Shown piece after piece: positions 1 through 64,000 of a stretch of DNA of 64,000 nt. The DNA lies in the NCBI RefSeq assembly GCF_001553405.1, contig NZ_KQ960952.1, forward strand, positions 215,965-279,964. The letters run 5' to 3'. The notes below the pieces were generated by a model. It did no database searches. It saw nothing but the letters and a program-made list of their open reading frames with translations, and was not told the origin of the DNA. Positions within the stretch are counted from its first letter, which is position 1, and every line of letters begins with the position of its first letter. The position numbers and the translations under genes were made by a program. The stretch is from Megasphaera hutchinsoni. Its GTDB lineage: Bacteria > Bacillota > Negativicutes > Veillonellales > Megasphaeraceae.

Positions 1-1
1 A

Positions 2-259
2 AGTATTTCGTATGCTATGGGAACTCATAAATTGGGATATTCTCTATCTGAATTACAATATGATTCACCTTATAATACGTATAAGTATGAAGGGTTGCCG
101 CCCGGGGCTATTTGTAATCCAGGGTTACCTTGTTTAGAAGCAGCGTTATCAGAAAAAGAAACGCCATATGTATATTTTGTAGCCGATCGCGAGGGACATA
201 ACCATTTTGCAACTACGTATGAAGAACATTTACGTAATATACAGGAGTATCTTCGATGA
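2..259 (+). CDS. mltG: Endolytic murein transglycosylase MltG, C-terminal fragment (5' end outside window)
   Basis: The last 85 or so codons of a YceG/MltG family protein, an inner-membrane lytic transglycosylase that cuts nascent peptidoglycan glycan strands. The reading frame is open back to base 2, so the gene starts upstream of the window. Visible family features are the SPYNTYKYEGLPPGAICNPG stretch and the terminal YFVADREGHNHFATTYEEH segment followed by a short LRNIQEYL helix, which together form the end of the catalytic domain. The catalytic Glu lies upstream and cannot be checked. Its stop overlaps the next start as ATGA, so translation is probably coupled. The same mltG-trmR-U32 order occurs in Bacillus (yrrL-yrrM-yrrN/O). 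Confidence 0.93.
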   Translation, partial: SISYAMGTHKLGYSLSELQYDSPYNTYKYEGLPPGAICNPGLPCLEAALSEKETPYVYFVADREGHNHFATTYEEHLRNIQEYLR

Positions 260-858
260 AGGGATTATTATTAGAGATGGAGCGGTATGGTAGACAACAG
301 GAAGTGCCATTGATTCGTCAATCAGAAATTTCCTTGTTATGTCATATCGTAAAGCAGTATAAACCGAAACATATACTAGAAATAGGTACAGGGATTGGGT
401 ATTCAACATTACTAATGCTACTATATGCGGCACCAGGTGCTATTATTGATACAATAGAAATTAATACCGAGCGTATGGAAAAAGCTCATTTTTTTATTTC
501 TCGTACCCCCTATGAAAAGCAAATTCGATTTCATACAGGTGATGCTTGTTCCGTATTGAAAACATTACATGAAAGATGGGACTTTGTCTTTTTAGATGGT
601 CCTAAGGGGCAATATATTCGGCAATTACAACTTATTTTGCCATATCTACAAAAGCAAGCACTTATCGTAGCAGATAATGTGCGGTATCACGATATGTTAT
701 ATATTGACGGAACAATACCACATAAACATCGAACGGCCGTACAACGGATACGTACATTTTTATCTTATATAGAAAATGAAACATTATTTTCAACAGTTTT
801 TTTTGAAAATGGTGATGGCATGACCGTATCCCGATATAAGGGATATCACTATGAATGA
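256..858 (+). CDS. trmR: SAM-dependent O-methyltransferase, TrmR (YrrM) type
   Basis: A 200-residue class I methyltransferase of the O-methyltransferase 3 fold. The SAM loop is EIGTGIGYS (residues 42-50), the acidic end of beta 2 is DTIEIN, and FLDGPK (about 112-117) is the metal/catalytic Asp region typical of the catechol-OMT-like family. In Bacillus subtilis the syntenic YrrM/TrmR methylates 5-hydroxyuridine at tRNA position 34 to 5-methoxyuridine (established for that protein). Here the assignment rests on family and on the next gene being the U32 hydroxylase partner. The start overlaps the mltG stop (ATGA). Exact substrate is inferred; membership of the methyltransferase family is clear. 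Confidence 0.85.
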   Translation: MKGLLLEMERYGRQQEVPLIRQSEISLLCHIVKQYKPKHILEIGTGIGYSTLLMLLYAAPGAIIDTIEINTERMEKAHFFISRTPYEKQIRFHTGDACSVLKTLHERWDFVFLDGPKGQYIRQLQLILPYLQKQALIVADNVRYHDMLYIDGTIPHKHRTAVQRIRTFLSYIENETLFSTVFFENGDGMTVSRYKGYHYE

Positions 859-903
859 ACGAGAAGGTATTCTTTGTTATAGAGAAAGGATTAGAATAAA
901 ATA

Positions 904-2139
904 ATGCAACACATGGAATTATTAGCACCAGCAGGAAATATGGATAAGTTAAAGGCAGCATTTTTATATGGTGCTGATGCCGTCTATTTAGGGGGAAAAT
1001 CATTTGGGTTACGTGCATTTAGTGATAATTTTTCTCCTGAGGAAATGAAAGAGGCAATTTTTTATGCCCATAAACTTGGGAAAAAAGTGTACGTAACCGT
1101 TAATATTTTCCCTAAACATGAGGATTTACCTGCATTGCCCTCATATTTAAAACAACTATATGAATTTCACGCAGATGCAGTTTTGGTGGCTGATCCAGGA
1201 ATTTTTGGTATAGTTAGAGAAGTTGTTCCTAATTTACCTGTACATATTTCCACACAAGCGAATACAACTAATTGGGCGGCTGTTAAGTTTTGGCATGATC
1301 AAGGGGCTTCACGCGTCGTAATGGCGCGAGAAGTGAGTTTACATGATATTCATGAAATCCATGATCGTGTGCCCGTTGAACTTGAAGGATTTGTACATGG
1401 GGCTATGTGTATTTCGTATTCAGGTAGGTGCTTATTAAGTAATTACTTTACACAAAATAGGGATTCTAATAGAGGGCAATGTGTTCAATGCTGTCGATTC
1501 AAATACAATATTGTTGAAGAAACGAGACCCGGTGAGTATTTCCCTGTCGTGGAAGATGAACGAGGAACCTATATTTTTAATTCTAAAGATCTATGTATGT
1601 TACCGTACATCCCTGATATGTATGAAGCAGGACTTACAAGTTTAAAAATTGAAGGACGCATGAAAAGTGTACATTATGTGGCTACAGTAGTAAAAGTGTA
1701 CCGAGAAGCGATGGATGCTTATGAAAAAGATCCATCACATTTTACGATAAAACCTGAATGGGTAGAAGAATTAGAAAAGATATCACATCGGCCATATACA
1801 AGAGGTTTTGCCGTTTCACGTCCAACCGAAGCCGATCAGGTATATAGCCATTCCTCGAATACACAAACACATGAATTTATAGGCGTGGTAAAGTCATATG
1901 ATGAAGTGCAGCAAATTATTTGGATAGAGCAACGTAATCACTTCAAAGTAGGGCAAGAAGTTGAATTTTTACAACCTCATGAAAATATTGTACGCATAGA
2001 GATCAAAACACTTGTTAATGAAGAGGGGCTACCTATTGATGCAGCACGTCATCCAAAAGAATGCGTAGGGATACCAAGTCCTATACGTATAGAACCGCAC
2101 TCTTTATTACGCCGTAAAGTAGGGAAAACAAATGCTTGA
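904..2139 (+). CDS. trhP: Peptidase U32 family protein, probable tRNA U34 hydroxylation protein TrhP
   Basis: A 411-residue U32 family protein with an N-terminal TIM-barrel-like region (ELLAPAGNMDKLKAAFLYGA) and the family signature EGFVHGAMCISYSGRCLLS at residues 161-179. Cys169, Cys176, Cys193 and Cys196/197 are candidates for an iron-sulfur cluster. U32 members next to trmR (YrrN/YrrO, TrhP) hydroxylate U34 of tRNA using prephenate, which is known for the E. coli and Bacillus proteins. A protease role is unlikely. Only one U32 gene is present here, where Bacillus has two. The ATG follows AAAGGA by 13 bases; a second Met three codons on is possible. It supplies the substrate for TrmR upstream. 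Confidence 0.87.
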   Translation: MQHMELLAPAGNMDKLKAAFLYGADAVYLGGKSFGLRAFSDNFSPEEMKEAIFYAHKLGKKVYVTVNIFPKHEDLPALPSYLKQLYEFHADAVLVADPGIFGIVREVVPNLPVHISTQANTTNWAAVKFWHDQGASRVVMAREVSLHDIHEIHDRVPVELEGFVHGAMCISYSGRCLLSNYFTQNRDSNRGQCVQCCRFKYNIVEETRPGEYFPVVEDERGTYIFNSKDLCMLPYIPDMYEAGLTSLKIEGRMKSVHYVATVVKVYREAMDAYEKDPSHFTIKPEWVEELEKISHRPYTRGFAVSRPTEADQVYSHSSNTQTHEFIGVVKSYDEVQQIIWIEQRNHFKVGQEVEFLQPHENIVRIEIKTLVNEEGLPIDAARHPKECVGIPSPIRIEPHSLLRRKVGKTNA

Positions 2140-2365
2140 CTCACAGTGGGTATATTTTCAAATTGAGCCATCTCAAATGACCATGTTTATTCGCTTACTC
2201 GAGGGTTTAGATCATGTGGGTGTAGTGACAACACTAGATGGAAAACAGGGGATTGGTTATGTTCGTACAACTGCTGATACCAAATCCATAGTGTGTCGCT
2301 TTTTGAGCGATTTTCCTTTTTCGGTTACATTACTTTCGTTTGAAGAAATGCAGGCATTTGTATAA
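2132..2365 (+). CDS. Small DUF4911-like protein
   Basis: A 77-residue soluble protein whose start lies inside the last codons of the U32 gene (8-base overlap), so it is almost certainly co-translated with it. It has no signal peptide, membrane segment or cysteine pair. The pattern of alternating hydrophobic strands (WVYFQIEP at the start, GIGYVRTTADTKSIVCRFL in the middle) looks like a compact alpha/beta domain. From memory it resembles the DUF4911 family found behind U32 genes in Negativicutes and Clostridia, but I could not search. The function is unknown. Position suggests a role with the tRNA wobble-uridine enzymes. Confidence 0.6.
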   Translation: MLDSQWVYFQIEPSQMTMFIRLLEGLDHVGVVTTLDGKQGIGYVRTTADTKSIVCRFLSDFPFSVTLLSFEEMQAFV

Positions 2366-2462
2366 AAAAAGATACATCAATTAATGATGCTTGGCAGTGT
2401 ATTGTCGCATCTCCTTTTACAAAAATCTTCATGATAATATTGTTCCAGGGAAAGTGAATTCA

Positions 2463-4418
2463 ATGAAATTATTTATTGCAGAAAAGCCAAGCGTGGGACG
2501 AGAATTAGCTAAAAATTTATCAGGCCCAATAAAATCACATAATGGGTATATTTATTGCGGTAAAGATGTGGTTACCTGGGCATATGGACATATTTTACAG
2601 CAGGCAGAACCCCATGCATATCAAGCTAGATATAAATATTGGCGACGAGAAGATCTTCCTATTATTCCACAAACATGGAAACTATTAATTTCACCGACAG
2701 CGAAAAAACAATTTGCGATAATTAAACAATTGATACACCAAGCAGATAGTATTGTCCACGCGGGTGACCCTGATCGGGAAGGGCAGTTGCTAATTGATGA
2801 AATATTAGAATTTGTAGAGAATAAAAAACCAGTACAACGAATTTTATTGAATGCGTTGGATAAAGATAGCATTCAGTATGCATTAGCACATGTGCAAGAT
2901 AATGCTAATTTTACACCTTTGCGTGATTCTGCTTTAGCACGAAGTCGTGCTGATTGGCTTATTGGCATGAATTTATCTAGGGCCTATACGTTGGCAGCAC
3001 AAGAAAAAAAGCATAAGCGAGTGGTATTTCCTATTGGTAGAGTTAAAACGCCAACATTGGCATTAGTGGTAAGGAGGCAACAAGAGTTAGATCATTTTAT
3101 ACCACTAGCATATTATGGTATTAAAATAGCTGTTATACATCAAAATGGAATGATTCATGCTGTTTGGAAACCGAATGAATTGCAATCAGGTCTAGATGAA
3201 CAAGGTCGTTGTTTAAAGAAAGATGAAGTTACAGTTGTTTTAAAAAAGATACAAGAAAACCCTATTGGCACGATTCTTTCGTATTCAACAAAAAAAAAGA
3301 AGGAAATGCCTCCATTTCCCTTATCATTATCAGATTTACAGATATTAGCAGGTAAGCGATATGGGTATGAGCCTCAACAAGTGTTAGAAGCGGCCCAGGC
3401 GTTATATGAAAAGAAAGTAACTACCTATCCTCGTTCTGATTGTAATTATTTACCTTTAAATCAATGGAAAGATCGCACGGTTATTTTACAGAACTTACAA
3501 CGTATTTCGGCAGGAGAATTGTCTATATGGAGTCAGAATGCTGATTTAACGGTACGTAGTTTAGCATGGAATGATAAAAAAATTACGGCACATCATGCTA
3601 TTATTCCAACTAAAATGCCCTGCTCTTTTTCTACCCTTACTTCTATACAACAGCATATATATTATTTAATCGCACAAGCATATATAGCTCAATTTTATAA
3701 ACCTTATGAGTATGATAGCACCCAATTGCAATTAACCATGGCGGCAGAAATTTTTATTGCTCATGGTAAGGCGGTTCGTGAATGGGGATGGAAAGCGTTA
3801 TATCAACAGTATGCTAATACTAATTCGGATGAAAAAGTACATCTTTTGCCTTCTACATGCGTTGGCGATAAGGTGACCTATGAATCGGGAACAGTCGAGA
3901 AAAAAATGACGAAACCGCCATCTCGTTTTACGGCGGCTTCGTTGGTAGGTGCTATGAAAGAAATATATAAATATGTAAAAGATGAAAGCTTAAAAAAAAT
4001 TTTAAAAGAAGTACAAGGTATAGGGACGGAAGCAACACGTGCTATCATTATAAAAGAATTGATTGATCGTAAGTTTCTTAAGGAAGAAGGTCGTAAAAAA
4101 TATTTAATTCCTACTGATATTGCCTATGAATTAATAGAAGCATTGCCTGATGCATTGCGCTATCCTGATGCAACGGCTATTTGGGAGAATCGCTTGCAAA
4201 ATATGAGTCAAGGTAAAGAAAATTTGCAGTCTTTTCTTGTCGATCAAATTGAATTTTTGCAACAATTATTATTGCATGTAGGAATTACTTCTAATCCGCC
4301 GCATAATTGTCCTCGGTGTTCTCGCCCCTTACGGTTACGTAAAGGCCCTTATGGTAATTTTTATGGTTGTAGTGGGTATCCTACTTGTACGTATACAGAA
4401 AAGTTGGCCTCTAAATAG
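2463..4418 (+). CDS. topB: DNA topoisomerase III (type IA)
   Basis: A 651-residue type IA topoisomerase. The Toprim domain has AEKPS near residue 5 and the metal-binding DPDREGQLL. The active-site Tyr is about residue 322 in TTYPRSDCNYLP. A single C-terminal four-Cys zinc ribbon (CPRCSRPL...GCSGYPTC) ends the protein. It decatenates and resolves single-stranded DNA tangles and is distinct from TopA at 23093..25363. The open frame runs back to 2391, but the first 24 codons look non-conserved. The ATG at 2463 gives the standard MKLFIAEKPSVGRELAKNL start and follows an AGGGAAAG Shine-Dalgarno-like sequence. Confidence 0.93.
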   Translation: MKLFIAEKPSVGRELAKNLSGPIKSHNGYIYCGKDVVTWAYGHILQQAEPHAYQARYKYWRREDLPIIPQTWKLLISPTAKKQFAIIKQLIHQADSIVHAGDPDREGQLLIDEILEFVENKKPVQRILLNALDKDSIQYALAHVQDNANFTPLRDSALARSRADWLIGMNLSRAYTLAAQEKKHKRVVFPIGRVKTPTLALVVRRQQELDHFIPLAYYGIKIAVIHQNGMIHAVWKPNELQSGLDEQGRCLKKDEVTVVLKKIQENPIGTILSYSTKKKKEMPPFPLSLSDLQILAGKRYGYEPQQVLEAAQALYEKKVTTYPRSDCNYLPLNQWKDRTVILQNLQRISAGELSIWSQNADLTVRSLAWNDKKITAHHAIIPTKMPCSFSTLTSIQQHIYYLIAQAYIAQFYKPYEYDSTQLQLTMAAEIFIAHGKAVREWGWKALYQQYANTNSDEKVHLLPSTCVGDKVTYESGTVEKKMTKPPSRFTAASLVGAMKEIYKYVKDESLKKILKEVQGIGTEATRAIIIKELIDRKFLKEEGRKKYLIPTDIAYELIEALPDALRYPDATAIWENRLQNMSQGKENLQSFLVDQIEFLQQLLLHVGITSNPPHNCPRCSRPLRLRKGPYGNFYGCSGYPTCTYTEKLASK

Positions 4419-4476
4419 TAGATATAATGATATAGATTATACAGTATGGTGTGTATCTTAAAAAATAGGTGTATTT

Positions 4477-5739
4477 ATGAAAATAAACGAGATACGTGTT
4501 CTATATAAAGCTCAAAAATATCATGATATTATAGGTTTTTATGAAAAAGAATCCGAGCAAACTACATGGACTCCTCAAGATTATTATTTTTATGCATATA
4601 GTTTACGTAAAGTAAAACAATATCATAAAGGACATATTATCTCAAGGGCAGGCATTATTCGGTATCCCCAATATCATATTTTATATAATGTCTATTGCTG
4701 GTGTTTATATTATACCTATATCTTTCCGTTTCAATCACAGCAACAGGATAAAACGGTATTTTTGCGAGCTGCTGCATCTATTTTTTCGTATTGTAAACAA
4801 AATATATATACCCCGTATGAACGAACGGTACGTAAAATTTTACAAGCATTTCAAGGCGATTCTTCTTTTTCATATAAGCAACGAGATTATTATTTATCCT
4901 TGTTAGATCCAGATAAACTAGCAGCGGAAGAAAAAAAAGTACATGCCGATGGAACGGTCACGTTTTATGAATCTCCCCGCGAATGGTGGTATGTACAAAA
5001 GACGAAATATTTATTAAAATTAAAACAATATGATACATGCATTCAGTTTTGTCAAGAAGCACTGCGGCGCATATCTCCTTGTCATAACGATAATGAAATT
5101 TGGTTTTCCTATCGTATGTCTATGTGTGAAATGCATAATCATAACACACAACGAGCAGCCGCTATTTTGAAAGGACTTAGTGTATATCATCGACATTGGA
5201 TTTTATATCGAGGACTTATGCTTGTTAATATAAAAAAACAGCAATGGAATCAGGCTATTACAGAAGGTAGCCGGGCTATGCTTATGCCCGGTGAAAGAGC
5301 ACAAAAAATTCACGTATTGATAGAAATAGCAGATATATTACGACAGCATGTGATGGATTTAAAAGCGGCATATTGGCATGAAACAGCGGCATTACGTTTA
5401 CAGAAACAATATCATTGGCATATTCCCATAGAGTTACAACAACGCGTAGAACTTTCCTCTTTTCCTGCATTAACACTAGAACAAGTGTGGCCTCTATTAG
5501 ATGCATTTTGGTTGCAGGCGGCACATTTAGGAGAAACGGTTTATGAAGGTAGTATTTCACGCATACTACCAGGGAAAATAGGTGGATTTGTACGATTATA
5601 TGATGGACAAGAATTTTTCTTTGGCAAAGAAGAATTTTTGCATACATCTTTGTCTTTAGGTTTGCCTGTTCGTTTTTATCTTGTTTCTTTTACGAATAAT
5701 CAAACTCCACTACGTGCAATTGATATTCGACAAAGCTAA
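4477..5739 (+). CDS. TPR-like repeat protein with C-terminal cold-shock-like domain
   Basis: A 420-residue soluble protein, not recognised as a named family. Residues 1-340 are helical with repeating Y/W-rich pairs such as YYFYAYSLRKVKQY, KYLLKLKQYDTCIQFCQEAL and NIKKQQWNQAITEGSRAML, which read as tetratricopeptide-like repeats. The last 65 residues change character: YEGSISRILPGKIGGFVRL, then DGQEFFFGKEEFL, then GLPVRFYLVSF and PLRAIDI. This order of elements matches a cold-shock/OB fold (GxI, GFVR, FF, V-F-V, RAxxI). There is no signal peptide. It is preceded by AGGTG at good spacing and lies between topB and dcd. An RNA- or ssDNA-binding scaffold is a guess. Confidence 0.6.
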   Translation: MKINEIRVLYKAQKYHDIIGFYEKESEQTTWTPQDYYFYAYSLRKVKQYHKGHIISRAGIIRYPQYHILYNVYCWCLYYTYIFPFQSQQQDKTVFLRAAASIFSYCKQNIYTPYERTVRKILQAFQGDSSFSYKQRDYYLSLLDPDKLAAEEKKVHADGTVTFYESPREWWYVQKTKYLLKLKQYDTCIQFCQEALRRISPCHNDNEIWFSYRMSMCEMHNHNTQRAAAILKGLSVYHRHWILYRGLMLVNIKKQQWNQAITEGSRAMLMPGERAQKIHVLIEIADILRQHVMDLKAAYWHETAALRLQKQYHWHIPIELQQRVELSSFPALTLEQVWPLLDAFWLQAAHLGETVYEGSISRILPGKIGGFVRLYDGQEFFFGKEEFLHTSLSLGLPVRFYLVSFTNNQTPLRAIDIRQS

Positions 5740-5781
5740 TGATATAGATATGCTGTATATATGAAGAAAGGTGTGTTATAT

Positions 5782-6309
5782 ATGATATTATCTGGAAGGG
5801 AAATTATAAAACATTTGGGAAAAGAGATTCACATTGAACCATTTTTACCAGAACGGATAAATCCGAATAGTTATAATTTATCATTATTTAATGAATTATT
5901 GGTATATGAAAATCGACAATTAGATATGGCAACCCCGAATAGTACACGAAAAATAATTATTCCCGAAGAAGGATATGTATTACAACCGAATATACTATAT
6001 CTAGGTAGAACAAATGAATACACGAAGACAGATGGATATATTCCGATGTTAGAAGGTCGATCTTCTGTAGGACGGTTAGGGGTATTTATTCATGTTACCG
6101 CTGGTTTTGGCGATGTTGGCTTTGCCGGTTTTTGGACATTAGAAATTTTTTGTGTTCAACCTATTCGCATTTACCCGAATGTAGAAATTTGTCAAATTTA
6201 TTATCATGATATTGATGGTGAATATGATGGATATACGAGTGGAAAATATCAACATAACGAAGGAATTCAACCTAGCATGCTATGGAAAGATTTTCAGCAT
6301 AAAAAATAA
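5782..6309 (+). CDS. dcd: dCTP deaminase
   Basis: A 175-residue member of the dCTP deaminase/dUTPase superfamily, converting dCTP to dUTP for dTMP supply. Family landmarks are INPNSYNL near residue 27, EGRSSVGRLG (Arg93) and the HVTAGFGDVGFAGFWTLE block, in which Glu121 matches the catalytic Glu of E. coli Dcd. The open frame starts at 5761, but ATG 5782 is preferred because GAAAGGTG precedes it at about 10 bases and no Shine-Dalgarno sequence precedes 5761. Whether the enzyme stops at dUTP or is bifunctional (dCTP to dUMP) cannot be told by eye. Confidence 0.88.
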   Translation: MILSGREIIKHLGKEIHIEPFLPERINPNSYNLSLFNELLVYENRQLDMATPNSTRKIIIPEEGYVLQPNILYLGRTNEYTKTDGYIPMLEGRSSVGRLGVFIHVTAGFGDVGFAGFWTLEIFCVQPIRIYPNVEICQIYYHDIDGEYDGYTSGKYQHNEGIQPSMLWKDFQHKK

Positions 6310-6404
6310 TATGAATATACATGATACAGTGCGTAAACGCTATGAATATGATATACTATGTAAGGATTTGATAATTAATATTAAAATGATGAGAGGGATG
6401 GCAT

Positions 6405-6947
6405 ATGAATTTAACACCTTTATTGCAGGAATATTTTAAAGTTACCGTAAAAAAAAATTATATTATCGATGCAAGTTTGGGTACATTTGCTTTAACGTAT
6501 GAAAATGATAGCTATTATGTAGATGGAAGAGTATTAACACAAGATGAAATTAAACCGGTTAAGACTTTGCTAAAACAAATTGTATCGCTAGCAGATATGG
6601 TCTTACCAGATTTATCTTATCAGGTGATTTCTATTCATATTCAGCGTGGAGCTCGTTTAGGCGAAAGTAAAATAAAAATGAATGATGGATTACAATTGTA
6701 TACACAAACGCGATGTGAATTTATTTATGATCCACAACGGCAATTATTTGAAAATATTTGGGAAAAAGAAAGTCGTGAATTAAAAGACGAATTGGAAGAT
6801 ACGGAGTTAAAAAAGCCACATATATTTATTAAGGTAGATGAAAAAAAAGAAGTTTTATTGGCGGATGTTATTAAGGATATTTTTAAATCCGATGTGGCAG
6901 AATATCTTTTACAGCGTCACTATTGGCTGGATCCGGAAGAAGTGTAA
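6405..6947 (+). CDS. Conserved-looking hypothetical protein
   Basis: A 180-residue soluble protein I do not recognise. The ATG follows a strong GAGAGGG. The N-terminal half is mixed strand and helix (LGTFALTYENDSYYVDGRVL, VKTLLKQIVSLADMVLP). The middle has a highly charged coil-like stretch around residues 118-140 (EKESRELKDELEDTELKK), and the end is helical (DVIKDIFKSDVAEYLLQRHYW). There is no signal peptide or membrane segment. It is the last gene of the + strand unit, 95 bases after dcd and before a bidirectional terminator. Codon use matches its neighbours, so a foreign origin is not suggested. The function is unknown. Confidence 0.65.
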   Translation: MNLTPLLQEYFKVTVKKNYIIDASLGTFALTYENDSYYVDGRVLTQDEIKPVKTLLKQIVSLADMVLPDLSYQVISIHIQRGARLGESKIKMNDGLQLYTQTRCEFIYDPQRQLFENIWEKESRELKDELEDTELKKPHIFIKVDEKKEVLLADVIKDIFKSDVAEYLLQRHYWLDPEEV

Positions 6948-6985
6948 TGGTTTTATTGTTTTTTTAGGAAAAAACACAATATATT

Positions 6986-7038
6986 AAAAACTGCCCCAAA
7001 AAGTTATAACTAAAAAATAAGTTTCTGAGGCAGTTTTT
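6986..7038 (+). terminator. Hairpin terminator between convergent genes
   Basis: AAAAACTGCC (6986-6995) pairs with GGCAGTTTTT (7029-7038), and partial pairing continues inward (CAAA with TTTC). The T-run closes the stem on both strands, so it could stop the + unit ending at 6947 and also read-through from nadE on the - strand. Confidence 0.7.
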
Positions 7039-7130
7039 AATACCCAATATAGTATAAAAATTAAAATAAAAGTTATAATAGCATTGAAAATACAGCATAA
7101 ATAAAGTGTATCTCTAAGATAAGAAGGAGA

Positions 7131-7183
7131 GTACCCCAATACTAAATTAAGTGTATAAACAAACACTAGTATTGGGGTATTCG
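7131..7183 (-). other. Long nested hairpin downstream of nadE
   Basis: ACCCCAATACT (7133-7143) and AGTATTGGGGT (7171-7181) form an 11-12 bp outer stem, with a nested AGTGT/ACACT inner stem between them. There is no clear U-run, so it may be a processing or 3'-end stabilising structure of the nadE transcript rather than a classical terminator. Confidence 0.5.
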
Positions 7184-7219
7184 TTGTGTAGAATGCTTAA
7201 TAAAGCGTTGCCTTTGGTA

Positions 7220-9130
7220 TTATTTTTGAGGTGTAAGAAGTTTTTCTTTTAAGTGCAAATATGCTTGCGAATAATATGGAGTCAATTGAGATTCTCGCAA
7301 GTCAAAGCCGAAAGATCGCCGACTAACAGATAAAATAGGTGGACTTTGAATACGCTTTGCCACACCTAACCCCGAAAATCGCTTCCACCAATACTCTAAA
7401 TCCGTAATAAAAGCAGCTGCATTAGGAAATATAGAATGAATACTAATGGGACAACCTAAATACTCCTCTAATGTTCCCTTTGCGTAGTGATTTAAAATAG
7501 TTTCTGGGGTAGCACGATTCCATTTTTCGATAAAAGCTGCAAATAAATAATCATGGTAAGGATAACATAAAGGGTCCCCTTGCCCTTTAGTAATATCTTG
7601 TTGTGCCGATAATTCTGCACTAGGTACAAGATCAATAATCTCTTGGGGAATGACTTCTTTCTTATACACCTTATCATTGAGATAATGTGCTAAATCATAT
7701 ACTTGATGTTTCCATAAATCTGCTGTGGCAGCTAAAAAGCCCGCACTATCACCGTATAAAGTTGCATAACCAACGGTGCATTCGGCCTTATTGGCATTGC
7801 AAGTAAAAACTCCGCCAAAAGCTGCCGCTATTCCAGCTAATACACGGGATGATCGATCACGTGCTTGGATATTTTCTAATACCGCATCGGTTAGTTGCAA
7901 CTTTGCCGCAGCTGCTCGTGGTTGATTATTTTGAATATCCTGAATTTGCCTACATGTTAATTCTACACTATCTTGAATAGGCACTATCGCATAAGGGCAT
8001 TGTAAATTGTCAGCTAATTGTTGGGAAAGGTTTTTGGTTAAATCTGAATTATATTGACTTGGCATATTTACGAGCAATATATTTTCTGGTTTCAAAACAC
8101 GAGCATATAAAGCTGCATTTACAGCTGAATCAATACCACCAGATATACCGATAACTACTTTTTCTATTCCCATGGTAGTTAAGAAAGTATGAATACCGTA
8201 GTGTAATGCTTCATAGATAGAAGTAATTTCGCTTGTGTTGTTTTTTTGTATATATCCCGAGGGAGGAATAAATTGATGATTCACTTCATCATATTGTAAA
8301 ATAGCTAGTTCATCTGAAAACGTCTTACAAGTATAAACCGGTGTTCCATCTTGATTATAAGCACTAGAAGAGCCATCAAAGGTATAAACATTTTTACCAT
8401 TATTTTGGATTCCCGTAACATTTACATATACGGCAGGAGCATGAAGCATATTCAACTTTTCATGAAAGAGTTCATGCCTTTTTTTTGTTTTGCCAATGGT
8501 AAAAGGAGAATTGGAAATATTAACAAATAAATCTATGGGGGCTTCTTGTTGTAGATTCAGCATTGGTTTTACCTGATAAGCATCATCCCAACTATCTTCA
8601 CAAATAAGCGGACCAACCCGTAATGGATGAGGCGAGGACGTATTTAACTTAATTGGAGATAATAAGTCGTAAATTGTACAGTTTTCCTCTTGGGCCACTT
8701 GAATGAGCGAAGTAAAATGCCGTGGATCCGAAAATTCACGATAATCTGGTAATAATGTTTTAATATAGAAAGGATAAGGCGAGCGGGAGGGGCCTATGAA
8801 CGATTGATTATGTGCAATAAACATAGCATTATATTTGCGTAAGCGATTATCATGTTGTTTTTTGTTTTTATCTATAGCAACATTACCAAAAATAATAATA
8901 ATTCCATTTGCAGCTTTGCGAATTTCTTCACCACAAGCTATCGATTCATTAATAAAATCCGTTTGTTCCCATAAATCACCTATAAAATATCCTGGAATTG
9001 CTAACTCGGGGAAAATAATTATATCACAATTTTCCTCTTTTGCATGTTGGATATATTGTTGCATTATAGTTAAATTATAGCGAGGATTGCCAGCGTGAAT
9101 ATGAAGTTGGGCCAAACCAATTGTTAACAT
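7220..9130 (-). CDS. nadE: Glutamine-dependent NAD+ synthetase
   Basis: A 636-residue two-domain enzyme that makes NAD+ from nicotinate adenine dinucleotide, ATP and glutamine. The N-terminal nitrilase-type glutaminase domain carries the Glu-Lys-Cys triad: Glu42 in FPEL, Lys124 in IKTLLPDY and Cys177 in GPLICEDS. The C-terminal synthetase domain has the PP-loop SGGIDS at residues 330-335 and the GDPLCYPYHD region. The length is that of the long glutamine-using form rather than the ammonia-only form. GAGG lies just upstream of the ATG. With PncB (16336..17793) it covers the Preiss-Handler route from nicotinic acid, except for NadD, which is not in the window. Confidence 0.95.
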   Translation of the reverse strand: MLTIGLAQLHIHAGNPRYNLTIMQQYIQHAKEENCDIIIFPELAIPGYFIGDLWEQTDFINESIACGEEIRKAANGIIIIFGNVAIDKNKKQHDNRLRKYNAMFIAHNQSFIGPSRSPYPFYIKTLLPDYREFSDPRHFTSLIQVAQEENCTIYDLLSPIKLNTSSPHPLRVGPLICEDSWDDAYQVKPMLNLQQEAPIDLFVNISNSPFTIGKTKKRHELFHEKLNMLHAPAVYVNVTGIQNNGKNVYTFDGSSSAYNQDGTPVYTCKTFSDELAILQYDEVNHQFIPPSGYIQKNNTSEITSIYEALHYGIHTFLTTMGIEKVVIGISGGIDSAVNAALYARVLKPENILLVNMPSQYNSDLTKNLSQQLADNLQCPYAIVPIQDSVELTCRQIQDIQNNQPRAAAAKLQLTDAVLENIQARDRSSRVLAGIAAAFGGVFTCNANKAECTVGYATLYGDSAGFLAATADLWKHQVYDLAHYLNDKVYKKEVIPQEIIDLVPSAELSAQQDITKGQGDPLCYPYHDYLFAAFIEKWNRATPETILNHYAKGTLEEYLGCPISIHSIFPNAAAFITDLEYWWKRFSGLGVAKRIQSPPILSVSRRSFGFDLRESQLTPYYSQAYLHLKEKLLTPQK

Positions 9131-9442
9131 ACATAAACCTCCCTGTAAAACGTATTTATGTATATCCTAACATAAAATAATAGGGAATAACAGTAGATGA
9201 AGATAGAATAGCTAGTTTAAGAATAAATAAAATAATGTCATTAACCAAATGATATCGTAACAGGATAAATTCCATATTTTTATCTAAAAGACTTCCATGA
9301 AAAAACGAAAAAGAAAAGATTTTCATATTTTATAATATCAAAATGTGTTATACTGATATATATACATTATATTTTTCAGAGTGATACTAGGTTTATTCAC
9401 TCATGATGGTAGTAAGATATGCCACTTAATATGAGGAGTTAT
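9131..9442. other. Divergent intergenic region (nadE / radical SAM gene)
   Basis: This AT-rich 312-base gap holds the regulatory DNA for both divergent units. On the + strand there is an extended -10 (TGTTATACT, 9346-9354). A small inverted repeat, GAGTGA/TCACTC (9379-9402), lies in the predicted leader of the radical SAM gene. No open frame, RNA gene or strong -35 was seen. Confidence 0.4.
9346..9354 (+). promoter_or_regulatory. Extended -10 element for the radical SAM-recO unit
   Basis: TGTTATACT matches an extended -10 (TGn-TATACT) about 90 bases before the start at 9443. No convincing -35 lies at 16-18 bases. Confidence 0.4.
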
Positions 9443-10405
9443 ATGAACGAACGATATCGTGTTTATTCGACGTATCTAAAAGAAACATACGGCGAAAAAG
9501 TATATAAATTACCTATCAGTATTCCAGATACATGTCCAAATCGCGACGGGACTTTAGGCAGAAATGGTTGTGTGTTTTGTGGATCTATTGGCGCTGGTTA
9601 TGAAAATTTACCGGCCTCTTTTTCCGTAGCAGAACAAATTAAAGCTAATATTGCTCATATTGCCCCTAAATATAAAGCACATAAATTTATTGCTTATTTT
9701 CAAAATTTTACTAATACTTATTTACCTATTACGGCATTTCATTCATTTTTAGTAGAAGCGTGTCTTCCTAATATTGTGGGATTAGCCATTGCTACACGTC
9801 CTGATTGCATTACTCGTGAATACTTAGATGTTTTAAAAAAAATTCAACAAACCTATCAAGTTGATATTTTACTCGAATTCGGTTTACAAACCGCTAATTA
9901 TAAAACGTTGGTTAAAATTAATCGTGGACATACGTTGGCTGAATATATTGATGCTTTGTGTATGGTTCGTGATTATGGGTTTCGTGTTTGTACTCATGTA
10001 ATATTAGATTTACCTTGGGATACCATGGAAGATACAATTGAAACCGCAAAAATTATTTCGGCATTACCGAATCATGAAATAAAATTACATGCGTTATACT
10101 TAATCAAGGGAACGTTAATGACAAGATGGTATAAAGAAGGTCGTATAAAATTATGGCCTTGTGAAGAATATGTCCAAAGAGTCGTTTCTTTTTTAGAATA
10201 TACGAGACCAGATATAGTTTTTCAACGCTTAATAGGAAGAGCACCAAAAGAAGCAACGGAAATGGCAAATTGGGGTATGGGCTGGTGGAAAATCAGAGAT
10301 ATGATTGAGGCAGAGCTAAAAAAAAAGGATACATGGCAAGGCAAATTATGTACGTATTTAAATGGTAAAGGGGTACACAAATTCACACAGCATAAAGGAG
10401 AGTAA
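9443..10405 (+). CDS. Radical SAM protein, YtqA/YhcC type (TIGR01212 family)
   Basis: A 320-residue radical SAM protein with an unusually spaced cluster motif: Cys31, Cys43 and Cys46 in CPNRDGTLGRNGCVFC (C-x11-C-x2-C), characteristic of the YhcC/YtqA family. After it come IAYFQNFTNTYLP, GLAIATRPDCI and LEFGLQTANYKTL, all typical of this family. The biochemical reaction of the family is not established to my knowledge. The open frame begins at 9419, but ATG 9443 is preferred because GAGGAG stands 6 bases before it and the conserved region begins just after. It is the first gene of a + strand unit running to recO. Confidence 0.88.
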   Translation: MNERYRVYSTYLKETYGEKVYKLPISIPDTCPNRDGTLGRNGCVFCGSIGAGYENLPASFSVAEQIKANIAHIAPKYKAHKFIAYFQNFTNTYLPITAFHSFLVEACLPNIVGLAIATRPDCITREYLDVLKKIQQTYQVDILLEFGLQTANYKTLVKINRGHTLAEYIDALCMVRDYGFRVCTHVILDLPWDTMEDTIETAKIISALPNHEIKLHALYLIKGTLMTRWYKEGRIKLWPCEEYVQRVVSFLEYTRPDIVFQRLIGRAPKEATEMANWGMGWWKIRDMIEAELKKKDTWQGKLCTYLNGKGVHKFTQHKGE

Positions 10406-10412
10406 AAAAGGC

Positions 10413-11372
10413 ATGCACGAAATCACTATACATTGTCAAAATATCGAAGAATTACGCACTCTTTTAGGTCATGGTGATGTCTATTTGCATTTTTTACAAA
10501 AAGAATTTCCTTCTTGTCATTTTTCTATTAGAGGTACAAATCTTTGCGTACAAGGAGATGTAAAGGAAACCGATATTGTCATTCAAACGAGTACGTTATT
10601 ACGTTTTTTACAGCAAGAACGAGTATATATAACAGAACAGCATGTTCGCTATATTGTACAACAATTGCATGCAGGAAATGGTCAAAAATTAAAAGAATTA
10701 TATGAAGATACAATCAATACTTCTGCTCGTGGACGGTTGATAAAGGCAAAAACGTTTGGGCAAAAAGCATATATTGATTCCATTCGTAAGCATATTGTCA
10801 CATTTGGAATTGGTCCTGCCGGTACAGGAAAAACCTATATGGCGGTAGCATTGGCCGCATATTATCTAAGAAATCAAGAAGTAGAACGTATTATACTAAC
10901 TCGACCTGCTGTCGAAGCAGGGGAAAAATTAGGTTTTTTACCTGGTGATTTACAAGATAAAATTGATCCGTATTTGCGTCCGTTATACGATGCCTTAGCG
11001 GATATGTTTGGTGGGGATAAATTCCAAAAATTAGCGGCTAAAAATATTATTGAAGTAGCCCCATTGGCCTATATGCGTGGGCGAACATTAGAACATTCAT
11101 TTATTATTTTAGATGAAGCACAAAATACAACGAAAGAACAAATGAAAATGTTTTTAACCCGATTAGGAAATCATTCTCGTATGGTTGTCAATGGTGATGT
11201 TTCGCAAATTGATTTACCCGATCATCGTCAATCAGGATTAGTAGAAGCAGTAAAGATACTATCCTCTGTCAAAGGGATAGGCATAGTTCATCTTACTGCT
11301 GCTGATGTCGTTCGACATACTATGGTATCACGTATTATACGAGCATATGAAGCATATCATGAACCCAAATAG
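10413..11372 (+). CDS. phoH: PhoH family ATPase (PhoL type)
   Basis: A 319-residue PhoH-like P-loop ATPase with Walker A GPAGTGKT (about 134-141) and Walker B FIILDEAQN (230-238). A short N-terminal KH-like/PhoH N domain precedes it. Proteins of this group sit next to ybeY in many bacteria and are thought to act in RNA metabolism; the substrate is not defined. The frame is open from 10362, but ATG 10413 follows AAAGGAG and begins 8 bases after the preceding stop. It is followed by ybeY after 14 bases. Confidence 0.9.
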   Translation: MHEITIHCQNIEELRTLLGHGDVYLHFLQKEFPSCHFSIRGTNLCVQGDVKETDIVIQTSTLLRFLQQERVYITEQHVRYIVQQLHAGNGQKLKELYEDTINTSARGRLIKAKTFGQKAYIDSIRKHIVTFGIGPAGTGKTYMAVALAAYYLRNQEVERIILTRPAVEAGEKLGFLPGDLQDKIDPYLRPLYDALADMFGGDKFQKLAAKNIIEVAPLAYMRGRTLEHSFIILDEAQNTTKEQMKMFLTRLGNHSRMVVNGDVSQIDLPDHRQSGLVEAVKILSSVKGIGIVHLTAADVVRHTMVSRIIRAYEAYHEPK

Positions 11373-11386
11373 GAGGAATAATTTTT

Positions 11387-11860
11387 ATGCAAATTACTAT
11401 TACATATGAAAAAACAAATTTACAAAATAATGCTTATGACGAAATTATTGAGCGTGTATGTCAAGAAGCGGCGTTAGTATATGGTTTAGGTCCACAAGCA
11501 GAAATTAGCATTTTGCTTTGTCAAAATGAATATATACACACGTTAAATAAACAATATAGAAATATAGATAGACCTACAGACGTCTTATCTTTTGCTTTAA
11601 ACGAAGGGGAAGATGACGGGTATGATGGTCCTGACACAGCGTTATTAGGTGATATTATAATTTCATTGGATAAAGTACGAGAACAGGCTACTGAATTTGG
11701 TCATTCTTTTGAACGAGAATTAGCATATTTAACAATTCATGGTATGTTACATATTTTAGGATATGATCACATGGAACCAAAAGATAAAGAAGAAATGAGA
11801 AAAGAAGAAGAATTTATTCTTTGCCGATTAGGATATGTCCGTGAAGGAGAAACGTTATAA
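11387..11860 (+). CDS. ybeY: Endoribonuclease YbeY, rRNA maturation factor
   Basis: A 157-residue UPF0054/YbeY metalloprotein with the zinc motif HGMLHILGYDH, giving His118, His122 and His128 as ligands. PTDVLSFAL near residue 63 is the other family hallmark. YbeY takes part in 16S rRNA 3'-end maturation and ribosome quality control. The ATG follows AGGAGGAAT. It lies between the PhoH-like ATPase and era, the usual order in Firmicutes, although dgkA and cdd often found here are absent. The length is normal. Confidence 0.95.
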   Translation: MQITITYEKTNLQNNAYDEIIERVCQEAALVYGLGPQAEISILLCQNEYIHTLNKQYRNIDRPTDVLSFALNEGEDDGYDGPDTALLGDIIISLDKVREQATEFGHSFERELAYLTIHGMLHILGYDHMEPKDKEEMRKEEEFILCRLGYVREGETL

Positions 11861-11865
11861 ATGTA

Positions 11866-11905
11866 GAAATAATATATAATCATCAACACGATGATATATT
11901 ATTTC
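11866..11905 (+). other. 12-bp hairpin between ybeY and era
   Basis: GAAATAATATAT (11866-11877) pairs perfectly with ATATATTATTTC (11894-11905), and an inner CATC/GATG stem caps it. There is no U-run, and the era Shine-Dalgarno sequence follows. It may attenuate or process the transcript between the two genes. Confidence 0.5.
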
Positions 11906-11927
11906 TCATTGCTATAAAGGAGAGTTT

Positions 11928-12827
11928 ATGGAAACGAAGAAATTTCTATCTGGATTTATTGCTGTCATTGGTCGTCCAAACGTAGGAAAGTCAACTTTAA
12001 TTAATCATATTATTAAAGAAAAGGTGACCATTGTTTCAGACAAAGCCCAAACTACACGTAATAGAATTTTATGTATTCATACAGATGAAAATAGTCAGAT
12101 GATTTTTTTAGATACACCAGGCATTCATAAACCTAAACATAAATTAGGAGAATTTATGGATGATGCAGCGTATCAATCCTTAAAAGATATAGAAGCTGTA
12201 TTATTTTTAGTTGCAGGTACTGACAAAAAAGGTCCAGGCGATATGTTTATTTCCGAAAAATTAAAAAATTGTACTGTGCCTGTTTTTTTATTAATTAATA
12301 AAATTGATTTGTTAACGAAAGAACAAGTATTACAAGCTATTATGTCATATCGTGAATTATATCCTTTTGCTCAAATTATTCCAATTTCTGCTAAACGAGG
12401 CGAAAATGTAGATGTTGTTTTAGATGAACTAAAACAAATCTTACCGGAAGGACCAAAATATTTTCCCGATGATATGATTACAGATCAACCAGAACGACTT
12501 TTAGTTGCCGAAATTGTTCGTGAAAAATTACTATTAGTTATGAATGAAGAAATTCCTCATGCTATTGCAGTATACGTAGAAGAAATGAAAACAAGATCAA
12601 AAAATAAAGTATATATTCGAACAAACATATATGTAGAACGAAATTCCCAAAAACGAATTGTAATTGGTAAAAATGGTTCAATTTTAAAAGAAGTTGGTGC
12701 ATTAGCGAGACAGGATATTGAAACGCTTTTAGGTTCTTCCGTATACTTGGATATTTGGGTGAAAATAAAAGCTGATTGGCGCAATAAGGTCGCGGCATTA
12801 CGAGAATTAGGATATACCAAAGAATAG
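11928..12827 (+). CDS. era: GTPase Era
   Basis: A 299-residue ribosome-assembly GTPase with G1 GRPNVGKS (15-22), G3 DTPG (62-65) and G4 NKID (124-127). The C-terminal KH domain has IVIGKNGSILKEVG, which binds the 3' end of 16S rRNA. The ATG follows AAAGGAG. It is part of the phoH-ybeY-era-CNNM-recO unit, so rRNA processing factors YbeY and Era are likely co-expressed. Confidence 0.97.
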   Translation: METKKFLSGFIAVIGRPNVGKSTLINHIIKEKVTIVSDKAQTTRNRILCIHTDENSQMIFLDTPGIHKPKHKLGEFMDDAAYQSLKDIEAVLFLVAGTDKKGPGDMFISEKLKNCTVPVFLLINKIDLLTKEQVLQAIMSYRELYPFAQIIPISAKRGENVDVVLDELKQILPEGPKYFPDDMITDQPERLLVAEIVREKLLLVMNEEIPHAIAVYVEEMKTRSKNKVYIRTNIYVERNSQKRIVIGKNGSILKEVGALARQDIETLLGSSVYLDIWVKIKADWRNKVAALRELGYTKE

Positions 12828-12837
12828 AGGTATTAAC

Positions 12838-14148
12838 ATGGAAATTCAAGGGATTATACAGGGCTGGATTATTTATCTTCTTTTCTTGGTGGGAAGTGCT
12901 ATTTGTGTGGCGGGAAAATTTTCCTTTGTTCAATTACGCTCTGAATATATTAATGAACGTATTGAAGAAGGGCAGGTACACGCCCGTAAATTATTACCTT
13001 TTTATCAAGCTCCTGAATATTTTTTAGGTGCCGCTCAATTAGGCGTGATCATCAGTCTTTCCTTTTGTGGAATAGCTATTTTTTATGTGTTAAAAAATAG
13101 CTATGGATTATTTTTTGATTATATACTCTCCAAGGAATTAGTTATTTTACTGATTACTATATTCAGTATCTTTATTACAATCGTAACATGGATCTTGGGT
13201 GCGTTTATTCCTAAATCTATCGCTTTGCATAATTCTTTTACCGTATTATTAAAAATTGGAACAATGATTTTTATTTGGCAACGTATATGTACTCCTTTAT
13301 TAGCAATAGGCATATATATAAGTAAACGTATAGTACACTTATTTCATCAAACGTTAACCAATGAATTTGATATCTCACATACCGAAGATGAATTACGTAT
13401 GCTTGTCACTGCCAGTCATAAAGAAGGAAAAATTGATACGGTAGAAAGTGAATTGATTGATAATGTATTTGATTTTGTTGATCGCATGGCAAAAGAAATT
13501 ATGGTACCTCGTCAAGATATTGTTTGCCTATATACTCAGGATACAATGGCAGATTATCTGGATACAATTCGTTCTTTTCGTCATACACGCTATCCTTTAT
13601 GTGAAGGGGATAAAGATCATGTGTTAGGATTAGTTCATATTAAAGATTTTATGGAAGTATACATACAAAAAAAGCGTAATTTGCGAACTATAAAACATCC
13701 GATTTTAATAATTCCTGAAATTATGTCCGTATCCTCGTTGTTGCAATTAATGCGTTCTAAACGTACATATTTAGCTATGGTAGTGGATGAATACGGAAGC
13801 ACGGTAGGATTAATTGGTTTAGAAGATATTTTAGAAGAACTTGTAGGGACTATTCAAAATGAACATAGTATAGAAAAAGAAGAAATACAATCCTTTGCTA
13901 ATGGAACATATGAATTAGCCGGCACGGTATTAGTAAAAGATGTGGAAGAGTTATTACACCTATCCATGTTAGAAGAAGTTGATGCAGATACTATTGGCGG
14001 ATATGTTTTTTATATGTTAGGTCATACACCAGCATTAGAAGATAGTGTCATCATTGGGACCTATAAATTTACTGTAAAAGAATTGCGGCGTTTCCGTATT
14101 GCCCGATTATATGTAGAGCCGTATAAAGATACGAAAGACAAAGAATAA
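12838..14148 (+). CDS. CNNM/CorC (HlyC) family membrane protein with CBS pair
   Basis: A 436-residue membrane protein. A DUF21/CNNM transmembrane domain fills roughly residues 8-160 with four hydrophobic segments (for example WIIYLLFLVGSAICVAG and LVILLITIFSIFITIVTWILG). A pair of CBS domains follows at about 205-330 (MVPRQDIVCLY, VVDEYGSTVGLIGLEDILEELVG). A CorC_HlyC domain at about 345-430 ends the protein. Members are linked to magnesium or cation efflux; the old haemolysin label is not supported. It starts 10 bases after era and ends 1 base before recO, so it is in the same operon. Confidence 0.88.
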   Translation: MEIQGIIQGWIIYLLFLVGSAICVAGKFSFVQLRSEYINERIEEGQVHARKLLPFYQAPEYFLGAAQLGVIISLSFCGIAIFYVLKNSYGLFFDYILSKELVILLITIFSIFITIVTWILGAFIPKSIALHNSFTVLLKIGTMIFIWQRICTPLLAIGIYISKRIVHLFHQTLTNEFDISHTEDELRMLVTASHKEGKIDTVESELIDNVFDFVDRMAKEIMVPRQDIVCLYTQDTMADYLDTIRSFRHTRYPLCEGDKDHVLGLVHIKDFMEVYIQKKRNLRTIKHPILIIPEIMSVSSLLQLMRSKRTYLAMVVDEYGSTVGLIGLEDILEELVGTIQNEHSIEKEEIQSFANGTYELAGTVLVKDVEELLHLSMLEEVDADTIGGYVFYMLGHTPALEDSVIIGTYKFTVKELRRFRIARLYVEPYKDTKDKE

Positions 14149-14149
14149 A

Positions 14150-14890
14150 ATGAACATGATGAAACGATATAAAACACCTATAAATCGTACTTATCATGGT
14201 GTTGTATTAAAAATTAAAAAAAGTGATTTATATCAGCATATTACTGTATATACAAAAGAAGAAGGTTTATTACATATAGTACATAGGCGAGGGAAAAAAA
14301 TATTAGGAAATCATACCATTTTACCATTAGGTTGGCTTATTTTTAATATACTAAAAGAAGAGCAAATACTTTTTTTAAGCGAATTTGAATGTACTAATAC
14401 AAAAGCAACATTAAACCTTTCGTTGGATTATTTTATCTATTCTCAAATCTTTATAGAAATGATATTATCATTAATCCCACCAGGTGTAACAGATCATCAA
14501 ATTTATCAGTTATTATGTACTTATACGCAAACCCTCTTAAAAAAAGACCCACGAATTGTCACGATTATTGCAGGTTGGCAATTAATAGGATATGCCGGAT
14601 ATTATCCAGATGTAAATTATATGCAAATAGGCATTCTAGGAAAGAAAAAAAATCGCATTTTATATTATTTAGGCGATAATTTACCAATTAACGTTTTACC
14701 GCACAAACTCATGCCATCTGTTCGTACCTTATGGAAAACACTTTTACAATATAATTGGAATACGACAGCAGTATTACAAATAAATAAAACCGATATAGTG
14801 ATATTAGAAAATCTTTTATATAGTTATATTGAACAATGTAGTGAAAAGGAATTAAAAAGCATTAATGCTCGGTATGAGCTAGGTGAGTAA
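14150..14890 (+). CDS. recO: DNA repair protein RecO
   Basis: A 246-residue RecO, the recombination mediator that loads RecA with RecR. The N-terminal OB fold is visible (YHGVVLKIKKSDLYQHITVYTKEEGLLHIV), followed by the helical domain (GWQLIGYAGYYPDV). The cysteine zinc finger found in some RecO proteins is missing; only scattered Cys remain. Three Met codons lie within the first four positions and no clear Shine-Dalgarno sequence precedes them, so the exact start is uncertain. Translation may be coupled to the preceding gene, whose stop is 1 base upstream. Last gene before a strong terminator. Confidence 0.87.
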   Translation: MNMMKRYKTPINRTYHGVVLKIKKSDLYQHITVYTKEEGLLHIVHRRGKKILGNHTILPLGWLIFNILKEEQILFLSEFECTNTKATLNLSLDYFIYSQIFIEMILSLIPPGVTDHQIYQLLCTYTQTLLKKDPRIVTIIAGWQLIGYAGYYPDVNYMQIGILGKKKNRILYYLGDNLPINVLPHKLMPSVRTLWKTLLQYNWNTTAVLQINKTDIVILENLLYSYIEQCSEKELKSINARYELGE

Positions 14891-14993
14891 AATGGAAGTA
14901 TTTATATGTAATTATTTCCGATAACGTTAAATTATAGGAAGTTATAAAAATGGAAGTATGTAGAGGTGCTTATTTCCTATATTTTGGGCTTAG

Positions 14994-15045
14994 CTGTTCA
15001 CATTCTTGTTAATATATTAACAAGAATGCGAACAGTTTCTTTTTT
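14994..15045 (+). terminator. Strong terminator after recO
   Basis: CTGTTC (14994-14999) and CATTCTTGTTAAT pair with ATTAACAAGAATG and GAACAG (ending 15035), giving a stem of about 19 bp with one mismatch, followed by TTTCTTTTTTT. It ends the + strand unit before the opposing WYL gene. Confidence 0.85.
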
Positions 15046-15051
15046 TACTTT

Positions 15052-16050
15052 TTATTTGTCATCGATTTCCTCTTTTTTTACTATCTGTACAAGTTTACCT
15101 TGTCCTTGCAACCAAATATCAATGCCATTTCCGTATACAGTTGCTTGTACGGTATAAACGCCATTTTGATAAGATATTACTTCTGCTGTTGGCAATCTAT
15201 CTAATATCGCATCAATATCATATCCAGCATAAGTAAATACAATACATTGTAGTTTGCCCCCATACATAAAAGGACTTCTCCGCCGAAAAATGCCTTCTTC
15301 AAAGCGTTGACTATAAGAAATTACAAATCGTTTAGAGTTAATGTTTAATGATTGAATACGATCAATCCGATAAACGACAGGTGATGAATATTTCCAATTG
15401 GTGTTTCTTTTTAAATTATGTTCGTCATCTTGAACAATTGCAATTAAATAAAAATAATATTCTGAAAATAAAATGGCGAGTGGTTTTAAATTGCGTGTAA
15501 CCACACTTTGTCGATATTTATTATCATAAACAATAGTAATGTAGCGATTACATTGTATTGCTTTGCCTATTCGCCATAACATAGATAATATATTTTTTTT
15601 ATGCTTAGGTTCAATATAATGATATAATTCATTCTTAATTAAATGATTTATCATTTTTTTATCATCTGCATTAACACAACCATTAAGGAGCTTATTCAAT
15701 AAATTGGATATTTCTTCTTTAATAAATGCTTTGCTTCCTAAAAGTACTTTACATAGTGCCAAAATTTCTTCTGATGTGAAACAAGATTCTGATTCAGCTT
15801 CTAATTGAAATGAGCATTTTTTGCGGTTATAACGCAGTCCCATATAGTGCCCATGTTCTTTTTGGTGCTTACAAAATTCAATAATATCATGTAAATCGCG
15901 TTGAATACTGCGTTCGGTTACTCCATAATGGCTAGCTTCTTTTTCTTTTTGTAATGCTTCCCCGCGTAATAAACGAGTATATAAATCTAATAAACGTTCT
16001 TTTTTACTATCTTTATCAATCTCCGTCAATCTATACACCACCTTTAACAT
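15052..16050 (-). CDS. WYL-domain transcriptional regulator with N-terminal HTH
   Basis: A 332-residue regulator. An N-terminal helix-turn-helix of DeoR type (GEALQKEKEASHYGVTERSIQRDLHDI, about 30-55) is followed by a linker and a WYL domain, with KPLAILFSEYYFYLIAIVQDD (about 185-205) and VYRIDRIQSLNI (about 222-233). WYL domains sense nucleic acids or small ligands in other regulators; the ligand here is unknown. Start is ambiguous: ATG 16050 has no Shine-Dalgarno sequence, while a TTG at 16029 stands 8 bases after AAAGGTGG and would remove seven residues. No obvious target sits next to it, so autoregulation or a remote target is possible. Confidence 0.83.
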   Translation of the reverse strand: MLKVVYRLTEIDKDSKKERLLDLYTRLLRGEALQKEKEASHYGVTERSIQRDLHDIIEFCKHQKEHGHYMGLRYNRKKCSFQLEAESESCFTSEEILALCKVLLGSKAFIKEEISNLLNKLLNGCVNADDKKMINHLIKNELYHYIEPKHKKNILSMLWRIGKAIQCNRYITIVYDNKYRQSVVTRNLKPLAILFSEYYFYLIAIVQDDEHNLKRNTNWKYSSPVVYRIDRIQSLNINSKRFVISYSQRFEEGIFRRRSPFMYGGKLQCIVFTYAGYDIDAILDRLPTAEVISYQNGVYTVQATVYGNGIDIWLQGQGKLVQIVKKEEIDDK

Positions 16051-16184
16051 ATTACATTCTTATTATCTAAAGAATACGCATATTTATCTTTTAAGGCAAC
16101 AACGGATAGATAAAAAAATACATTTTTGCAAAAAAAAGTGTTCTATTTTATTATTCTAGGTAACGCTATAATGTATTTTTATGC

Positions 16185-16214
16185 ATGCTATTTCTGTAAA
16201 TACAAAAATAGCAT
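16185..16214 (-). other. Hairpin in the pncB-WYL intergenic region
   Basis: ATGCTATTT (16185-16193) pairs with AAATAGCAT (16206-16214). There is no U-run on the - strand side. It may mark the 3' end of the pncB transcript or an operator for the WYL gene. The rest of 16051..16335 is AT-rich with no open frame. Confidence 0.4.
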
Positions 16215-16335
16215 TAACTAAATATTTATTTTTTTACAAAAAAAAGATTATTTAATCTACATAGTCACAATTTGACCTGCTTAATTTATTTTTGAAAATG
16301 TTATTATAATCAAGAAAGTAGCAATTTATTTTTCA

Positions 16336-17793
16336 TCATATATTTAAAAATTTTGCCGATTCTTCTGCTAGTAACTGTTCTCTTATTGTATTTAATTTTT
16401 TACTACGTTGCACCCACATTTCTTCAGGATTAACTAATCGTAAATATTCTGGCCATAAGGTATGGATTTCTTTTTCAGCATAATGAATAACTTCTTCTAA
16501 ACTAGGTGTTTCATATACTAATTTTCCCTGTTGAAAAATAGGTATGAGCATTTTCCTTACTTCGTATGTTCCTCCATGAATCATGCGGAATCGCCAAGGG
16601 GCACGATCACGTATTAATTCATAATCTTGCATAGGGTCAATAATTTCCTCTTCTAAAGAAATAATATCTGCCTTCATTTTACTGCTTTTTTTATCATAAA
16701 TTCGATAAACATTTTTAATTCCTGGATTCGATATTTTTTCTACGTTATCACTCATTTTGATTTTAGGAACAAATGTTTCTCCTTCGTATTGTCCGACTAG
16801 TTTAAATACGCCTCCTAATGAAGGACCATCCTTAGCTGTAATTAAATGAGTTCCAATCCCCCATGAATTAATAACGCTGCCTTGAATTTTTAATTCTGAA
16901 ATAAGATTTTCATCTAAATCATTTGAAGCTGCAATAATAGCATCTGCAAATCCTGCATCTGCTAATCGTTTATGTGCTTCTTTAGAAAGATATGCTAAAT
17001 CACCACTGTCCAAACGAATGCCATATGTTTTAGGTAGTCGATTTGCTGCACGCATTTCCTGAAAAATTTCAATTGCATGTGGAACACCTTGACGCAATGT
17101 ATTATATGTATCTACTAATAAAATTAAATTATTAGGATATTGCCGTGCATAAGCCCGAAACGCTTCTAGTTCAGAAGGAAAACTCATAACCCAACTATGT
17201 GCCATAGTGCCCAAAATAGGAATATGAAACATAGCACCTGCCAAAACATTACTCGTACCGTTAAAACCGCCAATCATAGCTGCTCTTGCTCCATGTACGC
17301 CCGCTGATTTTCCCTGAGCACGGCGTAGACCAAATTCCATTAATGTATCTTTTCCCGCAACACTGCGTATACGTCGTGCCTTTGTAGCAATTAGGCTTTC
17401 GTGATTTAAAATCATTGAAATGCAGGTTTCTAATAACATAGCTTCACTTTTTTTTGCATGAATACGAAGTAGTACTTCTTGAGGAAAAGCGATAGTACCT
17501 TCTGGCATAGAATAGATGTCACCAGTAAAAGTAAACTGTTTTAAATACGTCAAAAATGATTCTTGAAATAAACCCGTACTACGTAAATATGAAATATCAT
17601 CTTCATTAAAATGTAATTTTTTTACAAAGTCAATTACATGGTTAAGTCCAGCGATAACAGTATATCCATTGTGAAAAGGATTTTTTCGATAAAATCGATC
17701 AAAAATACATATTTGTTCATGCTTGCCTTCTAAAAATAATCCTTGCATCATGGTTAGTTGGTATAAATCGGTGACTAATGCGTTTGTATACAA
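16336..17793 (-). CDS. pncB: Nicotinate phosphoribosyltransferase
   Basis: A 485-residue enzyme that joins nicotinic acid to PRPP to give nicotinate mononucleotide, the first step of Preiss-Handler NAD salvage. Family motifs are TDLYQLTMMQG at the N terminus, FGLRRAQG (about 160), GGFNGTSNVLAG, LLVDTYNTLRQG (about 226) and GIRLDSGDLAYLS. The frame is open from a TTG at 17808, but that codon overlaps the ribosome site. The TTG at 17793 lies 8 bases after GGAGG and gives the normal YTNALVTDLYQLT start, so a TTG start is preferred. It feeds NadE at 7220..9130. Confidence 0.93.
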   Translation of the reverse strand: MYTNALVTDLYQLTMMQGLFLEGKHEQICIFDRFYRKNPFHNGYTVIAGLNHVIDFVKKLHFNEDDISYLRSTGLFQESFLTYLKQFTFTGDIYSMPEGTIAFPQEVLLRIHAKKSEAMLLETCISMILNHESLIATKARRIRSVAGKDTLMEFGLRRAQGKSAGVHGARAAMIGGFNGTSNVLAGAMFHIPILGTMAHSWVMSFPSELEAFRAYARQYPNNLILLVDTYNTLRQGVPHAIEIFQEMRAANRLPKTYGIRLDSGDLAYLSKEAHKRLADAGFADAIIAASNDLDENLISELKIQGSVINSWGIGTHLITAKDGPSLGGVFKLVGQYEGETFVPKIKMSDNVEKISNPGIKNVYRIYDKKSSKMKADIISLEEEIIDPMQDYELIRDRAPWRFRMIHGGTYEVRKMLIPIFQQGKLVYETPSLEEVIHYAEKEIHTLWPEYLRLVNPEEMWVQRSKKLNTIREQLLAEESAKFLNI

Positions 17794-17824
17794 GATGCTC
17801 GCCTCCAAATAAATGTTTAATTTA

Positions 17825-17833
17825 ATTATACCA
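17825..17833 (-). promoter_or_regulatory. Extended -10 of pncB
   Basis: Reading the - strand, TGGTATAAT is a perfect extended -10. The -35 position is poor. The predicted leader is about 25 bases, which fits the GGAGG site and the TTG start at 17793. Confidence 0.5.
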
Positions 17834-18021
17834 TATTTTAATATAGATAGTGTTCTTTTATTATGCTATATATTGATAATGATATATAATTCATATTTGC
17901 CAATTTAATAATCTCTAAACACTATTTACCGGCCATTATTTGTACGTATATAGTTATGATAAAATTTTCTCATTAAGTATAATGTTGTAACAAAAATTAT
18001 TTATAAATACAAAAAAATATA

Positions 18022-18030
18022 TGTTATAAT
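18022..18030 (+). promoter_or_regulatory. -10 element of the EamA transporter gene
   Basis: TGTTATAAT (TATAAT at 18025-18030) is an extended -10, about 32 bases before the ATG at 18062. The -35 region is weak and AT-rich. Confidence 0.5.
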
Positions 18031-18061
18031 ATATGTGATTATACAAAGAAAGGACTCATAT

Positions 18062-18949
18062 ATGAAATATCGACTTATGTTATTTATTACAGCCATTGTT
18101 TGGGGTGGTGGCTTTGTAGCCCAACGATTAGGAGCAGAAAGCATTGGTCCTTTTACCTTTAATGCATTTCGTTTTCTTATCGGAACTTGCGTATTACTTC
18201 CCTTTATCTTATGGACAAACCAAAATAAGAAACAGATCGATAAACTACCACAAAAGCTTTCCCTATATAAAGCATCTATCATCTTAAGTATAATTTTGTT
18301 TTGTGGTGCGGCATTACAACAAATTGGTCTTTCTTATACGTCCGCCGGTAAAGCTGGATTTATTACTTCTTTATATATTATTACTGTGCCGATTTTAGGA
18401 TTATGTGTAAAACATCCTTTACGCATTTCTCATCTTATAGGCTGTCCCATTGCCGTTATAGGTCTATATTTATTAGCTTTTCATGGTGGCAGTTCTACAT
18501 CAATTAATTATGGTGATCTGCTACAATTAATAGGTGTATTTTTTTGGTCAATCCATATTTTGTTAGTAGGATATTTTGTTCGCTATTTTTCAGGTCTTCA
18601 TTTAGCAATAGGACAATTTTTATGTTGTAGTTTAATTAATATGGTAGCAATTTGGTTTCATGGAGAAATAATAACCCTGCCCACCTTAATCGCAGCTGCT
18701 CCCGCCCTTTTTTATTCTGGTGTATTAGCAAGTGGCGTTGGCTTTACTTTACAAATGTTAGGACAAAAAGGAGTATCTCCTACGGAAGCTTCGCTTATTT
18801 GTAGTCTTGAAATGATCTTTGGTGCTATGGGTGGAGTATTATATCTCGGTGAATGGATGAGTCTCCTAGAATGGTTCGGATGTATCCTTATGACAATAGG
18901 AATTTTTTCTGCTCAAATTCCTAGCCGTTCGATAATCCAATGGAAATAA
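18062..18949 (+). CDS. EamA/DMT family transporter
   Basis: A 295-residue inner-membrane protein with about ten hydrophobic segments arranged as two EamA repeats (the first near residues 5-135, the second near 150-285). Typical pieces are AIVWGGGFVAQRLGAE, FNAFRFLIGT and SPTEASLICSLEMIFGAMGGVLYLGEW. These proteins export or import metabolites such as amino acids; the substrate cannot be told from sequence. The frame opens at 18035 with GTG, but ATG 18062 follows AAAGGA and begins at the first membrane segment, so it is preferred. Monocistronic, with its own terminator. Confidence 0.87.
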   Translation: MKYRLMLFITAIVWGGGFVAQRLGAESIGPFTFNAFRFLIGTCVLLPFILWTNQNKKQIDKLPQKLSLYKASIILSIILFCGAALQQIGLSYTSAGKAGFITSLYIITVPILGLCVKHPLRISHLIGCPIAVIGLYLLAFHGGSSTSINYGDLLQLIGVFFWSIHILLVGYFVRYFSGLHLAIGQFLCCSLINMVAIWFHGEIITLPTLIAAAPALFYSGVLASGVGFTLQMLGQKGVSPTEASLICSLEMIFGAMGGVLYLGEWMSLLEWFGCILMTIGIFSAQIPSRSIIQWK

Positions 18950-18954
18950 AATAA

Positions 18955-18994
18955 AAACGCAACATATCGTATTGGATATGTTGCGTTTCTTTTA
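18955..18994 (+). terminator. Terminator after the EamA gene
   Basis: AAACGCAACATATC (18955-18968) pairs with GATATGTTGCGTTT (18975-18988) around a 6-base loop, followed by CTTTTAT. Confidence 0.85.
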
Positions 18995-19079
18995 TAAAAT
19001 AAATAGACGAAATAACAATTCAGGTATATGATATCTTTGTATGTTTTATGTTTGTTCAACTAATATTGAGGTGAAAATA

Positions 19080-20324
19080 ATGACGTTTTATGAAAAAGCT
19101 ATGCAAATTCGCACTAAAAATAAAGGAATTTTGGAAATCGTTCCTCGTGTGAATATACACAATCATGATGATTTAAGCGTATTATATACTCCAGGTGTAG
19201 CTGAACCATGCAGAAAAATTGCGGTTAATCCCGATGCTTCGTTTGAGCTTACGGGACGCGGTTCAACGATTGCCGTTATTTCTGATGGTACACGTGTTTT
19301 AGGACTTGGAGATATTGGTGCAGAAGCAGCTATGCCTGTTATGGAAGGAAAGGCTTTATTATTTAAACTATTTGGTGGAATTAATGCGGTTCCCCTTTGT
19401 TTAAATACTAAAGATCCAGAAGAATTTATTAGAACTGTAAAACTATTAGAACCTTCTTTTGCAGGGATTAATTTAGAAGATATATCTTCTCCAAAATGCT
19501 ATGAAATTGAAAACCGATTGAAAGCAGAAATGACTATTCCCGTTTTTCATGATGATCAACATGGTACAGCCATTGTTGCTTTAGCAGGTGTGTTGGGTGC
19601 TTGTCGTTATACAAAGCGAACGATTCAAGAAGCTCATATTGTAGTAAATGGAGCTGGGGCTGCCGGTGCCTCTATTACGAAATTATTGTTATTAGAAGGA
19701 GCAACCAATATTACCTTAGTAGATAAAGATGGTATTTTATATGAAAATATGCCTGGATTACATGCTATGCAAAAAGTATTATCCCAAAAGACAAATCCCA
19801 TAAATCGTCACGGTTCGTTAGAAGACGCTCTTGTAGGTGCAGATATTTTGATTGGGGCTTCTGCTCCAGGTATTTTTACTCCAAAACGAATACATTTAAT
19901 GAATCATCATGCAATTGTCTTTGCCTTAGCCAATCCCATCCCGGAAATTACTTATGCAGAAGGTAAAAAAGCAGGTGCGACGATTGTAGGTACGGGGCGT
20001 TCAGATGCACCAAATCAAATTAATAACCTAATGGCTTTTCCAGGTATTTTCAGAGGTGCTTTAGCTGTGCGTGCTACGCAAATTAATGAAGAAATGAAAC
20101 TTGCTGCGGCACATGCTATTGCATCATTAATTTCAGATAATACATTACGTAGTGATTATATTATTCCAGACTCTTTTGATCTGCGTGTAGCACCTGCCGT
20201 TGCAGCTGCAGTAGCCCAAAAGGCTATTGAAACTAATGTAGCTCGTCAAACTAAAGATCCTCATGATATTTATCAAGAAGCAGCTCAAGAAATAGCCAAT
20301 TTACGTCAACGATTTATTCTTTAA
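19080..20324 (+). CDS. NAD(P)-dependent malic enzyme
   Basis: A 414-residue short-form malic enzyme converting malate to pyruvate and CO2. Visible residues are the catalytic Tyr36 in VLYTPGVAEPC, Lys91 in MEGKALLFKLFGG, the metal site FHDDQHGTA and the nucleotide fold NGAGAAGAS with Asp at the end of beta 2 (VDKDG), which favours NAD. It is shorter than the MaeB form, lacking the phosphotransacetylase-like tail. The frame opens at 19041, but ATG 19080 has TGAGGTG before it and a conserved MTFYEKAM start. In Negativicutes that ferment lactate or organic acids it would link malate to pyruvate, but this is inference. Confidence 0.93.
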   Translation: MTFYEKAMQIRTKNKGILEIVPRVNIHNHDDLSVLYTPGVAEPCRKIAVNPDASFELTGRGSTIAVISDGTRVLGLGDIGAEAAMPVMEGKALLFKLFGGINAVPLCLNTKDPEEFIRTVKLLEPSFAGINLEDISSPKCYEIENRLKAEMTIPVFHDDQHGTAIVALAGVLGACRYTKRTIQEAHIVVNGAGAAGASITKLLLLEGATNITLVDKDGILYENMPGLHAMQKVLSQKTNPINRHGSLEDALVGADILIGASAPGIFTPKRIHLMNHHAIVFALANPIPEITYAEGKKAGATIVGTGRSDAPNQINNLMAFPGIFRGALAVRATQINEEMKLAAAHAIASLISDNTLRSDYIIPDSFDLRVAPAVAAAVAQKAIETNVARQTKDPHDIYQEAAQEIANLRQRFIL

Positions 20325-20337
20325 GATAAAATTATAA

Positions 20338-20373
20338 AAAAAGACAACGTTAGGGGAAAACGTTGTCTTTTTT
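20338..20373. terminator. Bidirectional terminator between malic enzyme and RlmI-type gene
   Basis: AAAAAGACAACGTT (20338-20351) pairs with AACGTTGTCTTTTT (20359-20372). T-runs lie on both sides, so it serves both convergent genes. Confidence 0.87.
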
Positions 20374-20377
20374 TTAT

Positions 20378-21598
20378 TTATACCACTTGAAAAACATAAA
20401 ATTTCAAATAGTTCGTTTCTGGTACACTCCATAAAATAGGGTGGTCTGGAGATTGTTGACGTGCTTCTATTTGGCGTAAATGCACATGTGCATCTTTAGC
20501 TGCATCTTTTAACATGCGACAAAACAATTCTTCTTTCATGAAATGTGAACAAGAACAAGTAGCCAAGTATCCTCCACGTGGTAGTAACCGCATGGCTTTC
20601 ATGTTAATTTCTTTATAACCACGAATTGCATGAGCAACGGTTTTTCCTGACTTAGTAAATGCTGGTGGATCTAAAATAATAAAATCATAATCATGATTTT
20701 TTGTTTCTACTAATTCAGATAACAATTCAAATACATTTGCTTGTTTTGGAAAAACGATGTGTGATAGCTGATTTTGTTGAATGTTTTTAATGGTCATCGC
20801 AATAGCTTCCGCAGAAGCATCAATAGCGTCAACACGTGCTGCTCCACCCTTCCCCATATTTAAAGCAAAGGCCCCGGTATGGGTGAAACAGTCTAATACA
20901 TGTTTTCCTTTTGCTAATTTTGCAACACAGCGACGATTATATTTTTGATCTAAAAAAAATCCAGTTTTTTGACCATTTTCAATATCTACTTCATATAAAA
21001 TGTCATTTTCTTTAATGGAAATAAATGCACTATCAGGAGTATCTATATAATCTGCTTTATACCATCCTTTATACATAGGTAGTCCATCTAATTCCCGTAC
21101 TTTAACATCATTTCTTTCATAAATTCCACGGATGTGAATGCCCTTTGTTTGCAATACTTCTATTATAGCTTTAAAAATAATATCCTTTATTTTATCCATA
21201 CCATAACATAAGGATTGACAAACCAATATATCCGTATATAAATCAACTGTCAAGCCAGGCATTTGATCGGCATCACCAAAAATCAAGCGACAAGAAGAAA
21301 AATCTTCCCCCATAACAGTTTCACGATAAGCAATTGCATAGGTTACTCGGCGCTTCCAAAAGGCTTCGTCAAAGATATCATTCGTATTACTTGAGATTAA
21401 ACGTACACGAATTTTAGAAATATCATTAACAAAGCCCGTTCCTATATATTTACCTTTTTCAGAATATACATGAACTAAATCTCCCGTTTGATAGGAACCG
21501 TCTACCTTAACTATTTCTGCCCCATAAACCCAAGGATGTCCTTGTTTTGCCGCTAATTCACCTTTTCGATTTACTTGTAATCTTGTAAAATTTCTCAT
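20378..21598 (-). CDS. rlmI: 23S rRNA (cytosine-C5)-methyltransferase, RlmI type
   Basis: A 406-residue protein with an N-terminal PUA domain (HPWVYGAEIV, about 21-30, and the following GDLVHVYSEKGKYIGTGFV) and a C-terminal Rossmann methyltransferase. FLDQKYNRR, VLDCFTHTGAFALNMGKGG (SAM loop) and ILDPPAFTKSG are present, and ATCSCSHFM carries the likely catalytic Cys. This matches the RlmI/YwbD group, which makes m5C in 23S rRNA (position 1962 in E. coli). The exact site is inferred from family. The ATG follows AAAGGAG. It lies 190 bases behind trmFO and could be a separate unit. Confidence 0.87.
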   Translation of the reverse strand: MRNFTRLQVNRKGELAAKQGHPWVYGAEIVKVDGSYQTGDLVHVYSEKGKYIGTGFVNDISKIRVRLISSNTNDIFDEAFWKRRVTYAIAYRETVMGEDFSSCRLIFGDADQMPGLTVDLYTDILVCQSLCYGMDKIKDIIFKAIIEVLQTKGIHIRGIYERNDVKVRELDGLPMYKGWYKADYIDTPDSAFISIKENDILYEVDIENGQKTGFFLDQKYNRRCVAKLAKGKHVLDCFTHTGAFALNMGKGGAARVDAIDASAEAIAMTIKNIQQNQLSHIVFPKQANVFELLSELVETKNHDYDFIILDPPAFTKSGKTVAHAIRGYKEINMKAMRLLPRGGYLATCSCSHFMKEELFCRMLKDAAKDAHVHLRQIEARQQSPDHPILWSVPETNYLKFYVFQVV

Positions 21599-21789
21599 AT
21601 ATCTCCTTTGTATTCTACGATTTCAATGACTTTTTCATAAACGCTATCCATATTTATATCCAATGTTTTTTAGTTTTTTATCTTTAAAACCTTCACTGGC
21701 TTTGACAATCAGATAATGATGACTATTTCTCTATTATGTTATAGGGAAATTATCGTAATACATGAAATGAAACATCTCAATTGGACTAT

Positions 21790-23103
21790 TTATATCTTCC
21801 CCTTTATTGTATCAATTTCTTGTAATGCACGTTGTGCTAAAAACATGTTTTTTTCTTTTTTCTTCATTTTCTTTTTCACACCTAATGGCTCTATAATACC
21901 AAAATTAATATTCATGGGTTGAAAATTAGTATTAGGATGATGCGAAATATAATGACTTAATCCACCAATTGCTGTTTGAGAAGAAAAACGAATACAGTCT
22001 TTGTTCATATATAACTGTGCCGCATTAATTCCTGCTAATAAGCCCATTGCGGCAGATTCCAAATATCCTTCTACTCCTGTTAACTGCCCTGCAAAAAATA
22101 AATATGGATTTTCTTTATATTGTAATGTTGGTAATAATACAGCTGGTGAATTAATATATGAATTACGATGCATAACACCATACCGAACAAATTCTGCCTT
22201 TTCTAATCCTGGAATAAGTGAAAAGACTCGTTTTTGTTCAGGGAATTTTAAATGGGTTTGAAAACCGACTATATTGTATAATGTGCCCTTGCTATTATCT
22301 TGACGTAATTGAACTACCGCATAAGGAATTTCTTGAGTTTCTGGTAAAGGTAGACCAACTGGTTTAAGTGGGCCAAAACGCATTGTTTCCATCCCTCGTC
22401 CTGCCATTACTTCAATAGGCATACATCCTTCAAAAACGGTATCATCTTTTTCAAATTCATGTAATTCTGCACATTCTGCAGTTATCAAATTTTTCCAAAA
22501 AATTTCATATTCATCTTTAGTAAACGGACAATTTAGATAATCGGCTCCACCTTTATTATATCGAGCAGCTCGATAGATTTTAGTCATATCTAATGAATCA
22601 AATGTTACAATCGGAGCGGCCGCATCATGAAAGTGAAAATACGCTTCTCCAGTTAATTGTTGAATTTGCTCTGCCATTGCTCCGTCTGTTAAAGGGCCCG
22701 TTGCAATAATACAAAGACGATCCGTGGGAATCGTCGTTACTTCTTCATGCACAATGGTGATAAATGGATTATTAGTCATTTTATCTGTAATCCATTGACT
22801 AAAGGACGTGCGATCTACAGCTAATGCCCCACCTGCTGGTACACGATGTTTATCCGCACCTTGCATAATTAATGAATCTAACCGACGCATTTCTTCTTTT
22901 AATAAACCGACAGCATTTTCGACATTAGCAGCTCGAAAAGAATTACTGCATACTAATTCCGCAAATAAATCAGTATGATGTGCAGGTGATGAACGTAAAG
23001 GACGCATTTCTGCTAATTCTACGGGAATATTACGTTTGCTCAATTGATATGCCGCTTCTACACCAGCCAAACCGGCACCTATAACCAGTACACTATTCTT
23101 CAT
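21790..23103 (-). CDS. trmFO: Folate/FAD-dependent tRNA (uracil-54-C5)-methyltransferase TrmFO
   Basis: A 437-residue flavoprotein that makes ribothymidine at tRNA position 54 using methylene-tetrahydrofolate. The N-terminal FAD loop is [14 protein letters not shown] (7-20), followed by LAEMRP and [10 protein letters not shown] with the conserved Cys. [22 protein letters not shown] is the C-terminal FAD motif. The start lies inside the last codons of topA (11-base overlap), and the topA-trmFO order is standard for Firmicutes. Translational coupling is likely. The tail after about residue 410 ([12 protein letters not shown]) is Lys-rich. Confidence 0.96.
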
Positions 23104-25363
23104 TTATAACTTCACCTTTTTTATGATTTTCACAAGTTTCATTACTACAAAATAGCTTATCGGCCCCTCGCTTATAATGCTTAATAGTCATCATAGACCC
23201 ACAGAGTGAACATTTTTTATTCGTAGGTTCGTTCCAAAGGACAAATTCACAATTGGGATATTCACTGCACCCATAAAACAGACGCCCTCGCTTTGACTTA
23301 CGCCGTATCAATGTGCCTTTTCCACAATTCGGACAAGGAATACCGAGATCATCTATAATGGCCTTTGTATTGCGACAAGTAGGAAAATTAGAGCATGCCA
23401 AAAATTTTCCGAATCGACCGAATTTATACACAAGGGGAGCCCCACATTTTTCACAACGTTGCCCTGAATCTTGGCCTGCAACTTTCACTTTTTCCATCTC
23501 TTTTTCAGCTATGTTTAATTCAGGTTTAAAAATACTATAAAAATCGCCTATTACTTGTGCATATGAAACATTCCCCTGTTCAATTTCATCAAGTTCTTTT
23601 TCCATATGTGCTGTAAAATCAACATTAATGATTTGTTCAAAAAATTTTTTTAATAACGATATTGTCACTATACCTAATTCCGTTGGAATAAATTGTTTTT
23701 CCTTTTTTTCAACATAATTACGCCGTTGAATGGTATCCATGATAGGTGCATATGTACTAGGACGACCAATCCCTTTTTCTTCCATTGTTTTAATTAAACT
23801 CGCTTCCGTATATCTTGCAGGTGGTTGCGTGAAATGTTGACTCGGCGTAATTGATACGGCTTGCACGATTGTTTTTTTTTTTAATTCGGGCAACTCTTCG
23901 TCTTTTTCTTTTTTCTGATCTGCATATAATTCTGTAAATCCTTTGAAAATAACTTTATAACCTGAAGCACGTAATTCATATATATCACTTTGAATAGAAA
24001 GCGTCATATTTTCTGTTTCTACTGCTTCCATTTGACTAGCTAAAAAACGATTCCAAATAAGTGTATACAGACGTAATTGATCACGTGATAAAAAAGCACT
24101 TACCATCGTAGGCGTATATTCTAATGAGGTTGGACGAATGGCTTCATGTGCGTCTTGACTTCCCTGTTTTGTTTTAAAATTACGAGGTTTAGCCGGCACG
24201 TAATTGTCGCCATAAGTTTGCTGAATATACGTGCGAGCAGCTTGAATCATATCTTCATTAATACGAGTGGAATCCGTTCGCATATAAGTAATAAGTCCAA
24301 CGTGACCAGCTTCCCCCATTTCTAATCCTTCATATAACTGCTGAGCTAACATCATCGTTTTTTTTGCCCCAAAATTTAATTTTCCAATACATTCTTGCTG
24401 TAATGTTGACGTGACAAATGGTGGCTGTGGTTGACGGCGACGACGACGTTTTTCCATCTTTACAATACGATCAGGGGTGTCATGAGTAACTCCATGTTGT
24501 TGCCATAATAAGGCTTGCGTAATCTGATCAGCTTGTTCTTTATTTGGAATAATCGCTTTTTTCCCATCGATCTTTACCAATTCGCATGATAAAGAAATAT
24601 TATCATCCGTTTTATAAATACCACTAATTTTCCAATATTCTTCAGGTACAAATGCATTTATTTCTTCTTCCCGTTCACAAATAAGCCGTACTGCAACAGA
24701 TTGCACACGGCCAGCACTTAACCCCTTGCACACTTTTTTCCATAATAAGGGGCTTAATGAATACCCTACAATTCGATCCAATACACGTCTTGCTTGCTGG
24801 GCATCTACTTTAGGCAAATTAAGTGGTGCCGGACTGGCAATACTAGCCGTAATTGCTTTTTCTGTAATTTCATGAAACATAATACGGCACGGTGCAGTTG
24901 GATCAATCTCTAACAAATGAGCTAAATGCCAAGAAATTGCTTCACCCTCTCTATCCGGGTCAGTAGCTAGAAATACATTCTTTGATTTTACGTATTCAGC
25001 TTGCAATTCAGCAATAATTTTGCGTTTATCCCACATATTTATATACGTAGGCAAAAATCCATTTTCCAGATCAATACCTAATTGATTTCGTGGTAAGTCA
25101 CATAAATGTCCACAACTCGCCAAAACTTTATAATCTTTTCCCAAAAATCGTTCAATTGTTTTGGCCTTAGCTGGAGATTCGACAATAACTAAATTTTTTG
25201 CATTCTTAGACGGCACTTTAGGTTTTTTTAATTTTTCTACGGGTCTTTTCTTTACCGTACCTTGAATGATAAGTTTTTCCTTAGTTGGGCTGCTTTTTTT
25301 GCTTTTCTTATTCGCTTTGGTATCATCAATTACAATAGTTCGTTTTATTGGAAATTCTAGCAT
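23093..25363 (-). CDS. topA: DNA topoisomerase I
   Basis: A 756-residue type IA topoisomerase that relaxes negative supercoils. The Toprim domain starts at [19 protein letters not shown] (about 57) and includes [11 protein letters not shown]. The active Tyr is residue 360 in TYMRTDSTR. Three zinc-ribbon modules end the protein ([25 protein letters not shown]). About 55 extra residues precede the Toprim domain, very rich in Lys, Ser and Pro; the usual start would be near Asn57. The start at 25363 is supported by TAGGATG 8 bases upstream. The basic tail might bind nucleic acid. Followed by trmFO. Confidence 0.96.
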
Positions 25364-25481
25364 CTATTTCATCCTATCTATCAAAAAACTACAACATATA
25401 TTAATCTAATTTCTAATGATACACTATATCACTTATTCTATCAACTTATAGCAATATCAAAAAGCAATTTTTTGCATAAAA

Positions 25482-25516
25482 ATATAGCAGACCGTCAAAG
25501 GCGATCTGCTATATCT
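25482..25516 (-). terminator. Terminator of ompM
   Basis: ATATAGCAGA (25482-25491) and TCTGCTATAT (25505-25514) form a 10-bp stem. On the - strand it is followed by TTTTTATG. It lies just downstream of the ompM stop. Confidence 0.8.
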
Positions 25517-25523
25517 TTTATCA

Positions 25524-26759
25524 TTAAAATGCGAATACTACTTGTGCACGTGTTTCTTCTGCTAAGCCTACGTTATTTGATTTTTTCTTAGAAGCAAAAG
25601 ATCTCATCGCTTGGAATTTGATATTTTTGGCAACGACATAATCTACGCCAGCGCCCCATGATTTAACATTTGCTGTTAATGCGGCAGCTCGCCATAAACC
25701 GCTATTAGGAGCAAGCGCATAGTTGTCAGCATTAATATATTCTACCCATACATCCCAAGATTTCGGGGTGAGAACATCAGCAGTACCATATTGTACTTTG
25801 CCTAACCATACTTTGGTTGCTTTATCACCTTTGATATCACGTTTTGTCTGTTCGTAATTTCCAGATACGGTGATCTTATCTGCTTTTACTTGAGCATATG
25901 CACCTAATGTGTTGTGTCCGATTCCATTTTGATTAGGTAAAATCGTTGCATGGTATACACCAATGGAAGTATTATTCCGTACGGTTCCTTCTACTTGTTG
26001 GAATGACACTTTACGATTTAATAAAGCAAAAGTATCGCCGTCTTTTAATTTACCATATCCCACGGTAGCAACAAAATTATCACGATTATAGGTAAGTTTT
26101 ACACCATCTAAGGTGCTGTCATATAAGTATCCTTGACCTAATGTAAAATCCTGACGACCTAATGTTAATCCTACTTTTTGACAGACTTGAGCCTGCAAAT
26201 TAGCGACCTTAGTTACAGCGTGTGCTGCTGAAGCATTATCAGTGCTTTTGAAAGCTTGTACGTATTCAACGCCATATTGTGCAGTAACATTATCGTTTAC
26301 TTTCGCAGTAGCCTTAAGTACTGTTTTTAAATCATAGGAAGCATCTTTTTCAACCTGTCCTTTGATATGAATGTAGCGAACACGTGCATTACCTTCTAAT
26401 TTTACATTTCCTACTTTATTTTCTAATTCAGATACGCGAACACCTAATACATTTAATTCATTTGCAAACTCTTGAGCTAATTTATTGATAACTGCACGTT
26501 GTTGTGCGTTAGCTTTATGTGAATTAGCCATTGCTTTTGCTGTAATTTCAGCTGCTTCATAACGAGTGATCGTGCGGTTTCCTTCGAAATGCGTACCATC
26601 TACACCTTGAATGATACCTGCATTGGCAATACTTACAACGGATTGGTATGCCCAACTATTAGCTGGTACATCAACGAATGGATTAGCAGCAAAAGCACAT
26701 GCCGTGCCAACAGCCATGGTAGCCACTAAAGCGGACAATAATTTTTTACTTTTTTTCAT
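25524..26759 (-). CDS. ompM: OmpM-type outer membrane protein with SLH domain
   Basis: A 411-residue outer-membrane protein. A signal peptide covers residues 1-24 (LLSALVATMAVGTACAFA). One SLH domain follows (NPFVDVPANSWAYQSVVSIANAGII, about 26-75), which in Negativicutes tethers the outer membrane to polyamine-modified peptidoglycan. A coiled segment (about 80-115) ends in ELNVLGVRVSELENKVG. The rest is a porin-like barrel of alternating strands ending TRAQVVFAF with terminal Phe. It is the best marker of a diderm Firmicute here. GAGGAG precedes the ATG. A consensus promoter and a long structured leader lie upstream. Tethering function is family knowledge; pore activity is inferred. Confidence 0.93.
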   Translation of the reverse strand: MKKSKKLLSALVATMAVGTACAFAANPFVDVPANSWAYQSVVSIANAGIIQGVDGTHFEGNRTITRYEAAEITAKAMANSHKANAQQRAVINKLAQEFANELNVLGVRVSELENKVGNVKLEGNARVRYIHIKGQVEKDASYDLKTVLKATAKVNDNVTAQYGVEYVQAFKSTDNASAAHAVTKVANLQAQVCQKVGLTLGRQDFTLGQGYLYDSTLDGVKLTYNRDNFVATVGYGKLKDGDTFALLNRKVSFQQVEGTVRNNTSIGVYHATILPNQNGIGHNTLGAYAQVKADKITVSGNYEQTKRDIKGDKATKVWLGKVQYGTADVLTPKSWDVWVEYINADNYALAPNSGLWRAAALTANVKSWGAGVDYVVAKNIKFQAMRSFASKKKSNNVGLAEETRAQVVFAF

Positions 26760-26782
26760 AGTAAAATCTCCTCTTTTTTATA

Positions 26783-26892
26783 TTTATACGTGATTACTTG
26801 CTTATTTCAATATGAAATACAAAAAATGAGTACCCTTGTTTCCTCTATTCTTTATAAATCATAATTTTATTAACATTATCCTCACGTATAAA
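26783..26892 (-). promoter_or_regulatory. Candidate structured 5' leader of ompM
   Basis: The predicted ompM transcript has about 145 bases of leader. Near its 5' end TTTATACGTGA (plus-strand 26882-26892, read on the - strand) is a perfect 11-base complement of TCACGTATAAA (26783-26793), which lies 8 bases before the ribosome site. Between the arms is a second perfect hairpin, TATTTCA/TGAAATA with a 3-base loop (26803-26819). A closed multi-branch RNA is therefore plausible. I do not recognise it as a known riboswitch class. Regulation of porin expression is inferred. Confidence 0.45.
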
Positions 26893-26911
26893 AAAGATAA
26901 CGTTTTGTTGA

Positions 26912-26940
26912 ATTATACCATTTTAATTTTATACAATCAA
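26912..26940 (-). promoter_or_regulatory. Promoter of ompM
   Basis: On the - strand, TTGATT (26935-26940), a 17-base spacer and TATAAT (26912-26917) preceded by TGG form a near-consensus vegetative promoter. Transcription should start near 26905. The remaining gap to rqcH (26760..27136) is very AT-rich. Confidence 0.75.
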
Positions 26941-27084
26941 GTTTTTTATTTTATTTATTTTTGAAATTGTTTATTATTTATCTTTTATTTTGATATATTG
27001 TATCATTATATAAAATAAATAATGATAACTAATATTATATTCTTTTAATGCAATTATTTCATACAATGAAACATAATTCATGTA

Positions 27085-27113
27085 TTTAGTCGTTCTTTTC
27101 ATTATGATATAAT
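27085..27113 (+). promoter_or_regulatory. Promoter of rqcH
   Basis: TTTAGT, a 17-base spacer and TATAAT (27108-27113) with an extended TGA before it. The ATG at 27137 follows TAGGAG, giving a leader of about 15-20 bases. Confidence 0.6.
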
Positions 27114-27136
27114 AAATAAAAAAATAGGAGATTTAT

Positions 27137-28861
27137 ATGAATATAGATAGTATTACCTTACAAGTTATTACCAATGAATTACGAGAAGCATTAATCGGTG
27201 GCCAAATTTCAAAAATTTATCAACCTGATATACGTACCTTATATTTTCGTATTTTTAATACGCCTAAAACATATCATCTTATTATCACATTAGATATTAC
27301 TCCACGAATATATCTTTCTTCTGTTATTCCACCTATGCCTGATATGCCATCGGCACTTTGTATGTTTTTACGAAAGTATTATGAAAACGGTAGAATTGCT
27401 TCTATTGAACAATTGTATTTAGATCGCTTATTATCTATTGATATTGATATTTTAAATGCAGCAGGAAAATTAATAACACGCACAATTCAAATAGAATTAA
27501 TGGGCAAGTATAGTAATGTCATTTTTACAGAAAATAATATTATTTTAGAAGCATTGATTAAAACTAAACGCAATACTACTGCACTCCGTACAATTGCACC
27601 AAAAGAACCTTATGGTTTTCCACCTAATGCAATGAGGATGAATCCGTTTTCATTTACCTCAGAAGAATTGGCTGACATGATTCCTAATAGTGTAGAAGAA
27701 ACGTTAGGAAAATGGTTGTTGCGTCATTTTAATGGCATGAGTACAATTCTTTTAAATGAATTGACCTATCGGACGGGAATTGACCATAACAAGACATTAG
27801 CAGAAATATCGTTAAGTGATCGATTTACGTGGTGTCGTGCAATAGAACAAATGGGAATAGAATTAAAACAAGTAAATGGAGTTTATGTATATAAAGAAAA
27901 TGAAAAAACGAAAGAACTCATATTCCCTTTGCTTTTACAATGCTTATCTACTTCTTCTCCTGTTCACGTTCCTTATGTTCAAACCTATTTAAATAAATTT
28001 CAAGAGAATTGTAAAAGCTTAAACGGAGAACAACGGATATTACAAAAAATAGTTCAAAAACGTATAGAAAAACAAAAGAAAAAAATACATCGTATGCAAA
28101 TAGAAATGGAAGAAACGAACAAAATGGATGTATATAGAGAATATGGAGACTTATTAATGATATATGCTTCCATGCCCTGGCAACATCAATCGTATATAAC
28201 CGTTGATAATATTTTACATGAACCCGTAAATTCAATAAAAATTCCCATTAATCCAGCATGTTCTTTAACAGAAAATGCAAATAAATATTATAAAAAATAT
28301 ACAAAATTACGGCATAGAAAAAGAAGTACTGCCCATTTACAAGAAGAGAATGAGATGTTTTTAACATATCTCTATTCTCTCGACTATGCATTAGAAACGG
28401 TACATACAAAAGCGGAAATTGATGACATAAAAGACGAAATGAAACAAAGCAATTTATTAGAGCATACCTCAAGAATAAAAACAAAAAAGAAGACGGTCTC
28501 CCCTATTTTTACTATCATGATAGATAATATTCCGCTATATATTGGACATAATAATAGGCAAAATGATTATTTAACAGGGAAAAAAGCACATCCTTATGAT
28601 TTATGGTTTCATGCTAAAAATATCCCTGGCTCACATGTTATATTAGCTTGCCATGATGTACAACCAACGGTGGAGCAAATAGAAAAAGCAGCACAAATGG
28701 CTGCATTTTGCAGTCAAGGGAAAAAATCATCAAAGGTAGAAGTTGATTGTACATTAATAAAATATGTAAAAAAAATGCCCCATGCAGTGCCGGGACTAGT
28801 AACTTTTTCTCATCAAAAAACATATTTAGTAGAACCTAAGGATATTTCGCTACATAAATAA
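27137..28861 (+). CDS. rqcH: RqcH/NEMF homologue (Rqc2, formerly fibronectin-binding protein FbpA)
   Basis: A 574-residue NFACT protein. The NFACT-N domain runs from residue 1 to about 260 and includes Asp96-Arg97 in YLDRLLS, matching the Asp-Arg pair needed for Ala-tailing in Bacillus RqcH. A coiled-coil arm occupies roughly 290-430 (QKRIEKQKKKIHRMQIEMEE). The C-terminal NFACT-R domain has HPYDLWFHAKNIPGSHVIL. In Bacillus RqcH binds obstructed 50S subunits and recruits tRNA-Ala to add degradation tails (known). The older adhesion name is unlikely to reflect the main role. Monocistronic with promoter and terminator. Confidence 0.93.
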   Translation: MNIDSITLQVITNELREALIGGQISKIYQPDIRTLYFRIFNTPKTYHLIITLDITPRIYLSSVIPPMPDMPSALCMFLRKYYENGRIASIEQLYLDRLLSIDIDILNAAGKLITRTIQIELMGKYSNVIFTENNIILEALIKTKRNTTALRTIAPKEPYGFPPNAMRMNPFSFTSEELADMIPNSVEETLGKWLLRHFNGMSTILLNELTYRTGIDHNKTLAEISLSDRFTWCRAIEQMGIELKQVNGVYVYKENEKTKELIFPLLLQCLSTSSPVHVPYVQTYLNKFQENCKSLNGEQRILQKIVQKRIEKQKKKIHRMQIEMEETNKMDVYREYGDLLMIYASMPWQHQSYITVDNILHEPVNSIKIPINPACSLTENANKYYKKYTKLRHRKRSTAHLQEENEMFLTYLYSLDYALETVHTKAEIDDIKDEMKQSNLLEHTSRIKTKKKTVSPIFTIMIDNIPLYIGHNNRQNDYLTGKKAHPYDLWFHAKNIPGSHVILACHDVQPTVEQIEKAAQMAAFCSQGKKSSKVEVDCTLIKYVKKMPHAVPGLVTFSHQKTYLVEPKDISLHK

Positions 28862-28864
28862 TGA

Positions 28865-28894
28865 AACAACCCATATTATTATGGGTTGTTTTTT
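28865..28894. terminator. Bidirectional terminator rqcH / XRE gene
   Basis: AACAACCCATA (28865-28875) pairs with TATGGGTTGTT (28880-28890) around a 4-base loop, then TTTTGG. It overlaps the 3' end of the opposing XRE gene. Confidence 0.8.
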
Positions 28895-29271
28895 GGTACG
28901 CGTGGTTTATGTAATTTTCTACGATTATTTATATATGCGTTATAATGCACATTCAATACAGCTTGTATGGCTTCCCTGCCCACTGGCATAAGTAACCGAT
29001 ATTTAAAAATTAAGTCCTGTTCTTCATCCGTATATGTAACAACTGGTAAGGATGCATCCATCGGTACATCGTATCCCATAAGCCATGCCAAAGAAACACC
29101 ATAGGTGATACTAATAACATATAATTTATCTTGCTTTGGCGTAATTCTACCAGAAATATATTGACACATGGCAGATCGCGAAATGCCCATAGTTTTACTT
29201 AAAATAGCCTGACTAATTTGTTTTACTTCTAATAATTCTTTTAATCGATTTGATGTTGTACTTATTTTCAT
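28879..29271 (-). CDS. XRE-family helix-turn-helix regulator
   Basis: A 130-residue protein with an N-terminal Cro/C1-type HTH (residues about 8-65: RLKELLEVKQISQAILSKTM, then ISRSAMCQYISGRITPKQDKL and VSLAWLMGYDV). The C-terminal half (DEEQDLIFKYRLLMPVGREAIQAVLN) is helical and typical of small phage-like or chromosomal repressors that dimerise. The tail is basic. GAGAGGG precedes the ATG. It stands alone, with no prophage genes around it, so its targets cannot be guessed. Acquisition from a mobile element is possible but codon use looks normal. Confidence 0.85.
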   Translation of the reverse strand: MKISTTSNRLKELLEVKQISQAILSKTMGISRSAMCQYISGRITPKQDKLYVISITYGVSLAWLMGYDVPMDASLPVVTYTDEEQDLIFKYRLLMPVGREAIQAVLNVHYNAYINNRRKLHKPRVPKNNP

Positions 29272-29534
29272 AATAGGTGCCCTCTCTTTATAGAAAAAAG
29301 AATTGTCTATTGGAAATAAACAAATTATTTTTTATATTTTGTGTGTATCTTGTATAACATATATATTATCATATTTGTTCTAAAATAAAAAGCCTTTTTA
29401 GTGAATAATATTAGTTCATACTTGCATTTATCGTATAATTGTTGCTTATAAAAATTTGATAAAAATACATCTGCTTTTATATGAACTCTTTTAATGTATT
29501 ATAATTTAGTATATAGTTTAAAATATAAACTAAA
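29272..29534. other. AT-rich gap upstream of the XRE gene
   Basis: No open frame, RNA gene or consensus promoter was found. Several TATAAT-like hexamers lie on both strands (for example near 29500 on the + strand), as expected by chance at this base composition. It must hold the promoter of the XRE gene on the - strand. Confidence 0.4.
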
Positions 29535-29573
29535 AAAAGATTTTATAGACAAGACTCATCTATAAAATCTTTT
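29535..29573 (-). terminator. Terminator of the ybgC-to-GNAT operon
   Basis: AAAAGATTTTATAGA (29535-29549) pairs with TCTATAAAATCTTTT (29559-29573) in a perfect 15-bp stem with a 9-base loop. On the - strand it runs into a T-rich tract. Confidence 0.85.
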
Positions 29574-29576
29574 CTT

Positions 29577-29855
29577 CTATTTTATTACTAATCCCTCACA
29601 TTCATGAGGATGTTGCTTTACCCACATTTCTGCATACGAACAAGAAACCCGAAATGTCTTACCATGTGCTTTTAAATAGTCAACGGCTTTTTCCATTAAT
29701 TGTGCTGCTACATGCTGACCTCGTAAACGCTCGTCAACAAAGGTATGGGTAATTACAATAATGCCATCATCTCCTTGTGGAAATTGAATATAAGCAAGTA
29801 CATTTTCGTGCTCATCTTTTAGCGAAATAGATTGTGTATCATAATAAAATTTCAT
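29577..29855 (-). CDS. GNAT-like N-acetyltransferase, YjdJ/NATD1 type
   Basis: A 92-residue single-domain protein of the small GCN5-related group (YjdJ/NATD1): YIQFPQGDDGIIVITHTFVD, then ERLRGQHVAAQLMEKAVDYLKAHG with the acetyl-CoA loop, then CSYAEMWVKQHPH. Substrates of this group are largely unknown. The open frame continues to 29972, but ATG 29855 has AAAGGAGG 7 bases upstream and the conserved sequence begins there; the longer form would also overlap the aldolase gene. It is the last gene of the operon. Confidence 0.85.
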   Translation of the reverse strand: MKFYYDTQSISLKDEHENVLAYIQFPQGDDGIIVITHTFVDERLRGQHVAAQLMEKAVDYLKAHGKTFRVSCSYAEMWVKQHPHECEGLVIK

Positions 29856-29886
29856 TATAACCTCCTTTATAACAATGGTTCCGGTA

Positions 29887-30516
29887 TTAAAAAAGAATAG
29901 GGGATGACCATATTTCCTTTTCCTCAGAGTGAGGCGCTTCATCTTCTCGCAGTGATGCAAATAATAGTGCATCTCGATACATTTTAGCCACCGTTTCTAA
30001 TGTTTCCATTCGATACAAGGCTTCCGTTAAAGATTCTCCCAGTGCAATAGCACCATGTCGTTCTAATAAACCAACATTTGCTTGTAACATACTCACGGCA
30101 GCAGCAGTTGCTAATTCCATCGATCCAGGTAAAGCATAAGGAATAGTGGGCACATGTCCTAATACCAATTCCCCTTCTGTAACCAAATCAGAAGGAAAAG
30201 GAATTGCCGCAACGGATAAAGCTGTTGCCGTGATTGGATGAGCATGTACAATCGCTTTTACATCGGGACGTTTAGAATATATTTGGATATGCATTGACGT
30301 TTCCGATGAAGGCTTTCCATTTCCCTCTAATACGTGGCCAGTTAAGCTCACCCGAAGTATATCTTTTTTACGAACTTCTCCCTTAGGTTTTTGGGAAGGT
30401 GTAATAAGGATAGAACCATCGGCACAACGCACACTGATATTTCCATCGCAGGCCGTAACAAGACCTGCTTTAGTTATTTTTTTTCCAATATAACAAATTT
30501 CTTTTTTTGTATCCAT
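29887..30516 (-). CDS. Class II aldolase (AraD/FucA family), candidate methylthioribulose-1-phosphate aldolase
   Basis: A 209-residue zinc-dependent class II aldolase/adducin-fold protein. Glu72 (SSETSMH) fits the catalytic acid. His91, His93 (HAHP) and His154 (ERHG) are the zinc ligands. DGNISVR near residue 24 binds the substrate phosphate in homologues. Fuculose-phosphate aldolase is the nominal match, but there are no sugar-pathway genes nearby. Instead it lies 27 bases behind speD, whose pathway gives methylthioadenosine. Related Ald2 enzymes cleave 5-methylthioribulose-1-phosphate in the DHAP shunt, and MtnB has the same fold. The fold is sure; the substrate is not. Confidence 0.85.
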   Translation of the reverse strand: MDTKKEICYIGKKITKAGLVTACDGNISVRCADGSILITPSQKPKGEVRKKDILRVSLTGHVLEGNGKPSSETSMHIQIYSKRPDVKAIVHAHPITATALSVAAIPFPSDLVTEGELVLGHVPTIPYALPGSMELATAAAVSMLQANVGLLERHGAIALGESLTEALYRMETLETVAKMYRDALLFASLREDEAPHSEEKEIWSSPILF

Positions 30517-30543
30517 TCGATTCCTCGCTATTATCTTACCATT

Positions 30544-31320
30544 TTATCGCATCGTTGGCATATTCCTACCATTAAAAATTTCTAACATTTCTTGTCGTAC
30601 TAAACGACGAATATGATGCTGTTGCCTTTTCGTAAGATCATCTACATTGATATTAAATAAATAATTATCTAAATCAAAATCTTTTAAAATCATTTTAGTA
30701 TGAAAAATATTTTCTTGATATACATTTACATCGATCATATCGTATTGTGTTTTTGTATCACGCGAAATATAATTTTGAATGGAATTGATACGATGATCAA
30801 TAAACAATTTTTTCCCCGATACATCACGCGTAAATCCACGAACATGATAATCTAATGTAACAATATCTGATTCAAAATTATCTAATAAATAGTTTAATGC
30901 ATTTAATGGAGAAATGCGACCACAAGTAGATACTTCAATATCCGCACGAAAAGTCATAATTCCCTTTTGCGGATGACTTTCAGGATAGGTATGTACTGTC
31001 AAATGACTTTTATCCAAATGACAAACTACATCAGCATCAGAAGGTTCCATTTGTTCCTCTGAAATTAGAATCGTCACGCTAGCTCCCTGTGGATCATAAT
31101 CTTGACTGGCAATATTTAAAATATGAGCTCCAATAATAGATGAAACTTGTTGTAAAATATTTGTCAATTTTTCAGCATTATATTGTTCATCAATATATTC
31201 AATGTATTGCCGTTGTGCTTCAGGACTAACAGCATAACAAATATCATACATATTAAAACTTAAGGTTTTGGTTAAATTATTAAATCCATATAATTTTAAT
31301 TTGCTTGGTTTTAGTGTCAT
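30544..31320 (-). CDS. speD: S-adenosylmethionine decarboxylase proenzyme
   Basis: A 258-residue E. coli-type SpeD that self-cleaves to create a pyruvoyl group and supplies decarboxylated SAM for spermidine synthesis. The cleavage site is Lys104-Ser105 in [40 protein letters not shown] and [17 protein letters not shown] are conserved in this class. It is longer than the short archaeal/Bacillus SpeH form. AAAGG precedes the ATG. No speE is seen in the window. Spermidine-type polyamines matter in Negativicutes, where peptidoglycan-bound polyamines anchor SLH proteins such as OmpM (family knowledge), but a direct link is inference. Confidence 0.95.
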
Positions 31321-31400
31321 GTCTTCATACCTTTACCGTGAAATTAACAGATACCTGTCTATTTATTTAAAATAATATATACGTGTATACTACATCGCTG

Positions 31401-32000
31401 TCATTTATCTAAAATTAACTGGTCAATTAAATGACGTAATGCCTGACCACGATGGCTAATAGCATTTTTTTGGACTGGCGATAACTCGGCCATCGTTTTT
31501 TGTAACAATGGTACATAAAAATAAGGATCATATCCAAAGCCATTTGTACCAGCTGGCGTTTCCTGTATAATTCCTGCGCATTGCCCTCTGGCCAAAATTT
31601 CTCTGCCATCTGGATATAGTAAGACAAGCTCACAAATATATTCCGCTCGTCTTTGTTGAATAGACAATGATTTAATTTCACGCACTAATTTCCGATTGTT
31701 TGCTGCATCATCGCCATGTTTTCCTGCATAGCGTGCAGAATATATCCCTGGTTGTCCACCTAGTCCTTCAACGCATAAGCCTGAGTCATCCGCAATACAA
31801 GGTCTATGAGTATATTTCATATAATATTGTGCCTTTAGTCGTGCGTTTTCTAAAAATGTAGTACCATTTTCTTCGGGTTCACGAATATGAGGATATAATA
31901 AATGGATTGATTCTACATTATATCCTAATGGCGTAAGTAATTGCTGTAGTTCTTGTATTTTTCCTTTATTTTTTGTAGCTAGCAATAATACTTCATTCAT
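31401..32000 (-). CDS. rdgB: XTP/dITP diphosphatase (Ham1/RdgB)
   Basis: A 199-residue house-cleaning nucleotide pyrophosphatase removing ITP, dITP and XTP. Motifs are LATKNKGKIQEL at the start, ENGTTFLENARLKA, CIADDSGLCVEGLGG with the metal-binding acids, PGIYSARYAG and GFGYDPYF. The open frame extends to 32039, but ATG 32000 starts the conserved region and has AGGAG about 10 bases before it. It lies 13 bases downstream of the CofE-like gene and is part of the murI-rdgB grouping common in Firmicutes. Confidence 0.95.
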   Translation of the reverse strand: MNEVLLLATKNKGKIQELQQLLTPLGYNVESIHLLYPHIREPEENGTTFLENARLKAQYYMKYTHRPCIADDSGLCVEGLGGQPGIYSARYAGKHGDDAANNRKLVREIKSLSIQQRRAEYICELVLLYPDGREILARGQCAGIIQETPAGTNGFGYDPYFYVPLLQKTMAELSPVQKNAISHRGQALRHLIDQLILDK

Positions 32001-32013
32001 CCATTTATCACTC

Positions 32014-32664
32014 CTATATCTGTGTTTTACTGATATCATTTTTTATAATAACAATCGGTGTTGTTTGAGAATCATTACCAAACGGATTATTTCGTAATAA
32101 TGCGACCATATGCGTTGGGTCAATTCCTTGTGAATACCCTACGATACAAGCTCGCTTTAAATCATTTACATCAGCAATACAAACGCCCTTACAATCTATT
32201 TGCTGGGCAATCTGATTCGCTACTTGAGTCGGATTTTTCGGACCAAATACAATGCATTTATCAAATGGAGGCATTGTTCCTGTTACATCATCAATTAAAG
32301 CAGCTTGTGGACATAAACTATACCAAACACCTCTTTTTCCACAAACTTTTGCGATACCTCCTATTAGAAATGAAAATAATACTTTCCACTTTCCTTCGAT
32401 ATTCATCGCAGCTTGCATACCATATAAACTAGACATGCTTCCTTCAGGAGGTACAAAACGCCGTAATAATCGAGCTTGCCAAGAAATATGTAATTCTTCT
32501 GGTCTTGTAAAACGATGTTGTGTAATCGCAACAACGCTTTCGGCAATGCAAATAATATCTTCTTTGGTCACAAGGTTTGCCGTATATTTTTTTATTACAT
32601 CAATAATATTATCTTGCTCTGTTAAAACTGCGGTTTTAACCGGTATTACTTCTACTTTAGACAT
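32014..32664 (-). CDS. F420-0:gamma-glutamyl ligase (CofE)-like protein
   Basis: A 216-residue protein of the CofE-like family (PF01996 by memory): VEVIPVKTAVLTEQDNI, then EDIICIAESVVAITQ, then CPQAALIDDVTGTMPPFDKCIVFGP and the C-terminal CIVGYSQGIDP. Organisms of this group do not make coenzyme F420 as far as known, so the substrate is probably different. No other F420 gene is present. It lies in a tight operon between a membrane-anchored protein and rdgB. Gamma-glutamyl transfer to some cofactor or wall-related molecule is speculation, though murI in the same operon handles glutamate. Confidence 0.75.
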   Translation of the reverse strand: MSKVEVIPVKTAVLTEQDNIIDVIKKYTANLVTKEDIICIAESVVAITQHRFTRPEELHISWQARLLRRFVPPEGSMSSLYGMQAAMNIEGKWKVLFSFLIGGIAKVCGKRGVWYSLCPQAALIDDVTGTMPPFDKCIVFGPKNPTQVANQIAQQIDCKGVCIADVNDLKRACIVGYSQGIDPTHMVALLRNNPFGNDSQTTPIVIIKNDISKTQI

Positions 32665-32681
32665 TCTTTTTCGGATACTCC

Positions 32682-33224
32682 CTATATCACTGTTTTTCTA
32701 CTACAAAGTTCAGCCGAACGCAACGTAATTCTAGCCTTATGAATATACCATTCATTTCTACCCACAGCTTGATAAACTAAATCAATTGGCATATCTGGAA
32801 ATTGTTGAATGTCTTCTTGAATAGAGCCTGTTTTACTACTTAATGTAATAATGACCTTAATTTTATTTTTTTGCTTGGGGTAAAAAATAGTGGATTCCCA
32901 ATATGAATCTTCTCTTGGTTTTGCTACATTAGTTAATCTGGCATATACGTAACAACGATTAAATTGTTCTTGCGGTAATAAAATACGTGGATAAAAATCC
33001 ATGATAGTACCTGGTTGTTTACCTATATTTTTAAAAGGCACAACCGCTTCTACTGTGATAGACTGACGATTGGACTGCTTTATTTGGAAAGGGGTGCGTT
33101 TTTTTGCTTCAATGTAAAATATAGCATCTCCTTGATACCAACTAAATATATGAAAAAATAAATATCCTACCGCTATGCATCCAATAATTAACATAACCGC
33201 ATTGATAATCATATAAATAAACAC
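32682..33224 (-). CDS. Membrane-anchored hypothetical protein
   Basis: A 180-residue protein with one N-terminal membrane segment (MIINAVMLIIGCIAVGYLFF, about 5-24) and a predicted extracytoplasmic domain of strands (RQSITVEAVVPFKNIGKQPGTIM, then NKIKVIITLSSK and WYIHKARITL). The domain pattern resembles an immunoglobulin-like or DUF-type beta sandwich, but I recognise no family. The start is GTG, supported by GGGGAG seven bases upstream. It lies between murI and the CofE-like gene with 17-23 base gaps, so it is co-transcribed. Function unknown. Confidence 0.65.
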   Translation of the reverse strand: MFIYMIINAVMLIIGCIAVGYLFFHIFSWYQGDAIFYIEAKKRTPFQIKQSNRQSITVEAVVPFKNIGKQPGTIMDFYPRILLPQEQFNRCYVYARLTNVAKPREDSYWESTIFYPKQKNKIKVIITLSSKTGSIQEDIQQFPDMPIDLVYQAVGRNEWYIHKARITLRSAELCSRKTVI

Positions 33225-33247
33225 GTTTATTCTCCCCTACCATTTTT

Positions 33248-34048
33248 TTATAATGATAATTGACAGATAGTAAATTCATTGGCAGGAATTAAATGCGATG
33301 CCAAGCGACCTCCACGTTGTGCTTCTGCTGTAAAGTACAGTCTCAATGACCCTTGTTTGTCATCTGTATTGACTAACTTTTTTTGTTTTAATACATTCAA
33401 CGTTTCTAAAGCCATTTCGTGAGCTGGATCAATAAATGCTAATCTGTCATAACTAAATGCTTCAAATAATTCTTGAACAAATGGAAAATGAGTACAGCCA
33501 AAAATCGCCGTATCCGCCATGGTATTTAGTATAGGCTTTACATATTCTCTTATGGGATTAATAATCGCTTGATCCTGTAGATGACCACGTTCAATTAATC
33601 CTGCTAATAGCGGACACGATTGTTCAATGACCGTCAATTGGGGATCTATTCGCAGTGCTTCTTTGCGATGACTATGATTCGCAATAGTAAGTTCTGTGGC
33701 AAATACAACTACCGTTTTGGTCGTACTAATTTTTTGTGCAGTATACATACCGCGACTCATGCCAATAAGTGGATAAGGTACTTCTCTTCTGACAATGGGA
33801 TAGGCAGTAGCTGTTACAGTATTACAACCAATGGCAACTAATTTCACCTGTTGTTGTGTCATAAAACGTAAAATATCACGTGTATAAGACAAAATTTCTT
33901 CAGGTGTACGTGAACCATAAGGATTGCGTTTCGTATCGCCAACATAAATGATGTGTTCGTGGGGTAACAGCATTCGTAATTTATTGACTACCGTAAGTCC
34001 GCCAATACCGGAATCAAAAATACCAATAGGCTGTTTACTCATATCCAC
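33248..34048 (-). CDS. murI: Glutamate racemase
   Basis: A 266-residue enzyme making D-glutamate for peptidoglycan. It has GIFDSGIGGLTV (about 9-20), Cys75 in GCNTVTA and Cys185 in GCTHFP as the two catalytic cysteines, and YVGDTKRNPYGSR. The GTG at 34048 has GAGGGGG eight bases before it; an ATG two codons later is the alternative. It lies 13 bases behind the thioesterase gene. Normal length for the family. Confidence 0.96.
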   Translation of the reverse strand: MDMSKQPIGIFDSGIGGLTVVNKLRMLLPHEHIIYVGDTKRNPYGSRTPEEILSYTRDILRFMTQQQVKLVAIGCNTVTATAYPIVRREVPYPLIGMSRGMYTAQKISTTKTVVVFATELTIANHSHRKEALRIDPQLTVIEQSCPLLAGLIERGHLQDQAIINPIREYVKPILNTMADTAIFGCTHFPFVQELFEAFSYDRLAFIDPAHEMALETLNVLKQKKLVNTDDKQGSLRLYFTAEAQRGGRLASHLIPANEFTICQLSL

Positions 34049-34061
34049 TCTTATTTCCCCC

Positions 34062-34478
34062 TCACGTATCTGAGTTCTGTAATGCTTTTAGTTTATTGTA
34101 ATTTTCTAAATCTAAGCGTGTAGGCGCCCCTGTTTTTTGAAGGGCAAAGACATTTTGTGTTTCACCTATCGCAAGCAACGTATCATCTATATCCCGAACC
34201 AAGCGATATGTACATACCATTTGTGCACGCGTTAATCTTTTCACGGTTGTTTCAATACGTAGTATATCCCCAAAATAAATAGGATGTAAATATTCACACG
34301 ATACATGTTTGATTGGATAAATAATACCCCTTTTCATTAATTCATTCAAATCTACCCCTGCTCTTTGCAAGTATTCAGAACGCCCACATTCAAACCATCG
34401 AATGTGATTCGAATGATGAGCAATTCCCATCATATCTGTTTCGTAATAGCGTACTTTTTCTTTAACAATAACAATCAT
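34062..34478 (-). CDS. YbgC/4HBT acyl-CoA thioesterase
   Basis: A 138-residue hotdog-fold thioesterase. YYETDMMGIAHHSNHIRWFE (residues 11-30) is the YbgC-type active-site region, with Asp15 as the catalytic acid. Members hydrolyse short to medium acyl-CoA esters. In Proteobacteria ybgC sits with tol-pal, but here it opens the operon murI, rdgB, speD and others. GAGGTG precedes the ATG, and a consensus promoter is 34 bases upstream. Substrate unknown. Confidence 0.87.
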   Translation of the reverse strand: MIVIVKEKVRYYETDMMGIAHHSNHIRWFECGRSEYLQRAGVDLNELMKRGIIYPIKHVSCEYLHPIYFGDILRIETTVKRLTRAQMVCTYRLVRDIDDTLLAIGETQNVFALQKTGAPTRLDLENYNKLKALQNSDT

Positions 34479-34511
34479 TTAAACACCTCTATTCTATAAA
34501 GCACTCTTATC

Positions 34512-34540
34512 ATTTTACGATAGGAACATGCGGATGTCAA
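34512..34540 (-). promoter_or_regulatory. Promoter of the ybgC-murI-rdgB-speD operon
   Basis: On the - strand, TTGACA (34535-34540), a 17-base spacer and TAAAAT (34512-34517) form a near-perfect vegetative promoter between the preceding terminator and the thioesterase gene. Confidence 0.8.
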
Positions 34541-34562
34541 AGAAAAAGAAAGTTTTTCTAAA

Positions 34563-34602
34563 AAAGAACAATTTGGCACAACTACTTGCCAAATTGTTCT
34601 TT
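34563..34602 (-). terminator. Terminator after the YkvA-like gene
   Basis: AAAGAACAATTTGGCA (34563-34578) pairs with TGCCAAATTGTTCTTT (34587-34602) in a 16-bp stem. On the - strand it ends in TTTTTT. Confidence 0.88.
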
Positions 34603-34939
34603 ATGAAAGAGAACTAAAGGGAAACCAACGTTTCGCTTTTTTTATGTGTTCGGGTTTAATATAATGTTCAGCATAACGAAAGACCATGGTTACCACAACA
34701 AGATCATCTACCCAACCCAATGTACCAAGAAAGTCGGGAATAATATCAAATGGTAATAACACATATCCTAAAGCACCCATTAAAATCCAGCGAATCGATG
34801 CAGGTGTATCCTTATCACAAATGCAATAAAATATTGCCATCCCTTTAGGTAAAAGTGCTAATTTTTTCTTTCCTTGCTTAATAAAGCGCAACCATTTTTT
34901 TACAGAATAAAATCGTGCTAACCAAAAGAATACTTGCAT
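34601..34939 (-). CDS. YkvA family (DUF1232) membrane protein
   Basis: A 112-residue protein with the DUF1232 core RWILMGALGYVLLPFDIIPDFLGTLGWVDDLVVV (about 50-83), including the conserved PxDxIPDFxxxLGxxDDL pattern. It probably spans the membrane once or twice. The family has no established function. It begins 11 bases behind the DUF697-like gene, so the two are co-expressed and may act together at the membrane. It is the last gene of its unit. Confidence 0.85.
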   Translation of the reverse strand: MQVFFWLARFYSVKKWLRFIKQGKKKLALLPKGMAIFYCICDKDTPASIRWILMGALGYVLLPFDIIPDFLGTLGWVDDLVVVTMVFRYAEHYIKPEHIKKAKRWFPFSSLS

Positions 34940-34950
34940 ATATACATCCC

Positions 34951-35859
34951 CTATTCATCTAAGGACAATTTAGCATCTTCTATGGCTTGAGTAACTTTGG
35001 TTTCCGTCAATGGTTCCACTTCTTCCTTTTTTTTATCCTCTTTATCTGAATCCATTGTATCCGGGTTCAGTACATCTTCTGTTGCTTTATTACTATTATT
35101 TTGTTGCTTGCTTTTTTCTGCTTCTTTGACGATTTCATTAACTAAATCATCAGCATAACGAACGGAATTATACACATTTTTACCCCGTTTTTTTACATCA
35201 TTTAATTTTTCTTGAGCAAGATGCCCCCACCGTTTCATAAAATCAATCGTTTCATCACCGAGAGGTATATTTTTTAAAGGATATTCTTTTAATTTTTCTG
35301 CTTGTTCTCGTGCTTTTTCCTTCCAATCATCCATCATATCAATATAAGGATTTAAATCTTCAGGCATACCATCACGTAACCATAATTGCGTAACTCGACC
35401 TAAACTATACGTGATACCTATAGCAACAGGAACTTGAATAACGGAAAAAGGAATTAAGGTTGCTAAAATATGCCCAATCACACGGCTACTAATAGCCCCA
35501 ACAAAGCTAAAAATAGCACGTTCTGTTAATTTTACTTGATATAATTTAGCAATTTGGTTGACCATATATATTTCATTGGCCATTAATGCTACTGTACCTA
35601 CGACAGGTGCAATAACAATAGCACCTGCTCGTGCTGCACCCCATCGGCATATTAATTCGGCTTTAATTTCGAGTTCTTCTGTAGACTCATCAATAGCTTC
35701 TAACACTTCTGTGGTTTCTAGTCGTTCCGCTTGAGAATTCTCATTTTCTTGTTCTTGATTATGTTGTAATTGTTGCACTTCTGATTTCAACGCAGCTAAT
35801 TCCGCCTTTAATTTTTCTAGCGTTAAATCATTAATATTCTCTTTTTTTTCTTCGTTCAT
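34951..35859 (-). CDS. Coiled-coil protein with DUF697-like membrane domain
   Basis: A 302-residue protein. Residues 1-60 form an acidic coiled coil (LEKLKAELAALKSEVQQLQ). Residues about 75-165 resemble the DUF697/YcjF C-terminal membrane domain: AARAGAIVIAPVVGTVALMANEIYMV, then LTERAIFSFVGAIS, then VPVAIGITYSLGRVTQLW. The tail (about 185-302) is highly charged with Lys and Glu. There is no GTPase domain, although DUF697 is often fused to one. The frame opens at 35898, but ATG 35859 with GAGGTG seven bases upstream is the better start. The role is unknown; an envelope scaffold is a guess. Confidence 0.7.
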   Translation of the reverse strand: MNEEKKENINDLTLEKLKAELAALKSEVQQLQHNQEQENENSQAERLETTEVLEAIDESTEELEIKAELICRWGAARAGAIVIAPVVGTVALMANEIYMVNQIAKLYQVKLTERAIFSFVGAISSRVIGHILATLIPFSVIQVPVAIGITYSLGRVTQLWLRDGMPEDLNPYIDMMDDWKEKAREQAEKLKEYPLKNIPLGDETIDFMKRWGHLAQEKLNDVKKRGKNVYNSVRYADDLVNEIVKEAEKSKQQNNSNKATEDVLNPDTMDSDKEDKKKEEVEPLTETKVTQAIEDAKLSLDE

Positions 35860-35923
35860 TTGTATCACCTCATAAAAAAAGGAATCTTCAAATTTCATAT
35901 ACTATTATCATTTTCGCATGTTT

Positions 35924-36673
35924 TTACCAACTTGTCAAACCACCATCTACGGGTATTGCTGCTCCTGTTATAAAAGAAGCCTTTTCACTTAAAAGAAAAA
36001 TAATGGTGTGTCCTATTTCTTCGGCTTTTGCAATTCTATATAAAGGATAATGTTCTCGCAAGGAGGCCATAGTAATATGAACATTGTCTTTTAATTGTTT
36101 CGTTAGTAAGGGGGTTTCTACATCTCCTGGACAAACACAATTTACGCGAATTCCATAGGGGGCCACTTCTAATGCGTAGGATTTAGAAAAAGATACGATA
36201 GCACCCTTTGTTGCTCCGTATATAGAACAAGCTACATTTCCTTGTAACCCCGCATCACTGCCTAACGTAACAATCGCTCCGCCCGAACGACGTAAATAAG
36301 GTAAGGCATATTGACATAGCGAAATGGTTCCCCAAACATTAACGGCGAATAATTGCTGAATTTGTTCAGGTGTTTCATGTTGTAAAAGTTGTTCACGGTA
36401 TTGCCCCGCTGCTGTAACCAGACCATCAATACGTCCAAAATGCAAAAAGCCCTTTTCAATAGCAGAATAACATTGTTCATCTTTACTTACATCCGCAGCA
36501 ATAAAGTAAGCTTGAGTTGAATTCACTTCTAATTGTGCAAGCACAGCTTCTCCCTTTTCTTTATTACGTCCAATGAGTACCACTTGATACCCCTCCGCTA
36601 TGAGTAGTTTTGCCGTTGCTAATCCAATCCCTGAAGTACCGCCACTAATTACAATTGTTTTTTTATTTTCCAT
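35924..36673 (-). CDS. SDR-family oxidoreductase
   Basis: A 249-residue short-chain dehydrogenase. The cofactor loop is SGGTSGIG (10-17). The catalytic Ser139, Tyr152 and Lys156 sit in LGSDAGLQGNVACSIYGATKG. The end, FLLSEKASFITGAAIPVDGG, is typical of the FabG-like classical group. IGRNK after beta 2 suggests NADP(H). The substrate cannot be inferred; it lies 9 bases behind a TauE/SafE permease gene, which gives no clear pathway. AAGGAG precedes the ATG. Confidence 0.9.
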   Translation of the reverse strand: MENKKTIVISGGTSGIGLATAKLLIAEGYQVVLIGRNKEKGEAVLAQLEVNSTQAYFIAADVSKDEQCYSAIEKGFLHFGRIDGLVTAAGQYREQLLQHETPEQIQQLFAVNVWGTISLCQYALPYLRRSGGAIVTLGSDAGLQGNVACSIYGATKGAIVSFSKSYALEVAPYGIRVNCVCPGDVETPLLTKQLKDNVHITMASLREHYPLYRIAKAEEIGHTIIFLLSEKASFITGAAIPVDGGLTSW

Positions 36674-36682
36674 ATAAACTCC

Positions 36683-37465
36683 TTAAATAAAATGAAGATA
36701 CTGTAAAATTAATTTGCATATTAAGATACATGTAACTATAAGCATAACATATCGAATAAAATTATTTCCCTTATGTATAGCTAAACGTGCACCTAAAAAA
36801 GCACCTAAGAACAAACTAATAGCCATACTAATGCCATAAATATAATATACATTCCCTAACGCAATAAAAATGATAAATGACGTAAGGTTACTAACTAAAT
36901 TTAGTACCTTTGCATTGCCGGCTGCAAAAATGAACTCATATCCTAAAAGAGCAAAAAATACAATTAAAAAAGTACCCGTCCCCGGTCCGATAAACCCATC
37001 GTATAACCCTAATAAGAAAGAAATCCCCATGGCTTTATAAAGTGATCTTCCTTTTATTTCACGAGCAGTCACTTGTACTCCTAATTGAGGTTTAAAAAAA
37101 ACAAAGGCCGCTGTTCCTAAAAGAGTAAGAATAATAATCGGATTAAGCCATTTGCTAGATAGATGTAACATGAAAACACAACCAATAATAGCACCGACTA
37201 GAGTAAACGGAATTAAATATGGCAGTAAATGTAAATCCGCTTTGCGTGCACGTATAAATTGCCCCGCACTCATTAACGCACCAAAAGTCGCAGAAAATTT
37301 GTTAGTTCCAATGGCGAGGTGGGGACTCATACCTGTCGCTAAAATGACGGGTAACGAGATAAGTCCGCCACCACCAGCAATAGCATCTACAAAGCCTGCA
37401 AAAAAACCGCCGATAATAACATATATAACATAATGTATATTGCCAATATGACCAAATATATCCAT
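36683..37465 (-). CDS. TauE/SafE family membrane permease
   Basis: A 260-residue protein with about eight membrane segments. The repeated family motif appears as GGFFAGFVDAIAGGGGLISLPVILATG near the N terminus and GLYDGFIGPGTGTFLIVFFALLG in the second half. Members export or import sulfur-containing organic anions such as sulfite or sulfoacetate; the substrate is unknown here. The frame opens at 37489, but ATG 37465 has AAAGGA upstream and is preferred. A terminator hairpin sits only 30 bases before the gene, so its own promoter is not obvious. Confidence 0.88.
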   Translation of the reverse strand: MDIFGHIGNIHYVIYVIIGGFFAGFVDAIAGGGGLISLPVILATGMSPHLAIGTNKFSATFGALMSAGQFIRARKADLHLLPYLIPFTLVGAIIGCVFMLHLSSKWLNPIIILTLLGTAAFVFFKPQLGVQVTAREIKGRSLYKAMGISFLLGLYDGFIGPGTGTFLIVFFALLGYEFIFAAGNAKVLNLVSNLTSFIIFIALGNVYYIYGISMAISLFLGAFLGARLAIHKGNNFIRYVMLIVTCILICKLILQYLHFI

Positions 37466-37494
37466 GTAGTTCTCGTCCTTTTCATACATATAAA

Positions 37495-37530
37495 AAAACA
37501 GTCGCTTTCTAGCTCACCTGCGACTGTTTT
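37495..37530 (-). terminator. Terminator after the glycosyltransferase gene
   Basis: AAAACAGTCGC (37495-37505) pairs with GCGACTGTTTT (37520-37530). On the - strand it ends in TTTTTTT. Confidence 0.82.
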
Positions 37531-37577
37531 TACATACTATTTTAGAATAGCCGTATAGTAAACAAAAAATCCCTTTA

Positions 37578-38684
37578 TTATTCTTGTAATAATAATTTAA
37601 TTTTGTCTTCCATAATTTGCATACCATCGGTTTGACACAACGCACTTGCTTTAGACATTTTTTCTAATTCTGCTGGATTGGCTAACAAAGTAGTTACCAT
37701 ATTGCTCAATTCTTTTTCATTTTTTACCCAATGAGCACATCCTGTTTTACACATATAAGTTGCATTCGCTTCTTCTTGGCCTGGTATAGGGCTATATAAA
37801 ACAAGTGGAATTTGTATTGTCGTTGCTTCCGTACAAGTCAAGGCACCAGGCTTAGTGACTAATAAGGCAGAGCGAGCCATTAAAGAGGGAATTTCTTGTG
37901 TATAGCCTAACACTTCGACGGGATGTTGCAGCGTAGACCGTAATTCACAAATTTCATCATATAAATCAGTATTATGCCCAGTAACCACAGAAAAAGAATC
38001 GATTAATGGTACTTGATCAAGTGCAACAAGAGATTGCCGAATAGACCCCATACCTAATCCTCCACCCATGATAAGAATATGATTTTTATGATTGGTTTCT
38101 TGTCCCCATTGCCATACTTGATTTCTAAACACGGAGCGTACAGGAATACCTGTAACAGCAATTTTATCTGCTTGAATTCCTTGTTGCTGTAACAACTGCT
38201 TGAGTGAATCGGTCGCTACGCAATATTGATCTAATTGTGGATACACCCATAATTGATGGATCGCAAAATCTGTAATCACTCCCATCAGGGGCATAGAAAT
38301 ACGATGTTGTCGTTTCAATAACGCAGCTGCTCCTGCAGGAAAAGGGTGTGTAAATATCAAAATATCCGGTTTTCTATTGGTTAACACGCTTAACATACGT
38401 CGTTTTAAGCCACGTGCAATCAACGTTTTAATAAATCTTCCTTTTTTATATCCCTGTGAAGAATAATACATTAAATCATATAACATCGGAAAAAAATCTA
38501 ATATTTTAATATAGGTTTCTTTTACAATATTATCAATCGATAAGGCATCATTCGATAAAAAATCGATATGCTCAATTTCATATTCATCCGATTTTTGTTG
38601 AATATATTCTTCTATTGCTCGGGCTGCTTGCGTATGTCCAGTTCCTATGGAAGCGGAAAAGATAAGTATCTTCTTTTTCATCAT
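37578..38684 (-). CDS. GT28-type glycosyltransferase (MGDG synthase / UgtP-like)
   Basis: A 368-residue GT-B glycosyltransferase related to monogalactosyl- and diglucosyl-diacylglycerol synthases. The N-terminal SASIGTGHTQAARAIEEYI is the acceptor-binding glycine loop of this family, followed by TYIKILDFFPMLYDLMYY. The C-terminal nucleotide-sugar site includes GGGLGMGSI (about 208-216) and VTKPGALTCTEA (about 275-286). A role in glycolipid synthesis on the inner membrane is likely from family, but not proven. It has its own terminator. Confidence 0.82.
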   Translation of the reverse strand: MMKKKILIFSASIGTGHTQAARAIEEYIQQKSDEYEIEHIDFLSNDALSIDNIVKETYIKILDFFPMLYDLMYYSSQGYKKGRFIKTLIARGLKRRMLSVLTNRKPDILIFTHPFPAGAAALLKRQHRISMPLMGVITDFAIHQLWVYPQLDQYCVATDSLKQLLQQQGIQADKIAVTGIPVRSVFRNQVWQWGQETNHKNHILIMGGGLGMGSIRQSLVALDQVPLIDSFSVVTGHNTDLYDEICELRSTLQHPVEVLGYTQEIPSLMARSALLVTKPGALTCTEATTIQIPLVLYSPIPGQEEANATYMCKTGCAHWVKNEKELSNMVTTLLANPAELEKMSKASALCQTDGMQIMEDKIKLLLQE

Positions 38685-38797
38685 ACCGATTCCTTCTTTA
38701 TGAAAAAATACACGTCTACACTGCTCACCACTTCAAAATAAAATGTCGGAAAACAAATGTTTTTTCTTATCATTTTTCTTATCAAAAGATAAAGAAA

Positions 38798-38822
38798 AGA
38801 GCCGTATATACCGCGGCCCTCC
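38798..38822 (-). terminator. Terminator of hup
   Basis: AGAGCCG (38798-38804) pairs with CGGCCCT (38814-38820) with one G-U pair. On the - strand it is followed by TTTTCTTT. Confidence 0.65.
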
Positions 38823-38836
38823 TCTATCATTTAACC

Positions 38837-39115
38837 TTATTTATTATTTACAAGATCTTTTAACTGTTTGCCTGCCTTAAAAGCCGGAGTTTTAGATGCT
38901 GCAATTTTAATCGGTTCGTTGTTCCGTGGATTACGGCCTTCACGTGCCTTACGTTGCCGAACTTCAAAAGTACCAAAGCCAATAATTTGTACTTTATCGC
39001 CTTTAGTAAGACTTTCACTGATCGATTCGAAAACAGCTTTTACCGCTTTTTCGGCATCTTTTTTCGTTAAATCGGATTTTGTTGCTACATTAGCAATCAA
39101 TTCTGTCTTATTCAT
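38837..39115 (-). CDS. hup: DNA-binding protein HU
   Basis: A 92-residue HU-family histone-like protein that bends and compacts [14 protein letters not shown], the [24 protein letters not shown]-binding arm and [12 protein letters not shown] are all standard. AAAGGAGG precedes the ATG. It lies 47 bases behind mazG, reproducing the mfd-murJ/spoVB-mazG-hup order seen in Firmicutes, but likely also has stronger expression of its own. Confidence 0.97.
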
Positions 39116-39162
39116 TAAAAATCCTCCTTTTAATAGTTACATCTGTCATTTTTACTAGCAAA

Positions 39163-40185
39163 TCATTTATCTTCATTTTTTCTTTCCAGAATTTTTGCTT
39201 CTTGCCAAAATGATTCTAATTCTTCTAACGAAAAATCTTGCCAAGTTTTTCCGGCTTGCTGTACACGCTCTTCTACGTGTGCAAAACGACGATAAAATTT
39301 TCTGTTAGTGCGATGTAACGCGCATTCCGGCTCTATATGATAGCGTCGGCATACATTAGCAAAGATGAACAGCACATCACCGGCTTCTTCTTCAGCATGA
39401 ACAGGATCACCCTCTTGTATAGCTTCACAGAATTCTTGTAATTCCTCCTTCACTTTATCCCATACAGATGCAATTGATTTCCATTCAAATCCCACTTGAG
39501 CAGACTTCTCTTGCAACTTATAAGCGGTTAATAAGGAAGGCATACCATTTACAACACCATCTAACAAGCGAATATGTTGCTGTCGCCGTTCTCTCTGCTT
39601 TAATCTATCCCAGTTTACCATATCAGCGGCAGTATTTTCAAGTCTTTTTATGCTAAAAACATAAGGATGACGTGTAATCATTTTTTTTGTGACATGAGAA
39701 ACGACCATTTGAGGTGTAAAATAGCCCTCTTCTGAAGCGATTTGTGCGTGTAAAACAACATGATAAAGGATATCGCCTAATTCCTCATAAATTCCATCCA
39801 TATCACCCTGATCAACAGCATCTAACATTTCATACACTTCTTCAAGTAAATATCTACGCAAGGTACGATATGTTTGTGCTTTATCCCAACTACAACCACT
39901 AGGTCCACGTAACGTTTCAATAACGTGAATGCATGGAGTAATGTCAAAAGGCATATGATTACGGGTCTTGTCCCTTTTCGAGCTTTCATTTACAAGCATT
40001 ATTCGTATCTTTTCTGCCATTTCTGGACCACCTGGTACGGTATGAACAATATCGCACACGAGGGCTGTATCTAATAAATACGAAATAATCGGTTTATATG
40101 ATGCAATAAAGCCCTCATCTTCCCATGGACGATATGTTTTATCCGTTTCGCTAGTACCTAAATAAATAATTTCAATATTTTTCAT
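39163..40185 (-). CDS. mazG: Nucleoside triphosphate pyrophosphohydrolase MazG with degenerate N-terminal domain
   Basis: A 340-residue protein. The tandem MazG domains run from about residue 85 to the end: LRGPSGCSWDKAQTYRTLRRYLLEEVYEMLDAVD and EELGDILYHVVLHAQIASEEG carry the metal-binding Glu and Asp residues, and a second EEAGDVLFIFANVCR is in the C-terminal half. It hydrolyses non-canonical NTPs. The first 80 residues match pieces of the tetrapyrrole-methylase domain of Bacillus YabN (YLGTSETDK, VHTVPGGPEMAEKIRIMLVNES) but lack its SAM site. It overlaps the murJ-like stop as ATGA. Confidence 0.92.
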   Translation of the reverse strand: MKNIEIIYLGTSETDKTYRPWEDEGFIASYKPIISYLLDTALVCDIVHTVPGGPEMAEKIRIMLVNESSKRDKTRNHMPFDITPCIHVIETLRGPSGCSWDKAQTYRTLRRYLLEEVYEMLDAVDQGDMDGIYEELGDILYHVVLHAQIASEEGYFTPQMVVSHVTKKMITRHPYVFSIKRLENTAADMVNWDRLKQRERRQQHIRLLDGVVNGMPSLLTAYKLQEKSAQVGFEWKSIASVWDKVKEELQEFCEAIQEGDPVHAEEEAGDVLFIFANVCRRYHIEPECALHRTNRKFYRRFAHVEERVQQAGKTWQDFSLEELESFWQEAKILERKNEDK

Positions 40186-41756
40186 TCAGTCTCCTTTTTT
40201 GACGGCATTACATGATGATGAATACATGGAAGGTGCCCCACGTCTTCTCTGCGAACCGCTTTCACAGCAAATAAGCTAATTCCATAACAAATTACGCCTA
40301 GGATAATTGCCAAAATCGTAGCCATAGCATTCCCCATATAGGGGTTGCAAATAACATATATTCCCCCTACAACAACAGTCATAATTATCGCGGCTATACA
40401 TACACGACCTAAGTATTTCCATGGTACTTGATAATGAACTAGCTTCCGAGCAAAATATAAATTCAATCCAGCTGCTATCGCTAAATCTGCATTGGTTGCC
40501 CATGCTGCCCCAACTTCACCTAACGTGGGCATAGCCGTTAAATGCCAACTTAAAAATACTTTTACTATAGCTCCAATAATCATATTCCATAAAGGAATTG
40601 CTGTACGTCCCATACCTTGTAGTAGTCCACTAGTTAATTGCTGCATGCCCAGCAATACGATAGATATAGATAATACCCGTATCGCTGGTCCTGCTAGAGG
40701 CGTATTATATAACAGTATAGAAATAGGCACAGCAAGAACGCTTAAGCCACAAAATGCCGGAATTGTAATCACATGGGCCAAACGTATAGAAGTGTTCATT
40801 CTTGACGTAATAACCTCAATATTTCCCTGGGTATAAGCGGAAGAAACGGCGGGCACTAAATTAGTTGCTAAGGCAATCGTTAAAATGGCAGGAACTTGGA
40901 TGACCCCATTCGCCATACCACTGAGATATCCAAATAACGCCGTAGCTTCATGTACAGTATAACCGGCTACTTCTAATTGTTTGGGAACGATAAATAAATC
41001 AATACTAGCAATAAGTGGAAGTAACATATTGGCTGCAGCTACGGGAATAGCTAACGTAATTAATCGTTTAATCACCATACCGGAAGAAACCGATACGGCT
41101 ACGGCCGCTTCTACTTTAGGTCGATGTTGATAATAATACCATCCTATGATCACTACTGTACCTGCTATCGCACCAGGAATAGCACCGGCTGCCGCTCCCA
41201 CGGCTCCCCACATAAGGCCATGAGATAAACCAATGGCTGCGAATACAAGCATGGTCAATACGCGTATTCCTTGATCCGCAATTTGGGATATTGCCGTTGG
41301 AATCATTTGTTGTAACCCTTGAAAATAACCTCGAAAAGAACAGGCAATAATAGAAAGCGTTAACGCTGGTGCTAGTATTAACAAACTAGGTAATGCCCGA
41401 TCATCTCGTACAAAAGAAAAAGCAATGAATACGTGTGCACTCAGTGCAAAGAGAATCCCACAAAGAATTGCTATACCTACTACAAAAGTTAAAATAACAC
41501 GAAATACACCTTGTACATGTCCCTGCGTTCCTTTGGCCGCTTCATCAGCAATCATAATTGAAACAGCAATAGGAATACCCGCTCCGATGATGCTCAGAAA
41601 GAGGATATATATAGGATATGACATTTGATATAAACCAATACCTTCACCGCCCAACATCCGGGACAATAAAATACGATTGGCTGCGCCTAATACTTTTACC
41701 ATAATACCCGCTAACGTGAGTATTAACGCCCCTTTTAAAAAAGTGGTCCCCTTCAC
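40182..41756 (-). CDS. MurJ/SpoVB-like polysaccharide flippase (MOP superfamily)
   Basis: A 524-residue membrane protein with about 14 hydrophobic segments and the MATE-like PST/SpoVB pattern (GGEGIGLYQMSYPIYILFL near residue 37, FRGYFQGLQQMIPTAISQI near 140). It probably flips lipid-linked wall precursors or polysaccharide. In Bacillus the neighbour of mfd and yabN is YabM, of the same family. The GTG start overlaps the mfd stop (GTGA) and the stop overlaps the mazG start (ATGA), so three genes are coupled. Lipid II is the likely substrate, but not demonstrated. Confidence 0.88.
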   Translation of the reverse strand: MKGTTFLKGALILTLAGIMVKVLGAANRILLSRMLGGEGIGLYQMSYPIYILFLSIIGAGIPIAVSIMIADEAAKGTQGHVQGVFRVILTFVVGIAILCGILFALSAHVFIAFSFVRDDRALPSLLILAPALTLSIIACSFRGYFQGLQQMIPTAISQIADQGIRVLTMLVFAAIGLSHGLMWGAVGAAAGAIPGAIAGTVVIIGWYYYQHRPKVEAAVAVSVSSGMVIKRLITLAIPVAAANMLLPLIASIDLFIVPKQLEVAGYTVHEATALFGYLSGMANGVIQVPAILTIALATNLVPAVSSAYTQGNIEVITSRMNTSIRLAHVITIPAFCGLSVLAVPISILLYNTPLAGPAIRVLSISIVLLGMQQLTSGLLQGMGRTAIPLWNMIIGAIVKVFLSWHLTAMPTLGEVGAAWATNADLAIAAGLNLYFARKLVHYQVPWKYLGRVCIAAIIMTVVVGGIYVICNPYMGNAMATILAIILGVICYGISLFAVKAVRREDVGHLPCIHHHVMPSKKETE

Positions 41757-44700
41757 TTTTTAGTCCCCTTTCGTTGTAAGCAAAATACCTTTATCAAATA
41801 ATTGATAAAGGAAATAATATCCATTTCCTGCATCCAATCAATACGCCATACCGTTGGTAATCCTCGTATATAGCGAACCCGTTTTTGTAACGCTGGATCT
41901 AAGGCAGATAGATGTGGCATTTGTGCCACCTGTTGCCATTTTATTTCGACATAATCCTTTTTTTGTGAAATCAAGGTAATCCCTAATTTACGTGCAGCCA
42001 CGCGTATAATAGCCACTTGTAGCAATGCTATGACAGGATCTGTCATAGTGCCATAGCGATCGGTCAATTCTTTTTCTAATGCGTTTATTTCATCTGATGT
42101 ATCTGCTATAGCAAGGCGCTGATATATGTCTATTTTTTGACCATTATTCGTTATATACTCATTATCAATATAGGCATTTACTTGTATATCTAATACCGTT
42201 TCGATACGTTCCGTTTCATCGCTTATACCATTTTGCAACCGTTTAATGGCGCCTTCTAACATTTGACAATACATAGAAAAACCAACACCTGCAATATTGC
42301 CATGCTGTTCACGTCCTAATAAATTTCCAGCACCGCGAATTTCTAAATCGCGCATCGCAATTTTAAACCCTGAACCTAATTCAGTAAATTCTTTAATTGC
42401 CGATAACCGTTTTTCCGCAATTTCTGATAACACTTTATTTTTCCGATAACATAAATAAGCATAGGCCAAATTATGACTCCGCCCTACTCGCCCACGCATC
42501 TGATATAGCTGCGATAATCCAAAATGATCCGCATCATATACGATAATCGTATTTGCATTTGCTACGTCTAAGCCATTTTCAACTAAACTAGAACATAATA
42601 ATATATCATATTTGCCTTCATAAAAATCAAACATAACTGCTTCTAACATGGCCCCTGACATTTGACCATGTGCCATGGCAATAGAAAACTCTGGAACTAA
42701 TCGTTCTAATTCATTTTTCATGTAACCCATTGATTCTACTTGGTTATAAATAAAAAAGACTTGTCCCCCGCGACGTTTTTCGCGCGTAATCGCTTCACGA
42801 ATAACCGTAGGATCATACTCCGTTACATAGGTTTGAACGGGAAAGCGATCTATAGGAGGCGTTTCCATAATACACATTTCTCTTAATTTTACTAACGACA
42901 TATGTAATGTGCGGGGAATAGGCGTAGCACTTAATGATAGTACGTCAACATGTGCTGCTAAAGATTTCCATTTTTCTTTTTGTGCTACCCCAAATCGTTG
43001 TTCTTCATCAACAACTAATAAGCCCAATTGTTTAAATTGAACCTGTTTATTCAAGATACTGTGTGTACCAATAAGTACATCTACTTGTCCTAATTTCGTT
43101 CTAGCTAAGATATCTTTTCGTTCTTTTACTGACCGAAAACGATTTAATACTTCACATTGGACTCCAAAAGAAGCTAGCCGTTCCGTAAACGTAAGGAAAT
43201 GTTGTTGTGCCAAGACCGTAGTCGGTACTAATACGGCTACCTGTTTATGACTCATTACTGCTTTAAAAATAGCCCTCATGGCTACTTCCGTTTTACCAAA
43301 TCCTACATCACCACAAACCAAACAATCCATAGGAAAAGGTCTTTCCATATATTTTTTAATCTCTGCAACAGCACGTAATTGATCTTCTGTTTCTTCATAA
43401 GGAAACGCCTCTTCAAATTCTCTTTGAAAAGGTGTATCTGGTGGATAAGCAAAACCAGATACGACTTCTCTTTTCGCATATAAAGACAGTAATTTCTCTG
43501 CCAAATTATCAACTGATTTTTGTGCTTTGGCACGTGCTTTTTGCCAATCTTTCCCACCCATGCGGTGCAATTTGGGAATATCGCCTTCGTTCCCTATGTA
43601 GCGTTGAACTAATGCCATTTGTTCAATAGGAACATACAAAATATCATTACCAGCATAATGAATTTCTAAATAATCTCTATGGACATCATCAATTTCCATG
43701 GTTTTTAGTCCCATATACCGACCAATACCATGGGAATGATGAACTACATAATCGCCTTTTTTTAAGTCGGTAAATGTATTTATTTTCTGACTTTGGGTAT
43801 GTTTTAGAAACAGACGGCGTTTTTGCATCCCATAAATATCCCGCTCACACAAAACGACTAAATGGGCATGCGGAAATTCAAACCCATTTTGTAAATTTCC
43901 CGTTACTAAGTAACAAACACCTTTTTGCAATGTATCAGGAATATGGGTTTCTATGGAAAAACCTTCTTGTTGCATCCATGCCTGTAATGAAGCCTTGCGA
44001 TTAAGATTATCAATAACCAGTACAACCGTTTTACCTTCATCATGCCAGTGGCGTAATTCTTCTTTTAATAAAGAAAATTGTTTTTGAAAACTCGACATGC
44101 GTTTAGTAATAAGATGAATAGACGATTCTACTTTCATATCATAAAAGGTTGGAGATAAAAGGGATATAAGCACTTGTGAACAGGGATATGTCCGAGTAAC
44201 CCATGTTCGCCATGGACAAAGATGTGATACATAATCATCCGACTCAGTTAATGCTTTTTTTAAATTATCACGTAACCTATTAGGTTCATCCCAAATAATC
44301 TGTCCTTTATGCAAATAATCCAAAATAGTAGCGACATACGGTTGATGTTCGTCCCAAGATAAGGAAAAAGGAAGAACCTGTACTTGCTCTACCGTTTGAA
44401 TGGAAGTTTGCGACAATACATCAAATAAACGAATTTTTTCTATGGTATCACCAAAAAATTCTAAGCGTATTGGTTTCGTTTGATTTACCGCGTATATATC
44501 TAAAATATCACCACGTATCGAAAAATGCCCACAACGTTCCACTAATTCGACTCGTTCATAGCCATTTTGAATTAATTTTTCTAGTAATGCTGCACGTTCA
44601 TATTCTTGGTTCACCTCGAAGGAAATTACTCGATTATCTAATTGTGATGGTGCAATAATATATTGACTAGCTTCTTCAACTGTAGTTAGAATAATACATT

Positions 44701-45040
44701 TTTTATCTTCTCGTAGCTGAGCTAATACTTCCATTTGACGAGCGACTCGTTCCATACTTTTGGCAGCAGTTGAAAACAATTCTTGTACAACAAAAGGAAA
44801 TGTGAAAATAGGAATAGTCGGTACTAAAAATTGTAAATCCGACTTCCACTTCTCCATTTCTTCAGACGAGGATGTAATCAATAGCGTTGCACCCAGAGCC
44901 GTATCGATTCCCTGTGCAACAAGAATGTGTTTTGCCGAGCCTCCAACGCCATGAATATGATTACATCCTCCATTGATAAAAAAGTTTTTTATCTGCCGGA
45001 GGTTTTCTTCTTGATCCAACCATTTAAATAATTGCTTCAT
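41753..45040 (-). CDS. mfd: Transcription-repair coupling factor Mfd
   Basis: A 1095-residue SF2 translocase that removes stalled RNA polymerase and recruits UvrA. UvrB-homology regions lie at the N terminus (LEFFGDTIEKIRLFD). The RNA polymerase-interaction/CarD-like domain is near residues 440-500 (KKGDYVVHHSHGIGRYMGL). The helicase has Walker A GDVGFGKTEVA, box II DEEQRFG and YDADHFGLSQLYQMRGRVGRS. A TRCF C-terminal domain ends it. The frame opens at 45064, but ATG 45040 has GAGGAA directly upstream. It leads the mfd-murJ-mazG-hup operon. Confidence 0.97.
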   Translation of the reverse strand: MKQLFKWLDQEENLRQIKNFFINGGCNHIHGVGGSAKHILVAQGIDTALGATLLITSSSEEMEKWKSDLQFLVPTIPIFTFPFVVQELFSTAAKSMERVARQMEVLAQLREDKKCIILTTVEEASQYIIAPSQLDNRVISFEVNQEYERAALLEKLIQNGYERVELVERCGHFSIRGDILDIYAVNQTKPIRLEFFGDTIEKIRLFDVLSQTSIQTVEQVQVLPFSLSWDEHQPYVATILDYLHKGQIIWDEPNRLRDNLKKALTESDDYVSHLCPWRTWVTRTYPCSQVLISLLSPTFYDMKVESSIHLITKRMSSFQKQFSLLKEELRHWHDEGKTVVLVIDNLNRKASLQAWMQQEGFSIETHIPDTLQKGVCYLVTGNLQNGFEFPHAHLVVLCERDIYGMQKRRLFLKHTQSQKINTFTDLKKGDYVVHHSHGIGRYMGLKTMEIDDVHRDYLEIHYAGNDILYVPIEQMALVQRYIGNEGDIPKLHRMGGKDWQKARAKAQKSVDNLAEKLLSLYAKREVVSGFAYPPDTPFQREFEEAFPYEETEDQLRAVAEIKKYMERPFPMDCLVCGDVGFGKTEVAMRAIFKAVMSHKQVAVLVPTTVLAQQHFLTFTERLASFGVQCEVLNRFRSVKERKDILARTKLGQVDVLIGTHSILNKQVQFKQLGLLVVDEEQRFGVAQKEKWKSLAAHVDVLSLSATPIPRTLHMSLVKLREMCIMETPPIDRFPVQTYVTEYDPTVIREAITREKRRGGQVFFIYNQVESMGYMKNELERLVPEFSIAMAHGQMSGAMLEAVMFDFYEGKYDILLCSSLVENGLDVANANTIIVYDADHFGLSQLYQMRGRVGRSHNLAYAYLCYRKNKVLSEIAEKRLSAIKEFTELGSGFKIAMRDLEIRGAGNLLGREQHGNIAGVGFSMYCQMLEGAIKRLQNGISDETERIETVLDIQVNAYIDNEYITNNGQKIDIYQRLAIADTSDEINALEKELTDRYGTMTDPVIALLQVAIIRVAARKLGITLISQKKDYVEIKWQQVAQMPHLSALDPALQKRVRYIRGLPTVWRIDWMQEMDIISFINYLIKVFCLQRKGTKK

Positions 45041-45095
45041 TGTTCCTCTTCTCTCATCTATCAACGCATTTCATTATATTATGTAATACGTTGTC

Positions 45096-45101
45096 ATTAT
45101 A
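45096..45101 (-). promoter_or_regulatory. Probable -10 of the mfd operon
   Basis: TATAAT on the - strand in TGTGCTATAATGAC, about 55 bases before the mfd start. The -35 is weak. Confidence 0.4.
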
Positions 45102-45145
45102 GCACACTTACTTCATATTTAATATGGTTACATGCTTCCCAAAGA

Positions 45146-45181
45146 AAAACAGCGTATATACTTATTTATATACGCTGTTTT
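45146..45181 (-). terminator. Terminator after the B6/radical SAM unit
   Basis: AAAACAGCGTATATA (45146-45160) pairs with TATATACGCTGTTTT (45167-45181) in a 15-bp stem, directly after the radical SAM gene on the - strand. Confidence 0.87.
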
Positions 45182-45183
45182 CT

Positions 45184-45843
45184 CTAATTTTCCTCATATG
45201 GTCGTATTCGCAAAAAAAGACCATGACAAGAACAGACTTGATGACATTTTGCTACTTCTTCCTCATCTAAAGTAGCGTCAACAATAGTCATAACTACCTC
45301 TTTTACTACCGTTTTACATGATTTGGCAAAAGCTAACATATGATCATATGATTGAATTCCAAAACGACTCCGCGTAAGCTCGACATATTTATCGGCATTA
45401 GATGCATTTAGACTAATGGAAATAGTATCTAAAATATTACCATAAAAATCCTCGGCAGTAGAACGTTGATAATATAAATCTGATAGACCATTGGTATTTA
45501 AACGTGTATGTATATTCGGATGATTACTTTTTACATACTGAAAAATAGAAATAACGATATCTAAACGCATTGTCGGTTCTCCAAACCCACAGCACACAAT
45601 TTCTGATACCAATGGCCACGGAAGATGATCTAATTCATGTTTTATTTCTTCCCATGAAGGTTCCCGTTTTAGCCATAACGAAGATGTTTTTGCCATCTTT
45701 TTTTTCGTACGCAAACAGAATGTACAGTCGCAGGTACAACGATTAGTTATGTTAATATAACATGAGCGTTTACCGTTAGGATGTCGCTTAATACTATCTG
45801 ACACGGTATAATATCGCCCTTTTTCCACTGTATATATAATCAT
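45184..45843 (-). CDS. TatD-associated radical SAM protein (TIGR04038 type)
   Basis: A 219-residue radical SAM protein with Cys36, Cys40 and Cys43 (CTCDCTFC, CxxxCxxC), NITNRC before it and CCGFGEPTMRLD as the glycine-rich SAM contact. It fits the short radical SAM group usually fused or adjacent to TatD nuclease. No tatD is visible next to it here. The reaction of the group is unknown. It lies 16 bases behind the pyridoxamine kinase gene, so it may be co-transcribed with the B6 genes. Confidence 0.8.
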   Translation of the reverse strand: MIIYTVEKGRYYTVSDSIKRHPNGKRSCYINITNRCTCDCTFCLRTKKKMAKTSSLWLKREPSWEEIKHELDHLPWPLVSEIVCCGFGEPTMRLDIVISIFQYVKSNHPNIHTRLNTNGLSDLYYQRSTAEDFYGNILDTISISLNASNADKYVELTRSRFGIQSYDHMLAFAKSCKTVVKEVVMTIVDATLDEEEVAKCHQVCSCHGLFLRIRPYEEN

Positions 45844-45859
45844 TTTATATACCTTCCCT

Positions 45860-46678
45860 CTACCATAATGTTTCTAATACTTCTTCTATCGCTAAACCAT
45901 AATTTGAATGGATGCCTAATTTATCGGTTGCACATAATGCGGTTGCTACAAAATCAGCTGCTTTACCAACTGCTTTTTCTATGGTCGTACCTCGTAACAA
46001 CATACCACCTAATACAGCTGAAAATACATCACCTGTACCACTACGAGAAGGATTTTCTTTCGTTCTCCAAACCCATTGCAAAGGGTTTCCTTTTTGATAA
46101 ATACAATTACCGATGGCATTTCCTTTTTCAATACCCGTAATTACAATATTATTAGGACCTAACTTAGCTAAACATGTAATTAACTCATTCATTTTTTCCT
46201 TATTAGAAGCGATAAAAGGATCATACGGATACGCAGCTAATACACACGCTTCGGTCACATTAGGTGTAATAATAGTAGATAATGATACAAGAGAACGCAT
46301 TTTTTTACACATAACCGGATTATATGTGTCATATAATTTGCCATTATCTCCCATAACTGGATCCACCATCACAAAAGAAGTAGGAAACGCTTGTATAAAA
46401 TCATAAGCCAGATCAATCTGTGTGGCTGAACCCATAAATCCAGTCATAATACCTGAAAAAGTTTCATGGTTCTCTTGCCATGCTTTTACATAACTTGAAA
46501 AATAAGGACTAAAATCTTGCATATAATATGTAGAAAAGCCAGTATGTGCCGATAAAATAGCCGTAGGCGCTAAACATGATTCAATCTTTAAAGACGCTAA
46601 AATCGGAATATCAACGGTTGCGGAACAGCGACCAATCCCCGTAAAATCAGTAAGTAATGCCATTCGTAATTGCGTCAT
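45860..46678 (-). CDS. Pyridoxamine/pyridoxal kinase (PfkB-like, PdxK/PdxY type)
   Basis: A 272-residue ribokinase-fold vitamin B6 kinase phosphorylating pyridoxal, pyridoxamine or pyridoxine. Family features are GRCSATVDIPILASL near the N terminus, VDPVMGDNGKLY (about 105-116), ITPNVTEA and the catalytic SGTGDVFSAVLGGMLL near 215. Its ATG overlaps the stop of an ECF transporter S component (ATGA), which strongly suggests that transporter brings in a B6 vitamer. The hydroxymethylpyrimidine kinase ThiD is a more distant alternative. Confidence 0.87.
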   Translation of the reverse strand: MTQLRMALLTDFTGIGRCSATVDIPILASLKIESCLAPTAILSAHTGFSTYYMQDFSPYFSSYVKAWQENHETFSGIMTGFMGSATQIDLAYDFIQAFPTSFVMVDPVMGDNGKLYDTYNPVMCKKMRSLVSLSTIITPNVTEACVLAAYPYDPFIASNKEKMNELITCLAKLGPNNIVITGIEKGNAIGNCIYQKGNPLQWVWRTKENPSRSGTGDVFSAVLGGMLLRGTTIEKAVGKAADFVATALCATDKLGIHSNYGLAIEEVLETLW

Positions 46679-47181
46679 ATAGTACCTCTTTGACTCGCTA
46701 AGAGTGAGCGTACAGCAGTGATAATTCCATATGCAATAATAAGATTTACAATGCCTTCACCGATAAGTCCTGGTATCATAGCAATACCCGCTGGTACACC
46801 ATAAAGTAATCCTCCAGAAACAGAATAGCCTATAACCATCCAAATAGAAGATAGTAAAATAGCGAAAAATACTTTCCACGAAAGGATAGATAAAGAATAC
46901 CGTTGTTCTCTTAAAACATAGACGATAACATATACCATAATAACTTTTATGATAATAGTAGGTATAATCCATATAGGAAAACCGCCAAATAAATCCGCTA
47001 AAGCCGAACCTACTCCGGCGGCTACAGCAGATGATCGACTATAAAGACAAAACGGTAAGGCAAAAATCAAAGAATCACCTAAATGAGCATAGCCAAAAGG
47101 AATTGGTATTTTAGGAATAAATGTTAATAAAAATACTAAAGCAATCATAATAGCTGTATAGCATAGTGTTTTAGTTGTCAT
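46675..47181 (-). CDS. ECF transporter substrate-binding (S) component, probable vitamin B6
   Basis: A 168-residue membrane protein with five to six hydrophobic segments: IMIALVFLLTFIPKIPIPFG near the N terminus and FALPFCLYSRSSAVAAGVGSALADLFGG, the alanine/glycine-rich pattern of ECF S components. The energising EcfA/EcfT units are not in the window and would be shared. The substrate is inferred from the coupled pyridoxamine kinase (PdxU-type function). The ATG follows TAGGAC. An inverted repeat that could be an operator lies just before the gene. Confidence 0.78.
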   Translation of the reverse strand: MTTKTLCYTAIMIALVFLLTFIPKIPIPFGYAHLGDSLIFALPFCLYSRSSAVAAGVGSALADLFGGFPIWIIPTIIIKVIMVYVIVYVLREQRYSLSILSWKVFFAILLSSIWMVIGYSVSGGLLYGVPAGIAMIPGLIGEGIVNLIIAYGIITAVRSLLASQRGTI

Positions 47182-47199
47182 ATTTCACACGTCCTATGA

Positions 47200-47215
47200 G
47201 AGAATGTCCATTCTC
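47200..47215 (-). promoter_or_regulatory. Inverted repeat upstream of the ECF-S/B6 kinase unit
   Basis: GAGAATG-TC-CATTCTC is a perfect 7-bp inverted repeat with a 2-base spacer, about 20-34 bases before the ECF-S start codon. The position would suit repressor binding or a small leader hairpin. The regulator is unknown. Confidence 0.5.
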
Positions 47216-47310
47216 AAATTGATTAATCTGTATATTATTTTATATGAATATTTTTCGGACGTAAATAATACAGTTTATGTTTTTTCTGTCCTATATAGAC
47301 GAGAACATAA

Positions 47311-47347
47311 AAAATAGCAGATTCATATACAGAATCTGCTATTTTAC
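47311..47347 (-). terminator. Terminator of the hslO-mtaD operon
   Basis: AAAATAGCAGATTC (47311-47324) pairs with GAATCTGCTATTTT (47332-47345) around a 7-base loop; on the - strand a T-run follows. Confidence 0.87.
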
Positions 47348-47360
47348 ATAATATAGTTCA

Positions 47361-48641
47361 TTATAACGATGAAAATAGTTTTTCTTTTGTTCGTTCCGCT
47401 TCAAATTTTACTTTTTCAATATCAATCGTAGTGAATTCTTTATGCCGTAATAAAACTTTCCCATCGACTAAAACGGTATCCACATCCATACTATTTGACG
47501 CATATACAAATAATGATAACGGATCGTTTTTTGGATACCAATGTAATCCTTCTCTATCAATTAATGTAATGTCCGCTTTAGCATTAACATCTAATGTACC
47601 GATATCCTTGTAGCCTAAACACTTTGCCCCACCTATAGTCAATAATTGAACTGCCGTATCAGCTGAAATAACCAGGGGATTTAATGTATTTGCTTTGTGT
47701 ACTAAAGATGCTAAATGCATTTCTTCCACAATATCTAAGTTATTATTACTGGAAGCCCCATCTGTTCCTAACCCCACCGTAATACCCTTTTGTAACATTT
47801 TAGTAAGTGGTGCAATTCCACTGGCCAATTTAAAATTACTACCGGGATTATGTGCAACTCGAACATGTTTATTCTTCATAATTGTCAAATCGTCATCAGT
47901 CACCCAAACACAATGAGCAGCTAAACAACCGCAATCTAAAATACCCAATTCATCAGCTAAGGCTATAGGCGTTTTACCATATTGTTTTTGGATATCTTCT
48001 ACTTCACCCTTTGTTTCACTTAAATGCATATGAATTTCTGCGCCTAATTCATGTGCTAAGTCAACGACTTGTTGTAAATATGCAGGGGGGCATGTATAGG
48101 GAGCATGTGGACCAAGCATAACTGTAATTCGACCATCTGCTTTTCCATTCCAATCATAGAAAAAAGTTCGACTTTCTTTTAACGCGTCTTGAGCATTAGG
48201 AGTAATACCCGTCATACCTCTGCTTAAGGCAGCCCTAATTCCTGTATCCGCTACAGCCCTAGCTACATCGGACATGAAAAAATACATATCTGCAAATGAC
48301 GTCGTTCCGCAACGAATCATTTCGGCAATGCCCAGTGTAGTTTGGGCATACACAATGTCACTATCTAATTTATCTTCAGCGGGCCAAATTTTTTGTGTTA
48401 ACCAATCCATCAACTGCATATCATCGGCATAACTACGAAACACCGTCATGGCGATATGATTATGCGTATTAACAAAGCCCGGCAACGCTAACATATGCTG
48501 ACCGTCTATAATCTCATCATAATCCGTACGTTGATACGTATCGGGAAAACCGATAATTCGATCGTCTTGAATATCAATATTCTTTGCTTCGGTTACCTTA
48601 TGATTTTGATATAGGGCTATATTCGTTATTAATTTTCGCAT
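47361..48641 (-). CDS. mtaD: 5-methylthioadenosine/S-adenosylhomocysteine deaminase
   Basis: A 426-residue amidohydrolase of the TM0936/MtaD type. Metal and catalytic residues are in HNHIAMT (HxH), HMHLSET, AHCVWVTD and GTDGASSNNN. It converts methylthioadenosine to methylthioinosine and SAH to S-inosylhomocysteine (known for homologues such as Thermotoga TM0936 and Pseudomonas PA3170). It lies 12 bases behind the SAH hydrolase gene and is the last gene of the operon, so both SAM by-products could be deaminated here. AAGGAG precedes the ATG. Alternative members of the family act on guanine or triazines, but the neighbours make those unlikely. Confidence 0.9.
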   Translation of the reverse strand: MRKLITNIALYQNHKVTEAKNIDIQDDRIIGFPDTYQRTDYDEIIDGQHMLALPGFVNTHNHIAMTVFRSYADDMQLMDWLTQKIWPAEDKLDSDIVYAQTTLGIAEMIRCGTTSFADMYFFMSDVARAVADTGIRAALSRGMTGITPNAQDALKESRTFFYDWNGKADGRITVMLGPHAPYTCPPAYLQQVVDLAHELGAEIHMHLSETKGEVEDIQKQYGKTPIALADELGILDCGCLAAHCVWVTDDDLTIMKNKHVRVAHNPGSNFKLASGIAPLTKMLQKGITVGLGTDGASSNNNLDIVEEMHLASLVHKANTLNPLVISADTAVQLLTIGGAKCLGYKDIGTLDVNAKADITLIDREGLHWYPKNDPLSLFVYASNSMDVDTVLVDGKVLLRHKEFTTIDIEKVKFEAERTKEKLFSSL

Positions 48642-48653
48642 CGCTAAAACTCC

Positions 48654-49895
48654 TTAATCTAAATGTAAATATGCCTTTTGTTCTGCCGTCAAAGTATCAA
48701 TAGCATATCCCATTGATTGTAACTTAATCTTAGCTACCTCTATATCAACTTCATGTGGTAATACATGAACATGATTTTCTAATTCTTGGTGATGTTCCAA
48801 TATATATTTTGCTGCTAAGGCTTGAATAGCAAAAGATAAGTCCATAATTTCGGCTGGATGCCCATCGCCAGCGGCTAAATTAACTAAGCGGCCTTCGGCT
48901 AATAAATTAATAATATGTCCATTTGCTAATTCATATCCTTGAATATTATGCCTTGCTTCAAAAGAACGTACAGCTAAAGCTTCTAATTCAGGCTTATTTA
49001 TTTCGACATCAAAATGGCCTGCGTTGGCTAGTAATACCCCATCTTTCATGTTTTTTATATGTTCGCCGCGAATAATGTCTTTATCACCTGTTAAGGTAAC
49101 AAAAATATCTCCAATTTTAGCAGCTTCCGCCATTGGCATTACTTCAAAACCATCGAATACAGCTTCAATAGCCTTAATAGGATCCACTTCGGTTACGATG
49201 ACATGAGCCCCTAAGCCTTTAGCACGCATAGCGCATCCACGACCGCACCAACCATAACCAGCGATAACAACTTTTTTGCCAACAACCGTTAAATTTGTTG
49301 TACGCATAATGCCATCCCATGTAGATTGTCCTGTTCCATAACGATTATCAAATAAATACTTGCAATAAGAATCATTAGCTGCAACCATAGGAAATTTTAA
49401 GAGGCCGTCTTTATCTAATCCACGCAAACGAACTACACCAGTTGTTGTTTCTTCCGTGCCACCTAACAAATTTTCCATGGCATCTTGCCGGGTCGTATGC
49501 AGCAAATTCACCTGATCTCCTCCATCATCAATAATAATATGAGGATGATGATCTAAAGACTTATTTAAAAACTGAAAATATTCTTCATCCGTTGCCCCAT
49601 ACCAAGCATATACAGTAAGCCCGTCTTCTACTAATGCTGCCGCAATATCATCTTGCGTAGATAGAGGATTACTTCCTGTAACAATCACACGGGCACCTGC
49701 TTCATGTAATACTTTTGCTAAATAAGCTGTTTTTGCTTCTAGATGTACACTTACGCACACCACTTTATCTTTAAACGTTTGGTCTTTACGTAATTTCTCT
49801 CCAATCGCATTTAATGCGGGCATATAGCGTTCTACCCATTGAATTTTTTTGTGACCACTTTCTGCTAAAGCGATATTTCTAATCATTGATTCCAT
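48654..49895 (-). CDS. ahcY: Adenosylhomocysteinase, short archaeal/Thermotoga type
   Basis: A 413-residue SAH hydrolase. The substrate region is SVHLEAKTAYLAKVL and NDSYCKYLFDNRYGTGQSTWDGI. The NAD fold is GYGWCGRGCAMRAKGLGA, about residues 215-232. It lacks the insertion and the Lys-Tyr-Arg-Tyr tail of the long eukaryotic/proteobacterial form, ending LTAEQKAYLHLD as archaeal enzymes do. Related short forms can prefer S-inosylhomocysteine (reported for Methanocaldococcus). The frame opens with GTG 49901, but ATG 49895 has AAAGGAG at normal spacing. It is flanked by mtnA (6-base gap) and mtaD. Confidence 0.93.
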   Translation of the reverse strand: MESMIRNIALAESGHKKIQWVERYMPALNAIGEKLRKDQTFKDKVVCVSVHLEAKTAYLAKVLHEAGARVIVTGSNPLSTQDDIAAALVEDGLTVYAWYGATDEEYFQFLNKSLDHHPHIIIDDGGDQVNLLHTTRQDAMENLLGGTEETTTGVVRLRGLDKDGLLKFPMVAANDSYCKYLFDNRYGTGQSTWDGIMRTTNLTVVGKKVVIAGYGWCGRGCAMRAKGLGAHVIVTEVDPIKAIEAVFDGFEVMPMAEAAKIGDIFVTLTGDKDIIRGEHIKNMKDGVLLANAGHFDVEINKPELEALAVRSFEARHNIQGYELANGHIINLLAEGRLVNLAAGDGHPAEIMDLSFAIQALAAKYILEHHQELENHVHVLPHEVDIEVAKIKLQSMGYAIDTLTAEQKAYLHLD

Positions 49896-49901
49896 ATACA
49901 C

Positions 49902-50975
49902 TCACTCCTTTATATTATTTTCTATGAAAAAACTAGAAACAGTTATCATATCAGGTTTAGAAATAAATCCATATTCCGTAAAAATTCCTGTAATATGTTC
50001 ATGCGGGGTGACATCAAAGGCGGGATTGAAGACCAACGCTTGTTTGGGCGTGCAATAATTTCCGTTAAAACAACGAACTTCATCCTCTGCTCGCTCTTCA
50101 ATAGGAATTTCCTTTCCTGTAGCAATCGTTCGATCAAAGGTGGATATCGGTGCGGCTACATAAAAAGGAATATGATGATAATGTGCTAACAGTGAAAGCC
50201 CATACGTACCAACTTTATTTGCCGTATCACCATTAGCAGCAATCCGATCAGCTCCTACAATAACAGCATCTACTTTTTTTTGTGCCATAGTCCAAGCAGC
50301 CATATTATCCGTAATCAGTGTAACTGGAATATGATCTTCCATTAATTCCGTTACGGTAAGTCTTGCTCCTTGTAATAAAGGTCGCGTTTCATCGGCATAT
50401 ACCATATGAATAAACCCTTTCTGATGTAAACCGCGAATTACCCCTAAGGCTGTACCAATAGCAGCTGTAGCCAATGCACCAGCATTACAATGTGTTAAAA
50501 TGGTAAGTGGTTTACCTATTTTGCTTAATTCTTGTGTACCTACCATCGATAATTGCTTATTTAATAATACATCTTCTTGATGTATTTGTATGGCTAATTT
50601 TTCTAATTCCTTAATGATCTCATCAACGGTATGATCTTGTTGATGCACCGCACAATCAAGCATACGCATAATTGCCCAATGCAAATTTACGGCTGTCGGT
50701 CTAGCTCGGTCTAAGGTCTTGCCGATATCACAAACGGCTTGAATAAATACAGCTGACTCATTACTCTGCTGCTCTTGATAAGTAGTATATGCTCCTAAAA
50801 CTACCCCATACGCTGCGGCAATACCAATAGCAGGAGCTCCTCGTACAACTAAACAAGCAATGGCATCGTAAACCTCTTGCCATGTTTTACAAGCGATATA
50901 TGTTACTTGTTCAGGTAATTTCGTCTGATCAAGTAAATATAATGTTTGCTCTTTCCATTCCATTGTTTTCATCAT
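49902..50975 (-). CDS. mtnA: S-methyl-5-thioribose-1-phosphate isomerase
   Basis: A 357-residue isomerase turning methylthioribose-1-phosphate into methylthioribulose-1-phosphate. VVRGAPAIGIAAAYG, THCNAGALATAAIGTALG with the catalytic Cys, and GADRIAANGDTANKVGT with the catalytic Asp are all present. The frame extends to 51023, but the ATG at 50975 overlaps the preceding stop (TAATG) and follows GGAGGG. Later salvage genes (mtnB/W/X/D) are missing from the window, so the product may go to an aldolase instead. Eukaryotic-type eIF2B homologues share the fold but lack these motifs. Confidence 0.94.
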   Translation of the reverse strand: MMKTMEWKEQTLYLLDQTKLPEQVTYIACKTWQEVYDAIACLVVRGAPAIGIAAAYGVVLGAYTTYQEQQSNESAVFIQAVCDIGKTLDRARPTAVNLHWAIMRMLDCAVHQQDHTVDEIIKELEKLAIQIHQEDVLLNKQLSMVGTQELSKIGKPLTILTHCNAGALATAAIGTALGVIRGLHQKGFIHMVYADETRPLLQGARLTVTELMEDHIPVTLITDNMAAWTMAQKKVDAVIVGADRIAANGDTANKVGTYGLSLLAHYHHIPFYVAAPISTFDRTIATGKEIPIEERAEDEVRCFNGNYCTPKQALVFNPAFDVTPHEHITGIFTEYGFISKPDMITVSSFFIENNIKE

Positions 50976-51769
50976 TACACCATAAACCCTCCATAATATG
51001 ATAAAGCATGACGACAGGAACAATCTTTATCTTCATATAATTCTACGGCTTTCATAATTAACGAACGAATGCGTTTGGCATTTTCATCCATGCATGCAAG
51101 CACTTCTTCATGCGTTAACTGGTGCGGCGAAATTCCAGCAGCAAAATTAGTGACCATAGAAATAGTAATATAACAAATTTCGGCTTCTCTTGCTAGACAT
51201 ACTTCTGGAACATTAGTCATCCCAACTAAATCACCACCCCATTTTGCAAACATGTTAATTTCTGCCGGCGTTTCAAAACGAGGTCCTTCCGTACATACAT
51301 AAGTTCCTTTTGGCGATATTTTTTCTTCCTGAATACTCCTCGCAGCCTCTAAAATGACTTGACGTAATTGTTGGCAATAAGGTTCAGTCATGTCTACATG
51401 AACTACCCCATTTTCACCACCATCAAAAAAAGAAGCGTGTCGTGATTTCGTAAAATCTAAAAATTGATCTGGTATAACCAGTGTATTGGGTTTTATCTCT
51501 GGATTTAACGAGCCTACGGCGGTAGTAGAAAAAATAGTGGAAACGCCTAACCGTTTCAATCCTAAAATATTCGCACGATAATTGATTAGGTGCGGCGGAA
51601 TTGAATGATTTTTTCCGTGACGGGGTAAAAAAACAACATTTTTCCCCTTATAAGTTCCGCGTAAATAATGAATTACTCCATAAAATGTATCTAACGAACC
51701 TTCTTGTACTTGTTCTAACATACGTACATCACATACGCCAGTACCACCAATAATTGCAATTGCACTCAC
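50975..51769 (-). CDS. mtnP: MTAP/PNP-family nucleoside phosphorylase, probable 6-oxopurine (methylthioinosine) type
   Basis: A 264-residue phosphorylase of the MTAP/PNP II family: IGGTGV near residue 7, LPRHGKNHSIPPHLINYRAN (48-67), TEGPRFETPAEI and GMTNVPEV. The base-recognition segment is SMVTNFAAGIS. Asn208 stands where adenine-specific MTAP has Asp, and matches the Asn of 6-oxopurine phosphorylases and of Pseudomonas methylthioinosine phosphorylase. With mtaD in the operon, methylthioinosine is the better substrate guess than methylthioadenosine. The GTG start has GGAGG seven bases upstream, 2 bases after the hslO stop. Confidence 0.87.
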   Translation of the reverse strand: MSAIAIIGGTGVCDVRMLEQVQEGSLDTFYGVIHYLRGTYKGKNVVFLPRHGKNHSIPPHLINYRANILGLKRLGVSTIFSTTAVGSLNPEIKPNTLVIPDQFLDFTKSRHASFFDGGENGVVHVDMTEPYCQQLRQVILEAARSIQEEKISPKGTYVCTEGPRFETPAEINMFAKWGGDLVGMTNVPEVCLAREAEICYITISMVTNFAAGISPHQLTHEEVLACMDENAKRIRSLIMKAVELYEDKDCSCRHALSYYGGFMV

Positions 51770-51771
51770 CG

Positions 51772-52653
51772 TTATACCTCCATATTCGTTTTATTATATA
51801 ATGCAGCTAATTCTTTTTGTTGTAATACGTAATGTTGTCCACAATAATGGCAAACCATTTCTACTTGTGGATCTTGCAATAATAATAATTTATCTTCGGC
51901 TCGTAATGCTAATAATGCTCTTTCCATTCGTTGTTGTGAACAAGTACATTGCCAATATACGGGATATCGATAAAGTTCTTTATATGAAAATCCCTTTAAA
52001 ATGTTAGAAATTAATGCTTCACCATGTACATCATGTTGCAAGTACGTTGTAATTGGACCAATTTTCTGTATATTATTTTCTACTCCTGCTAATGCCTCAT
52101 CCGTTGCCCCTGGCAAGGCTTGTACTAAAAAACCCCCAGCTGTCGCAATCGTATAATCTCTATCAACTAATATGCCTAAACTAATCGTTGATGAAATTTG
52201 TTCGGACGTATATAAATAATAAGCTAAATCTTCTGCAATTTCACCTGAAACAATTTGTGACTGGCTACTATATGTATCTTGCTTAGGAGTAAATCGAGTG
52301 ACCGCGAGAGTTCCCTTTCCAACAGCTGTTCCGACATCAAGTTTACCATTTGCTTTTAAAGGAAGTTGAACATGCGGATGATCTACAAATCCACGTACTT
52401 TATCCGTATCAAATGAATCTACATGAATAGTTCCTAATGGACCATCACCTCTAAATAAAATAGAAACGCCTTCTTTGTTTTTATAGTCCCCCGCCAATAA
52501 AAGTGCACCTGTCATCGTACGACCAAGGGCAGCACTAGCCACTGGAGATAATTGATGACATTGCCGGGCTTTTTCTGTAAGTTCGCGTGTAATCGCAATA
52601 GACACACGAATAGACGCATCGGATGTATAATGAATAATCTGATCAGTTACCAT
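51772..52653 (-). CDS. hslO: Redox-regulated chaperone Hsp33
   Basis: A 293-residue holdase activated by oxidation. The C-terminal zinc site has Cys236 and Cys238 (CTC) and Cys268 and Cys271 (CHYC); disulfide formation there releases zinc and switches the chaperone on. The N-terminal domain has LSPVASAALGRTMTGALLLA. It is the first gene of the unit that continues with mtnP, mtnA, ahcY and mtaD, with gaps of 2, -1, 6 and 12 bases. AAAGGA lies upstream of the ATG. Confidence 0.95.
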   Translation of the reverse strand: MVTDQIIHYTSDASIRVSIAITRELTEKARQCHQLSPVASAALGRTMTGALLLAGDYKNKEGVSILFRGDGPLGTIHVDSFDTDKVRGFVDHPHVQLPLKANGKLDVGTAVGKGTLAVTRFTPKQDTYSSQSQIVSGEIAEDLAYYLYTSEQISSTISLGILVDRDYTIATAGGFLVQALPGATDEALAGVENNIQKIGPITTYLQHDVHGEALISNILKGFSYKELYRYPVYWQCTCSQQRMERALLALRAEDKLLLLQDPQVEMVCHYCGQHYVLQQKELAALYNKTNMEV

Positions 52654-52687
52654 ATATTCATTCCTTTCTGCAACGAAATGTAAATTT

Positions 52688-52716
52688 ATTATACCACATT
52701 AAAGCTCATCTGTGGC
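52688..52716 (-). promoter_or_regulatory. Promoter of the hslO-mtaD operon
   Basis: On the - strand, TATAAT (52688-52693) preceded by TGG (extended -10) with GCCACA 17 bases upstream as a weak -35. Transcription would start near 52681, 28 bases before hslO. Confidence 0.6.
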
Positions 52717-52758
52717 AGTAATGATAAAATGTAACATAATATAGCCTAATAAACGGAT

Positions 52759-52791
52759 AAAAAAGAATGGGTATATAACCCATTCTTTTTT
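52759..52791 (-). terminator. Terminator after the DUF819 gene
   Basis: AAAAAAGAATGGGT (52759-52772) pairs with ACCCATTCTTTTTT (52778-52791) in a 14-bp stem with a 5-base loop. Confidence 0.88.
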
Positions 52792-52809
52792 ATCCATATA
52801 GATACTCTA

Positions 52810-54021
52810 TTAAGCGCCTAACACAGTACCAACAAAAATACCTAAATAGGTTCCTATCACATAACCCAAAGTACCTACCAATAAAGAAGGTCCAATTAAA
52901 TGAATCCATCCTTGTGCTATAGCCATGCCAGCTGCCGTTGTCGGTCCACCAATATTCGCATTAGAGGCTAATATAATTTCTTCTAACGTAAAATGAAAAA
53001 TTTTTCCTAAAACAAAACATACCAACATATTGACAACAACAATGAGAAAGCAAAAAACAAATAAAAAGGGTGCATTTTGGAAAATAGCATTAATAGATGC
53101 AGGCACGCCAATGACAAAGAAAAATAAATAAATAAAATAAGTACCTATTTCTTGGGCTCCTCGTAAGGCCGCTACTTGTTTTTCTCCATATGTAGCAAAA
53201 AGCATTGATAAAATAGTAATCCATACATATTCGCTAGAAAAAAAAGTATGTAAAAAAGAGAGAAATGGCGTTGTATCTGAAATAAGATATGATACACCCC
53301 CACTAATTACTTTTGATATAGTAACAACGGCAACAGCATATAATAAATCCAAGGAAATGTCTTTTAATGAAATATCTTTTCTCCCCCAATATGCTGCTGC
53401 CTGTGTTTTTGCTTCCTTGGTCATATCCATAACTAACGCAGCCTCAATATGTGGATGTGCAAAGTGTTTTTGTAAAAAACGGCTACTGGCACAAGATAAT
53501 AAAACTAAAAAATAAAATGCCATATTTAAATTATCCGCTACAACGGTTGACGAAACTAAAGATGTATCCGTATGAAATGCTGCCGACAGTGCAACAAAAT
53601 TAATACCTCCGCCAATATACGAACCAGTCATCATGCCTGCAATGGGTGCTACCATAGGTATATGTGTGCAAAAAATAAAGGAGGCAAGAAAAGCTCCTAA
53701 CACGGTTCCAACTGAACCAATAAGAAAAATAAGCAATAACCGCCCCGTTTCTTTCCATATTTTTTTTATATTCGCTTGTAATAATAATAAAGGAATCGCT
53801 AACGGAACAGCATAATCCCAAACGACAACATCAAACAGAGGTGCATGTGTCGGAATAAGATGTATGTTTACCAATACCAATGCTAATACCAACGTAATAA
53901 CAGCCCCCGATATTTTTGAAGCCCACGTATAGCGTTGTTCTAAATAAATAGCTAAAGCCGTTGCTCCACTCATGATAAATAATAACGGCCATGTATCTGT
54001 TGCTTGAAAACCAAAATGCAT
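52810..54021 (-). CDS. DUF819 family integral membrane protein
   Basis: A 403-residue protein with about ten to twelve membrane segments and the DUF819 (YjcL-like) signatures: IAPVAGMMTGSY-type region seen here as GMMTGSYIGGGINFVALSAAF (about 137-157) and ILASNANIGGPTTAAGMAIAQGW near the C terminus. Paired glycine-rich re-entrant loops suggest a transporter; the substrate is unknown. AAGGAGG precedes the ATG. It is the last gene of the rnr-smpB-spx-like unit and is followed by a clear terminator. Confidence 0.85.
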   Translation of the reverse strand: MHFGFQATDTWPLLFIMSGATALAIYLEQRYTWASKISGAVITLVLALVLVNIHLIPTHAPLFDVVVWDYAVPLAIPLLLLQANIKKIWKETGRLLLIFLIGSVGTVLGAFLASFIFCTHIPMVAPIAGMMTGSYIGGGINFVALSAAFHTDTSLVSSTVVADNLNMAFYFLVLLSCASSRFLQKHFAHPHIEAALVMDMTKEAKTQAAAYWGRKDISLKDISLDLLYAVAVVTISKVISGGVSYLISDTTPFLSFLHTFFSSEYVWITILSMLFATYGEKQVAALRGAQEIGTYFIYLFFFVIGVPASINAIFQNAPFLFVFCFLIVVVNMLVCFVLGKIFHFTLEEIILASNANIGGPTTAAGMAIAQGWIHLIGPSLLVGTLGYVIGTYLGIFVGTVLGA

Positions 54022-54059
54022 ACCAAAACCTCCTTCAGAATAACATACTTAGCCCTATA

Positions 54060-54428
54060 TTATTCTTCCCGTGAAGCAAGGTATTTTTTAACATCGGCTC
54101 CGACATATACATCCGTTCCCTTTAAAAAAATAGGTCGTTTTATTAACATGCCATTAGACGCCAATAGATCAAGTTGTTCTGCTATAGACATAGTGGCTAA
54201 TTTATCTTTTAGACCTAAATTACGATATACTAATCCACTCGTATTAAAAAACCGCTTCAACGGTATACCGGCCTGTTTATGCCATGTTAATAACTCTTCC
54301 TGTGTCGGTGTGTCTTTATCAATTTCACGAATTTCATAAGTAATATGTTGTGCATCCAACATATTTTGTACCGCTTTGCAAGTGCTGCATTTTTTATAAC
54401 AAATAAATATATTTTTTTTCGTGTTCAT
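54060..54428 (-). CDS. ArsC/Spx/MgsR family protein
   Basis: A 122-residue thioredoxin-fold protein of the arsenate reductase/Spx family. Cys14 and Cys17 (KKCSTCKAV) form a CxxC near the N terminus. FFNTSGLVYRNLGLKDK and MLIKRPIFLKGTDVYVG follow the family pattern. With a CxxC it is closer to the Spx/MgsR group than to single-Cys ArsC. In Bacillus Spx binds RNA polymerase alpha under disulfide stress; here this is only possible. It sits 12 bases after smpB in the same unit. Confidence 0.85.
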   Translation of the reverse strand: MNTKKNIFICYKKCSTCKAVQNMLDAQHITYEIREIDKDTPTQEELLTWHKQAGIPLKRFFNTSGLVYRNLGLKDKLATMSIAEQLDLLASNGMLIKRPIFLKGTDVYVGADVKKYLASREE

Positions 54429-54440
54429 ACTCTCTCTCCT

Positions 54441-54911
54441 TTATCTATTGTTTTCTTTGAAATGGCGATTGGCTTCCCTTTTCGCTTCTTTTTCAGCAAT
54501 AGCTTGACGCTTATCATACAATTTTTTTCCTGTTGCTAACCCTACTGTTACTTTTACTCGTCCTTTTTTGAAATATAGATTCAGAGGAATTAAGGTATAA
54601 CCTTTTTCTTTTATTTTTCCCCAAAGCTTATTTATTTCATATTTATGCATTAATAAAATACGTTGACGCAAGGGATCGTGATTAAAACGATTTCCCTGTT
54701 CATAAGGACTAATATGCATTGCTTCCAATAATAATTGACCTTTATCAATACGACAAAAACTATCTTTTATATTTACTTTTCCTTGCCGTAACGCCTTTAC
54801 TTCAGTTCCAGTTAAAGCAATACCCGCTTCATAGGTTTCATGAATAAAATATTCATGCCTAGCCTTACGATTATCGGCAATATATTTTACGCCTATTTTT
54901 GTTTGTGCCAC
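54441..54911 (-). CDS. smpB: SsrA-binding protein SmpB
   Basis: A 156-residue tmRNA partner that brings tmRNA to stalled ribosomes. [42 protein letters not shown] and the C-terminal [15 protein letters not shown] helix, which mimics the mRNA path, are all present. The start lies within the end of rnr (19-base overlap). RNase R and SmpB act together in trans-translation, so coupled translation makes sense. The ssrA gene itself was not seen in the window. Confidence 0.96.
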
Positions 54912-57205
54912 TCCTTTTTCCTCCTATGAATCCCGTTTTTACGCCGCCGATGTCTATTAATATGGTGTGCATTTTTGGTATGCGTAATAGCATGAAATGA
55001 ATCATGAGTAGTCTGACGAGACTTCTTTTTAATTCGTTTTTTTCCTTTTTTCTCCTTTTGTACGATAATTCTTTCAAGATCATGAATATTATCAATCTTT
55101 CCTAAAACAAAATCAATTTCACCTTTTTCTACATTTACGCGGACTAAGGTAACCTCTACTTCTTCCCCTAATCGATATATTTTTCCTCCATATCGGCTTT
55201 GTAATGTATACGAATCTTCAGAAAAATAATATAAATCATCCGTTAAATAGGAAATATGAATTAGGCCTTCTATACCATTCTCTAATCCGACAAACAATCC
55301 GAAGGATGTAATACCTGTAATATGAGCAGTATAGGTTTCACCAACGTGTGCAGCCATATATTCCGCCTTTTTTAAATTAATCGTTTCGCGTTCTGCTTCT
55401 GCGGCTATCCGTTCTCGTTCACTCGCATGTAATGCTGCCTGCCTATGATAATCTAAAGACATGTCACTTTCTTTTTTAGTTAACCGCCCGTGTTGCCAAT
55501 ATTGTCGTAATAAACGATGAACCATTAAATCAGGATACCGCCGAATCGGCGAAGTAAAATGCGTATAACACGAAGAAGCTAACCCAAAATGCCCTCTATT
55601 TTCAGTTACATAACACGCTTGTTGCATAGATCGTAAAATAAGAAGTTGTACTACTTTTTCTGCTGGCGTTCCCAGTGAATTCTGAATGATTTGCTGAAAT
55701 GTTCGTGACGTAATATGTTCCCTATCGGGCAAGCGTAAGGAAAAGGTATGCAATACTCGATATAGCATATCTACACGCTCTTCTTCAGGTAAGTCATGAA
55801 CCCGATAAATAGAAGGATTTTTAGTTTGTTGTAAATAAGAAGCAACCGTTTCATTCGCAATTAACATACACTCTTCTACAATTTGTTCTGCTATCGTTCG
55901 AGCTCTTTTTTCTACACGCAAAGGAATTCCATCTTCATTAAGAAAAATTTTATATTCGGGAAAATCAAAATCAATGGCCCCACGCTTAGTTCTCATTCGT
56001 TTTAAGTCAATAGCCAATGCTTTTAACTCATTTATCATAGGCATAAAAATCGCTAAATCCTCCGGAATAATTTTTTCTTCCAATGCACGACGAATTTCCA
56101 CATAATTACATCTACGTTTTACGTGAATGATAGCTGGGGCTATGTCTGCGTGAATAACGGCCCCTTGTGGTGTAATTTCCATGACACAAGCCATTGCATA
56201 CCGATCCACCCCAGCACGTAAACTACAAATATCATTCGATAATATTTCTGGTAGCATAGGAATAACCCGATCCACTAAATACACGCTCGTTCCTCGCTGA
56301 TATGCTTCTTGATCAATCGCATTACCATCCACAACATAATAACTGACGTCAGCAATATACACACCTAAACGATAATTTCCATTGGCCAATCGACATACAT
56401 CAATCGCATCATCTAAATCTTTTGCATCTTCGCTATCAATAGTAATCAAGGGGCGATCGCGAAAGTCATAACGCTCTGACTGGGGAATAATTGTTTTATC
56501 TATTTGTAATGCTTCTTGTTGCGTTTCTTTTGAAAAAGCAGTGGGCAATTGATGCTTGGCCATAATAATTTTAATATCTAAGTCTTTATCTCCTTTATAG
56601 CCAACTAATTCGATTAATTTTCCCACAGCCTTACGATGAGGTTGGGGCCATTTAATAATTTTTACTAGTACGCGAGCACTCGTACGTATAGAAATATCTG
56701 AAGTATCAGCAATATAAATATCCTCTTGCAAATGTTCATCATCTGGTTGAACAAAGGCCCCTTTTTTCTCCCAACGAAACGTACCGATAATATATTCATT
56801 TGCCCGTTCTATTATCGATATTACTTGGCCAGAGCGCTTATGTTTTCCCTGTATAGAGGGTCTTAGTTGAACACATACTTTATCATTATGCATTGCCGTT
56901 TGTCGATCTTCTTCGGCAATATAAATATCCTCTTCGCCATCTATTGAAGTTAAAAAGCCAAATTGTTTCGTATACTGTTTATAAATGCCTATACGTTGAA
57001 ACGGATTTGATTTACTAACGATATACCTATCAGAAGACGTTTCTACAAGTTTACCCAGTTCAATTAACGTTGAAAACGTCTTAAAAAGTGCAGATAATTC
57101 ATTTCCTCGCAGGTGTAATTGTTCCGCACAATCCTCAACAGTTGCCCCTTGAGGTGCCATTGTATGGCATATAGTCATTATAGCACAGCTAAGATCTAAT
57201 TCCAT
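54893..57205 (-). CDS. rnr: Ribonuclease R
   Basis: A 770-residue RNB-family 3'-5' exoribonuclease. Cold-shock domains precede the catalytic region ([15 protein letters not shown], about 73-87, and [18 protein letters not shown]). The RNB active site is [14 protein letters not shown] near residue 252, with an S1 domain near 625-700 ([31 protein letters not shown]). The C-terminal tail is strongly basic ([12 protein letters not shown] and RHRRRKNG). AGGAGG precedes the ATG. It leads a unit with smpB. Confidence 0.95.
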
Positions 57206-57225
57206 ATGACCTCCTATGAAAAAAA

Positions 57226-57248
57226 GCCTGCGGAAAACCGCAGGCCAT
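57226..57248 (-). terminator. Terminator of secG
   Basis: GCCTGCGG (57226-57233), a 4-base loop and CCGCAGGC (57238-57245); on the - strand it is followed by TTTTTTT. One of the few GC-rich stems here. It isolates secG from rnr. Confidence 0.9.
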
Positions 57249-57255
57249 CCATTTC

Positions 57256-57492
57256 TTAATACGAATTCAACATTCCACCTAATAGTAACACTAAAATAGC
57301 AAATACAATTGATATAATAATTGTTAATTTAGATAGCAAGGCATCCATTCCACGAGCTCTACTGCCGAATAAATCTTCTGCACCACCGCCGAAACCAGCA
57401 CCCATACCTTGACTTTTGCTTTTCTGTGCCACGACTACACCGATTAATAAAAGCGCTAATATAATAACGATTATTTCCAATACCGTAACCAC
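57256..57492 (-). CDS. secG: Preprotein translocase subunit SecG
   Basis: A 78-residue SecG with two membrane segments (VLEIIVIILALLLIGVVVA and LTIIISIVFAILVLLLGGM) joined by a glycine-rich loop (SQGMGAGFGGGAEDLFGSRA). It stabilises SecYEG in the inner membrane. The open frame reaches 57516, but a GTG at 57492 with GGAGG six bases upstream begins the protein at the first membrane segment and is preferred. Confidence 0.93.
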   Translation of the reverse strand: MVTVLEIIVIILALLLIGVVVAQKSKSQGMGAGFGGGAEDLFGSRARGMDALLSKLTIIISIVFAILVLLLGGMLNSY

Positions 57493-57563
57493 TATATTCC
57501 TCCTTAACAAACACACTCAATACTAATATTTTACACTGATTTTTATTTTCTATCAACACTTTT

Positions 57564-58229
57564 TTAAGGACACTCGTTGTCCCTGTTTTTCAAATATACT
57601 TCTATTTTATGTTTTATCCGCTGTAAGGCATTATCAATAGATTTAGCAGGACGTTGCAAAGATTGCGACATTTCTTGATATGATTGCCCTTCTAAATACA
57701 AGCTCAATACTTGCTGTTCTAAAGAACTGAGCAGTGATTCCAAATGAATTTTCATATCCGTATAGTTTTCTTTACTAATAAATAATTCTTCTGGATCCAT
57801 AATTTTAATTCCAATAATAATATCTTCTAATCTTCGTACAGATTCATCTTCATATACTGGTTTACTTAATGACACATAAGTATTTAGCGGAATATGTTTT
57901 TGACGTGTAGCAGTTTTAATAGCCGTAATAATTTGACGAGTAATGCATAATTCTGCAAATGAGCGAAAAGAAACATTCTTTTCCTTACGAAAATCACGAG
58001 TAGCCTTATATAACCCAATCATCCCCTCTTGAATAATATCATCTCGATCAGCACCAACTAAAAAATAAGTACGTGCTTTTGCTTTAATAAAATTACGATA
58101 CTTCTTAACAATGTATTCCATCGCTTCATCATTATATGTTTTTTGTAATATAGTCACTACTTCTTCATCCGTATATCGTTGAAATAATGACTGTCGATGC
58201 TCTCTCTGTTTAGGGGATTTATTATTCAT
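57564..58229 (-). CDS. sigH: RNA polymerase sigma factor, SigH-like
   Basis: A 221-residue sigma-70 family protein matching SigH (sigma-30): NDEAMEYIVKKYRNFIKAKAR and GADRDDIIQEGMIGLYKATRDF form region 2, SFAELCITRQIITAIK follows, and LEQQVLSLYLEGQSYQEMSQSLQRPAKSIDNALQRIKHK forms the region 4 helix-turn-helix. In Bacillus SigH drives stationary-phase genes. Negativicutes of this type mostly do not sporulate or have lost it, so the role may be competence or general stress. Its ATG overlaps the rae1 stop (ATGA). Confidence 0.92.
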   Translation of the reverse strand: MNNKSPKQREHRQSLFQRYTDEEVVTILQKTYNDEAMEYIVKKYRNFIKAKARTYFLVGADRDDIIQEGMIGLYKATRDFRKEKNVSFRSFAELCITRQIITAIKTATRQKHIPLNTYVSLSKPVYEDESVRRLEDIIIGIKIMDPEELFISKENYTDMKIHLESLLSSLEQQVLSLYLEGQSYQEMSQSLQRPAKSIDNALQRIKHKIEVYLKNRDNECP

Positions 58230-58762
58230 TTTTGCCTCCGCAACTTTTCCAATTTATCTAATACTACTTTATTCCGAACATTTTCTTTTAACTCATTAAA
58301 TGAACCTTGTATTGGAGATATACTTCCTGGCGTATGCTTGTAATGATCCATTTCTTTTTTCATTTGTTTTATTTCTCCATGTAACTCACGTGAAGATAAG
58401 CGATATGCTCCCGTTGATAATATTTGCTGCTGTTCAAAACCATCCGATGTAGCTACATATACTATACGCCTTTTATCTTTTTGTATATACGCTAAACGTT
58501 CAATATACGTATCAGCCGTTTCTCCTTTCGCGGTAAAAATAATTTCACAGTCATCTCCCATAGTATAAGAATTAGCATCCGCCACAGTATACATAGCATC
58601 GAATACGATAATTACTTTTATACCTTTAAATTTTCCATAATTTGATATTATATCAATTAATTGATCTCGTGCATGCTCCATCGATTCACTGTATGTCTTT
58701 TTTAATTCTGGCCAAGCATGAATAACATTATACCCATCAACAATAAGTAAATCTTTCATCAC
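58226..58762 (-). CDS. rae1: NYN/PIN-like endoribonuclease Rae1 (YacP)
   Basis: A 178-residue NYN-domain protein. The nuclease acids are in LIVDGYNVIHAW (Asp9), VIIVFDAMY, and KGETADTYIERLAY followed by VATSDGFEQQ. In Bacillus Rae1 is a ribosome-associated mRNA decay nuclease. The C-terminal region (about 125-178) is helical and basic. Order with mrnC, rlmB and sigH matches Bacillus. AAAGGAGG lies 10 bases before the first ATG, and a 14-bp hairpin lies further upstream. Confidence 0.9.
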   Translation of the reverse strand: MMKDLLIVDGYNVIHAWPELKKTYSESMEHARDQLIDIISNYGKFKGIKVIIVFDAMYTVADANSYTMGDDCEIIFTAKGETADTYIERLAYIQKDKRRIVYVATSDGFEQQQILSTGAYRLSSRELHGEIKQMKKEMDHYKHTPGSISPIQGSFNELKENVRNKVVLDKLEKLRRQK

Positions 58763-59092
58763 CCACTACCTCCTTTGATAAATCGTTATATTTATCTATA
58801 AATATAACGATTAAACCTGCACATGTAATGAATAAACATATCCAATATAAGTATAAGCACAAAAAATCGTAGCGCTTCTTTATCTGCACAGGCTTAACAA
58901 GAAGACTGCTCGCATTACTTTGTTTTAAATGGTAGATAATTCGTTTTTATTACTGCCACTTTTTCATCCCCAGATAATATATTAATTACTAATTCTTGTG
59001 CATTTCCCATTGATTCACTATATATTTTTCAATTACGACCACACGTAAATAAGTGTATGATCTCCACTAATAAATAACTCGTTCATTACTTA
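58763..59092 (-). other. Intergenic region with hairpin and possible gene remnant
   Basis: A 330-base gap between rlmB and rae1. A perfect 14-bp stem, AATCGTTATATTTA/TAAATATAACGATT (58781-58812), stands just before the rae1 ribosome site. On the - strand short frames follow one another in different phases, including a 31-codon piece starting MGNAQELVINILSGDEKV and a 50-codon frame from GTG 58889 to 58737 with one membrane-like segment (YLYWICLFITCAGLIVIFI). Neither has a Shine-Dalgarno sequence. It could be a decayed gene; I recognise no family. Confidence 0.4.
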
Positions 59093-59833
59093 TTACTTTC
59101 TTTGACGAACCGCCTCATATATTAATATAGCAGATGCAACCGAAGCATTTAAAGAATTAACTTGTCCAAACATAGGAATACGCACAAGCAGATCACAGTG
59201 TTTCTTTACTAAGGGGGAAATCCCCTTCCCTTCGCTACCAATCACTAAAACTAACGGCACCGTCATATCTGCCTGATCGTATTCAATTGATCCTGACATA
59301 TCTGCACCGATTACCCAGAACCCCTTTTTTTGTAACCGTTGTACCGTCTGTGTAACGTTACCAATAGAAACAAGCGGCATATACTCAATAGCACCAGCAG
59401 ATGTTTTTCCTACCGTTTCATTAATAGGTGCACTGCGATGCTTAGGAATTAAAACCGAATGAGCCCCAGCACATTCGGCTGTACGAATAATCGCTCCCAT
59501 ATTATGCACATCTTCAATGCCATCTAATAATATTAAAAAAGGCGTTTCCCCCTTTGCCTCCACCATCGCTAAAACAGAATCAATCCCAACCATCACGATA
59601 GGCTCACTTTCAGCAGCAATACCTTGATGACGTGTCGTAGGAAATAACGCATCCATGTCTTTGGTCGCTATAAATTCCAGTGGAATATGTCCCTGTTCTG
59701 CTTGCGTAATAATCTCTTGTATACCTTTTGATTGCCGGCCTTTAGTAATATATAATTTGCGTATTTTTCGTCCTGCCCGTAATGCTTCTTTTACACTATT
59801 TCTTCCTATGATCCAGTTTTTTGTTTTATTCAT
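59093..59833 (-). CDS. rlmB: 23S rRNA (guanosine-2'-O)-methyltransferase RlmB (TrmH family)
   Basis: A 246-residue SPOUT methyltransferase. The N-terminal L30e-like substrate domain (IIGRNSVKEALRAGRKIRKLYI) is followed by the knot motifs ILLDGIEDVHNMGAIIRTAE, VLVIGSEGKGIS and IPMFGQVNSLNASVASAIL. It methylates a 23S rRNA guanosine (G2251 in E. coli); the site is inferred from family. The frame opens at 59848, but ATG 59833 with TAGGAG five bases upstream fits the conserved start. It overlaps the mrnC stop by 8 bases. Confidence 0.93.
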   Translation of the reverse strand: MNKTKNWIIGRNSVKEALRAGRKIRKLYITKGRQSKGIQEIITQAEQGHIPLEFIATKDMDALFPTTRHQGIAAESEPIVMVGIDSVLAMVEAKGETPFLILLDGIEDVHNMGAIIRTAECAGAHSVLIPKHRSAPINETVGKTSAGAIEYMPLVSIGNVTQTVQRLQKKGFWVIGADMSGSIEYDQADMTVPLVLVIGSEGKGISPLVKKHCDLLVRIPMFGQVNSLNASVASAILIYEAVRQRK

Positions 59834-60317
59834 GACGACTCCTACCATGTATCATCTCACAATATTGTTGTACATATAACATAATTTGTTTCATCAATTC
59901 ATCTTTTCGTTTTTCTTGTTGAGCGATGATAACATATCCCAATAAAGCTTCTAACGCCGTACTTTCCTTATATTCTTGAACAGAAGCACTTTTAGGTACT
60001 TGTGAATGAGCGTTTCTGGCACGCAAACAAACTTTTTTCTCCATTTCAGTCAACATCGTTTGCATATGACGGTACACAAATGATTGACACTTTGCGGAAA
60101 CAAATTCTGCTGCCAACAAATGCGTAACCTGAACATGAGGGATGCCTAAAGTGATTAATTTTTTTCGCATACATAATGAATAATAGGCATCGCCAATAAA
60201 GGCTAAGGATAAAGAATCAAAAGCGGCAGGATCTTTAGAAGAATTATCAAATACCTGATTTTCTAAAAATGCTTGATATGCTTTTTGCTTGAGTGCTTGC
60301 AAATGTGCAAATTTCAT
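59826..60317 (-). CDS. mrnC: Mini-ribonuclease 3
   Basis: A 163-residue RNase III-like protein without the double-stranded RNA-binding domain. DSLSLAFIGDAYYSLCMRKKLI carries the catalytic acids of the RNase III fold. SSKSTALE-type end region is seen here as YKESTALEALLGYV. It matures 23S rRNA ends in Bacillus. Start: ATG 60317 overlaps the cysS stop as ATGA. A GTG at 60326, with AAGGAG only four bases before it, is the alternative. Followed by rlmB. Confidence 0.93.
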   Translation of the reverse strand: MKFAHLQALKQKAYQAFLENQVFDNSSKDPAAFDSLSLAFIGDAYYSLCMRKKLITLGIPHVQVTHLLAAEFVSAKCQSFVYRHMQTMLTEMEKKVCLRARNAHSQVPKSASVQEYKESTALEALLGYVIIAQQEKRKDELMKQIMLYVQQYCEMIHGRSRHE

Positions 60318-61759
60318 TTTTTCCACCGTACTCCTTGTGGCGAATCTTCAATTATGATGCCTAATTCAGTTAATTTATTGCGAATAGAATCGGCTAGTTC
60401 ATACTGTTTATTAGCACGGCATTCATTACGAATATCTAAAATCGTTTCAACTAAAGCAGCATACTCCGTTTGTTTTACATCGTCTGATTGTTCTTGCCAT
60501 GCATCCTCTAAAATACCTAAAATATCAGTCATCGTTCTAAAAATACGTTTAACTTCCGTTACAACAGATGAATCTACCGCTACTTTTTGTTGTGCCACTG
60601 CTTGGTGATAAATATTTACTTTTTTTGCCAATTCAAAAATCCCTGCACTTGCTAAAGCCGTATTAAAATCATCACACATAGCTGTTTCAAAATCTTCCAT
60701 AATTTGCTTTGCATCCTGTAACAGATTATCCGCTTCCGCCGATTTTGAACCAGTAGGCATATTCAATAAGGCTAATACATTTACAATGGATGTACGCACT
60801 CTATCTAAACTTCTAGTCATTTCTTTTAACCGAGCATCACTAAAATCAAGAGGACTGCGGTAATGATTGGAAATAAGGAAAAATCGTACAGCATCAGGCT
60901 TGTAATAAGCTAAAACATCTTTAACTAAGAAAAAATTATGTAAAGATTTGCTCATTTTTTCAGAATTAATAGTAATAAATCCATTGTGCAACCAATATCG
61001 AACCATCGGTTCATGTCCAAAACATGCTTCTGATTGAGCTATTTCATTTTCATGATGCGGGAATATTAAATCACTACCCCCTCCATGAAAATCAAATGAA
61101 TTACCTAAATATTGATGACTCATAGCAGAACATTCAATATGCCAACCAGGACGACCTTTTCCCCACGGACTATCCCAAGCTGGTTCTCCTGGTTTAGCTC
61201 CCTTCCAAAGAGCAAAATCCATAGGGTGTTTCTTTTTGTCATTTACTTCAATACGTGCTCCTGCCATCATATCATCTAAACAACGACCACTTAATTTACC
61301 ATACCCATCAAACTTTTCTACACTATAATATACATCATTATCTAATACATAAGCGATATTTTTATTAATTAGCGTTTGAATCATAGTAAAAATTGCATCC
61401 ATATGTTCAGAAACACGCGGATATATATCGGCGCGGTGAACATGCAATGCATCCATTACTTCAAAATAAGACGCAATATACCGATTAGCAATCGTATCCC
61501 ATGATACACCTTCTCCATTAGCCGCATTGATAATTTTATCATCAACATCAGTAAAGTTTTGAACATGTGTTACTTCATATCCCAAATGTTTTAAATACCG
61601 TTTAATTACATCCCATGTCACAAAAGGACGAGCATTTCCCATATGAGAATGATTATAAGGGGTAATCCCACATACATAAATATTTACATGTCCTGGTGTT
61701 TGCGGTTTAAATAATTCTTTTTTTCGTGTCAATGTGTTATATACAAATAAATCTCGCAT
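60314..61759 (-). CDS. cysS: Cysteinyl-tRNA synthetase
   Basis: A 481-residue class I synthetase. Cys30 (YVCGITPYNHSHMGNAR) begins the zinc site, and the HIGH motif is HMGN at 39-42. Further zinc ligands are in WHIECSAMS and FPHHENEIAQSEA. SEKMSKSLHN is the KMSKS loop. The C-terminal helical domain ends in VRWKK. GGGAGG precedes the ATG. The gene is preceded by a T-box leader, so expression should rise when uncharged tRNA-Cys accumulates. It is translationally coupled to mrnC. Confidence 0.97.
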   Translation of the reverse strand: MRDLFVYNTLTRKKELFKPQTPGHVNIYVCGITPYNHSHMGNARPFVTWDVIKRYLKHLGYEVTHVQNFTDVDDKIINAANGEGVSWDTIANRYIASYFEVMDALHVHRADIYPRVSEHMDAIFTMIQTLINKNIAYVLDNDVYYSVEKFDGYGKLSGRCLDDMMAGARIEVNDKKKHPMDFALWKGAKPGEPAWDSPWGKGRPGWHIECSAMSHQYLGNSFDFHGGGSDLIFPHHENEIAQSEACFGHEPMVRYWLHNGFITINSEKMSKSLHNFFLVKDVLAYYKPDAVRFFLISNHYRSPLDFSDARLKEMTRSLDRVRTSIVNVLALLNMPTGSKSAEADNLLQDAKQIMEDFETAMCDDFNTALASAGIFELAKKVNIYHQAVAQQKVAVDSSVVTEVKRIFRTMTDILGILEDAWQEQSDDVKQTEYAALVETILDIRNECRANKQYELADSIRNKLTELGIIIEDSPQGVRWKK

Positions 61760-61778
61760 CTGTAATCCTCCCTAATAT

Positions 61779-61812
61779 AAACAAAAGCCACCGTCCCTAC
61801 AGAGACGGTGGC
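61779..61812 (-). terminator. T-box-controlled terminator of cysS
   Basis: GCCACCGTC (61787-61795) pairs with GACGGTGGC (61804-61812) around an 8-base loop; on the - strand TTTTGTTT follows. It competes with the antiterminator. Confidence 0.87.
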
Positions 61813-62025
61813 CCGCGATTCCACTCTGTTTTATGGCAATACCATAATCTCTACACACATAACGGGTGTTACCGTACTGAATTACTCGTATTCACTCAGC
61901 ATGCTCCCAAAGGCATCATTGTTGATACATAATCTAAACAGGTTCTCAGCTACCCCTATTCTCTCTGTAGTGTATCCGTACAATTATTTTTGTTCCTTGC
62001 ATATATCTTATATAATTATTGCTTA
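61787..62025 (-). promoter_or_regulatory. T-box leader of cysS
   Basis: A cysS T-box riboswitch. The T-box sequence AGAGTGGAATCGCGGG (61827..61812 on the - strand) lies before a strong terminator, GCCACCGTC/GACGGTGGC (61787-61812), whose 5' arm overlaps the antiterminator. Upstream are the conserved Stem I-type pieces GAGAGAATAGGGGTAGC and TGAGAACC and the CCCGTTA Stem III-type element. The UGGA of the T-box can pair with a tRNA having U73, as tRNA-Cys does. A TGC triplet at 61901..61899 is a specifier candidate, but I could not fold Stem I to prove it. Confidence 0.85.
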
Positions 62026-62031
62026 ATATAT

Positions 62032-62060
62032 ATGGTACTGAAAAAGAATCCTTCTGTCAA
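62032..62060 (-). promoter_or_regulatory. Promoter of the cysS-mrnC-rlmB unit
   Basis: On the - strand, a perfect TTGACA (62055-62060), 17-base spacer and TACCAT (62032-62037). It begins 7 bases after the gltX stop and gives a transcript that opens with the T-box. Confidence 0.72.
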
Positions 62061-62067
62061 GATAAGC

Positions 62068-63525
62068 TTACACTAAGCCACTGTTCATTAAGCGCGTCAC
62101 AACCTTATCATGCCCCATCAAGGAAATAATAACATCTAAATCAGGACCATGCATATTACCTGTTAAAGCGACACGAATAGGCATATATACAAATTTTCCT
62201 TTCACGCCTATTTCTTTTTGAATCTTTTTAAATAAAGGGCGTACCGTATCAGCCGTTATTACTTCTAAGTCTGTATATTCTTTTTTAAACATACGCAATA
62301 CATCTGCTGCTGAAGGTTCTCGTAAAACCGCTGCCGCTTCTTCATTTTCCGGCTCATATTCATCAGTAAAAAAGATACGTGCCGCCTCTACGACTTGTGC
62401 TCCAAATTGAATGTGATTTCTCAGTGCACTTACCATCGCTTTTAACCAATCATGCTGTGTTTTAACCATATCATCATTGACATATCCCACTTTTTGTAAA
62501 TGTGGTAAGCACAATGTCAATAACTGTTCTTCATCCAACCCCTTCATATAATGAAAATTAATCCAATTCAATTTTTCAATATCAAAAACGGCCGGATTTT
62601 TAGCTACTCGCTCTAAAGAAAATTGCTGAATCAATTCTTGTTGACTTAAAATCTCGTTTTCCCCTTCTGGCGTCCATCCTAATAATCCTAAGAAATTAAA
62701 AATAGCTTCTGGTAAATATCCTAAATCGCGATATTGTTGAACCGATGTCGCACCATGACGTTTACTCATTTTTTTCTTATCCGCACCTAATATCAACGAA
62801 ACATGTGCAAACGTAGGTGGTGTAAAACCTAAAGCATGGTATAAAACTAATTGTCGCGGCGTATTAGAAAGATGTTCTTCCGCCCGAATAACATGTGTAA
62901 TCTTCATTAATGCATCATCTAAAACAACGCAGTAATTATAAACAGGAATACCATCTGATTTTACAATAACAAAATCACCAATTTGATTAGAGTCAAATTC
63001 AACATGCCCTCGTACTATATCGTCAATAGCTAAAATTTCATTACACGGCGTTTTAATACGAATAACATACGGTCTACCTTCTTTTAAATATTGATCGATC
63101 GTTTCTTTTGGCAACTGTCGACAGGTTCCCTCATATTTAGGTGTTTCACCCTTGGCTAATTGATCTTGTTTTTGCTTTTCTAAGGTTTCCGTGTCACAAA
63201 AACAGTAATACGCTTTTCCTTCTGCTAATAACTTATCTGTATACTGTTTGTATAAATCCAACCGTTCTGTTTGCCTGTATGGGCCATAATCGCCCCCTAT
63301 ATCAATACCTTCATCCCAATTAATATGGAGCCAACGTAACGCTTCTTTTATATTATCTTCCGATTCTTTAGTCGAACGTTTTCTATCAGTATCTTCAATA
63401 CGAACAATAAAATCTCCCTGTGTATGTTTTGCTATTAAATAATTAAATAACGCAGAACGAGCACCACCTATATGAAATGGTCCGGTTGGACTCGGTGCAA
63501 ATCGAACTCGAATTTTATTAGCCAT
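62068..63525 (-). CDS. gltX: Glutamyl-tRNA synthetase
   Basis: A 485-residue class I synthetase. RFAPSPTGPFHIGGARSAL gives HIGG at 18-21, and ADKKKMSKRHGATSV the KMSKR loop near 250. CFCDTETLEKQKQDQLAKG with YEGTCRQL belongs to the zinc-binding-like insertion, with Cys residues retained. The C-terminal anticodon-binding helices end normally. In this lineage the enzyme may also charge tRNA-Gln (non-discriminating), which depends on gatCAB elsewhere. AGGAGG precedes the ATG, and it follows ispF by 16 bases. Confidence 0.96.
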   Translation of the reverse strand: MANKIRVRFAPSPTGPFHIGGARSALFNYLIAKHTQGDFIVRIEDTDRKRSTKESEDNIKEALRWLHINWDEGIDIGGDYGPYRQTERLDLYKQYTDKLLAEGKAYYCFCDTETLEKQKQDQLAKGETPKYEGTCRQLPKETIDQYLKEGRPYVIRIKTPCNEILAIDDIVRGHVEFDSNQIGDFVIVKSDGIPVYNYCVVLDDALMKITHVIRAEEHLSNTPRQLVLYHALGFTPPTFAHVSLILGADKKKMSKRHGATSVQQYRDLGYLPEAIFNFLGLLGWTPEGENEILSQQELIQQFSLERVAKNPAVFDIEKLNWINFHYMKGLDEEQLLTLCLPHLQKVGYVNDDMVKTQHDWLKAMVSALRNHIQFGAQVVEAARIFFTDEYEPENEEAAAVLREPSAADVLRMFKKEYTDLEVITADTVRPLFKKIQKEIGVKGKFVYMPIRVALTGNMHGPDLDVIISLMGHDKVVTRLMNSGLV

Positions 63526-63541
63526 TATAATTCCTCCTATA

Positions 63542-64000
63542 TTACTTCATGTTATGTTTTATTATCATTGCTACCGCTTGTGCAGCCATTCCCTCTTCCC
63601 TACCGACAAACCCCAAATGTTCTGTCGTCGTTGCTTTTATAGATATCGCCGTTTTATCAATACGTAATGCAATAGCTATACGTTCTATCATTTGCGGGAT
63701 ATATGATTTTAATTTAGGTCTTTGTGCTAAGAGCATGACATCAATGTTATGAATACAATAGCCACCTGTAGAAATAATCTCTCTTACTTTTTCTAATAAA
63801 AGTAAACTAGAAATTCCTTTTAATGTTTGATCCGTATCGGGAAAATACGTTCCAATATCCGCTAATCCCGCAGCTCCTAATAAAGCATCCATTACGGCAT
63901 GCACTAATACATCCGCATCCGAATGACCAGCTAATCCGTGCGAAAAAGGAATAGAAACACCCCCAAGTATTAACTTTTTTCCTTCCACCAACGGATGCAC
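63542..64000 (-). CDS. ispF: 2-C-methyl-D-erythritol 2,4-cyclodiphosphate synthase, 5' end outside window
   Basis: The last 153 codons or so of IspF, the MEP-pathway enzyme forming the cyclodiphosphate. HPLVEGKKLILGGVSIP, GHSDADVLVHAVMDALLGAAGLADIG with the metal ligands, and IKATTTEHLGFVGREEGMAAQAV are conserved. The frame is open to the window edge. The usual first 8-10 residues (MRIGxGYDV) are missing, so the gene continues beyond base 64000. It is upstream of gltX in the same direction. Confidence 0.94.
   Translation of the reverse strand: MHPLVEGKKLILGGVSIPFSHGLAGHSDADVLVHAVMDALLGAAGLADIGTYFPDTDQTLKGISSLLLLEKVREIISTGGYCIHNIDVMLLAQRPKLKSYIPQMIERIAIALRIDKTAISIKATTTEHLGFVGREEGMAAQAVAMIIKHNMK

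Follow-up and report, generated by a model that had tools for sequence, protein, structure and literature searches.

Porins are abundant proteins, and in proteobacteria their mRNAs are controlled by small RNAs through Hfq. In these bacteria, the mRNAs of outer-membrane proteins count among the typical targets of small RNAs, and outer-membrane porins come under sigma-E/small-RNA control; in Escherichia coli a 5′ hairpin shields the ompA mRNA from decay. Translational riboswitches can act through an anti-Shine–Dalgarno strand. In diderm Firmicutes, OmpM serves as an outer-membrane tether and nutrient channel (PMC10628300). That paper was found to make no mention of a promoter, transcript, untranslated region, leader or RNA-seq, and no mention of a promoter, mRNA or untranslated region was found in a second one (PMC5491611); given the silence of both on such control, the regulation of ompM seems open.

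The closest described RNA is the SLH motif, a structured RNA and orphan riboswitch candidate presented in one paragraph by Stav et al. (2019, BMC Microbiol 19:66, PMC6429828). According to the available portion of that text, its 80 examples come from Synergistaceae, Clostridia and Negativicutes, about 60% precede genes for SLH-domain proteins and the rest genes of unknown function, and cyclic-di-GMP is suggested as a possible ligand. Compared by this description in words, the porin-leader element analysed here is probably the same RNA: 90 of 100 gathered element loci precede SLH-porins, and the element also occurs in Negativicutes. Outside this class, our model matches 70 genomes of Bacillota. 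Against the 80 published examples stands a core found in 258 of 300 Negativicutes genomes. Near-universality in the class, occurrence in Atribacterota, placement before non-SLH porins, an apparently compensatory closing triplet and anti-Shine–Dalgarno covariation are absent from the available text on the motif. The gltD, ldh2, ilvD and potE motifs are further candidate cis-regulatory RNAs of Negativicutes or Veillonella (PMC8632094); unlike the porin element, they precede gltD, Ldh_2, ilvD and potE genes, and the terms outer membrane, SLH and porin do not appear there. Among the matches listed in searches of the open-access literature, no further account of the element was found.

The window, a 64,000-nucleotide stretch of a Megasphaera hutchinsoni contig, contains an ompM gene whose product, by likeness to OmpM proteins, should comprise a signal peptide and a C-terminal barrel (Table 1). 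The initial annotation had placed a near-consensus promoter, TTGATT-17-TATAAT, ahead of this gene; it is present on the minus strand (26912–26940), with a TGn extension besides, and its position would imply a transcription start near 26905. A divergent NFACT-type gene (27137–28861, plus strand) has the AT-rich intergenic region in common with ompM. No known riboswitch class had been recognised in the leader, and none of the 4227 models of Rfam 15 gives a family there: at gathering scores the whole window returns only a T-box located elsewhere, the region 26500–27200 returns no match down to E 5, and the loci of seven relatives, searched to E 1, return TPP, tRNA and a weak tRNA-overlapping match, none of them at the leader. 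The T-box leader (RF00230; 61798–62006, minus strand) scores 96.4 bits, exceeding its gathering score, and the genome's second ompM paralogue is followed, at a distance of about 1 kb, by a TPP riboswitch (RF00059; 75.5 bits; L002, 3778–3876, plus strand). Both are likewise cis-regulatory leaders in the same window or genome, and neither overlaps an examined ompM leader. The string GAGGAAA, which we take to resemble RNase P RNA, was also considered and this resemblance rejected, since the RNase P families of Rfam do not match the leaders.

Table 1. The ompM gene of the window and the features of its leader (window coordinates)
Feature	Position	Strand	Basis
ompM, SLH-porin, 411 aa, gene presumed to be controlled	25524..26759	-	SLH domain match
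-35 box TTGATT	26935..26940	-	sequence
-10 box TATAAT, TGn extension, 17-base spacer to -35	26912..26917	-	sequence
Predicted 5′ leader of ompM, ~146 nt	26760..26905	-	predicted from promoter
Shine–Dalgarno site GAGGAG	26768..26773	-	sequence
5′ outer arm of leader hairpin	26882..26892	-	exact complement of 26783-26793; paired in predicted fold
3′ outer arm of leader hairpin	26783..26793	-	exact complement of 26882-26892
5′ strands of inner helices (5 bp + 10 bp)	26847..26863	-	fold with closing triplet forced equals free minimum
GAG, 5′ side of closing triplet of apical hairpin	26843..26845	-	predicted fold; eight other leaders carry AAG/CUU, apparently compensatory
Conserved apical loop GAAACAAGGGUA, consensus GAAAC-NN-GG-NN(N)-A	26831..26842	-	sequence comparison
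CUC, 3′ side of closing triplet	26828..26830	-	predicted fold and family triplets
3′ strands of inner helices; anti-Shine–Dalgarno place in other family members	26811..26827	-	family comparison

Folding of the minus-strand leader (26757–26907) yields −32.1 kcal/mol, with a z score of −5.0 and none of 200 shuffled sequences as good, whereas the plus strand reaches a z score of −1.7 and is equalled by 11 of 200 shuffles. Together with the conservation and covariation described below, in Negativicutes and beyond, this supports the structured cis-acting leader that the initial annotation had proposed. The exact 11-base arms that it reported, enclosing 88 bases, are there as well, the gap from the 3′ arm to the ribosome site being 9 bases instead of the 8 claimed. 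A perfect 7-bp hairpin (UAUUUCA/UGAAAUA, 26803–26819) does exist within the arms; it overlaps the 3′ strand of the conserved hairpin, so that the two structures are partly mutually exclusive, and it competes with the conserved fold. What that first reading missed is that the conserved part is not the 11-bp arms and lies instead in the apical loop (26828–26845), that the core is common to paralogues and other envelope genes, and that a related candidate has possibly been published (PMC6429828). The essential part is the apical hairpin GAG-[GAAACNNGGNN(N)A]-CUC, on the minus strand, which reads GAGGAAACAAGGGTACTC in the window copy. The leader RNA presumably controls the expression of ompM.

The core has exactly three exact matches in the window genome, each ahead of an ompM-type gene and 83–87 nt upstream of the start codon; the other two read GAGGAAACAAGGAAAACTC at the second ompM (contig C28) and GAGGAAACAAGGAATACTC at the third (contig C2). 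Scanning with the 19-base form and two mismatches allowed gives seven matches in this genome, two of them exact, and the fourth long SLH-type gene (L004) is without a core. Among 33 ompM-type leaders gathered by protein similarity, with no use of the pattern, 26 have the exact core and seven do not (L004, L013, L017, L021, L022, L023 and L026); L017 and L026 carry altered forms. The degenerate core of L017, GAGGAAACCCGAACAAACC, lies upstream of an ompM-type gene and is possibly a decayed copy. At the third paralogue, a palindrome, ACTGTATCACTAAAGTGATACAGT, is found just 3′ of the TATAAT box and about 35–58 nt before the core (L003, minus strand). It resembles a repressor operator, and this paralogue may have added transcriptional control.

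A search for the core as GAGGAAACNNGGN{2,3}ACTC finds it in 57 of 61 genomes from the window's order and at the frequency given above in the class, where the reversed pattern, as a control, produced 5 matches in the 300 genomes. Named records of Veillonella, Selenomonas, Mitsuokella and Sporomusa are among those that carry it, including Veillonella parvula SKV38 (L397). When 100 copies were gathered by pattern from diverse genera, 90 preceded OmpM-type SLH-porins, nine preceded other signal-peptide genes (L111, L120, L158, L159, L166, L171, L178, L179 and L182) and one ran off the end of its contig; the downstream genes of L104 and L198 were judged by eye, and the start at L179 comes from a later gene calling. 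Removal of near-duplicates from 304 elements with a called start left 248, with an SLH-like N-terminus downstream in 210 and a median core-to-start distance of 90 nt (5th–95th percentile, 59–119 nt). The remaining 38 mostly lead into signal-peptide starts, a few being chance matches or miscalled starts. Pfam searches of 10 non-SLH downstream proteins gave a porin or barrel match in four, one of them over the cut-off (L442, Porin_4), DUF4402 in one and nothing in five. The pattern also matches 99 viral-contig stretches in IMG/VR, which none of the counts include. As shown by comparison of these leaders, SLH-porin genes and some other envelope genes have, between promoter and ribosome site, a predicted, irregular hairpin capped by the conserved core.

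A covariance model built from 61 leaders matched, at E ≤ 0.001, 83 of 398 genomes of the window's phylum, 70 of these outside Negativicutes. In 17 of 18 non-Negativicutes Bacillota loci that were read the core is present, before ten SLH-porins, six other signal-peptide genes and, in L446, an SLH-like gene judged by eye and taken from the same contig as L366; since only these 18 loci were read for the 70 model-positive genomes, some weak matches may be due to chance. In the phylum of a Candidatus Atribacteria record (L344), the model finds matches in 36 of 50 genomes with E ≤ 0.01 and in 31 with E ≤ 0.001, and the 20 loci read comprise 18 placed 78–91 nt before SLH-porins, one at a contig end and one without the core. 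A third phylum, of seven genomes, has matches in five, four of them at E ≤ 0.001; the genes downstream of L457 and L458 start with a signal peptide, and their proteins have no Pfam match. The model match at L459 (E 4.5e-4), with no porin downstream, is evidently due to chance. In a scan of contig records, stray matches were found, among the matches listed, in records titled Prevotella, Verrucomicrobia, Pelagibacteraceae and others, and none of the at least 120 matching records listed bears a Synergistota title.

Is the stem conserved along with its loop? With the core held fixed (n = 174), shuffling of the flanks lowers the probability of the closing GAG–CUC pairing from 0.87 to 0.20 and the number of flank-to-flank pairs from 23.9 to 10.6; for the window copy alone, the latter values are 30.2 and 12.0. 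Pairing peaks about 8–17 nt from the core on both sides and dips near 5–7, 19–20 and 29–30 nt, which suggests that internal loops recur roughly every ten pairs. The covariation score of 103 model-aligned copies is 0.321, compared with 0.176 for shuffled and at most 0.229 for slid partners, and an alignment that was not fitted to the model gives 0.302 against 0.180 and 0.252, respectively. Of 16 aligned pairs in the 103 copies, 13 have changes on both sides and three are invariant. Among 320 intact loops that lie ahead of a called start, the closing triplet is GAG/CTC in 295, AAG/CTT in eight, GAG/CTT in one and not fully paired in the other 16 (an unpaired TAG...CUC before a porin in L321, one GAG...AUC and 14 unrelated); AAG...CUC was not seen among the 320. 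The eight AAG...CUU cases come from Selenomonas and Propionispora records, Bacillota MAGs, several of whose copies are close relatives, and the seven-genome phylum. The closing triplet could not vary in copies found by pattern, and because most loci were gathered by the GAG..CTC pattern or by a model derived from it, selection accounts in part for how constant core and triplet are; on balance, the AAG/CUU triplets are compensatory evidence for the closing stem.

A lack of conservation or covariation in relatives had been named at the outset as an outcome that would speak against a regulatory leader, and the comparison, once made, found the opposite: both conservation and covariation of the structure, within Negativicutes and outside it. 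AT-rich sequence, such as that of this region, often contains inverted repeats, as would suit a structure that had arisen in the leader by chance. Such an origin is refuted by the leader's z score of −5.0, the distribution of the core in order and class (258 of 300 genomes, against 5 matches of the reversed pattern), the pairing lost on flank shuffling and the covarying stems, and we assign it next to no probability.

The stems also carry the feature that points to a mechanism. In the middle helix, purines make up about 70% of the 5′ strand and pyrimidines about 70% of the 3′ strand, and the 3′ strand is complementary to the ribosome site of its own gene, with a sharp maximum in windows starting 6–9 nt after the CUC; the 5′ flank has little complementarity to this site. 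The duplex with the own ribosome site has −7.39 kcal/mol, compared with −5.85 kcal/mol for swapped partners (0 of 5000 permutations, z −13.1, n = 224), and the effect persists when swapping is restricted to partners whose proteins are similar (z −9.7, n = 189). It is found outside Negativicutes (z −4.9, n = 36) and in the rest (z −10.7, n = 188), a split drawn from record titles and kinship lines in which the 188 include unsorted records, and control windows show little or none of it (z −2.0, −0.3 and +0.8). A few failed duplexes inflate the means in the position scan and in one 5′-side control, so that differences and ranks were used. Distance limits and the omission of ten loci as chance matches or miscalled starts (L309, L345, L354, L398, L320, L366, L460, L307, L156 and L076) gave 229 elements for accessibility and 224 for the anti-Shine–Dalgarno tests; L461 was additionally left out of the comparison inside and outside Negativicutes and of the ON/OFF energies, and the ten loci were kept in the promoter and reading-frame counts.

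Given this family-wide match of the 3′ strand to its own ribosome site, a translational switch is the best mechanism, and we propose the following model. In the ON form, the middle helix would be closed, its 3′ strand (about 7–19 nt after the CUC) being paired with the purine-rich 5′ strand and the ribosome site left free. In the OFF form, the same strand would act as an anti-Shine–Dalgarno over the ribosome site, while the apical hairpin could remain closed. A factor that reads the loop, either a protein or a small ligand, would set the balance between the two forms and could thereby tune several porin mRNAs of a cell together. The reader remains either a ligand or an RNA-binding protein dedicated to this task. 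Metabolite riboswitches do not usually combine a conserved loop with variable stems, and a binding site for a protein would fit this combination just as well. As in anti-Shine–Dalgarno riboswitches, a leader strand would pair either in a hairpin or with the ribosome site; the element differs from them in that its conserved part is an apical loop of 12–13 nt and not a multi-helix core, and in having no Rfam family. We consider it fairly probable that the leader belongs to a widespread family of cis-regulatory RNAs in the mRNAs of outer-membrane porins and works as a translational switch, the switching itself being what we infer from these complementarities.

The computed difference between the ON and OFF forms has a median of 3.3 kcal/mol (5–95%, −7.7 to 16.0) over the 213 of 224 elements with usable duplexes, and within such a range the binding of a factor could tip the balance. 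The predicted accessibility of the Shine–Dalgarno site is slightly lower than with shuffled upstream sequence (0.36 versus 0.43; n = 115, every second of the 229 elements having been folded), and a pyrimidine 5-mer of the anti-Shine–Dalgarno type lies between core and ribosome site in only 119 of 224 elements. Family-wide, the anti-Shine–Dalgarno strand is shared with the hairpin stem, and the window copy by itself does not display this: its duplex has −4.5 kcal/mol, a value reached by 42% of shuffles, and its ON form is computed to be 13.5 kcal/mol better than the OFF form. These values may speak against a switch in the window copy, or AT-rich copies may use a weaker version. With the ON form strongly favoured and the anti-Shine–Dalgarno arm weak, a switch at this locus rests on family membership.

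It is conceivable that the hairpin acts without switching, its loop recruiting a conserved RNA-binding protein or the hairpin as a whole shielding porin mRNAs from decay. The constancy of the loop, owed in part to the way in which copies were found, over stems that drift freely would suit this explanation, as would the abundance of porins and the moderate distance of promoter-like boxes upstream. Boxes with up to two mismatches are enriched upstream of family elements (62 of 229, against 12 of 229 shuffled), and those with up to three, in 139 of 229 elements, place the -10 box at a median of 70 nt from the core, a score that 99 of 229 shuffled sequences also reach. A simple stability or protein-binding hairpin does not, however, predict a 3′ strand complementarity to the ribosome site that is specific in position and partner, and we regard it as rather unlikely.

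Proteobacterial small-RNA control is likewise post-transcriptional and acts on several outer-membrane protein genes together, and proteobacterial outer-membrane protein mRNAs are established small-RNA targets; the three copies of the window genome have the unbroken string GAGGAAACAAGG in common, to which a trans-acting small RNA might pair with the help of Hfq. Elsewhere, however, the two bases before the GG differ between paralogues (e.g., G019, G022), so that GAAAC is the one stretch of the loop that stays constant. Control of the proteobacterial kind uses Hfq and pairing RNAs, and Hfq is matched in 12 of 60 genomes and unmatched in 48, including the window genome, yet the core is present in 57 of 61; no Hfq match was found in the window genome, in 15 genomes of its genus or in the family with Veillonella. 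A small-RNA target of this kind is therefore improbable.

Two further readings concern the letters of the loop itself. A GGA in a hairpin loop could be a CsrA/Rsm site, and frequent loop variants read ACAUGGAUAC, which presumably resembles the CsrA consensus. The A after the GG is not constant, and the CsrA family PF02599 is matched in none of 60 genomes, the window genome included, with matches in 3 of 14 control genomes; within the scope of this search, a CsrA site is ruled out here, and its probability is negligible. Alternatively, GAGG followed by NTG in the loop could start a leader peptide, in keeping with an NTG at that place in 153 of 231 elements and a frame that stays open for a mean of 20.4 codons, compared with 12.5 in shuffled sequence. 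The other 78 elements, which have no start there, are equally open (19.1 versus 11.4 codons shuffled), as is the next frame (19.7 codons). Moreover, no common peptide extends beyond the core, the frame relative to the porin start is not fixed, and the window copy reads AAG in place of NTG. With elements lacking the start and the next frame open for as long, the leader peptide was rejected, and we consider it very improbable.

What is the relevance of a conserved loop before porin genes? Returning to the translational switch, the element probably helps to switch outer-membrane protein production on and off, and its loop, shared by Negativicutes, other Bacillota and Atribacterota, is a direct handle for pulling out its binder. 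Such tests are practical, since Veillonella parvula SKV38 has the core. If inherited vertically, the element would, as a regulatory RNA, follow the history of the outer membrane itself, and would bear on the diderm-to-monoderm question. We speculate, tentatively, that it may be an ancient RNA switch for outer-membrane assembly which diderm Bacillota share with Atribacterota and probably with other phyla. One factor, either a new RNA-binding protein or a ligand derived from the envelope, would read the near-constant loop in the main porin mRNAs and adjust the making of porins to the condition of the outer membrane. The switch might then be the counterpart of the proteobacterial sigma-E/small-RNA control in lineages of which many are without CsrA and Hfq.

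Two loci are of interest for their arrangement. At L331 (plus strand), tandem cores at 439–456 and 595–612, 156 nt apart, precede one signal-peptide gene, an arrangement reminiscent of tandem riboswitches. At L076, a core on the minus strand (1501–1518) lies 157 nt before a gene with a TonB-dependent-receptor-like N-terminus, the gene call being uncertain; this is possibly another outer-membrane client of the element.
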